Below, piece by piece: positions 1 through 26,970 of a stretch of DNA of 26,970 nt. The notes beneath the pieces are model-generated. The model saw only the letters and a program-made list of their open reading frames with translations. It did no database searches and was not told the origin of the DNA. The first letter of the stretch is position 1. Each line of letters starts with the position of its first letter. This DNA is from a virus. The translations under genes were made by a program, and so were the position numbers. The stretch spans positions 1 to 26,970 of IMG/VR virus record IMGVR_UViG_3300032116_001111. The stretch is one strand, 5' to 3'.

Positions 1-1
1 T

Positions 2-73
2 ATCGCGCGCGGACTTTTTCTCTCCAGCGGCCCGAAAATCACGGACCCGAAACGATTTGGTCCGGAAAAATAA
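2..73 (+). CDS. 3' end of an upstream gene, function unknown (partial)
   Basis: The frame starting at base 2 is open from the window edge to a TAA at 71-73 and encodes 23 residues ending in ITDPKRFGPEK. The stop lies just before the HNH gene, as expected for the last codons of the preceding gene in a tightly packed operon. Nothing in this short tail identifies a family. Twenty-three codons could also be open by chance, so the call rests mainly on position and spacing. Confidence 0.35.
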   Translation: MARGLFLSSGPKITDPKRFGPEK

Positions 74-88
74 GGGAAATTGTCAGGA

Positions 89-406
89 ATGGCGCTGAAG
101 CCTCTGAAGCAGGCCTTCGGGCGGGCTCAGAAGCCTGCGGTGAGGTTCCCCGACAAGAAGGCTGACCCGTTCTACACGTCGCCTGAATGGCTGCGGACGC
201 GGAAGCGGATCCTGCAGAGGGATGGGGGCCGGTGTACGGCAGTCTGGGATGGTTTCCAGTGCCAGGCCACGGCGACGATAGTCGATCACATCAAGCGCCG
301 GCGTGATGGCGGGGATGAGAGCGACGGAAACCTCCGGTCTCTGTGCCGGGCCTGCGATAATCGGCTGAAGGAAAAGTGGGATGGAAGTCGTCGCGGCGAC
401 GGATGA
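89..406 (+). CDS. HNH endonuclease, phage packaging-associated
   Basis: This is a 105-residue HNH nuclease, a metal-dependent enzyme that cuts double-stranded DNA. Two Cys pairs that could bind zinc are visible (Cys49 and Cys58; Cys86 and Cys89). The HNH core is Asp66-His67, then a GG turn, Asn81 and the LCRAC knuckle. The position after the last Cys, usually His, is Asp90. In HK97-type phages a small HNH protein near the terminase (HK97 gp74 is the model) stimulates DNA cutting during packaging, and the terminase here lies about 4.5 kb downstream. ATG at 89 is preferred because the AAGGGA at 72-77 is 11 bases upstream. An in-frame TTG at 80 would add three residues but sits too close to that site. 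Family assignment is firm; the packaging role is inferred from family and context. Confidence 0.85.
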   Translation: MALKPLKQAFGRAQKPAVRFPDKKADPFYTSPEWLRTRKRILQRDGGRCTAVWDGFQCQATATIVDHIKRRRDGGDESDGNLRSLCRACDNRLKEKWDGSRRGDG

Positions 407-665
407 GCGTCAGTTCCCGATCCTGTCGCCGCTGAACGGGTTTACGAGCGTGCCGCTGGCAATGGTCGAGCCTTTCGAGAAGCGGGCACGGAACAACCAC
501 GGGCAGTCTCTGTCCATGCTGGCTCGCCGCGGGGGGCTTTCCTACGACGAGCTTCTGGCCGTTCTCGAGGATCGCGACCTGCTGCCGTCGTTCAAGCGCG
601 ACCCGCAGGCGGCGTTGAAGGTGCACACGCTGATGCTGAAGTGGCGTGAGCGGCAGAAGCGGTAG
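381..665 (+). CDS. Conserved phage protein of unknown function beside HNH
   Basis: This gene encodes 94 residues and starts inside the end of the HNH gene (26-base overlap), with AAGGA about 9 bases before its ATG, so the two are probably translationally coupled. The middle of the protein (PFEKRARNNHGQSLSMLARR, then GGLSYDEL) resembles a small protein often found next to HNH nucleases in phages of Proteobacteria. No enzymatic motif or membrane segment is visible; it looks soluble, mostly helical and rich in charged residues. Its job is unknown to me. The conserved pairing with HNH suggests a role near packaging or in regulating the nuclease, but that is inference. Confidence 0.7.
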   Translation: MEVVAATDERQFPILSPLNGFTSVPLAMVEPFEKRARNNHGQSLSMLARRGGLSYDELLAVLEDRDLLPSFKRDPQAALKVHTLMLKWRERQKR

Positions 666-673
666 GGTGTGAC

Positions 674-709
674 TCACAACACGTTGCCGATCCTGGCAAG
701 ATGTTGTGA
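674..709. repeat. Long interrupted inverted repeat (hairpin, operator or terminator candidate)
   Basis: Outer arms TCACAACA (674-681) and TGTTGTGA (702-709) are perfect 8-base complements. After a 2x2 mismatch, inner arms TTGCC (684-688) and GGCAA (695-699) pair around a 6-base loop. The element lies 8 bases after the stop of the preceding gene and 56 bases before the next start. No T-run follows, so it is not a standard intrinsic terminator. It could be an RNA hairpin limiting read-through or protecting transcript ends, or a dyad-symmetric protein-binding site in DNA. Confidence 0.6.
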
Positions 710-765
710 TGCCCAGCCCCTCCCACCCCATAGGGGATAGTCAAGCCAATTCCAGAGGGAAGATC

Positions 766-945
766 ATGGGAGAAGCAAAGCGTCGGCTGGCAGCGATGTC
801 GGCCGAAGAGATCGCTGCTGTCGAGGCGCAGAAGGCCCAGCACGAGCAGACCTCGGCTGCGGAGCGTGAGCGCATGAAGCGCGAGAAGAAGGCCCGAGAC
901 GCAATCCTGCGCGCGACGAACATGCCACCGCCTCCAAGTGAGTGA
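766..945 (+). CDS. Small charged helical protein (MGEAKRR type)
   Basis: This encodes 59 residues starting MGEAKRR, an opening seen in many small phage and plasmid proteins of unknown function. The rest is nearly all Ala, Glu, Lys and Arg, pointing to one long amphipathic helix or coiled coil (residues about 8-50) with a PPPP tail. I chose ATG 766 over the in-frame ATGs at 706 and 709 because AGAGGGAAG at 754-762 is a strong ribosome binding site just ahead of it, while the upstream codons overlap the inverted repeat. The gene overlaps the next small gene by 8 bases. No function can be assigned. Confidence 0.65.
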   Translation: MGEAKRRLAAMSAEEIAAVEAQKAQHEQTSAAERERMKREKKARDAILRATNMPPPPSE

Positions 946-1114
946 GATCAAGAAACCCGCCGCACTTGATACCGCGGGAAACAATGCGCAGCCGGCCCAG
1001 GGCGTCGGGCAGTCCAGAAACGCAGTCAGGTCGATGGTGACGACGGAGAAGGTCCGCAGCGTGTCTGCGGCGCCTCGCCGGCGCTCTGTCGCGGTCGAAC
1101 CAGAGAGAACGTGA
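938..1114 (+). CDS. Small protein of unknown function with GTG start
   Basis: A GTG at 938 opens a 58-codon frame ending in TGA at 1112-1114. It fills the gap between its neighbours: its start overlaps the end of the preceding gene by 8 bases, and the next ATG is at 1116. The peptide begins VSEIKKPAALDTAGNNAQ and ends with a basic stretch, APRRRSVAVEPERT. It appears disordered and has no recognisable domain. There is no clear ribosome binding site, so translation would depend on coupling to the upstream gene. The tight fit argues that it is real; the lack of similarity to anything I recognise and the non-ATG start keep confidence moderate. Confidence 0.5.
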   Translation: MSEIKKPAALDTAGNNAQPAQGVGQSRNAVRSMVTTEKVRSVSAAPRRRSVAVEPERT

Positions 1115-1115
1115 G

Positions 1116-1400
1116 ATGGCACAACTTCGGATTACGCTGCTGACGAACGCTGCCGCAACGGGAACGGGTCAGTTTCTCATCTCCGGGGGCGTCTTCAATT
1201 TCACCGTGGACGCATCAGTGTGGAACGGCGCGCAAGTGTCGCTTGAGTTCTCGAGGGACGACAGCACCTACATCCCAACCGACATCAGCCTTACGCAAAA
1301 CGGCTCGCAGATGGGGATCCCGCTCGAATACGGCTACTACCGAGCGGCGATTTCCGGCTCGCCCACGGGCGTAAATGCTTCCATAGGCCAATCCTACTGA
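1116..1400 (+). CDS. Small beta-rich phage protein, probably virion-associated
   Basis: This encodes 94 residues of alternating hydrophobic and polar stretches rich in Ser, Thr and Gly, typical of a small beta-sandwich. Features include the opening MAQLRITLLTNAAATG, a central SLEFSRDDSTYIPTD and a closing EYGYYRAAISGSP. Similar small proteins are common next to tail fibre or spike genes in phages, where they resemble an accessory carbohydrate-binding or decoration module. The gene lies 16 bases before the tailspike gene, supporting a shared role at the virion surface. GAGAGAACGTGAG ahead of the ATG can act as the ribosome binding site. Family and role are inferred from sequence character and position, not from a diagnostic motif. 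Confidence 0.65.
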   Translation: MAQLRITLLTNAAATGTGQFLISGGVFNFTVDASVWNGAQVSLEFSRDDSTYIPTDISLTQNGSQMGIPLEYGYYRAAISGSPTGVNASIGQSY

Positions 1401-1416
1401 TCGGAATCGCTTGTAA

Positions 1417-4113
1417 ATGACCGCGCCGCTCGCCTGGGATTCGAAAGACCCAGATGATATCGACGATTTTGACATCGATTGGTCTGCGCGCCTTGTAACC
1501 GACGAAACGATCTCGACCTCGACGTGGCTGCTGCCTTCGGGGATCACGAGGGTTTCCGACACAAACACGGCGACGACCACGACGATCATTTTGGCGGCGG
1601 GTTCGGCTGGCGCGCTCTACACGCTCACCAACCGGATCACGACGTCTGGCGGCAGGACGCTCGACCAGGATGTGAACCTGCTTGTCGAGGGCAACGGGCC
1701 AGCATCGACGAACAGCGTTCTCCTCTATCCGGGTTCGCCGCTGTACGATTCCGAGGCATCCATTGTTCTCGAGCCGTCCGGTAGTGAAGCGACTGACTCC
1801 GCGAACTTTGCCGCTGCGGCACTTCTCGGGCGCAATGTCGTCATGCGGGATCCGGACGGCACAAAGTTTCGCTTGACAGGCACTATTCCTGTGTACGCTC
1901 GCGTCAAGGGCCTAGGCACTCCGGAGATCATCTTCCGCATCTCACAATCATCGCAGCGCGGCTTGTGGGGCAAGTCCGGCGGGGGCATGGAATTCTTCAA
2001 GATCACGCACATCGTCGACGGCGTGCGGCCTACGAATGGCTCTTTCGGGTGCGCCATTACGACATCAGTTTATGCAGACGATCACGAGGAATGCCGCAGT
2101 TTCAATCTGAGCAACATCTGGTTCGACTGTTCTGCGATCAACGGCGGCGATATTTGGAACACTATTTCGGTGATGGGGAATACCCATTCATTCAAGTTCA
2201 GCAACCTGACGTTTACCGGCGATTATCTGATCCCGATTCTTTGCCATTGGGGCTTTAACCGCCAAGGCACCGCGCAAGTGCAGGTCAGCTATCATCCGCG
2301 CCTCGCGATCTTTGAGAATATCTTCTGCCTGAATAAAGCCGACGCGACGGATTCGGGGAACCTCCTCAATGAAGTTTGCTACGGCATCTACCTCTCTGGC
2401 GTCCATGATGTGGTGATCACCAACCATGTGACGCGCGGCGGCAAGAATGGTCTGATCATCACACCCGGCGATCACGGTGACTGGCGTGCGGACCTTGCCA
2501 GCGCCGGCCGCACAATGTCGGGCATCGTCATCAATGGGTTCACGGCCGAAAATGTCCCCGGCAAGATGCTTTGGGTCAATGGCGTCGCGACACTGGTGTC
2601 CTACTATCCGGCGCGCTGGGTTGGCACCAACCACGACATGAATGTCACGATCACCGGCATCACTTGCCGGCGCGGCAACAACAACGACAATTCGACAAAC
2701 CCCGGCCAGATCCTCGTTTCGCACTGCAAGAATGTGTCGATCCGCGGGATGGACATAGCGAACATCAACGAAAACCCGTTCGCCAACGACAACGACCCCG
2801 TCGTCGAGGTGCAATCCTCGATCAATTGCGACATTCAGGGGACGACACGATCGGCCTTCGGCTGGCAACTGACATCAGGACGGAACATCCGCGTCAATGC
2901 GAGCGCGTATTGCTCGCGCGCGACGGCGACGAGCGGACTGGTCGGTATCAGGGTTGTTGGCGGCATACTGACAGCGACGGCGGAAAGCGCTGTCTCTGCT
3001 GGCGGGACATCCGTCGTATTCGACGTCAGGACCGACATCTATCCGGGCATGCTTTTTGAATATAACGGGACGTTCTTCGAGTTCACGTCAGGGGCGTACT
3101 ACGAGACAGATGACAACGGTCTCAGTGTTGCTGCCAATGACAACATCACGCACACGATTCAGCCAGCGCCAATTGCGATCCCGAACGGGGCGACAATCAC
3201 GCTGCACACTGGCGTCAACGGCGCGCGCATCGACGACGGCGAGGTTTCTGGCTTCTTTACCCATGTCGAGGTCGCATCCTCTGACGCGCGGATGCCGAAT
3301 GACGTCCGCATTGTCGGGACCAAGTTCTCGCGGTCGCAGAAATACGACATCGACTGGCAGAATGGAGAAGGCGAGGTCAACGGCACATCGCACGAATTCT
3401 CGAACATGGCCGGTCTTGCGGGCATCGCGCAGATCAATATCGCGGGCGGCCTACTCGACGTCAAAGGTCCGAAGTTCAATCGCAGGACGCGCTGGCCGAA
3501 GAACGCTTACCATGTCTTCAGGCAGACTGCGGCAAGCAATCTTGGCGAGATTTCCGGGTGCCTATTCGGCGGCGTGGATGAACTGCAGAGTGGATCCAAG
3601 GGCGCAATACGCCTTGGCGCGCAGGGCAATCCGCCTGACCTGATCTTCGGCAATCGTTACGCGCCGTCTATGGGTACTCGTATCGTGTCCGCGTCTCTTG
3701 CGACGCGTCTCACAATCGGTCAGACGGAATTCATCTCCGATACCGCGCCGCTTACCACGGGCGATCTCGAGGACGGCACCTACACCTTCGACAACGATGC
3801 GGCGGCGGCGGGCGTGGGCATCTCGGTCATCACCACAGAAGGCACGTCCGGCACGCTGAACGGCGGCGCCACGACAGGCACGATCACAGATCAGGATCAG
3901 ATCCTTGTCGTCAACTCAACGACGGGCCTAGCGGAAGGCAATCGCATCACCATTGTCGGCGCTAATGGCACCTACAAGGTTTGGCGCATCGACGGACTGA
4001 ATGTGTACCTGACATCAAAGGTCACGACGACTGTCGGTGGCGCAACTCTCACGGCTGCTGCGGTCGCGTTCGCGGCCCCGGTCAGCAAAACTCTCGCAAC
4101 AGCGGCGGCCTGA
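1417..4113 (+). CDS. Probable tailspike: fibre-adaptor N-terminus plus beta-helix
   Basis: An 898-residue protein with two visible parts. Residues about 8-92 (DPDDIDDFDIDWSARL, then STSTWLLPSG and ITTSGGRTLDQ) resemble the small phage fibre-tail adaptor domain, often a separate protein of about 110 residues; here it is fused to the rest. From about residue 130 on, the sequence is a long run of short Asn/Gly/Val/Ile-rich strands, starting with a pectate-lyase-like entry (GTKFRLTGTIPVYARVKGLG). This is the pattern of a right-handed parallel beta-helix as in tailspikes that bind or cut capsule, O-antigen or exopolysaccharide. Catalytic acids cannot be chosen by eye. No signal peptide is present. 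The gene lies upstream of the terminase rather than after the tail-tip genes. The ribosome binding site is weak (TCGGA about 11 bases upstream). Confidence 0.72.
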   Translation: MTAPLAWDSKDPDDIDDFDIDWSARLVTDETISTSTWLLPSGITRVSDTNTATTTTIILAAGSAGALYTLTNRITTSGGRTLDQDVNLLVEGNGPASTNSVLLYPGSPLYDSEASIVLEPSGSEATDSANFAAAALLGRNVVMRDPDGTKFRLTGTIPVYARVKGLGTPEIIFRISQSSQRGLWGKSGGGMEFFKITHIVDGVRPTNGSFGCAITTSVYADDHEECRSFNLSNIWFDCSAINGGDIWNTISVMGNTHSFKFSNLTFTGDYLIPILCHWGFNRQGTAQVQVSYHPRLAIFENIFCLNKADATDSGNLLNEVCYGIYLSGVHDVVITNHVTRGGKNGLIITPGDHGDWRADLASAGRTMSGIVINGFTAENVPGKMLWVNGVATLVSYYPARWVGTNHDMNVTITGITCRRGNNNDNSTNPGQILVSHCKNVSIRGMDIANINENPFANDNDPVVEVQSSINCDIQGTTRSAFGWQLTSGRNIRVNASAYCSRATATSGLVGIRVVGGILTATAESAVSAGGTSVVFDVRTDIYPGMLFEYNGTFFEFTSGAYYETDDNGLSVAANDNITHTIQPAPIAIPNGATITLHTGVNGARIDDGEVSGFFTHVEVASSDARMPNDVRIVGTKFSRSQKYDIDWQNGEGEVNGTSHEFSNMAGLAGIAQINIAGGLLDVKGPKFNRRTRWPKNAYHVFRQTAASNLGEISGCLFGGVDELQSGSKGAIRLGAQGNPPDLIFGNRYAPSMGTRIVSASLATRLTIGQTEFISDTAPLTTGDLEDGTYTFDNDAAAAGVGISVITTEGTSGTLNGGATTGTITDQDQILVVNSTTGLAEGNRITIVGANGTYKVWRIDGLNVYLTSKVTTTVGGATLTAAAVAFAAPVSKTLATAAA

Positions 4114-4116
4114 TAA

Positions 4117-4953
4117 ATGCCTCTTTACAGCCAGAGCCTTCGCGTCATCGCGACGATCACAAACCATGCGGGCACGCTGTCAGCCGCGCCTGGCACGAAC
4201 GTCGCGAGCGGCGGCACCGCGCATACGGTCGGGTCGTGGACAACGCTTCTATCCGCCGCGCAGGTCACAAGGAATCTGCACAAGTTGGTGTTCTCGCCGT
4301 GCGGTACAGGTGCTTCGGCGACGCAGACCGATGCGTTGATGGATATCGCAGCAGGAGAAGCTGGGTCCGAAGTCATCATCATGCAGAACATCCCGGTCGG
4401 ATGGGGCGCTGTGCTGACATCATTCTTGCCGAAAGCGATAGTCCTGCCGTTGTTCTGGCCCCGGAACACAAGGCTTTCCGCGCGTGTTCGCGGAATTCGT
4501 ACCTCGACCAATCACAACATCCTTGTCACCGGTCTCGCGTATTCGAGGCGTCCAGCGATCTGCTTTACCGGAATCGACATCCTCGGCGGCAATCAGGCGG
4601 CATCGCAGGGGACTTCGGTCTTAGGTGGAAATACAAGTACCCCAGGAAGCTGGATCAGCATTGGCTCGGCGACATCCCGACGGTATGGCGGCGTCCTTCC
4701 GCTCGTGCAGGGCACCATGAATGCGGCCGCAACGGCGCTGTCTTATGGCGTCGACGTAGGATATGGCAGCGCCATGCTGCCCAATTCGCCGGATTGGCGC
4801 TTTTTTATCTCAAACTCGGAATACAGCTTCGGCCCGCTGCCCAACGAATTCATGCTCGCGGACATCCCGACAGGTACGCAGATGCAGATGCGCGCAGCAT
4901 GTTCAGGAACGGCTGAAGCCCTGGATTTTGTTCTCGCAATGGGATGGAACTGA
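4117..4953 (+). CDS. Unknown virion-like protein after the tailspike
   Basis: This encodes 278 residues, starting 3 bases after the tailspike stop with no clear ribosome binding site, so coupled translation is likely. The composition (Ser, Thr, Ala, Gly, few charges; repeated aromatic-polar strands such as WRFFISNSEYSFGPLPNEF near residues 228-246) suggests a beta-rich structural protein. There is no signal peptide, membrane helix or enzyme motif. Position suggests a partner of the tailspike, such as a second receptor-binding or capping protein. I do not recognise the family. The reading frame is confidently real because it is long, in phase with operon spacing and followed by a strong ribosome binding site for the next gene. 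Confidence 0.7.
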   Translation: MPLYSQSLRVIATITNHAGTLSAAPGTNVASGGTAHTVGSWTTLLSAAQVTRNLHKLVFSPCGTGASATQTDALMDIAAGEAGSEVIIMQNIPVGWGAVLTSFLPKAIVLPLFWPRNTRLSARVRGIRTSTNHNILVTGLAYSRRPAICFTGIDILGGNQAASQGTSVLGGNTSTPGSWISIGSATSRRYGGVLPLVQGTMNAAATALSYGVDVGYGSAMLPNSPDWRFFISNSEYSFGPLPNEFMLADIPTGTQMQMRAACSGTAEALDFVLAMGWN

Positions 4954-4963
4954 GGAGTTTGAA

Positions 4964-5416
4964 GTGAAGGCGAAACGCGGCAGGGGAAGGCCGGCGTACG
5001 TGCCAACGGTTGCGGCGATGAAAAAGGTCGAAGCACTGGCAGCGGCTGGCATCAAGCGCGAAGCGATCGCGCACATGCTGGAAATCAACATCGACACGCT
5101 CGAGAAGTATTACCGCCAAGAGCTCGAGACCGGGAAGGATGTGATCCGCGGGAAACTTGCTCTCGCTCTTCACAAGAAGGGCATGGAGGGCAACGTCGCT
5201 GCGATTAAGGCCTTCATGGCGTTAAGCGACAAGGACTCCGCACTTCGAGATGCAGAAGAGGCTTCGCGGAACCTGACCGGCGACGTCGAGCCCACGGCAC
5301 CGCCACCGAAGTATGTCGGCAAGAAAGAGCAGGCGCTGGCGGATGCGAAGTCGCTGATTGAGACCGACGATCTGCTGAACCCGCATTCGCTGCCTGAAGC
5401 GACAACGCTCCAGTAA
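4964..5416 (+). CDS. Terminase small subunit (DNA recognition)
   Basis: This encodes 150 residues. The N-terminus (GRGRPAYVPT, then a helical segment GIKREAIAHMLEINIDTLEK at residues about 29-48) is a helix-turn-helix like those by which small terminases bind the packaging site. The next region (LALALHKKGMEGNVAAIKAF) is helical and typical of oligomerising phage TerS. GTG at 4964 is chosen because GAGGAG at 4952-4957 sits 6 bases upstream; the same frame extends back to 4763, but that part is only a shadow of the preceding gene. The stop overlaps the TerL start by one base (TAATG), supporting co-translation. Its ring would recognise phage DNA and hand it to TerL. Confidence 0.8.
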   Translation: MKAKRGRGRPAYVPTVAAMKKVEALAAAGIKREAIAHMLEINIDTLEKYYRQELETGKDVIRGKLALALHKKGMEGNVAAIKAFMALSDKDSALRDAEEASRNLTGDVEPTAPPPKYVGKKEQALADAKSLIETDDLLNPHSLPEATTLQ

Positions 5417-8253
5417 TGCAGTATTGGGACACGTCCTGCCCGGATTGGGTCGAAAGGCTCAAGTCCAGGCGGCCGCTTGTCCCGGAATTGCCGCTGTTCA
5501 CACCTATGCGCGACAAGGCGCTCCGGGTGTTCAAGAGGCTCCGGCTTCCCGATGTGATCGGGACGCCGACGCTTGGCGAAGCGTGCGATGAGTGGTTGTT
5601 CGCGATCGTGGGGGCGCTATTCGGTTCCTACGACCCGGATCGAGACGTCCGGCATATCCAGGAACTCTTCGAGCTCATACCGAAGAAGAATTCGAAGGCC
5701 CTAGAATTGAGCACTCTTGTCGCTACGCCGACAGGGTTCTCAAAAATCGTCGACTTAAAGGTCGGGGATGAGGTCATTGATGTAGATGGCCGCCCAACAA
5801 AGGTTACGTGGAAAAGCCCCGTAATGATCGGGCACCCATGCTTCGAGGTGACATTCAGCACTGGCGAAAGCGTAATTTGCGACGAGGGTCATCTTTGGGT
5901 AACTGATAGCCACCGTGACCGGGAAGCATCATGTAAGACAAGAGCGCAGAAAAGCGATGGTACACGGCGTGCCCCACGCCCGTCAGTGAAGACTACAAAG
6001 CAGATTTATGAAAGCCTGAAGGTAAAGTCTGGCAAATATACGATTAACAACCACCGCATGAGGCTGCCGCAGGCGCTTGATCTTCCGGAGGCCGCCCTGC
6101 CTATCCATCCGTATGTTTTAGGGGCGTGGCTGGGTGATGGATCGACAACGCAGGCGGTGATAACTTCATCTGTGGGCGACGCCGATGGGATGCTTTCTCG
6201 CATTACGGCTTGTGGCCAACCGGCATACAATAAAGCATACCCCTCAAATCCCGGGGCCATATCGATCCGGCTGGCTGACGGCACAAACAGGCGACCGAAA
6301 TACGGATACGTTTTTCTGAGAGAGGCAAGGCGGCTCGGAGTTGTTGGCAACAAGCATATCCCTGATATCTACCTGCGTGCGTCATACGAGCAAAGGCTGG
6401 AATTGCTGCGCGGGCTCATGGATACGGACGGCACAATATCAAAGTCTGGGCAAGCGTCTCTATCTACAACTCTTCCGGCGATTAGGGACGGGGCCGTAGA
6501 GTTAATCAACTCTTTGGGGTTGAAGGCGTCATTTTCAGAATCTCGCGCCATGCTGAATGGCAAGGATTGCGGTCCAGTGTGGACGGTGCAGTTTTGGCCT
6601 TATGATCAGATTTCGGTCTTTAACATCGAGCGGAAAAAGTCACGGCAGAGCCGCGCATCTGCTCGGAATGCACAGAGGTCAAAACACCGGAACATTGTGA
6701 ATGTGCGGCCTGTCGCATCAGTCCCTGTTCAGTGCATTTCAATCGAGAGCCAAACTAAAGAATTCCTGATCACAAAATCTCTGATCCAGACGCACAATTC
6801 GACCAGTTCGGCGGGCATCATGCTCACCGCGGCGATTCTGAACCGCAGGCCGAACGCCGAAGCGGTATTGGTGGCGCCGACGAAAGAGATCGCCGACATT
6901 GCCTACGGGCAGATCGAGGGCATGATCAAACTAGATCCTGACCTGATCAAGCTCTTTGAGATGCACCGGCATATCCGGGTGATCAATCACCGGATGACGG
7001 GGCTGACGCTGGCGGTGAAAGCTGCCGACGTTGATGTCATCACCGGCGGCAAGCAGGCCTACACCCTTGTCGATGAGGTTCACGTCTTCTCATCCCGCAA
7101 GGATGCCGAGAAGAGCTACACCGAAATCAGGGGCGCACTGGCGGCGCGGCCTGATGGGTTCTTTGCTCAGATTACGACCCAGAGCAAAGACCCGCCGGCT
7201 GGTATCTTTGCCCAGGAGCTTGCTCGAGCGCGCGATGTCCGCGACGGCAAGATTAACCTGCCGACATTGGCGGTGCTCTACGAGTACCCCGAAGAGGAAT
7301 TGAATGCGGCTCCTGAGCTTTGGAAGAACCCGGAGACGTGGGCCTGGGTAAATCCGAACATCGGGCGGTCCGTAAATCAGGATTATCTCAGCCGCGAGCT
7401 GATGACGTCGGAGCGTAAGGGGGCGGCTTCGGTCAACCTCTTCGCGTCGCAGCACTTCAATGTCGAGATCGGCATTGGGATGCGGCTGGATCGCTGGGTC
7501 GGCGTCGATTATTGGCTTCAGGCCGCTGACAAGTCTCTGACGCTGGATGAGGTGATCCGGCGGAGCGAAGTGCTGGTCGCCACGATTGACGGCGGCGGGC
7601 TCGACGACTGGTTTGGCCTCTGCATCATGGGGCGTGAAAAGGGCACGGGAACGCATCTCGCTTGGACGCATGCGTGGTGCCACGAGGGCGTTCTGAAGCG
7701 TTACCCGGATATGGCTTCGACCTACCGGGACTTCGAAGCCGACGGCGATCTCACGATCACGAACTACCGCGTCGACAACGTGAAGAAGTCAGAGGTCGAA
7801 GGCGAGGAAGACAAGGTTGTCTCCACCGTCGCTGTCGATCTCAGGGAACTGGTCGGCTACATCAAACTTTGTGAGGCGTCCGGCAAGTTGGGCCCGATAG
7901 GGCTGGACCCGTACGGCGTCACCGCGGTCGTTTCGGCGCTCACCGATGCCGAATTTGATCCTGATGAGCGCATGATGGCTGTCAGCCAGGGCTACAAGCT
8001 CCAGGGTGCGATCAAATCGACCGAGTTGTATCTTGAGACTGGGGCGCTACGGCACTCCGGGTCGAGAATGATCAATCACTGCGCATCGAATGCGCGGACT
8101 GAGAAGCGCGGCAACGCGATCTTGGTCACCAAGGCGGCGAGCGACGGAAAGATTGATCCACTGATGGCGCTGTTCTCGGCGGAATCGGTGATGTCGACCA
8201 ACCCGGAGCCGGCGGGAAGCATTTACGAACAGCGTGGCCTCCGGGTCGCATAA
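5416..8253 (+). CDS. terL: Terminase large subunit, interrupted by an intein
   Basis: A 945-residue precursor of the ATPase-nuclease motor that packages DNA through the portal. Removing the 367-residue intein (residues 95-461) leaves 578, normal for HK97-type TerL. The joined extein reads PKKNSK-STSS, a Walker A variant of the PRKNGKS type. Walker B is LVDEVH with Asp553-Glu554. The C-terminal RNase H-like nuclease is marked by Asp725 in IDGGGLDDW, Asp831 in GLDPYG and Asp914 in KIDPL. The gene overlaps TerS by one base and is followed 10 bases later by the small membrane protein. Because the intein splits the ATP-binding loop, the unspliced precursor should be unable to package DNA, so splicing is probably essential. 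Family certainty is high. Confidence 0.95.
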   Translation: MQYWDTSCPDWVERLKSRRPLVPELPLFTPMRDKALRVFKRLRLPDVIGTPTLGEACDEWLFAIVGALFGSYDPDRDVRHIQELFELIPKKNSKALELSTLVATPTGFSKIVDLKVGDEVIDVDGRPTKVTWKSPVMIGHPCFEVTFSTGESVICDEGHLWVTDSHRDREASCKTRAQKSDGTRRAPRPSVKTTKQIYESLKVKSGKYTINNHRMRLPQALDLPEAALPIHPYVLGAWLGDGSTTQAVITSSVGDADGMLSRITACGQPAYNKAYPSNPGAISIRLADGTNRRPKYGYVFLREARRLGVVGNKHIPDIYLRASYEQRLELLRGLMDTDGTISKSGQASLSTTLPAIRDGAVELINSLGLKASFSESRAMLNGKDCGPVWTVQFWPYDQISVFNIERKKSRQSRASARNAQRSKHRNIVNVRPVASVPVQCISIESQTKEFLITKSLIQTHNSTSSAGIMLTAAILNRRPNAEAVLVAPTKEIADIAYGQIEGMIKLDPDLIKLFEMHRHIRVINHRMTGLTLAVKAADVDVITGGKQAYTLVDEVHVFSSRKDAEKSYTEIRGALAARPDGFFAQITTQSKDPPAGIFAQELARARDVRDGKINLPTLAVLYEYPEEELNAAPELWKNPETWAWVNPNIGRSVNQDYLSRELMTSERKGAASVNLFASQHFNVEIGIGMRLDRWVGVDYWLQAADKSLTLDEVIRRSEVLVATIDGGGLDDWFGLCIMGREKGTGTHLAWTHAWCHEGVLKRYPDMASTYRDFEADGDLTITNYRVDNVKKSEVEGEEDKVVSTVAVDLRELVGYIKLCEASGKLGPIGLDPYGVTAVVSALTDAEFDPDERMMAVSQGYKLQGAIKSTELYLETGALRHSGSRMINHCASNARTEKRGNAILVTKAASDGKIDPLMALFSAESVMSTNPEPAGSIYEQRGLRVA
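5698..6798 (+). mobile_element. Class 3 intein with LAGLIDADG homing endonuclease in TerL
   Basis: An in-frame protein intron of 367 residues (TerL precursor 95-461) between Lys94 and Ser462 of the Walker A loop. It starts with Ala instead of Cys or Ser (ALELSTLVATPTG, then LKVGDEV). Block B is GESVICDEGHLW with His159 and Trp161. Block F is VPVQCISIES with Cys440 at the place of the usual Asp. Block G is QTHN followed by Ser, with Thr459, His460 and Asn461. Ala1 plus the Trp-Cys-Thr triplet is the published signature of class 3 inteins, in which the block F Cys is the first nucleophile. Between blocks B and F are two LAGLIDADG motifs (VLGAWLGDG with Asp241; LRGLMDTDG with Asp338), both with the expected catalytic acid, so the homing enzyme looks intact. 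Hand-counted samples are 40-47% GC versus 60-68% in the extein. Confidence 0.93.
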
Positions 8254-8263
8254 GGAATCCTTT

Positions 8264-8467
8264 ATGCCCGACAACAATGAGCCCAAAGCGGTCAACGCGG
8301 CAGTTGCGGCCGCAGTTGCGGGCATCGTCCGAGAGGTGATCGGAGTCGTCGGCGTGATCTTGGTCGGCGTCGGCGGTTGGCTGCACTATCCGCCCCTTGG
8401 ACTGATGCTCGCCGGCGGATCGCTGGTTGGCCTCGCCATTATCAGCACGATCTCTGGACGCCGTTAA
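8264..8467 (+). CDS. Small two-helix membrane protein between TerL and portal
   Basis: This encodes 67 residues. A short charged N-terminus is followed by two hydrophobic segments, about residues 25-40 (VIGVVGVILVGVGGWL) and 45-63 (LGLMLAGGSLVGLAIISTI), linked by a HYPP turn and ending in GRR. It is probably a small inner-membrane hairpin. ATG 8264 is chosen because AAGGA at 8252-8256 lies 7 bases ahead; an in-frame ATG at 8234 is inside TerL. The stop overlaps the portal start by one base. Size and topology would also fit a small holin, but its place between terminase and portal and the absence of an adjacent endolysin give no support for a lysis role. Function unknown. Confidence 0.72.
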   Translation: MPDNNEPKAVNAAVAAAVAGIVREVIGVVGVILVGVGGWLHYPPLGLMLAGGSLVGLAIISTISGRR

Positions 8468-9738
8468 TGGCTGGCCTTTTCGCGACACTCTTCGGCGGCG
8501 CTCCGCAAGCGGAGACGTTTGATCTCACGAGCCCGAACGCGGACAGGTATTTCAACGCCGACTATGGGTCGATGACTTTGGCGGGCCGTCGGATATCATC
8601 CGAAGGCGCAATGCAGATCGCGGCAGCTTACGCTTGCATCAATATCCTTTCGAAGATCGTGGCGTCTCTGCCGCTGCGCATGTACCGGAAGGACGCGAAC
8701 AATAGCTTTGAGGCTCCTGAGCATCCGCTGAACGAAATCCTCGAATTCCAGCCGAACAATTGGCAGACGGCGTGGGATTTTAAGGCGATGATGATGATGC
8801 ACCTTGCTTTGCGAGGGAATGCGTATGCGCGCATCATCGGCGGGCGTCGTGGTTTTGCTGATCAGTTGGAGCCGATCCATCCTGATCGCGTCGTCTTGGT
8901 CGAGCGACTGACTGCGGAGCCGGGCAAGCCGATCCGCTACACGATCATTGATGATGATAACAAGCAGCGTCGGTACATGCAGGATGAGATATTTCATCTG
9001 CGCGGACCGATCGCGCCGGGTGGACTGCAGGCGGTATCGCCGGTCTCCTATGCTCGCCAGACTCTCGGGCTCGCCCTCGCTGCCGAACAGCACGGCGCGC
9101 AGATGTTTTCCAACGGTGCCCGGCCGCAGGGTGTGGTTACGGTCCCGAAATCAATGTCGGACGCCGCATTTGATCGGTTCAAGGCTGAATGGACCGCGAT
9201 GTATGGCGGGCTCGGTAACTCCGGCAAGACGCCGATCCTCGAGGATGGTGCGAAGTTCGAAAGCATCGCGCTGACGAACGAAGATGCGCAGTTCCTCGGC
9301 ACGCGCGAATTCCAGATCGAAGAGATCTGCCGGTGGTTCGATGTGCCCCCGGTAATGCTCCATCACATGCAGAAAACGACCTCGTGGGGGACGGGCGTCG
9401 AAGCGATCATGCTGGGCTTTGTCAGGACCAACCTGCACCCGTGGCTGTCATGCTGGTGCAGCGCCATTCGTCGCGATTTGATCTTGGCGCCGAACCGGTT
9501 TGAAGCCCGGTTTGACATCGAGGATCTGATCGCCGGCGACATGAAGGCGAAGGGCGAGTTCTACCAGAAGCTCGTGCTTGCCGGCATCTTAACGCCGAAC
9601 GAAGCGCGCTACGCCATCGGCTACAACCCGATTGAGAACGGCGACGAGCGACTGATCCCGTCAAACAGCACGACCTTTGACAATATGCCAGACAACAGCG
9701 CCCCGGCGCCCAATCAGCAACAGGACCAGCAGCAATGA
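8467..9738 (+). CDS. Portal protein, HK97 family
   Basis: This encodes 423 residues. Portal proteins form the 12-subunit ring at one capsid vertex that carries DNA in and out and anchors the tail. Typical family features are the N-terminal AAYACINILSKIVASLPLRM (about residues 54-73), a central PHP/HPDR-type strand region (LEPIHPDRVVLV), and the RWFDVPPVMLHH motif at residues 289-300, a hallmark of HK97-type portals. The C-terminus is a short Gln-rich tail. ATG 8467 overlaps the previous stop (TAATG); the open frame extends upstream to 8377, but those codons lie in the preceding gene. The end overlaps the protease gene by 4 bases (ATGA). Order terminase-portal-protease-capsid supports the call. 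Confidence 0.93.
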   Translation: MAGLFATLFGGAPQAETFDLTSPNADRYFNADYGSMTLAGRRISSEGAMQIAAAYACINILSKIVASLPLRMYRKDANNSFEAPEHPLNEILEFQPNNWQTAWDFKAMMMMHLALRGNAYARIIGGRRGFADQLEPIHPDRVVLVERLTAEPGKPIRYTIIDDDNKQRRYMQDEIFHLRGPIAPGGLQAVSPVSYARQTLGLALAAEQHGAQMFSNGARPQGVVTVPKSMSDAAFDRFKAEWTAMYGGLGNSGKTPILEDGAKFESIALTNEDAQFLGTREFQIEEICRWFDVPPVMLHHMQKTTSWGTGVEAIMLGFVRTNLHPWLSCWCSAIRRDLILAPNRFEARFDIEDLIAGDMKAKGEFYQKLVLAGILTPNEARYAIGYNPIENGDERLIPSNSTTFDNMPDNSAPAPNQQQDQQQ

Positions 9739-11048
9739 GCGATTTCCCTCATCTTCGCGCGGCCATCTACTCGGTGCCGTGGGCGATCATGCCGGAGCGG
9801 CTGGAAGCGATCGCCGAGGTTTTCGAGCGCCGACTTCAGGGTATTCGAAAGAGCCCGGAAGAGATCGCTGCTATAAAGGGCGAACGCGCGGGCGTGAACG
9901 GTGGCCTGGAACTTCGCGCGCTCAGTGATCCATCAGCCCCTCTGGCGGCAGCAGGCCAGGCAGCGCCTTCAGGCGGATTGATCGCCGTGATCAATATGCA
10001 CGGAATCGTCGCCCAGCACGCTTCGCAGGTCGACGACATCAGCGGCCCCGGCGGCACGAGCACGGAGCGCGTTGGCGCCAGTTTCCGGACGGCGATGTCT
10101 GACCCGAACGTCAAGGCGATCGTGCTGAACATCGACAGCCCTGGCGGCAGCGTTAACGGTGTGCAAGCACTATCGGATGAAATCTACCGTTCCCGCGGCA
10201 AGAAGCCGATCGTGGCGCAGGTCAACAGCCTTGCTGCTTCGGCTGCATACTGGATTGCGGCATCGGCGGATGAGATCGTGGTGACGCCTGGCGGCAACGT
10301 CGGCAGCATCGGCGTCTACGGAACGCACAAGGATGTCTCGGTTGCCGCGGAGAAAGAGGGCGTCAAGGTAACGTTCATCTCGGCCGGTAAATACAAGGTC
10401 GAGGGGCATCCCTTCGAGCCCCTGAGCAGCGAAGCCGCGCAGGCGATGCAGAAGAGCGTCGATGCATATTATGCTGACTTCCTCCGCGCCGTCGCACAGG
10501 GCAGGGGGGTCAGCACTGAGGATGTCCGCACCGGATTCGGCGAAGGCAGGATCGTAAAGGACAAAGAAGCGGTGCGCGAGCGCATGGCGGATCGTGTCGA
10601 CACGCTCGACGGCACGTTGAAGCGTCTTGCGAAGGGACAGCGCCCAAGCGAGCGCGCCAAGGCCGCGGCTCCTGCATGGCCAGAAAATTTCGCATCGTAC
10701 GAGCCGCCGGCAATTCGTGTCGAGACGGATAGGGAAACCCAAACCTTTGTTGCAGAGCGCCCATGGCCGCAATCAATCATCTTGGCCGATGTCTTCCTTG
10801 ACGGCCATGGAAGGCCAGTGGCCTTAGAGAGCGATACTACCTTCACAATCAACGTCGCGAACGGCATGGCGGTTTATGAGATCGTCGGCTCGCGCACGAT
10901 GGGCGACGAAGGCACCGACTTTGCCGCCGTTCTCAAAGACAGCCTGTACGAGCCGATGCCCTCGGCCGCTGCCCAGCAATCGGCCGAAGACCGAGATGCG
11001 TTCCGCCGCCGGCGTCATGCCGCGCGTCTGCGCTCCCTGAGTATCTGA
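9735..11048 (+). CDS. S49 (SppA-like) head maturation protease with C-terminal extension
   Basis: This encodes 437 residues. Residues about 75-295 form a ClpP/SppA-fold serine protease like phage lambda C: the oxyanion strand NIDSPGGSV, the nucleophile Ser169 in NSLAASAAYW, and Lys221 in AGKYKVEG. The Ser-to-Lys spacing of 52 matches the Ser-Lys dyad of Bacillus-type SppA. In this phage class the enzyme trims the scaffold part of the capsid protein during head assembly, and the capsid gene follows directly. Phage members are commonly near 300 residues; here about 140 extra residues follow, including a compact-looking segment (about 336-405) before the basic AFRRRRHAARLRSLS tail. The extension may act as scaffold or capsid-binding part. 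The start overlaps the portal stop (ATGA). Confidence 0.92.
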   Translation: MSDFPHLRAAIYSVPWAIMPERLEAIAEVFERRLQGIRKSPEEIAAIKGERAGVNGGLELRALSDPSAPLAAAGQAAPSGGLIAVINMHGIVAQHASQVDDISGPGGTSTERVGASFRTAMSDPNVKAIVLNIDSPGGSVNGVQALSDEIYRSRGKKPIVAQVNSLAASAAYWIAASADEIVVTPGGNVGSIGVYGTHKDVSVAAEKEGVKVTFISAGKYKVEGHPFEPLSSEAAQAMQKSVDAYYADFLRAVAQGRGVSTEDVRTGFGEGRIVKDKEAVRERMADRVDTLDGTLKRLAKGQRPSERAKAAAPAWPENFASYEPPAIRVETDRETQTFVAERPWPQSIILADVFLDGHGRPVALESDTTFTINVANGMAVYEIVGSRTMGDEGTDFAAVLKDSLYEPMPSAAAQQSAEDRDAFRRRRHAARLRSLSI

Positions 11049-11071
11049 TCACCAAGCATTGAGTTGTGCGC

Positions 11072-11094
11072 CCCACAGACCGCCGGGCTGTGGG
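11072..11094 (+). terminator. Hairpin between protease and capsid genes (weak terminator or mRNA stabiliser)
   Basis: CCCACAG (11072-11078) and CTGTGGG (11088-11094) are perfect complements around a 9-base loop, followed five bases later by TTTT (11100-11103). It lies in the 97-base gap before the capsid start. The T-run is short and displaced, so full termination is doubtful. Partial termination or protection of the 5' end of a capsid transcript is equally possible. Confidence 0.4.
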
Positions 11095-11145
11095 CTGAGT
11101 TTTCGCGCCTATCGCCCGGCAAGTATTCACAATGAGGTAACGAAG

Positions 11146-12528
11146 ATGGAATCCTTGAAAGCCCTCAAGCAGAAGGCGGCCGACCTCGCGAAAGAGGCCG
11201 ACGCCATTTTCGCGGCTGCGGCTGCGGAGAAGCGTAATCTGACGGATGAAGAAAACAAGCGTGATGACGAAATCTCGGCTGAGTTCGAGAAGCTGTCGGC
11301 TGATATCCAGCGTGCAGAGCGTCATCAGGCTCGCCTGCGCACGATGGACTTCACCGGCCGCGACAGCGCCCCGGCTGATGCCAATGCCATCGCGGCGGCT
11401 CGCGCTGCTGTTCGTGGCGGCGTCCACACTCCCGGCGAGCGTTTCGCCAGCCTCGGTGAGCAGATGCTTGCTGTCGCGGCTGCTGATCGCAAGGCTCTTG
11501 GTCAACAGGATCCCCGCCTCGTGTGGTTCGATGGCACGGGCGTCTCTGCGGCAACCGGTCTGAGCGAAAGCGTCGGCTCCGATGGCGGCTTCATGGTCGA
11601 AACGCAGATGGCCGATGTGATGCTCCGCCCTGTGTTTGAGGGCGGCGAGATCGCTTCGCGCGTCACCCGCATCCCGATCGGCCCGAACGCCAACGGCATC
11701 AGCGCCAACGGCGTCGATGAGACCTCTCGCGCGACCGGCTCGCGTTGGGGCGGCGTTCGCGCCTACTGGACGGGTGAGGCCGACGCCATCACCGCATCGC
11801 AGCCGAAGTTCCGTCGCATCAAGATGGAACTCGATAAGATCACGGCGGCCTGCTACGTCACCGGCGAACTCCTGAAGGACTCCACCGCCCTCGAGGCGAT
11901 GATCCGCATGGCCTTCTCGGACGAAATCGCGTTCAAGCTCGAAGACGCGATCGTGCAGGGCACTGGCGCCGGCGCTCCGCTCGGCTACCTGAATGCGGGT
12001 TCTCTCGTCACGGTGTCGAAGGAGACCTCTCAGGTCGCAGCGACCATCGTCGCGGAAAACATCCTGAAGATGTGGATCCGTATGCCGGCGCGTCTCCATC
12101 GCTCCGCTGTCTGGCTCTGCAACCAGGATATTGAGCCGCAGTTGCACCAGCTCAACGTGAAGATCAAGAATGTCGCCGGTTCTGAGAACGTCGGTGGCAT
12201 CGCGACTCCTACGGTGATCTACAACCCGCCCGGCACGAACGGCTCCACTGTCGGAACGCTCATGGGCCGTCCGGTGATCCCGGTCGAGTATGCCTCGACC
12301 CTCGGCACTGTCGGCGACATCCAGCTCGTCGATCTCAGCCAGTACATGCTGATCGACAAGGGCGGCGTCGAAGGCCAGTCGAGCATCCACGTTCGCTTCC
12401 TCTACGATGAGACCTGCTTCCGGTTCATCTATCGCGCGAACGGTATGCCGATCTGGAATTCTGCTGTGACCCCGTACAAGGGCACCAACACGCAGAGCCC
12501 GTTCGTCGCCCTCGAAACCCGCTCGTAA
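11146..12528 (+). CDS. Major capsid protein, HK97 fold
   Basis: This encodes 460 residues. The first 70 or so are strongly helical and charged (KALKQKAADLAKEADAIF, EKLSADIQRAERHQARLR), the coiled-coil delta domain that serves as built-in scaffold and is usually cut off by the head protease. The remainder is the HK97-type shell domain, opening near residue 146 (SDGGFMVETQMADVM) and closing with a beta-rich region (ETCFRFIYRANGMPIWNSA). ATG 11146 is chosen because GAGG at 11134-11137 is 8 bases upstream; the same frame runs back to 11059 but those codons lie in the hairpin-bearing gap. Hairpins lie on both sides of the gene, and it has the longest upstream gap in the head block, consistent with separate control of this highly expressed protein. 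The cleavage site cannot be placed by eye. Confidence 0.93.
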   Translation: MESLKALKQKAADLAKEADAIFAAAAAEKRNLTDEENKRDDEISAEFEKLSADIQRAERHQARLRTMDFTGRDSAPADANAIAAARAAVRGGVHTPGERFASLGEQMLAVAAADRKALGQQDPRLVWFDGTGVSAATGLSESVGSDGGFMVETQMADVMLRPVFEGGEIASRVTRIPIGPNANGISANGVDETSRATGSRWGGVRAYWTGEADAITASQPKFRRIKMELDKITAACYVTGELLKDSTALEAMIRMAFSDEIAFKLEDAIVQGTGAGAPLGYLNAGSLVTVSKETSQVAATIVAENILKMWIRMPARLHRSAVWLCNQDIEPQLHQLNVKIKNVAGSENVGGIATPTVIYNPPGTNGSTVGTLMGRPVIPVEYASTLGTVGDIQLVDLSQYMLIDKGGVEGQSSIHVRFLYDETCFRFIYRANGMPIWNSAVTPYKGTNTQSPFVALETRS

Positions 12529-12542
12529 CCCCTGACATAACC

Positions 12543-12564
12543 GCAGCCGGGTAAGCCCGGCTGC
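12543..12564 (+). terminator. Perfect 9-bp hairpin just after the capsid gene
   Basis: GCAGCCGGG (12543-12551) pairs perfectly with CCCGGCTGC (12556-12564) around the 4-base loop TAAG. It begins 14 bases after the capsid stop. No T-run follows, so as a terminator it would be Rho-dependent or weak. Protection of the capsid mRNA 3' end from exonucleases is a good alternative. Confidence 0.55.
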
Positions 12565-12594
12565 ATCCCGAAATTCAACCAAGGAAACCGTGAG

Positions 12595-13074
12595 ATGAAG
12601 CTCTCTCTTCCGCAGCAGTTCAAAATTGTCGAGGCGATGGCCCCGGCAGCCGACGCCGCAGGTCGCACGTCGGACTATGTTTCGCTGAAGAACGTCGACA
12701 AGGCCTGGATCGTTTTCACCACGACCCAGGGCAACGCGGCGACCATCGCGATCACGCCCAAGCAGGCTACGGCCGTGGCTGGCACGAGCGCGAAAAACCT
12801 CACCGTCAGCGTGCCGATCTGGGCAAACCTTGATACCGCCACGTCCGACACGCTTGCTCGCGCAACCGATGCCACCAGCTACACCACGGACGCCGCCATA
12901 AAGAACAAGGTTGTGGTGATCGAAATCGATCCCCGCCACCTCGATGTCGACGGCGGGTTCGACTGCATTGCGTTCACGACCGGTGCCTCCAACGCTGCGA
13001 ACATCACGCAGGGCATTTTCATTCTGGAGTATCGCTATCAGCAGTCTTCGCCTCCGGCCGCGATCACGGACTGA
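12595..13074 (+). CDS. Small head-region protein after capsid (possible decoration protein)
   Basis: This encodes 159 residues, mainly beta-strands with Ala/Thr/Val-rich stretches (KAWIVFTTTQGNAATIAIT, KVVVIEIDPRHLD, GIFILEYRYQQ). Proteins of this look and length often follow the capsid gene in HK97-type phages of Proteobacteria and are listed as hypothetical or as head stabilisation or decoration proteins. There is no catalytic motif or membrane segment. AAGGAAACCGTGAG precedes the ATG. Hairpins lie upstream and downstream, so it could be translated from its own processed transcript at high level, as a decoration protein would require. That role is inferred from position only. Confidence 0.75.
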   Translation: MKLSLPQQFKIVEAMAPAADAAGRTSDYVSLKNVDKAWIVFTTTQGNAATIAITPKQATAVAGTSAKNLTVSVPIWANLDTATSDTLARATDATSYTTDAAIKNKVVVIEIDPRHLDVDGGFDCIAFTTGASNAANITQGIFILEYRYQQSSPPAAITD

Positions 13075-13095
13075 TAGCCAGTTCGTAACGACAAG

Positions 13096-13120
13096 GTGGG
13101 TCGCGATCCTCGCGGCCCAC
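13096..13120 (+). terminator. 10-bp hairpin after the second head gene
   Basis: GTGGG-T-CGCG (13096-13105) pairs with CGCG-G-CCCAC (13111-13120), giving nine Watson-Crick pairs and one G-T wobble around the loop ATCCT. It lies in the 63-base gap between two head genes. The next ribosome binding site, GAGGGGA, follows about 6 bases after the stem. There is no T-run, so mRNA stabilisation or modest attenuation is more likely than full termination. Confidence 0.5.
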
Positions 13121-13137
13121 AGCAAGAGGGGAAATAA

Positions 13138-13581
13138 ATGTACGTCCGTTCTCTCATCGGCCAACGTGCTGGCCAGATCATTGAGACGCCTTATCACGTC
13201 GCTCAGGCGATGTTTATGAACGGCACAGCGGAGCCTGTGACGCCAGAAGAGGTCGAGGCGGCAAAGTTGCCGCCGGTAAGCCAGATCGAAACAAGGATGG
13301 GTGAAGACGAAATTCCGCAAGGATATGCGATCGAACCTGATCCATTCAAAGGCTTCAACGTCAAGGATCCGGGCGGCCACATCCTGACGAAAGACATTTT
13401 GCTCGAAAACATGCCACGGGCCCGTGAGTGGGCGCGCGAGCATCATGCCACGGTGCTTGGTGTACGGCCTCCGCAGGCTTCGAAACCTGGGCGCCCTGTA
13501 GGCGGCAGTAAACAGCAGCAGGCAGCGGCAATCGCGGCTGCATCGGCTGCGTCTCCGCCCCCTCCGCCTTCCGAAGAGTGA
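13138..13581 (+). CDS. Conserved small head-region protein, low-complexity tail
   Basis: This encodes 147 residues. The N-terminus (MYVRSLIGQRAGQIIETPYH) resembles short phage proteins found between capsid and connector genes whose start reads as a small beta-hairpin. The middle has DPFKGFNVKDPGGHILTKD and a helical segment (ENMPRAREWAREHHA). From about residue 108 the sequence becomes Pro/Gly/Ala/Gln-rich and likely disordered. GAGGGGAAATAA precedes the ATG, a strong ribosome binding site. The function is unknown to me; position suggests a minor head or head-completion factor. The long reverse-strand frame through this region is a coding shadow. Confidence 0.72.
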   Translation: MYVRSLIGQRAGQIIETPYHVAQAMFMNGTAEPVTPEEVEAAKLPPVSQIETRMGEDEIPQGYAIEPDPFKGFNVKDPGGHILTKDILLENMPRAREWAREHHATVLGVRPPQASKPGRPVGGSKQQQAAAIAAASAASPPPPPSEE

Positions 13582-13585
13582 AGAA

Positions 13586-14185
13586 ATGGAACGGATCACC
13601 ACTGTCGAGACAGCCGCCAGCCAATACCTGACGGACGTCTCAAGCGTGAAGGCTGATCTTGGCATCACAGATTCGTCTGAGGATGCCTACCTTGTCCGGC
13701 GTGTCAGTGAGGCATCTGCCCTTGCAGCGCGATATTGCGGCAGGGTTTTCAAGTCTGAGGTGGTGACTGACCGGTTTTACCTTGACGATCTGATGCCATC
13801 TCTGGTGTTGGCGCGTTTCCCGGTTACGGCGATTTCCAGCGTGACTGAAAACGGCGATGCGGTCGCATCGACGGAATATCGGTGCGACACAGAGACGGGA
13901 ATCTTGTACCGGCTTGATACCGATGGGAATCGGGTTCAGTGGGAAGCCGACACGGTAGTCGTCGCGTACACCGGCGGCTACACAACTATCCCCGCAGATT
14001 TAGACGGTGCGGTGATCGGCCTGATCAAGCACATGCGGGCATCCCGTCGGCGTGATCCTTCGGTTCGTAGCGTCCGCGTTCCGGATGTTATCGAGACGAC
14101 GTTCTGGGTCAAAGGGCCTGGGGAAAGCAACCTTCCCCCGGATATCGCCGGCACGCTTGATCTCTACAGGGCCGCGCGCCTGTGA
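13586..14185 (+). CDS. Head-tail connector (gp6-like / phiE125 gp8 type)
   Basis: This encodes 199 residues. It has the look of head-tail connector adaptors that dock under the portal: an N-terminal helical region (SVKADLGITDSSEDAYLVRR, then VSEASALAARYCGRVF), the central LVLARFPVTAISSVTENG strand with a conserved PV turn, and the C-terminal ADTVVVAYTGGYTTIPADL followed by helices (GAVIGLIKHM). Such proteins form a 12- or 13-fold ring sealing the DNA exit path. It starts 4 bases after the preceding stop and ends in a 4-base overlap with the next gene (GTGA). The pattern LxRFPV plus YTGGY plus IPxDL is strong support for this family. Confidence 0.85.
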   Translation: MERITTVETAASQYLTDVSSVKADLGITDSSEDAYLVRRVSEASALAARYCGRVFKSEVVTDRFYLDDLMPSLVLARFPVTAISSVTENGDAVASTEYRCDTETGILYRLDTDGNRVQWEADTVVVAYTGGYTTIPADLDGAVIGLIKHMRASRRRDPSVRSVRVPDVIETTFWVKGPGESNLPPDIAGTLDLYRAARL

Positions 14186-14535
14186 TCGAAAAAGAGATGA
14201 TCGCTGCTGCATGGCGCGAAGCCATGATGGCGGCTGGCGAGGCAGCAACCCTTCGCCGCGTCGTCTCAGGCGTGAACACCGACGCCACGGTTTATGTGAA
14301 ATCGATCCGGGTTCCGATCCGCGATTCCGCCGATGAAATGGAAGGCCAGACCTACGCGACGTCGCGGCGCTATCTGGTGCTGGCGGCTGATGTCGGGACA
14401 TGGCCGCTGCCGATCAAGCGCAATGACCAACTGATCGTCGATGGTGTCACGCTGTCGATTGAGAAGGTGGACAAGGCGGCTCGCCGCTATTCCGGGATGC
14501 AGATGGCCTACGAGGTCGAGGTCTACGGCGCCTGA
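14182..14535 (+). CDS. Head closure / head-tail joining protein
   Basis: This encodes 117 residues starting at a GTG that overlaps the connector stop by 4 bases. The fold appears to be a small beta-barrel (VYVKSIRVPIRDS, SRRYLVLAADVGTWPLPIKR, DGVTLSIEKVDK, MAYEVEVYG), as in phage head-closure proteins of the SPP1 gp16 or lambda FII type that plug the portal after packaging. The WPLP-x-RxD-Q sequence followed by DGVTLSIEKV is like the barrel strands of the head-tail joining family. Its position between connector and neck protein agrees. The exact family could be another neck protein, but a head-tail interface role is well supported by gene order. Confidence 0.7.
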   Translation: MIEKEMIAAAWREAMMAAGEAATLRRVVSGVNTDATVYVKSIRVPIRDSADEMEGQTYATSRRYLVLAADVGTWPLPIKRNDQLIVDGVTLSIEKVDKAARRYSGMQMAYEVEVYGA

Positions 14536-15224
14536 TGCTTTCAACCAAGTTTGACGCGCAGGACATCACGAAGGTCTTGCGGGACATGGTTGCGCTGACG
14601 GACACCGAGAAGTCCGCGATGCTTGCACAATTTGCGACCGTGGAGATCGCGGCGGCAGATCAGGCGAACGCATCGGCGATGGGGCGGAAGGTCCCCTATC
14701 AGACCTATGTCGATGGGCGCGCGAATTCGAATTTGATGTCGGTCCGGCCTGATGGCGTGATTGTTGCCGAATGGGAACTTGGCGTCGAGATGGTGCGCTG
14801 GATCTACACCACGCTCCGGGAAAAGGCTCCGGTGCTCAAAGGCGAGTACCGGGATTCGATCACGATCTTTGCTGGCGATCAGGCTGTTTCATCACCGGAT
14901 GACATCGGCGATGCAGACATGATCACCATCATGTCCACGGTGCCATACGCGCGTAAGCTCGAAGGCGTCGCTGGCAAGAAATATATGTCGTCGCAAGCCC
15001 CTGACGGTGTGTTTCAGGTGGTGCATGCGATGGCGGTTCGCCGGTTCAGCAACCAGGCGAAGATCCGATACACGTTCCGCACACTCTCCGGCATGACATC
15101 CTCTCTGGAGAGTTGGGCGACGCGGCGCATGGCGAAGAACGCCCGCAAGGTCGGCGTCCGCAAAGCGCAGCGCCAATACGACAAAGACACCCGTAATCCC
15201 GCAATTCTAATCATGCTGAAGTGA
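14535..15224 (+). CDS. Neck / tail completion protein (HK97 gp10-like position)
   Basis: This encodes 229 residues, starting in a one-base overlap with the preceding stop (TGATG). Features include an N-terminal helical region, a central WIYTTLREKAPVLKGEYRDS segment in which a short helix precedes strands, and a DADMITIMSTVPYARKLEG region. Residues in these positions (LRxxAPVxxGxYRDSI, VPYARxxE) are typical of gp10-like tail-completion proteins that bind the tail terminator. The C-terminus is very basic (RKVGVRKAQRQYDKDTR). It is longer than the common 120-160 residue version. Function is inferred from motifs and gene order, between head closure and tail terminator. Confidence 0.7.
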   Translation: MLSTKFDAQDITKVLRDMVALTDTEKSAMLAQFATVEIAAADQANASAMGRKVPYQTYVDGRANSNLMSVRPDGVIVAEWELGVEMVRWIYTTLREKAPVLKGEYRDSITIFAGDQAVSSPDDIGDADMITIMSTVPYARKLEGVAGKKYMSSQAPDGVFQVVHAMAVRRFSNQAKIRYTFRTLSGMTSSLESWATRRMAKNARKVGVRKAQRQYDKDTRNPAILIMLK

Positions 15225-15228
15225 GCCG

Positions 15229-15660
15229 ATGGCATCGAGCGCAGTTATCTCCGCGATCGAGGAATTGATCACGGATAACTGGACGCATTGCGATGTGCGT
15301 GGGTTTGCTGAAGAGCCCGATGCCGAAGTACCGACGGCGCTGGGCGACTTCGCTGAACTGACGTTCCCGGTGGAGCCGAGCGAAACCCAGATCAGCACCG
15401 GTACGCCCGGCAACAATGTGTTCCGCGAAGAGGGCGGGTTCAGGTTCTGCGTCTTTGCGAAGCGGAACGGCTCTGTGAGCGTGGCGACATGGTTGTCACG
15501 CATCGACACACTTCGTGACGCGCTGCGCAATTGGAGGTCGAGCGACGGCAACCTCCGCATCTTCGAAGTCCCGTCGCCAGCAATCAACAACAGGTCTGAT
15601 CGGAACGGCTACCGCGAACTGAGCATCGGGGTCGCCTACACGCACGACATCTTCAGGTAA
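15229..15660 (+). CDS. Tail terminator protein
   Basis: This encodes 143 residues. An N-terminal helix (SAVISAIEELITDNWTHCDV) is followed by strands, a long helix (SRIDTLRDALRNW) and a final strand pair ending in YRELSIGVAYTHD. This is the layout of phage tail terminators (lambda U / minor tail protein U-like), which form a hexameric ring on top of the finished tail tube and join it to the head. It begins 4 bases after the neck gene and ends 11 bases before the tail tube gene, the usual place for this protein. No single diagnostic motif can be named, so the call leans on layout and gene order. Confidence 0.75.
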   Translation: MASSAVISAIEELITDNWTHCDVRGFAEEPDAEVPTALGDFAELTFPVEPSETQISTGTPGNNVFREEGGFRFCVFAKRNGSVSVATWLSRIDTLRDALRNWRSSDGNLRIFEVPSPAINNRSDRNGYRELSIGVAYTHDIFR

Positions 15661-15671
15661 GGAGAACGGAA

Positions 15672-16595
15672 ATGGCATTCGGCGATACCGCAAAGTCTCG
15701 CATCGCGTACATCGCGGAATCGGCGTTTGGCACGACGCCGTCCACACCGACCTTCAAGGAACTTCGCCGCACGAGCGGCGGGCTTGAAACCCGCAAGGTC
15801 ACGGCAGTCTCCGGGCAAGTCAGCCTTGTCCGCGACATCCGGCAGGTCGTGCAGCTCGGCCAGGATGTCTCTGGCGACATCTCATTCGAGTTTAACAACG
15901 CGACCTTCGACGACTTCCTCGAAGCGGTTCTGGGCGGCGCGTGGTCGACGAATGTCGTGAAGACCGGCAATAACGACAAGTTCTTCACCTTTGAAGAGAC
16001 GATCGTCGTCGGTGCGACGTCGAACTATCTGCGGTTCCTCGGCTGCTCTATCGGCGCGATGTCGCTGAACATCGGCTCCCGCCAGATGATGACGGGCTCC
16101 GTCAGCGTCATGGGCAAATCCCAAAGTGCGACGGCCACTTCAATCATCTCTGGCGCGACCTACACTTCGGCGAATACGGAATCGGTGTTTACTGCCGACA
16201 AGGTGACGTCGTTGTCGATCCTCGGCGCATCTCCAGTCGTGGAATCGTTGCAGCTTTCGATCTCGCAAAACATGCGCGTCAGGCCTTCGGTCGGCACGCT
16301 CTACACCGATGAGTTCGGCAAGGGCGCGATCACAGTCACGGGTTCGTTCCGCGCGTTCTTCGCCTCTGGAACGCTGCCTGATGCGATCCTGAACCATACG
16401 ACTGGCGCGCTGTCGTTCACGGTCGGTGTCGATGTAAACAAGAAGTACACCTTCAGTCTCCCCGTGATCCAGATCACGGATGGCACCACGGTTCTCGGCG
16501 GCCAAGGCGATGACGTCATGGTCAACGTGAACTTCCAAGCCGTCTATGACACCTCTTCGTCGTCCACCATCTCAGTCACGAGGCTCGTCGCGTAA
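15672..16595 (+). CDS. Major tail tube protein
   Basis: This encodes 307 residues. The start (AYIAESAFGTTPSTPTFKEL, then RRTSGGLETRK) and the following QLGQDVSGDISFEFNNATFD are characteristic of a widespread siphophage tail tube family (Phage_tube_2 type). The protein polymerises as hexameric rings around the tape measure to form the DNA channel. The sequence is mostly beta with Gly/Ser/Thr-rich loops, and the C-terminus is a strand followed by a short SSSS linker. GGAGAACGGA precedes the ATG. The stop overlaps the next small gene by one base (TAATG). Length is in the upper normal range for the family, which may indicate an extra surface domain. Confidence 0.9.
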   Translation: MAFGDTAKSRIAYIAESAFGTTPSTPTFKELRRTSGGLETRKVTAVSGQVSLVRDIRQVVQLGQDVSGDISFEFNNATFDDFLEAVLGGAWSTNVVKTGNNDKFFTFEETIVVGATSNYLRFLGCSIGAMSLNIGSRQMMTGSVSVMGKSQSATATSIISGATYTSANTESVFTADKVTSLSILGASPVVESLQLSISQNMRVRPSVGTLYTDEFGKGAITVTGSFRAFFASGTLPDAILNHTTGALSFTVGVDVNKKYTFSLPVIQITDGTTVLGGQGDDVMVNVNFQAVYDTSSSSTISVTRLVA

Positions 16596-16771
16596 TGAAA
16601 ATCAAAATCCTTGAAGACGTCACCATCTATCCGGGTGGTGACAGCGAAGCATTCCGGGTCGATGTCGCGGCAGGGCAAGAGATCGATGTCCCGGACGCCT
16701 ACGGCGAGATGCTGGTCAAGAAGGGCCATGCGGAGAAGGTCGGAGGCAAGGCTCAGAAATCCGGCGAGTAA
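16595..16771 (+). CDS. Small tail-region protein of 58 residues
   Basis: ATG at 16595 overlaps the tail tube stop by one base, and the frame ends with TAA at 16769-16771. The peptide begins MKIKILEDVTIYPGGDSEAF and ends in a basic KKGHAEKVGGKAQKSGE tail. The middle (VAAGQEIDVPDAYGEMLVKK) resembles small beta-hairpin phage proteins in which a DVPDxxAxxLVxxGxA pattern recurs; similar short segments occur near head or tail genes in many siphophages. No ribosome binding site is evident, so it depends on coupling with the tail tube gene. It is likely real because it exactly fills the gap before the chaperone gene. Its role is unknown, possibly an assembly helper. Confidence 0.72.
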   Translation: MKIKILEDVTIYPGGDSEAFRVDVAAGQEIDVPDAYGEMLVKKGHAEKVGGKAQKSGE

Positions 16772-16795
16772 TCGCCAAAACGCAGAGGGGAAAAC

Positions 16796-17203
16796 ATGAA
16801 ACTTTCAGCATTGAAAAAGGCCGGTCGAGAAATCATCGAAGGCAAGTGGGTCGACAATCTGCCGAATTTACCTCCGGAGGTAGGGTTCCTCGTCGTCGGC
16901 CTCCAGCATCCGGAGGTGCGCAAGTTCACGGCAGAGGCGTATCGCGCGCTGACCGAGGAAGAGCGCAAGGATAACGACAAGCTCGAAGCGATCCAGCGCG
17001 ACCAGATCAAGCAAGTGCTGGTGCGCGGCTGGCGCGGGATCACGGATGAAGCTGGCGCCGACATCCCGTTCAACAAGGAATCTCTCACAGCCCTTGTTGA
17101 TGATCCGTGGTCTGGGCCGATGATCGTCCCCGCCATCAACACCGCAGTCGAAAAGGTCGGTGTCGTCGAGGCTGAAGCCGAAAAGGCTGACGCAAAAAAC
17201 TAA
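16796..17203 (+). CDS. Tail assembly chaperone, short form (lambda G-like)
   Basis: This encodes 135 residues ending at a TAA directly after the slippery sequence. It is acidic and helical, with an N-terminal KWVDNLPNLPPEVGFLVVGL region and a helix LTEEERKDNDKLEAIQRDQI. Lambda G-type chaperones coat the tape measure before tube assembly and are absent from the mature tail. Position between tail tube and tape measure is diagnostic, and the -1 frameshift to the following frame confirms the G/GT pair. GAGGGGA lies 6 bases before the ATG. Most ribosomes should terminate here, giving mainly the short form. Confidence 0.85.
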   Translation: MKLSALKKAGREIIEGKWVDNLPNLPPEVGFLVVGLQHPEVRKFTAEAYRALTEEERKDNDKLEAIQRDQIKQVLVRGWRGITDEAGADIPFNKESLTALVDDPWSGPMIVPAINTAVEKVGVVEAEAEKADAKN

Positions 17204-17273
17204 CAGAAGCCCTGAAGTGGCATCTTGTGTGGGGTGGCCGTCTCGAATGGTTGGAGACGGTGCTTGCCCCACA
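17194..17273 (+). promoter_or_regulatory. Programmed -1 ribosomal frameshift site with downstream stem-loop
   Basis: The heptamer A-AAA-AAC at 17194-17200 is in the correct phase (GCA AAA AAC) and is followed directly by the 0-frame TAA at 17201-17203. Slipping back one base continues into an open frame to 17568. Downstream lies a nested structure: TGTGGGG (17228-17234) pairs with CCCCACA (17267-17273), and inside it CCGTCTC (17238-17244) pairs with GAGACGG (17254-17260). The spacer of 27 bases is longer than the usual 5-9, so whether this stem stimulates the shift is uncertain. Confidence 0.88.
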
Positions 17274-17568
17274 ACTTGCCGCCAAAGGGCTGCCGTGCAA
17301 GCCGCTCGACGCGCGGCCAAAAATCCCTCCCCATCTCATCCCTATCTGGGATGCCTACGCCTCCCTTGAGCGTGATCGCCCTCTCACGATGGGCGGTCCC
17401 GGCCCGATTCCGTTTTCGTCGATTGATGCGTATGCGCGGCGCTACGGCATCGACGATCTTGTCGAGTTCGACAGGTTCCGCCGCCTGATCATGGCGATGG
17501 ACAGTCAATACTTGAGCCACGTCGCGGACGAAATGGCGAAAGAGACCAAGAAAGGAAAGAAGCGTTAA
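17200..17568 (+). CDS. Frameshift-expressed C-terminal part of tail assembly chaperone (lambda GT-like)
   Basis: This is the -1 frame continuation. After the slip the product reads on as LTEALKWHLVWGGRLEWLET and ends at 17568, adding 122 residues to the 135 of the short form for a fusion of about 257. The segment DAYARRYGIDDLVEFDRFRR and its aromatic surroundings are typical of the T domain that binds the tail tube protein in G/GT systems. A GTG at 17227 could start this frame by itself, but it lacks a ribosome binding site and the open frame extends upstream exactly to the slippery site, so the fusion is the better reading. The stop overlaps the tape measure start by one base. Confidence 0.85.
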   Translation, partial: LTEALKWHLVWGGRLEWLETVLAPQLAAKGLPCKPLDARPKIPPHLIPIWDAYASLERDRPLTMGGPGPIPFSSIDAYARRYGIDDLVEFDRFRRLIMAMDSQYLSHVADEMAKETKKGKKR

Positions 17569-20500
17569 TGGCGACAATGATGCCTCAAGAGGTCACGCGA
17601 AAGCTGACCATTCTGGCTGAAGAGAGGGGCTTCCCGCAGCTCATCTCGCAGTTCCAGAATCTTGAGCGCGCGATGTCACAGGGCGGCGCGAGCATCAAGA
17701 CCACGGAGAAGCAGTTTGCGGCTCTGGAGCGCCAATACTTCGCCGTCGATAAAGCGCAGCAGGATTTGGCGCGTCACGCCGCGCAGGCGTTCAAGGCTGT
17801 TGCGGGTGGTGCTGTAGATGCCGAGCGCGGCATTAAGTTGCTCAATGCGGCGATGGAGAAATACAACTCCCTATCGTCGCAGAAGTCAGCCAAGGAATCG
17901 GCTGGCGTCTTCGAGACTGAGCTGAAGCGGCTCGAAAACGTGCGCTCGCGTTACGACCAGGCGTACAAGGCGGCGCGTGATTACCAGAAGGCCATCGCGG
18001 AAATCAACGAACTGCACAAGGCCGGGCAGGTAAACGACGCGACACGCCGCGATCTGCTGATGCAGCAGCGGACCGAATACCGCCGTGTAATGGAGGAGGA
18101 GGTCAACGGCGGTCGCCTGAGTAGGTTGGGCCAGTCGCCTGTGAACAGCCTGTCGCTGCATCAAGCCCGCAACATGGGCTTCCAGTTGAACGACATCATC
18201 ACCGGCGTCATGTCCGGGCAGTCGTTGCCGATGATCGCAGCACAGCAGGGCGGTCAGATTTTCCAGATATTGCAGGACGGCCCCGGCGGCATTGGCGGCA
18301 GCATCAAGCGGCTGGGGACATATCTCGCCGATCTGATGACGCCGATGCGCATGGTCGTGGGCGGCTTCGTCGCGATTGGCGTCGCGGCCGCTGCGGCCTT
18401 CAACAGCGCGATCAATCGCTCCATCGCAGTTCAGCAGTCGCTCAACGGTATCGGCGCGGCTTCAGGCGTCTCCGCCAGTCAGTTGATGGCTATCGGCCGG
18501 CAATCGGCGTCGGCAGGCAATATCTCGAATATCGCTGGCATTCAGTATGCGTCGCAATTTGCTGGCGCTGGCATCAGCGGAGACCTGTCGCGGCGGCTGA
18601 CAACCGGCGTGCGCCGTTTCTCGCAGGCGTTTGGTGGTGAGGAGGCGGATGTCGCCAAGATGCTCACCACTGCGTTCGCCGATCCGGCGCGTGGTGCGGA
18701 GGAACTGAACAAGCGGCTGGGGTTCCTATCTCAAAGCCTCGCCGACGAGATCAAGAAAAAGCAGGCTCTAGGCGACCTCGACGGTGCGAGGGAGTCGCTC
18801 TTCAAGGCCTATAACGCTGCGCTTCAGAACGCGACGGTTCAGACCAACGTCCTGAGCGAAGCCTTCCATCAGATCAAGGTCGTCGCGTCGAACATCTGGG
18901 AATATACGGGCAGGCTTTTCACGCGCGAGACCGCGGCCGAGAGATACGAACGCCTGAAGTCAGGCACTCCTGTTATCCGCGGAAACCAATGGTCTGGTTT
19001 TTCACTCGGCTCTGGTGATGAAATCGGAAAGGCATTTCAGGAGGCATTGGAGGAGGCGAAGAAGAGCCTCCGTTCGCAACTTGAAATTCAAGCCAACCGC
19101 CAATCATTCATCGACCGCACGCGCACGCGCCTGATCGAAGACGGCTCGCTGAACGCGGCTGGTGTTCTCGCGCGCACATCGGCGGAAAAGGCGCTGATCG
19201 AAAGCCAGCGCGCCTACATTCAGGTGATGCGCGAGACGAAAGATGCGGTCCTCGCCAACATCGCGGCTGAGAACGCGCGCAATCAGGCCCTCGCCGAAGC
19301 GCAGCGCGCCCTACGCGATTACAACCGTGCCGCAGCGGATGAGGCATTCCTCGGCGGCGCTCGTACTGAGCGCGAACGCTATATGCGTCAACTGCAGTTG
19401 GACCGGCGCAATCTCAACGAACAGACCAACATCCTCGGCCCCCGCGCGTCTATTCCGGATTCGGAATGGCGTGCTCAGGTCAAATACAGCGAGCAATCTA
19501 AGAACCTTTCCAATCCGCGCCCTGCGCCAATTGACCCATTTGCCTCATACGGCGTCTTCCCGACGTTTGGAGGGAATCAGGATGGAGGTGTCCGCCGTAC
19601 ACTGAGTGAAAAGGTTCAGGACGCCGATTACCTTCGTCGTCATGTGCTGCGTCCGGAAGAAGTGGCCGATGTGCTACGAACAATGGGCATCCCCGTCCCA
19701 ACAATCAAAGGTGGGGCAGGCGCTGCGGCGCCCGGTAATATCTCACGCGAGATCACAGTCCGGCGCGGCGGCTTCGGCATGTCGTCGAACGCGCCAGGCC
19801 CCGTCGATCAAGGCCGCCTCGCCAATTGGGATGCGAACAAGTTCGGCCAGATGATGCACGACGCCGAAGTGGCGATTCAGGCACAGAACCGGGCGCTGGA
19901 AACCCAGAGGGCGAATTTCGGGAAGTCGGTCGAAGAGGTCGCGCGTTTCAACGAACAGACGCGCATGCTGAACGAATTGGAGCGGACCGGCATTCCGTTG
20001 ACGGCAGAGCGCGCCCAGAAGATTGCCGAGGTCGCAACCAAATTCGGCGAGGCCGCTGCGGCTCAGGACCGGTTTAAGGAAACGCTGGCGACGCTGAACG
20101 ACATGCGATCCGGCTTCATGGACGTCGGGAACTCAATGGTTTCGGCGTTCATGCGCGGCGAGCGTGGGGTGAAACTGCTGCAGGCAGGCATCAACAGCCT
20201 CACCAACTCGCTTCAGCGCATGTCGATGCGCTTGCTCGACAAGGCGCTCTTCGGCGACCAGAACATGAGCGGCGGTTTGCTTGGTTCGCTGTTCAGCAGC
20301 TTTATGGGCGGTGGCGGCGGCATATCCCCGCTGCCGGTCGGCATGGGTTCAGGCACGGGCGGCATCTACGCGCTGGGCGGCGCGTTCTCCGGCGGTCGCG
20401 AGATCACCCCCTTTGCTCGAGGCGGCGTCGTCAGGGGTCCGACGCTGTTCCCGATGGCGAATGGTGCCGGCCTCATGGGCGAGGCGGGCCCGGAAGCGAT

Positions 20501-20759
20501 CATGCCGCTGCGCAGGGGCCCGGACGGGCGTCTCGGCGTCTCTGGGTCTGGGGGAGGCGGTGGCGGCGTCGTCATCATCAACGAAAACCACACCCGTACC
20601 GCGTCGATGGAGACGAAGCAGGAGAAGGGTCCGGATGGCCGGACCATCATTCGCCAGATCATCCGCGAGGAAGTCGGCGGCATGATCGCATCCGGCGAGA
20701 CCGATAGCGCCAATCGCGGCCGCTATGGCATCCAAGCCCGGAAGGTGCTGCGCGGATGA
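17568..20759 (+). CDS. Tail tape measure protein
   Basis: This encodes 1063 residues, the longest protein after the intein is removed from TerL. The N-terminal 200 residues are coiled-coil-like (QFQNLERAMSQGG, EKQFAALERQYFAVDKAQQD). A conserved block (QLNDIITGVMSGQSLPMIAA, then QQGGQIFQILQDG) is typical of the lambda H-type tape measure family. A hydrophobic segment at about 262-285 (MRMVVGGFVAIGVAAAAAF) could cross the host membrane during DNA entry. Ala/Gln/Glu-rich helical repeats follow. Near residue 970 comes the Gly-rich GLMGEAGPEAIMPLRRG motif common in tape measure C-termini, then a poly-Gly linker and a helical end. At roughly 1.5 Angstrom per residue the tail would be about 160 nm, an inferred figure. 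Confidence 0.93.
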   Translation: MATMMPQEVTRKLTILAEERGFPQLISQFQNLERAMSQGGASIKTTEKQFAALERQYFAVDKAQQDLARHAAQAFKAVAGGAVDAERGIKLLNAAMEKYNSLSSQKSAKESAGVFETELKRLENVRSRYDQAYKAARDYQKAIAEINELHKAGQVNDATRRDLLMQQRTEYRRVMEEEVNGGRLSRLGQSPVNSLSLHQARNMGFQLNDIITGVMSGQSLPMIAAQQGGQIFQILQDGPGGIGGSIKRLGTYLADLMTPMRMVVGGFVAIGVAAAAAFNSAINRSIAVQQSLNGIGAASGVSASQLMAIGRQSASAGNISNIAGIQYASQFAGAGISGDLSRRLTTGVRRFSQAFGGEEADVAKMLTTAFADPARGAEELNKRLGFLSQSLADEIKKKQALGDLDGARESLFKAYNAALQNATVQTNVLSEAFHQIKVVASNIWEYTGRLFTRETAAERYERLKSGTPVIRGNQWSGFSLGSGDEIGKAFQEALEEAKKSLRSQLEIQANRQSFIDRTRTRLIEDGSLNAAGVLARTSAEKALIESQRAYIQVMRETKDAVLANIAAENARNQALAEAQRALRDYNRAAADEAFLGGARTERERYMRQLQLDRRNLNEQTNILGPRASIPDSEWRAQVKYSEQSKNLSNPRPAPIDPFASYGVFPTFGGNQDGGVRRTLSEKVQDADYLRRHVLRPEEVADVLRTMGIPVPTIKGGAGAAAPGNISREITVRRGGFGMSSNAPGPVDQGRLANWDANKFGQMMHDAEVAIQAQNRALETQRANFGKSVEEVARFNEQTRMLNELERTGIPLTAERAQKIAEVATKFGEAAAAQDRFKETLATLNDMRSGFMDVGNSMVSAFMRGERGVKLLQAGINSLTNSLQRMSMRLLDKALFGDQNMSGGLLGSLFSSFMGGGGGISPLPVGMGSGTGGIYALGGAFSGGREITPFARGGVVRGPTLFPMANGAGLMGEAGPEAIMPLRRGPDGRLGVSGSGGGGGGVVIINENHTRTASMETKQEKGPDGRTIIRQIIREEVGGMIASGETDSANRGRYGIQARKVLRG

Positions 20760-21136
20760 GCATGACCGATTGGCCATTCGGCCAGACCCACAAGCCCCTG
20801 CCGGGGATGAAGTCTTCGCCGCAGCGCAATGTGGTGTCGTTCCGGCCAGAGATCGGCCCGTCGATCGACCGCCGGCGTGGTTCCTCCAAGGTCCACAACG
20901 TCACGGTCTCATTTGATCTCACCAGCTTCACGGATTGCGACACGTTCAAGCAATGGTTCGAAGCCGACCTCTTGGACGGCACGCGGCCGTTTCTCTGGGA
21001 AGATCCGACCGAGCCGGGGATGCTGTACCAGTGGAAGTTCGGCGCTGAAGATGCGCCCTACGAGTTCACCTACGACCGCGGCACGTATGCGACGCTGACC
21101 TGCAAACTGGTGAGGATCGCCAAGTGGGTCGCGTAG
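20756..21136 (+). CDS. Distal tail protein (lambda M-like position)
   Basis: This encodes 126 residues, starting in a 4-base overlap with the tape measure stop (ATGA) and overlapping the next gene by 13 bases. After a Pro-rich N-terminus it is beta-rich: KVHNVTVSFDLTSFTDCDTF, FKQWFEADLLDGTRPFLWED, then APYEFTYDRGTYATLTCKLV. The FxxWFxxxLxxGxxPFxW pattern (residues about 62-81) is typical of small tail-tip proteins placed after the tape measure, such as lambda M or gene transfer agent equivalents, which connect the tube to the hub. The exact family is not certain, but position in the M-L-K-I/J order gives the role good support. Confidence 0.7.
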   Translation: MSMTDWPFGQTHKPLPGMKSSPQRNVVSFRPEIGPSIDRRRGSSKVHNVTVSFDLTSFTDCDTFKQWFEADLLDGTRPFLWEDPTEPGMLYQWKFGAEDAPYEFTYDRGTYATLTCKLVRIAKWVA

Positions 21137-21639
21137 TCTCGGCCTCGCTTCGCCGCGAACTGGAAAAGCAGGAATCGAGCGAAGCCCTTCTGATTTTCGT
21201 CACGATCACACATCCCACCATGGATGAAACAATCCGTGTGGTCAGCGAACCAGAGGGGATCGATTATGTCTACGGCGGGGAAACCTTCATCGGGTTTCCC
21301 TTCGACATCGAATTGCTGACCGACAGCGAGCGATTCCCTGAGACGCGCATCGCCGTTCAGAACGTAGACGAAACGATCGGCCGCGCGATCAAGGGGCTGA
21401 TCGGCCCGCCGCGGGTCAAGATTGAAATCCTGGCGCTTTCCGACTTCGACACCACGGTCAATCCCAGAACTGAGATCGGGACACCTACGGTCGAGTATTC
21501 CGCCGACAAACTATACCTGATCGATGTCGAGATCGACGCGATGCAGATCACCGGCCGCATCGTGAGTTGGAATTACAGCCAAGAGGTCTGGCCGGGAGTG
21601 CGGGCGACGCAGAACAGAACGCCGGGGCTCTATCGCTGA
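21124..21639 (+). CDS. Phage tail-tip protein with DUF1833-like fold
   Basis: This encodes 171 residues, starting at GTG 21124 inside the end of the previous gene. The opening GRVVSASLRRELEKQESSEA, then LLIFVTITHP and IRVVSEPEGIDYVYGGETF, matches the DUF1833 type: a short helix followed by strands that contain a HPxxDxxIRVV element. The middle strand pair PETRIAVQNVDETIGRAIKG and the C-terminal IVSWNYSQEVWPG also fit. These proteins take the place of lambda L in many Proteobacteria phages, between M-like and NlpC/P60 genes. The molecular role is unknown, but it is a likely tail-tip component. There is no Cys pattern for an iron-sulfur cluster as in lambda L. Confidence 0.8.
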   Translation: MGRVVSASLRRELEKQESSEALLIFVTITHPTMDETIRVVSEPEGIDYVYGGETFIGFPFDIELLTDSERFPETRIAVQNVDETIGRAIKGLIGPPRVKIEILALSDFDTTVNPRTEIGTPTVEYSADKLYLIDVEIDAMQITGRIVSWNYSQEVWPGVRATQNRTPGLYR

Positions 21640-22058
21640 TGTCGTGGCCAGACCGCTACATGAAGATCCCCTTCGTGGACGGCGGCAGGGCGATGGGCGG
21701 GTGTGATTGCTTCGGTCTTGTCCGGCTGGTGATGAATAACGAGTGCGGGATTCTGCTGCCGTCCTACGGGGAAATCAGCGCGCGCGACCTCGCCAAGATC
21801 GCGGTGTCGATGGAAGCCGACGCGCAAAGCGAGGCGTGGATCCCTGTGGAGACGCCGGAAGAGTTCGATGTCGTCGTGATGCGCTGGTTTGCGCGACCGC
21901 AGACCGGGCATGTCGGGATCATGGTTGATAGCCGGCGGGTTCTACACACGGAGGAGCGGACCGGCTCTCCGGTGATCGTCCCGCTTACGCATTATTCGAT
22001 CAAGGGCAGGGTGAAGTGGTTCAGAAGGCACAGGGAGATGGTGCGTGAGCACGCTTAA
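21639..22058 (+). CDS. NlpC/P60 peptidase, tail-tip cell-wall hydrolase (lambda K-like)
   Basis: This encodes 139 residues. Catalytic features are Cys24 in GCDCFGLVRL, His91 in TGHVGIMV and a third polar residue, probably His103 in VLHTEE. NlpC/P60 enzymes cleave stem peptides of peptidoglycan; in the lambda K position the protein is thought to open the wall locally during DNA entry or to process tail-tip proteins. ATG 21639 overlaps the preceding stop by one base (TGATG); the frame runs back to 21567, but that is inside the previous gene. The end overlaps the next gene by 14 bases. Lambda K has an extra N-terminal Mov34 domain that is absent here, as in many smaller phages. Confidence 0.9.
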   Translation: MSWPDRYMKIPFVDGGRAMGGCDCFGLVRLVMNNECGILLPSYGEISARDLAKIAVSMEADAQSEAWIPVETPEEFDVVVMRWFARPQTGHVGIMVDSRRVLHTEERTGSPVIVPLTHYSIKGRVKWFRRHREMVREHA

Positions 22059-24894
22059 AGACCGCAAGGCTGCGCGCGAGGGCGAAGCCGTGATGGTGGT
22101 CTGGCGTGAGGCGTATTCCGTTGCTGCCCCCAGCGTGACGCCAATGCGTCCGGGAATGACGATATACGAGATCGTGAAATCGGTCCCCGATCTCCCGCCA
22201 GAGTTTGAGCAGCGCGGCGTCGTGATGATCAACGGCCACGAGATCGTGCGCGGCTCATGGCATCTCATCAGGCCGAAGCCTTCGACGCGCGCCAAGCCGA
22301 TTGCGGTGACGCTCCATATGGCCCCACGGGGCGGCAAGGGCGGCGGGCAAAGCACCGGCAAGATGGTAATTGCCATTGTCGCCTTGGTTGCGCTGACGGT
22401 TCTGACTGCGGGCATCGCGAGCGGCGGGTGGGCAGCTATCGGCGCGGGCTCTGCCGCTTGGTTTGCCGCGGGCTCGGTATCGGCAAAAGTCCTCGCGGGA
22501 GCGGTAGGGCTTATCGGCGCGCTGGCGATCTCGGCGCTGACACGGCCACCAGCGGCCAAACCAAAGGCTCAGGACACCACAGAGCAACAGGAAGCAGCAT
22601 CATCCGACGGCAATGTCATTGAGGCCAACGGCGGCGTCCCTCGCGTGATCGGGACACGCAAGGCGTTTCCGCCTCTCGCCTGTGAGCCGATTGTCGAGTT
22701 CGTCGGGCAGGATGAATTTGTCGAGGCGCTTTACGTCCTGAACGGCCCGCACAAACTGGAGGAGATCAAGACCGGCGAGGCGCTGATCGCCGACGACGAC
22801 AGCATCCAGTATCAAACCCGCGAAGGCTGGCAGTCCGATTCCCTGATCACGCTGATCAAGCGATACGGCCGCACGAACGCGCCGCAGATCGAATTGTCGG
22901 CGCACAAGACGCAGGCGGTCAGCGGGCTCAACCTCGAAGATCAGGTATTCCCGGACAAGAGCCTGCCAAAGTGGCATCGCTACGCGACGTCGAAGTCTCC
23001 AGACGAAGTTGTCCTGCAGTTCATGTTCCCTGGCGGGCTCTATTACCCTGCGGACCCGACCGTCTATCCGGTGTGCGTCCCGATCCGAATCCGCATCCGG
23101 AAGTCAGGCGACACAGCATGGATTAACCTGCCTGAAGTTCATTTCCGCGGGAAATCGTCGCGCGTTTTGCGCGGGCAGGTGATCCTGCATTGGGATGCGA
23201 CGACGATCCCGCCGATATCCGACGTCACGATGTCGACAGATACCGGCGTCGCGCACATATTTTACCGTGCGCCATCTCAGTCCGTGGCGCCTGCAGACCC
23301 CGGCGCATATCAGTGGGAAGCCCACTCCAGTTTCTACTCTGGTTCCGGCAATGCCTACATGACCAATGGGGCTGCTACTGGCATACAAAATGTTTATGTC
23401 GACAATAACGAGCGCACGGAAGACGGCAGTGATTGGAAGCCAAGCGGCACGGAGCCTGCGACGGCCGGCAAGAATACGGCGCACTTCTTCTTGGACAGCG
23501 GAACATTCCCGAAGGGCGTTTACGAAATCGAGTGCATGAGGGGCTACGCCTACGCCAACCCGTCATTCGCGCCGGCGACTTATCAATACAGCGGCGGCGT
23601 CCGCAATATGTTCAAGTATCAGTTTCTTCTTAGCGATGCCCGGATTATCGATAACCAATCTCTTTACGTCTCCGCCGTCGCTCTCGGCCGCATCATTTCG
23701 ATCTGGCGCGAGCATCCGTTGCCACTCCCCGGCTTTGCCACCATTGCGATGCGCGCAAAGAACCGCAGGCTGGAACAAGTCTCAACAAAAGCCTCTGGCT
23801 ACGTACAGGATTGGACGGGGAGCGCGTGGGGCAACTGGACAACGACATCGAACCCGGCCCCTCATTTCCGGGACATCCTCTGCGGGCGGCTGAACCTTGA
23901 TCCTGTGCCGGACGCTCTTGTCGACGATACCGCGCTCGTCGACTGGCGACAGGCCTGCATCGACGAAGATTACACATGCGACATGATTGTGGATTCGATG
24001 CGGTTGGAGGATGTGCTTTCGCTGGTGGCGTCGTGCGGCTATGCCCGGCCGTATTGGTCTGAAGTCTGGGGTGTGATCCGCGACTATGACAGGTCAGCGG
24101 AAAGCCCCGTACAGGTGTTTACACCCCGCAACTCTAGGGGCTTCAAATACCGCAAGGCGTTCCCGCGTCTCCCCGACGGGCTGCTGATTTCGTATCGCGA
24201 CGACACCGAAGAAAGCAAGACGAAGCAGACCACGGTTTACCGCAACGGTGTCCCGGCATCCGACACCGCCCGGCTCGAGCAGGTCACATACGAAGGCCTG
24301 ATCGTCGATACCAAAGTGGAGAAGCGCGGCGACTTCGATCTGAAGCAAGGTGAATATCGCGGCACATTCTACACGCTGGACGCCCCGGTCGAATCCATTG
24401 TGTGCCGGCGCGGTGATTTGGTCGCCGTCAATCACGATCTCCTGACCCGCAAAACCGGCTGGGGCAGGGTGGTGCAGGTCATCAAATCTGGCGGCAATAT
24501 CACGGCGGTTCGCGTCGACAGCGATCTCGACTTCACCAGCAATGGCGATTGGTCGACCATAGCGGACATCACGGCGGTTGAGGATATCCTCGACGTCGGC
24601 GTCACGATGGGCTGCATGATCCGGCGTGCCGACGGCACGATCACGACGCATGCGCTTTCCAATGCGACCGGCACATCCGATCTGCTGACCTTCACGACTC
24701 CGTTTGCCGACGACACGATGACCGGCTCCGACTACGACGACGGGATTATCAGCGAGGTTTCCGACGGCGTGCTGGTCGCGGTCGGTCCGCTTGGCGAGGA
24801 ATATCTCCGTCTTCTCATCACCGAGATCATGCCGAGCGCCGACATGACGGCGCGGATCACGATGGTCGACGAAGCCCCGGCTCTCTGGGCATAG
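22045..24894 (+). CDS. Tail hub / tip attachment protein (TipJ-like), I-J fusion
   Basis: This encodes 949 residues from GTG 22045, with AGGGAG 7 bases upstream. Residues about 30-95 (MRPGMTIYEIVKSVPDLPPE, then GVVMINGHEIVRGSW) form a small ubiquitin-like domain like lambda I. Next comes a Gly-rich stretch and a hydrophobic block at about 106-165 (GKMVIAIVALVALTVLTAGI and more), then a long beta-rich body with a conserved GGVPRVIGTRKAFPPL entry and a central hub region (FRDILCGRLNLDPVPD, DEDYTCDMIVDSMRLED, then FKYRKAFPRLPDG). This is the host-specificity / TipJ family, in which lambda I-like and J-like parts are fused. The protein forms the central hub and makes receptor contact. The final 130 residues are the likeliest receptor-proximal part. 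Confidence 0.85.
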   Translation: MSTLKDRKAAREGEAVMVVWREAYSVAAPSVTPMRPGMTIYEIVKSVPDLPPEFEQRGVVMINGHEIVRGSWHLIRPKPSTRAKPIAVTLHMAPRGGKGGGQSTGKMVIAIVALVALTVLTAGIASGGWAAIGAGSAAWFAAGSVSAKVLAGAVGLIGALAISALTRPPAAKPKAQDTTEQQEAASSDGNVIEANGGVPRVIGTRKAFPPLACEPIVEFVGQDEFVEALYVLNGPHKLEEIKTGEALIADDDSIQYQTREGWQSDSLITLIKRYGRTNAPQIELSAHKTQAVSGLNLEDQVFPDKSLPKWHRYATSKSPDEVVLQFMFPGGLYYPADPTVYPVCVPIRIRIRKSGDTAWINLPEVHFRGKSSRVLRGQVILHWDATTIPPISDVTMSTDTGVAHIFYRAPSQSVAPADPGAYQWEAHSSFYSGSGNAYMTNGAATGIQNVYVDNNERTEDGSDWKPSGTEPATAGKNTAHFFLDSGTFPKGVYEIECMRGYAYANPSFAPATYQYSGGVRNMFKYQFLLSDARIIDNQSLYVSAVALGRIISIWREHPLPLPGFATIAMRAKNRRLEQVSTKASGYVQDWTGSAWGNWTTTSNPAPHFRDILCGRLNLDPVPDALVDDTALVDWRQACIDEDYTCDMIVDSMRLEDVLSLVASCGYARPYWSEVWGVIRDYDRSAESPVQVFTPRNSRGFKYRKAFPRLPDGLLISYRDDTEESKTKQTTVYRNGVPASDTARLEQVTYEGLIVDTKVEKRGDFDLKQGEYRGTFYTLDAPVESIVCRRGDLVAVNHDLLTRKTGWGRVVQVIKSGGNITAVRVDSDLDFTSNGDWSTIADITAVEDILDVGVTMGCMIRRADGTITTHALSNATGTSDLLTFTTPFADDTMTGSDYDDGIISEVSDGVLVAVGPLGEEYLRLLITEIMPSADMTARITMVDEAPALWA

Positions 24895-24904
24895 GAATCC
24901 TGAC

Positions 24905-25795
24905 ATGACAGCAAATCGCGTATTCCCGAACTCCGGGACGGGGACGGCGTACGTCGGCGGGGTGAAGGATGAGGGCGATAAGCTCTGGCAATATGCCCGG
25001 GTTCCTCTTGGCACCTATGGCGGTACGGCAAATGCGCAAACCGCCGTCTGCGATGTCCCGATCACGTCCTATCAGGACGGCATGGCCTTTATCTATCAGC
25101 CTTCGACTTCACCGACCGCCGCCTTCACGCTGAACATCGACGGGATCGGAGCCAGAGATGTTGTCGACAGGCTTGGCAACGCGATGCAGGTCGGTCTGAT
25201 CAAGGCTGGCGGCACCTACGAGCTCGTGTACGACACCGCGACCGGAAAGCTGATTGCGACGGGTGTCGAGCGCGGGCGCGTCGGCCGGCAGAACATCTAC
25301 ATCCCGGCATCTCAAATGATCGCGCGCACCACGAATGGCGCTGCCACTGGAACCGCGGAAACCGCAACCAACAGAATAATGATCAGCACGCTGGATTTCG
25401 ATGCCGGTACAGCGGAATACGCGCAGTTTTCATTCCTCGCCCCGAAGCGCTGGAATGAAGGGACGATGACGGCGGTCTTCGTCTGGTCGCATGCCGCGGC
25501 GACGGCATTCAATGTGATCTGGGGCATTCAGGGCCTAGCTCTATCGAACAGCGATGCGATGGACACCGCCTTCGGCACCGCGGTCACAGTGACGGACACG
25601 GGCGGCACGACGAACGATGTCTGGATGACCTCGGAGACGTCGGCCTTCACGCTGTCGAATACGCCGAACGAAAGCGACTGGCTGGTCTTTCAGGTCTATC
25701 GCGATGCTGCTGCAGGCGGTGACACACTCGACGTCGACGCCAGGCTTCACGGTGTCATGCTCTACTGGACCTCAAACAACGCCGACGAGGCATAA
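24905..25795 (+). CDS. Tail fibre / tip protein with widespread C-terminal module
   Basis: This encodes 296 residues, starting after AGGAATCCTGAC, 10 bases beyond the hub stop. Residues about 1-120 form a beta-rich attachment region (SGTGTAYVGGVKDEGDKLWQ, AFTLNIDGIGARDVVDRLGN). The C-terminal half, from IYIPASQMIARTTNGAATG to LDVDARLHGVMLYW, is a module I recognise from many phage fibre and structural proteins, with the conserved STLDFDAGTAEYAQF, PKRWNEGTMTAVF and DWLVFQVYRDAA elements. It is a jelly-roll-like domain probably used for assembly or surface binding. Position directly after TipJ supports a tail-tip fibre. No enzyme motif is visible. Confidence 0.8.
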   Translation: MTANRVFPNSGTGTAYVGGVKDEGDKLWQYARVPLGTYGGTANAQTAVCDVPITSYQDGMAFIYQPSTSPTAAFTLNIDGIGARDVVDRLGNAMQVGLIKAGGTYELVYDTATGKLIATGVERGRVGRQNIYIPASQMIARTTNGAATGTAETATNRIMISTLDFDAGTAEYAQFSFLAPKRWNEGTMTAVFVWSHAAATAFNVIWGIQGLALSNSDAMDTAFGTAVTVTDTGGTTNDVWMTSETSAFTLSNTPNESDWLVFQVYRDAAAGGDTLDVDARLHGVMLYWTSNNADEA

Positions 25796-26970
25796 ATGGA
25801 CCCCGTAGTCTTCACCTACACCAATCAGGAAGATTGGGATCTCGGCTTCGAGTTTGTGGATTCCGTCGGCGATCCCGTCGATATGTCCGGGCGCTCATAT
25901 CGGATCAGGGTCTATAACCGATCGACGCGCGCCGTTGTGGCAACGCTGACGACGGCGGATTCCTCGCTCACGATCTCCGGGGCATCAAACCAAATCGTCT
26001 CCGGTCGGCTCGACAATTCGGTGACATCGGCTTTCCAGACGGGGCAGGATTATGGCGCCGACCTGACTTGGTTCTCCGGGACTGAAGACCACAGAATCGT
26101 CCCCGCGGTTGTCAGGCACGTACTCCCCGGCACAGGCCTTGGTGGCGGATATTCCGGGGCCGTAACGGTTGCAATTGATCCAACCACACTGAACGCCGGC
26201 GCGCCGGTCCAGATGCAGACTTTGCTTGGCCGGCTGCAATACAAGCGGGTGGAGACATTCACCGCTTCAGGCACCTTCACGAAGCAGGCCGGCGACGTCC
26301 TGCTGTACGTGATCGCCGTGGGCGGCGGGGGCGGTGGCGGCTCCGGGCGCAAGTCTGCTGGCGGGACACAGGCAGGCGGTGGCGCTGGCGGCAACGGAGG
26401 CAACGTCGTCGAATACTGGATCCCGGCTTCAACACTTTCATCGACGACATCAGTCACCGTCGGCGCGGGTGGGGCGGGAGCGGCGGCGGCGGCAGACGAT
26501 ACGAACGGTACAACCGGTTCCGTTGGCGGGACATCAATCTTTGGTCCGTTCACAGCTCGAGGCGGACAAGCTGGAACAGGCGGCACGAACTCTGCTGGCG
26601 GTTCAGCGGGGTCAATGAATGCTGCAAATTACTCAACGCAATTCATCCCGTCATTGGCGGGGGCCGGCAGTGGCACGTCAACTGGCGCGGCGGGTTCTGC
26701 CGCTTCAGGTCCGTCTGGTGGTGGCGGTGGCGCTGGACTTACGTCGGCAGGCGTCGAAGCCAATGGCGGCGCGTCATCGAACGCAGATCAATGCAGGACG
26801 TCCAATGACGCCACAGGCGTCTCCGGCGGCACGCCGGGCGGCACGGTGAATGGCACCGATGGTGCGACGCCAACCACATCGCGCTTCGGCTCTGGCGGGG
26901 CTGGGGGTGCGTCCAAGGCCTCTGGCGCGGCTGGCAATGGCGGCACGGGCGGTGCGCCTGGCGGCGGCGG
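25796..26970 (+). CDS. Glycine-rich tail fibre / adhesin (partial, runs off window)
   Basis: ATG 25796 follows the preceding TAA directly, and the frame stays open to the window end (391 full codons), so the 3' end is missing. Residues 1-115 (FTYTNQEDWDLGFEFVDSVG and strands to VRHVLPG) form a beta-rich N-terminal part suitable for attachment to the tail tip. A short linker leads to VETFTASGTFTKQAGDVLLY at residue 152, a common entry to glycine-rich phage adhesins. From about residue 176 on, Gly-rich runs (VGGGGGGGSG, GGGAGGNGG) alternate with short hydrophobic strands. In such adhesins, as in T-even gp38-like proteins, the Gly-rich part folds into polyglycine helices whose loops define host range. 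I find no ribosome binding site; coupling is likely. Confidence 0.82.
   Translation, partial: MDPVVFTYTNQEDWDLGFEFVDSVGDPVDMSGRSYRIRVYNRSTRAVVATLTTADSSLTISGASNQIVSGRLDNSVTSAFQTGQDYGADLTWFSGTEDHRIVPAVVRHVLPGTGLGGGYSGAVTVAIDPTTLNAGAPVQMQTLLGRLQYKRVETFTASGTFTKQAGDVLLYVIAVGGGGGGGSGRKSAGGTQAGGGAGGNGGNVVEYWIPASTLSSTTSVTVGAGGAGAAAAADDTNGTTGSVGGTSIFGPFTARGGQAGTGGTNSAGGSAGSMNAANYSTQFIPSLAGAGSGTSTGAAGSAASGPSGGGGGAGLTSAGVEANGGASSNADQCRTSNDATGVSGGTPGGTVNGTDGATPTTSRFGSGGAGGASKASGAAGNGGTGGAPGGG

Follow-up and report, generated by a model that had tools for sequence, protein, structure and literature searches.

A class 3 intein in the Walker A loop of a phage large terminase subunit

An insert that splits the ATP-binding loop of a DNA-packaging motor raises the question of what the insert is, and whether it regulates the motor or uses the gene as a place to reside. 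We examined such an insert in a 26,970-base metagenomic IMG/VR virus record (hereafter the window), which is probably a fragment of a phage genome.

The terminase gene and its insert

The interrupted gene is a single open frame across extein, intein and extein (Table 1), and its product is an HK97-type large terminase subunit (TerL). On the precursor, Pfam TerL_ATPase and TerL_nuclease were matched at residues 461-590 and 640-922, i.e. on the C-terminal side of the insert, and PHROG terminase profiles matched both flanks of the intein. The best named relative of this TerL is that of an Agrobacterium phage (46.5%). Scanning genome contigs with the C-extein returned only two relatives, in Methylobacterium and Rhizobium, both intein-free. 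An alphaproteobacterial host is plausible for the phage.

Two other frames of the window were recorded. Upstream of the terminase genes, an 898-residue product (1417-4113, + strand) resembled at its N-terminus the podophage fibre-tail adaptor Gp77 (Pfam PF23148, E 3e-19), unlike the remainder of the window, which is siphovirus-like (tape measure, tail J protein). A 911-residue frame (10933-13668, - strand) runs antisense to the major capsid gene (11059-12528, + strand); high-GC coding sequence probably accounts for it as a shadow frame.

Table 1 Features of the terminase region and of the intein (positions in the window; a slash marks the splice site).
Feature	Position	Strand	Remarks
Probable small terminase (TerS)	4763-5416	+	PHROG 309 terminase small subunit, E 1e-7; real start may be downstream
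TerL precursor ORF	5416-8253	+	945 aa including intein; Pfam TerL_ATPase and TerL_nuclease; PHROG 9 terminase large subunit
N-extein, residues 1-94	5416-5697	+	Ends in Walker A ...IPKKNSK; PHROG 7622 terminase large subunit at residues 3-96
Class 3 intein with LAGLIDADG homing endonuclease, 367 aa	5698-6798	+	Precursor residues 95-461
Splicing block A, ALELSTLVATPTG	5698-5736	+	Ala1 (precursor A95) replaces nucleophile
Cys48	5839-5841	+	Aligns with disulfide partner of catalytic Cys in M. smegmatis DnaBi1 (PMC6195587)
Splicing block B, GESVICDEGHLWVT	5863-5904	+	D62 (B7), H65 (B10), W67 (B12, precursor Trp161)
LAGLIDADG motif 1 (block C), YVLGAWLGDGST	6112-6147	+	Catalytic acid D147
LAGLIDADG motif 2 (block E), LELLRGLMDTDGTIS	6397-6441	+	Catalytic acid D244; Pfam Hom_end and LAGLIDADG_3
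Splicing block F	6724-6771	+	C346 at F4 (precursor Cys440), class 3 internal nucleophile
Splicing block G, SLIQTHN/S	6778-6801	+	T365 (G5, precursor Thr459), H366, N367 (precursor N461), Ser+1 (S462)
C-extein	6799-8250	+	Starts STSSAG; remaining ATPase domain and nuclease domain

The insertion lies in the Walker A loop between K94 and S462 (PKKNSK/STSS). All 17 intein-free TerLs inspected, including those of Agrobacterium phage Rivra, Vibrio phage Vaitephage and Burkholderia phage Bcep176, aligned through the joined junction (e.g. IPKKNSK^SSSSG in L084, the caret marking the corresponding point), and in a wider scan the loop was unbroken at the insertion point in 80 of 80 further TerL relatives. 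Since these relatives run seamlessly over the joined junction, the intein boundaries are right, and the unbroken alignments put the insert after the Walker A Lys and ahead of the next Ser/Thr, as a preliminary description of the locus had claimed. The residues named in that description (A95, W161, C440, T459, N461 and S462) were all found at their places, as were the terminal His-Asn-Ser (H366, N367 and S462) and both LAGLIDADG acids (D147 and D244) of an endonuclease that, as claimed, looks intact; Pfam Hom_end and LAGLIDADG_3 scored above cut-off on the insert. The predicted lengths also agreed, with 367 residues for the intein and 578 for the joined exteins (..PKKNSK-STSS..). An NCBIfam search gave nothing useful. 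PKKNSK/STSS is a TerL1-a site, at which a Terminase_1-type TerL is interrupted after the Lys and before the Ser/Thr of Walker A; PMC5050341 uses this name for what it calls the 'classic' P-loop insertion of mycobacteriophages.

Class 3 assignment and known relatives

According to the same paper (PMC5050341), class 3 inteins have a WCT triad at B12, F4 and G5 and lack a nucleophile at A1. In the window intein W67, C346 and T365 form the triad, each aligned with its counterpart in 6RIX (M. chimaera DnaB1 intein, class 3). Position 1 (residue 95) is Ala, with neither Cys nor Ser, the boundary being set by 6RIX residue 1 and by the intein-free TerLs. When the PDB was searched with the 367-residue insert, 6RIX was the top match (whole-match E 8e-20); it covered stretches 1-78 and 333-367 of the insert, touching both junctions exactly. 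With a profile of 50 related inteins the 6RIX match reached E 2e-37, and the class 3 DnaB1 inteins 6RIX and 6BS8 were the best matches in the PDB. This resemblance is far beyond chance. All 50 aligned inteins had His at B10, Trp at B12, Thr at G5 and Asn at G7, and 49 had Cys at F4. In a tree without a class 1 outgroup, the window intein fell amid class 3 phage inteins.

The structure of the intein was predicted with pLDDT 94.1 and pTM 0.92. The model resembled class 3 DnaB1 inteins across the splicing domain, and many of the viral predicted structures near it were terminases. Across its full length, splicing domain and LAGLIDADG endonuclease, it shared the fold of PI-SceI (the S. cerevisiae VMA intein), at 16-18% identity. 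PI-SceI is a class 1 intein with a Cys1 nucleophile; for the window intein, a class 1 assignment with a misplaced start was considered and rejected. We concluded that the insert in the TerL Walker A loop is a class 3 intein. The signature given in the preliminary description (Ala1 and WCT) was confirmed by the 6RIX alignment and by the columns of the 50 inteins: the true start is Ala1, and C440 falls at F4. Its further view that Cys or Ser at position 1 would refute the class was too strict, as L003 (Cys1) and L110 (Ser1) possess the whole triad. L003 holds a TerL P-loop intein (2425-3441; IPKKNGK/C...THN/T) with a mixed class 1/class 3 signature. Tori and Perler (2011) reportedly demonstrated class 3 splicing for Catera Gp206, a phage intein that has Ser1; L110, from RecB of phage Colt, is presumably such a case, and we take L003 to be similar.

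A different variation was seen in four distinct TerL P-loop inteins (PPRHGK/...THN/T) from L042, L045, L048 and L053-L055 (also numbered L191-L196). They keep the class 3 Trp and Thr, have Ser for Cys at F4, and begin with Leu, Ser or Gln. They may represent a class 3 variant that uses Ser as its nucleophile, or Thr+1 may attack directly; a survey requiring Cys at F4 (PMC7891396) would miss them.

That survey, from 2020, put the number of class 3 inteins at 1701 and recorded LAGLIDADG motifs in 82.5% (PMC7891396), so the statement in the preliminary description that the class is known from few examples is outdated. Sequence related to the window intein was found in 102 viral stretches, 80 of which were kept, and in 731 phage records; dozens of viral loci displayed the TerL P-loop pattern ...GK/x...THN followed by Ser or Thr. 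Class 3 inteins thus placed are common in phages, and their kind is already known. The intein of mycobacteriophage JeTaime (L102) is like that of the window in its Walker A Lys/hydroxyl site in TerL (ARKNGK/ALDV...THN/T), Ala1, WCT triad and class, but it belongs to another TerL family and phage and is 34% identical. Judged by its insertion site, it is probably a TerL1-a intein, a group reported from mycobacteriophages by Kelley et al. 2016 (PMC5050341). The TerL inteins of Clavibacter phage CMP1 (L082) and Stenotrophomonas phage SOVA965 (L081) share the triad and a P-loop Lys/Thr or Lys/Ser site, but they start with Asp or Pro, are 37% identical to the window intein and belong to other TerL families. 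IMG/VR loci L002 and L008 carry sister inteins in the window's own TerL family, at the same insertion residue and with Ala1 and WCT, at about 40% intein identity and 41-45% C-extein identity. Finally, M. smegmatis DnaBi1 (6BS8) and M. chimaera DnaB1 (6RIX) share the class 3 signature, Cys48 and a DxxH block B, and DnaBi1 also resides in a P-loop (PMC6195587); both differ in being mini-inteins without an endonuclease, in a replicative helicase.

Mobility of the element

Three intein carriers were found in the window's TerL family (the window, L002 and L008), all with the intein at the same residue. Their inteins clustered with an SH-aLRT of 93, which is below the starred threshold of 95, the window branch being long; L002 and L008 alone clustered at 99. 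The C-exteins of the three were scattered amid intein-free TerLs, and a single carrier clade was rejected (p-AU 2e-6). The intein was poorer in G+C than the exteins (52.5% versus 59.9% overall, 56% versus 76% at third positions). Since the inteins are related but their terminases share no common clade, and the composition differs as well, movement of the element between TerL genes at the same site is the simplest account, with loss from many lineages as a possible part of it. The conflict between intein and extein trees lends indirect support to putative homing of the window intein.

Sequence comparison establishes how the element is built, its class signature and junctions, the conservation of its catalytic residues and its scattered occurrence on the TerL tree. 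Very probably, this element in the Walker A loop of an HK97-type TerL is full-length, is likely competent to splice, and unites a class 3 intein and a LAGLIDADG homing endonuclease. Most likely it is a selfish homing element that splices constitutively. We infer that splicing would be efficient and constitutive and that the endonuclease would be active. After translation, the block F Cys (C346), aided by H65 and T365, would attack the Lys94-Ala1 peptide bond; the N-extein would be transferred to Ser+1 and Asn367 would then cyclise, yielding an intact TerL and a free endonuclease of the predicted 578 and 367 residues. Once free, the endonuclease would cleave the P-loop codons of TerL genes that lack the intein, and their repair would bring in a copy of it. 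What counts against this reading is that the window is a metagenomic virus fragment, which leaves the viability of the phage a presumption, and that the grouping of its intein with those of L002 and L008 falls short of the support threshold on a long branch.

The metagenomic source could also suggest that the insert is no intein at all, an idea we regard as scarcely credible: the exact intein blocks at both junctions, the seamless intein-free alleles and the inserts at the identical residue in two independent relatives, L002 and L008, rule out an assembly artefact as well as an ordinary in-frame domain insertion. Decay of the intein, with splicing perhaps kept, the homing endonuclease dead and the element heading for loss, would fit the small number of carriers in this TerL family. 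It is nevertheless unlikely, as the frame is open throughout, the LAGLIDADG acids and surrounding motifs retain residues invariant among the 50 relatives (both acids are Asp in all 50), and the endonuclease fold is predicted with high confidence over the entire insert.

Redox control and significance

Could splicing instead serve as a switch, as the preliminary description suggested by way of inference? If oxidation formed a Cys48-C346 disulfide, splicing would halt and TerL would be left without a working ATP site until conditions improved. One strong precedent exists, the class 3 intein DnaBi1 of the M. smegmatis DnaB P-loop: H2O2 drives its catalytic Cys118 into a disulfide with Cys48, and splicing stops reversibly (PMC6195587). 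In the window intein the aligned Cys48, which the preliminary description had missed, and the block F Cys are both in place, as they are in the inteins of L002, L008 and JeTaime. However, 32 of the 50 class 3 inteins in the alignment had Cys48, in unrelated genes (TerL, DnaB and RecB contexts), as did 35 of 82 by looser pairwise alignment, and mutation of Cys48 in DnaBi1 abolishes splicing (PMC6195587), so that the residue may be kept for folding or catalysis. Because it is both common in class 3 relatives and itself needed for splicing of DnaBi1, Cys48 is no marker of a terminase switch. The TerL relatives examined (80 of 80 and 17 of 17) had no intein, and packaging control in this family is therefore independent of it. 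In addition, five mycobacteriophage TerL-type inteins spliced readily in an MBP-intein-GFP reporter (PMC5050341). Such a redox-gated switch thus seems very improbable, and marginally more so a working toggle in which the disulfide keeps TerL unspliced in an oxidised host, delays genome packaging and thereby benefits the phage. On this analysis, regulation of packaging by the window intein is unlikely.

By itself the window intein changes little. What it contributes is one more clean class 3 intein of TerL, accompanied by relatives that lack the intein and by two sisters inserted at the same residue; its source is probably, or at least plausibly, a phage of alphaproteobacteria. The intein and its relatives would be a usable set for homing tests, and because Cys48 is conserved, the redox idea could be tested cheaply beyond mycobacteria. 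The window intein thereby extends a known pattern, that of phage-spread class 3 inteins at the P-loops of packaging motors.

Follow-up and report, generated by a model that had tools for sequence, protein, structure and literature searches.

The double-stranded DNA phages are said to share a conserved frameshift in their tail genes, reportedly set out by Xu, Hendrix and Duda in 2004. This frameshift, the lambda G/GT case included, has also been reviewed (PMC5009743). Among the Caulobacter phages, phiCbK carries the slippery heptamer AAAAAAC and Colossus carries GGGAAAC (PMC3556154). In annotated phage frameshifts the distance from slip site to stop averages 26 nt, which makes a zero distance unusual (PMC10885494), and adjacency of the two has already been noted for gp12/gp13 of Acinetobacter phage vB_AbaS_Loki (PMC5313236). 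In the polymerase frameshift of the plant RNA viruses PEMV, BYDV, RCNMV and GRV, the stop lies at the slippery site or 3 nt past it; in PEMV, where it is located 3 nt after the slip site, a large bulged hairpin follows the stop, and the order of slip site, stop and hairpin is common to umbra-, diantho- and luteoviruses (PMC4737148).

The stretch of DNA analysed here (the window, 26,970 nt, positions 1 to 26,970 of IMG/VR record IMGVR_UViG_3300032116_001111), for which no DNA-level similarity to phages was found, contains two overlapping frames between a tail tube gene (Phage_tube_2, E 1.1e-37) and a tape measure gene (TMP_2, E 1.3e-35), with chaperone domains in both frames, as in the lambda type; the genes run in the order tail tube, small ORF, G, T, tape measure. 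Gene G (16796..17203, + strand, 0 frame, 135 aa) was identified as a tail assembly chaperone by its match to phrog_313 (tail assembly chaperone, E 5.8e-14) and by its position. Its 3' end reads GCA AAA AAC TAA, in which the heptamer A AAA AAC (17194..17200, +) has the X XXY YYZ phase of a tandem -1 slip and is abutted by the 0-frame stop TAA (17201..17203, +, in the context TAAC). Past the slip, the -1 frame continues as CTA ACA GAA GCC CTG and stays open up to a TAA at 17566-17568, which overlaps the tape measure ATG at 17568. The T domain that it encodes (17200..17568, +, 122 aa) matches PF23812 Phage_TAC_18 (E 4.9e-15) and phrog_3817 (E 6.1e-19), and phrog_8233, a longer tail assembly chaperone family, spans T from residue 1. 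The initial annotation had read the heptamer as perfectly in phase with an adjoining 0-frame stop, the -1 frame as open to the tape measure gene with a 257-residue fusion, and the site as joining two tail chaperones. Sequence and ORFs bear out the first two of these points, the fusion being 135+122 = 257 aa, and the third is backed by the domain matches and by the conservation of the site in relatives. By letter composition AAAAAAC is not rare (one seen versus 1.57 expected in the window), and what goes beyond chance is its phase, place and conservation. In-phase heptamers whose second triplet consists of A or of T occur at 2 of 7272 in-frame codon positions of the main ORFs of the window, and only the one at 17194-17200 is near a stop.

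Two further features of the window were observed. In the large terminase gene (945 aa, 5416-8253, +), about 365 residues that resemble an intein, with Hint_2 and LAGLIDADG_3/Hom_end domains, are inserted in frame at the Walker A motif, with PKKNSK on one side and STSSAG on the other; the first residue of the insertion looks to be Ala, not Cys/Ser, and it ends in HN before Ser. On the minus strand, a 911-aa open frame (10933-13668, -) lies opposite the protease, the capsid and their neighbours, and probably arises mechanically from the high G+C.

Relatives were gathered through a tail-tube alignment together with a four-row T alignment; scans with single proteins (G, T or tape measure) yielded few. 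The comparison set consists of 61 non-redundant G-T junctions from the T family of the window. The relative closest to the window shares 48% identity with it in T. In 58 of the junctions a tandem slippery heptamer coincides exactly with the T domain start, in the same phase, the types being AAAAAAC (34), GGGAAAC (19), GGGAAAG (2), AAAAAAG (1), AAAAAAT (1) and GGGAAAA (1), and the conservation of T (LTxALxWxLxWG) opens with the codon that directly follows the slip. The initial annotation had named, as the pattern that would speak against a frameshift, relatives that lack the heptamer and keep both frames as genes with starts of their own; such relatives were looked for in this set and essentially not found. 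Two junctions do hold both frames with a degenerate site (L133, 1495-1504, AAAAAGC TAA; L156, 1490-1505, GCA AAG TCT TAA), and a third, likewise with both frames and a degenerate site, is differently arranged (L153, 1485-1500, AGC AAA AGC TAA). More distant tail-tube relatives (L021-L091) also have conserved -1 sites past the tail tube gene, between two chaperone frames, namely AAATTTT with a stop 9 nt on and TTTTTTG with a stop mostly 6 nt on. Taken together, the comparison supports well a programmed -1 frameshift at the end of gene G, ordinary in kind and of the lambda G/GT type, to which we would assign a probability of roughly 0.93.

Upstream of the heptamer, the family has a Shine-Dalgarno-like consensus G/A/G/G at -11 to -8 (47/49/41/51 of 61 relatives), which in the window takes the weak form AAGG (17183..17186, +), ending 7 nt before the heptamer and with a pairing energy of only -3.2 kcal/mol. 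GAG/AAG codons are preferred over GAA/AAA at this place (33 of 43 versus 24.8 expected; 73 of 20000 simulations), a signal of codon choice that is confounded by the conserved Glu-Ala/Asp peptide, and in a test of pairing energy the family departs by only about 2 sd from synonymous shuffles. The codon preference may suggest that the element acts as a stimulator.

Downstream of the heptamer, the region 17201-17290 folds with an MFE of -47.8 kcal/mol (z -5.7 versus dinucleotide shuffles) into a long interrupted hairpin, predicted at 17209..17290 (+), whose helices pair 17209-17213 with 17286-17290, 17217-17222 with 17277-17282, 17228-17236 with 17265-17273, and 17237-17244 with 17254-17261. The two outer helices have pair probabilities of 0.97-1.0, and when protein and codon composition were preserved only 5 of 2000 synonymous recodings were as stable as the whole hairpin (z -3.3). 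Its predicted base leaves a spacer of 8 nt after the heptamer, or 7 when one includes the additional A-U pair of a longer fold, which falls within the usual 5-9 nt between heptamer and structure (PMC7618472), as in a canonical -1 signal. Among the relatives, structure in excess of synonymous recodings has its sole clear peak over 130 nt in the 30-nt segments starting at +7 to +10 (z -0.93 ± 0.21 at +7 to +36, and -0.78 ± 0.20), and elsewhere z is not below about -0.4. This peak matches a compact hairpin at +9 to +35 (17209..17235, + in the window), a position that the relatives seem to conserve, judged by the z profile and some covariation. In 51 ungapped sequences, 66% of cells in the compact helix are paired (34% unpaired) versus 37-57% when it is slid, with a covariation score of 0.218 versus 0.11-0.14, although the helix was derived from the synonymous-shuffle profile and then scored on the same data; taken alone, a scan for covariation pair by pair across 54 columns did not reveal a clean helix. 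In the window the compact form (-6.1 kcal/mol) is a weak alternative that competes with the long hairpin and shares its 5' base. The structure excess is also uneven: z falls below -2 at +6 to +65 in no more than 14 of 58 relatives, and the enrichment of 7-9 nt spacers is only mild (20 versus 13.6 expected). On balance, these folds and the family profile make it fairly probable that a hairpin with its base 8 bases after the heptamer stimulates the slip.

The initial annotation had seen only two 7-bp stems (17228-17234/17267-17273 and 17238-17244/17254-17260), 27 bases past the heptamer, and had proposed that this unusually distant stem-loop either acts from afar or rearranges into a pseudoknot. 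The stems exist as described; the oddity, however, stems from an incomplete fold, since they form the apical part (17228..17273, +) of the long hairpin, with which they are continuous through outer helices based at +9. While the apical stem is stable on its own (-28 kcal/mol; z -2.25 versus synonymous recodings), and a stem bound by a protein can act at some distance, as with cardiovirus 2A and its spacer of 13-14 nt (PMC7618472), action of the stem alone, in either form, is unlikely. Its 3' arm falls partly inside a four-residue T insertion, VLAP, that is missing from the aligned relatives, so it is not the signal of the family; the structure excess of the relatives is near zero at that distance; and no downstream pseudoknot partner for the apical loop was found beyond chance level. 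With structure starting 8 bases past the heptamer, action at a distance is not needed. Slippage of RNA polymerase on the run of six consecutive A, which would give mRNAs with an altered frame, is very improbable. On the T tree, the AAA and GGG forms of the heptamer were interchanged at least 16 times, a rough count because the tree was built on few columns and leaves many forks open, and since GGGAAAC keeps the tandem-slip pattern while the homopolymer is gone, the swaps point to two tRNAs slipping together and not to the polymerase. One may also consider that T is a separate gene, read from the GTG at 17227 where gene callers place its start, with no fusion made. An ORF from that GTG does exist, and five of eight named phages checked (RcXuper, SCUT-S3, MAR10, RXM and Lacusarx) have T annotated as a separate gene. 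Such a gene, however, would leave the conserved LTxALxW residues upstream of its start, and in 47 of 58 loci, that of the window included, no ATG, GTG or TTG stands in the T frame ahead of the conserved T start, so T usually cannot be an independent gene and this explanation has very little left to recommend it. T would then be expressed only as the G-T fusion. All eight phages (the other three being BL57, Azospirillum phage Cd and 13VV501A) have the site, with the stop adjacent in seven, and only BL57 is annotated with a joined gene. In the public records of Sphingobium phage Lacusarx and of Azospirillum phage Cd, T is truncated and unannotated, respectively, even though G GGA AAC TAA is present in both. 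Thus deposited phage genomes often miss the G-T fusion (1/8 joined, 1/8 with no T, 1/8 with T truncated).

A different account of what drives the slip, leading to the same product, takes up the third idea of the initial annotation, a pause at the adjacent stop. Here the ribosome would slip mainly once translocation has moved AAA AAC into the E and P sites and brought TAA into the A site; release at TAAC, being slow, would leave time for it, with the hairpin in a modulating role only. This account is plausible, if at somewhat less than even odds. Among the 53 relatives with XXXAAAC, 35 have the 0-frame stop directly after the heptamer versus 17.9 expected from Leu codon use and the next base, a number that none of 100000 simulations reached, although these take no account of kinship among the sequences. 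At T codon 1, CTA, which of the four CTN codons is used least (7% of them elsewhere in T), occurs 20 times versus 4.2 expected. By a rough count on the T tree, stop adjacency has changed 12 times or more, yet it is common, and its zero distance stands out against the phage average given above. In PEMV, replacing the stop 3 nt past the slip site with a sense codon reduced frameshifting in vitro by 72%, but the authors of that work doubt that the pause acts directly (PMC4737148). On the other hand, the adjacent stop is absent in 21 of 58 relatives; one relative with GGGAAAC has its stop 24 nt beyond. The base after the adjacent stop is C in 26 of 37 cases, which would suit slow release but follows from a conserved Thr and is no independent evidence. 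Adjacency could, moreover, serve simply to spare gpG an out-of-frame tail. The immediate stop thus has two readings, either that it would aid slipping or that gpG was selected to end without a tail. From the sequence comparison, a stop directly after the slip site and a hairpin of constant spacing both appear to have been selected in this chaperone family.

If the site works as a lambda-type programmed frameshift, most ribosomes would read AAA AAC TAA and release the 135-residue gpG, while a minority would slip back by one base on A AAA AAC, with tRNA-Lys and tRNA-Asn re-pairing with AAA AAA, and would read CTA (Leu) instead of the stop, yielding the 257-residue gpGT. The slip would most likely be aided by the hairpin at 17209-17290, held at the mRNA entrance of the ribosome while the heptamer is decoded or translocated, and the adjacent stop, perhaps also the weak Shine-Dalgarno-like AAGG, would probably tune its level. 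As in lambda, gpGT would be expected to bridge the tape measure and tail tube proteins during tail assembly and then to be lost from the virion. In E. coli, A_AAA_AAC is a much poorer shift site than A_AAA_AAG (PMC5009743), a point that weighs against the frameshift and that might also fit a low level of product in the host of this phage. We infer the slipping itself, its level and the role of each stimulator.

The family is well sampled and has three candidate stimulators that vary among its members, namely the Shine-Dalgarno-like element, the adjacent stop and the hairpin at fixed spacing, so that it could serve to measure how much release-factor competition and RNA structure each contribute to -1 frameshifting in bacteria. 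As in lambda G/GT, two chaperones lie between the tail tube and the tape measure, and the second is produced, in the window by prediction, through a -1 shift close to where the first ends; apparently in contrast to lambda, the heptamer of the window is an AAAAAAC that abuts the stop, in families PF23812 and phrog_313. The lambda type is further marked by a fusion in a low, balanced proportion that tails require. The two heptamers of phiCbK and Colossus are also the two main ones of the family, and Caulobacter phage BL57 is itself a relative in T with an adjacent stop and an annotated joined gene, although the similarity of Caulobacter phages to the window is only distant, about 30% in T. The Loki report concerns a single case, without analysis there of adjacency, structure or an upstream signal (PMC5313236). 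Bacterial sites of the dnaX type have an upstream Shine-Dalgarno stimulator, to which the GAGG of the family at -11 to -8, weak in the window, might correspond. PEMV, BYDV, RCNMV and GRV likewise have a stop followed at short spacing by a large bulged hairpin, but these are eukaryotic plant RNA viruses with unrelated genes, in which the role of the stop has been tested by mutation, and the likeness concerns layout and implies no kinship. Tentatively, the stop itself may be, in this chaperone family, a working part of a module that also includes the slip site and the hairpin 8 nt away, and in which slipping would compete with the release factor; such a module would be a bacterial counterpart, independently reached, of the signals with a nearby stop in plant RNA viruses.
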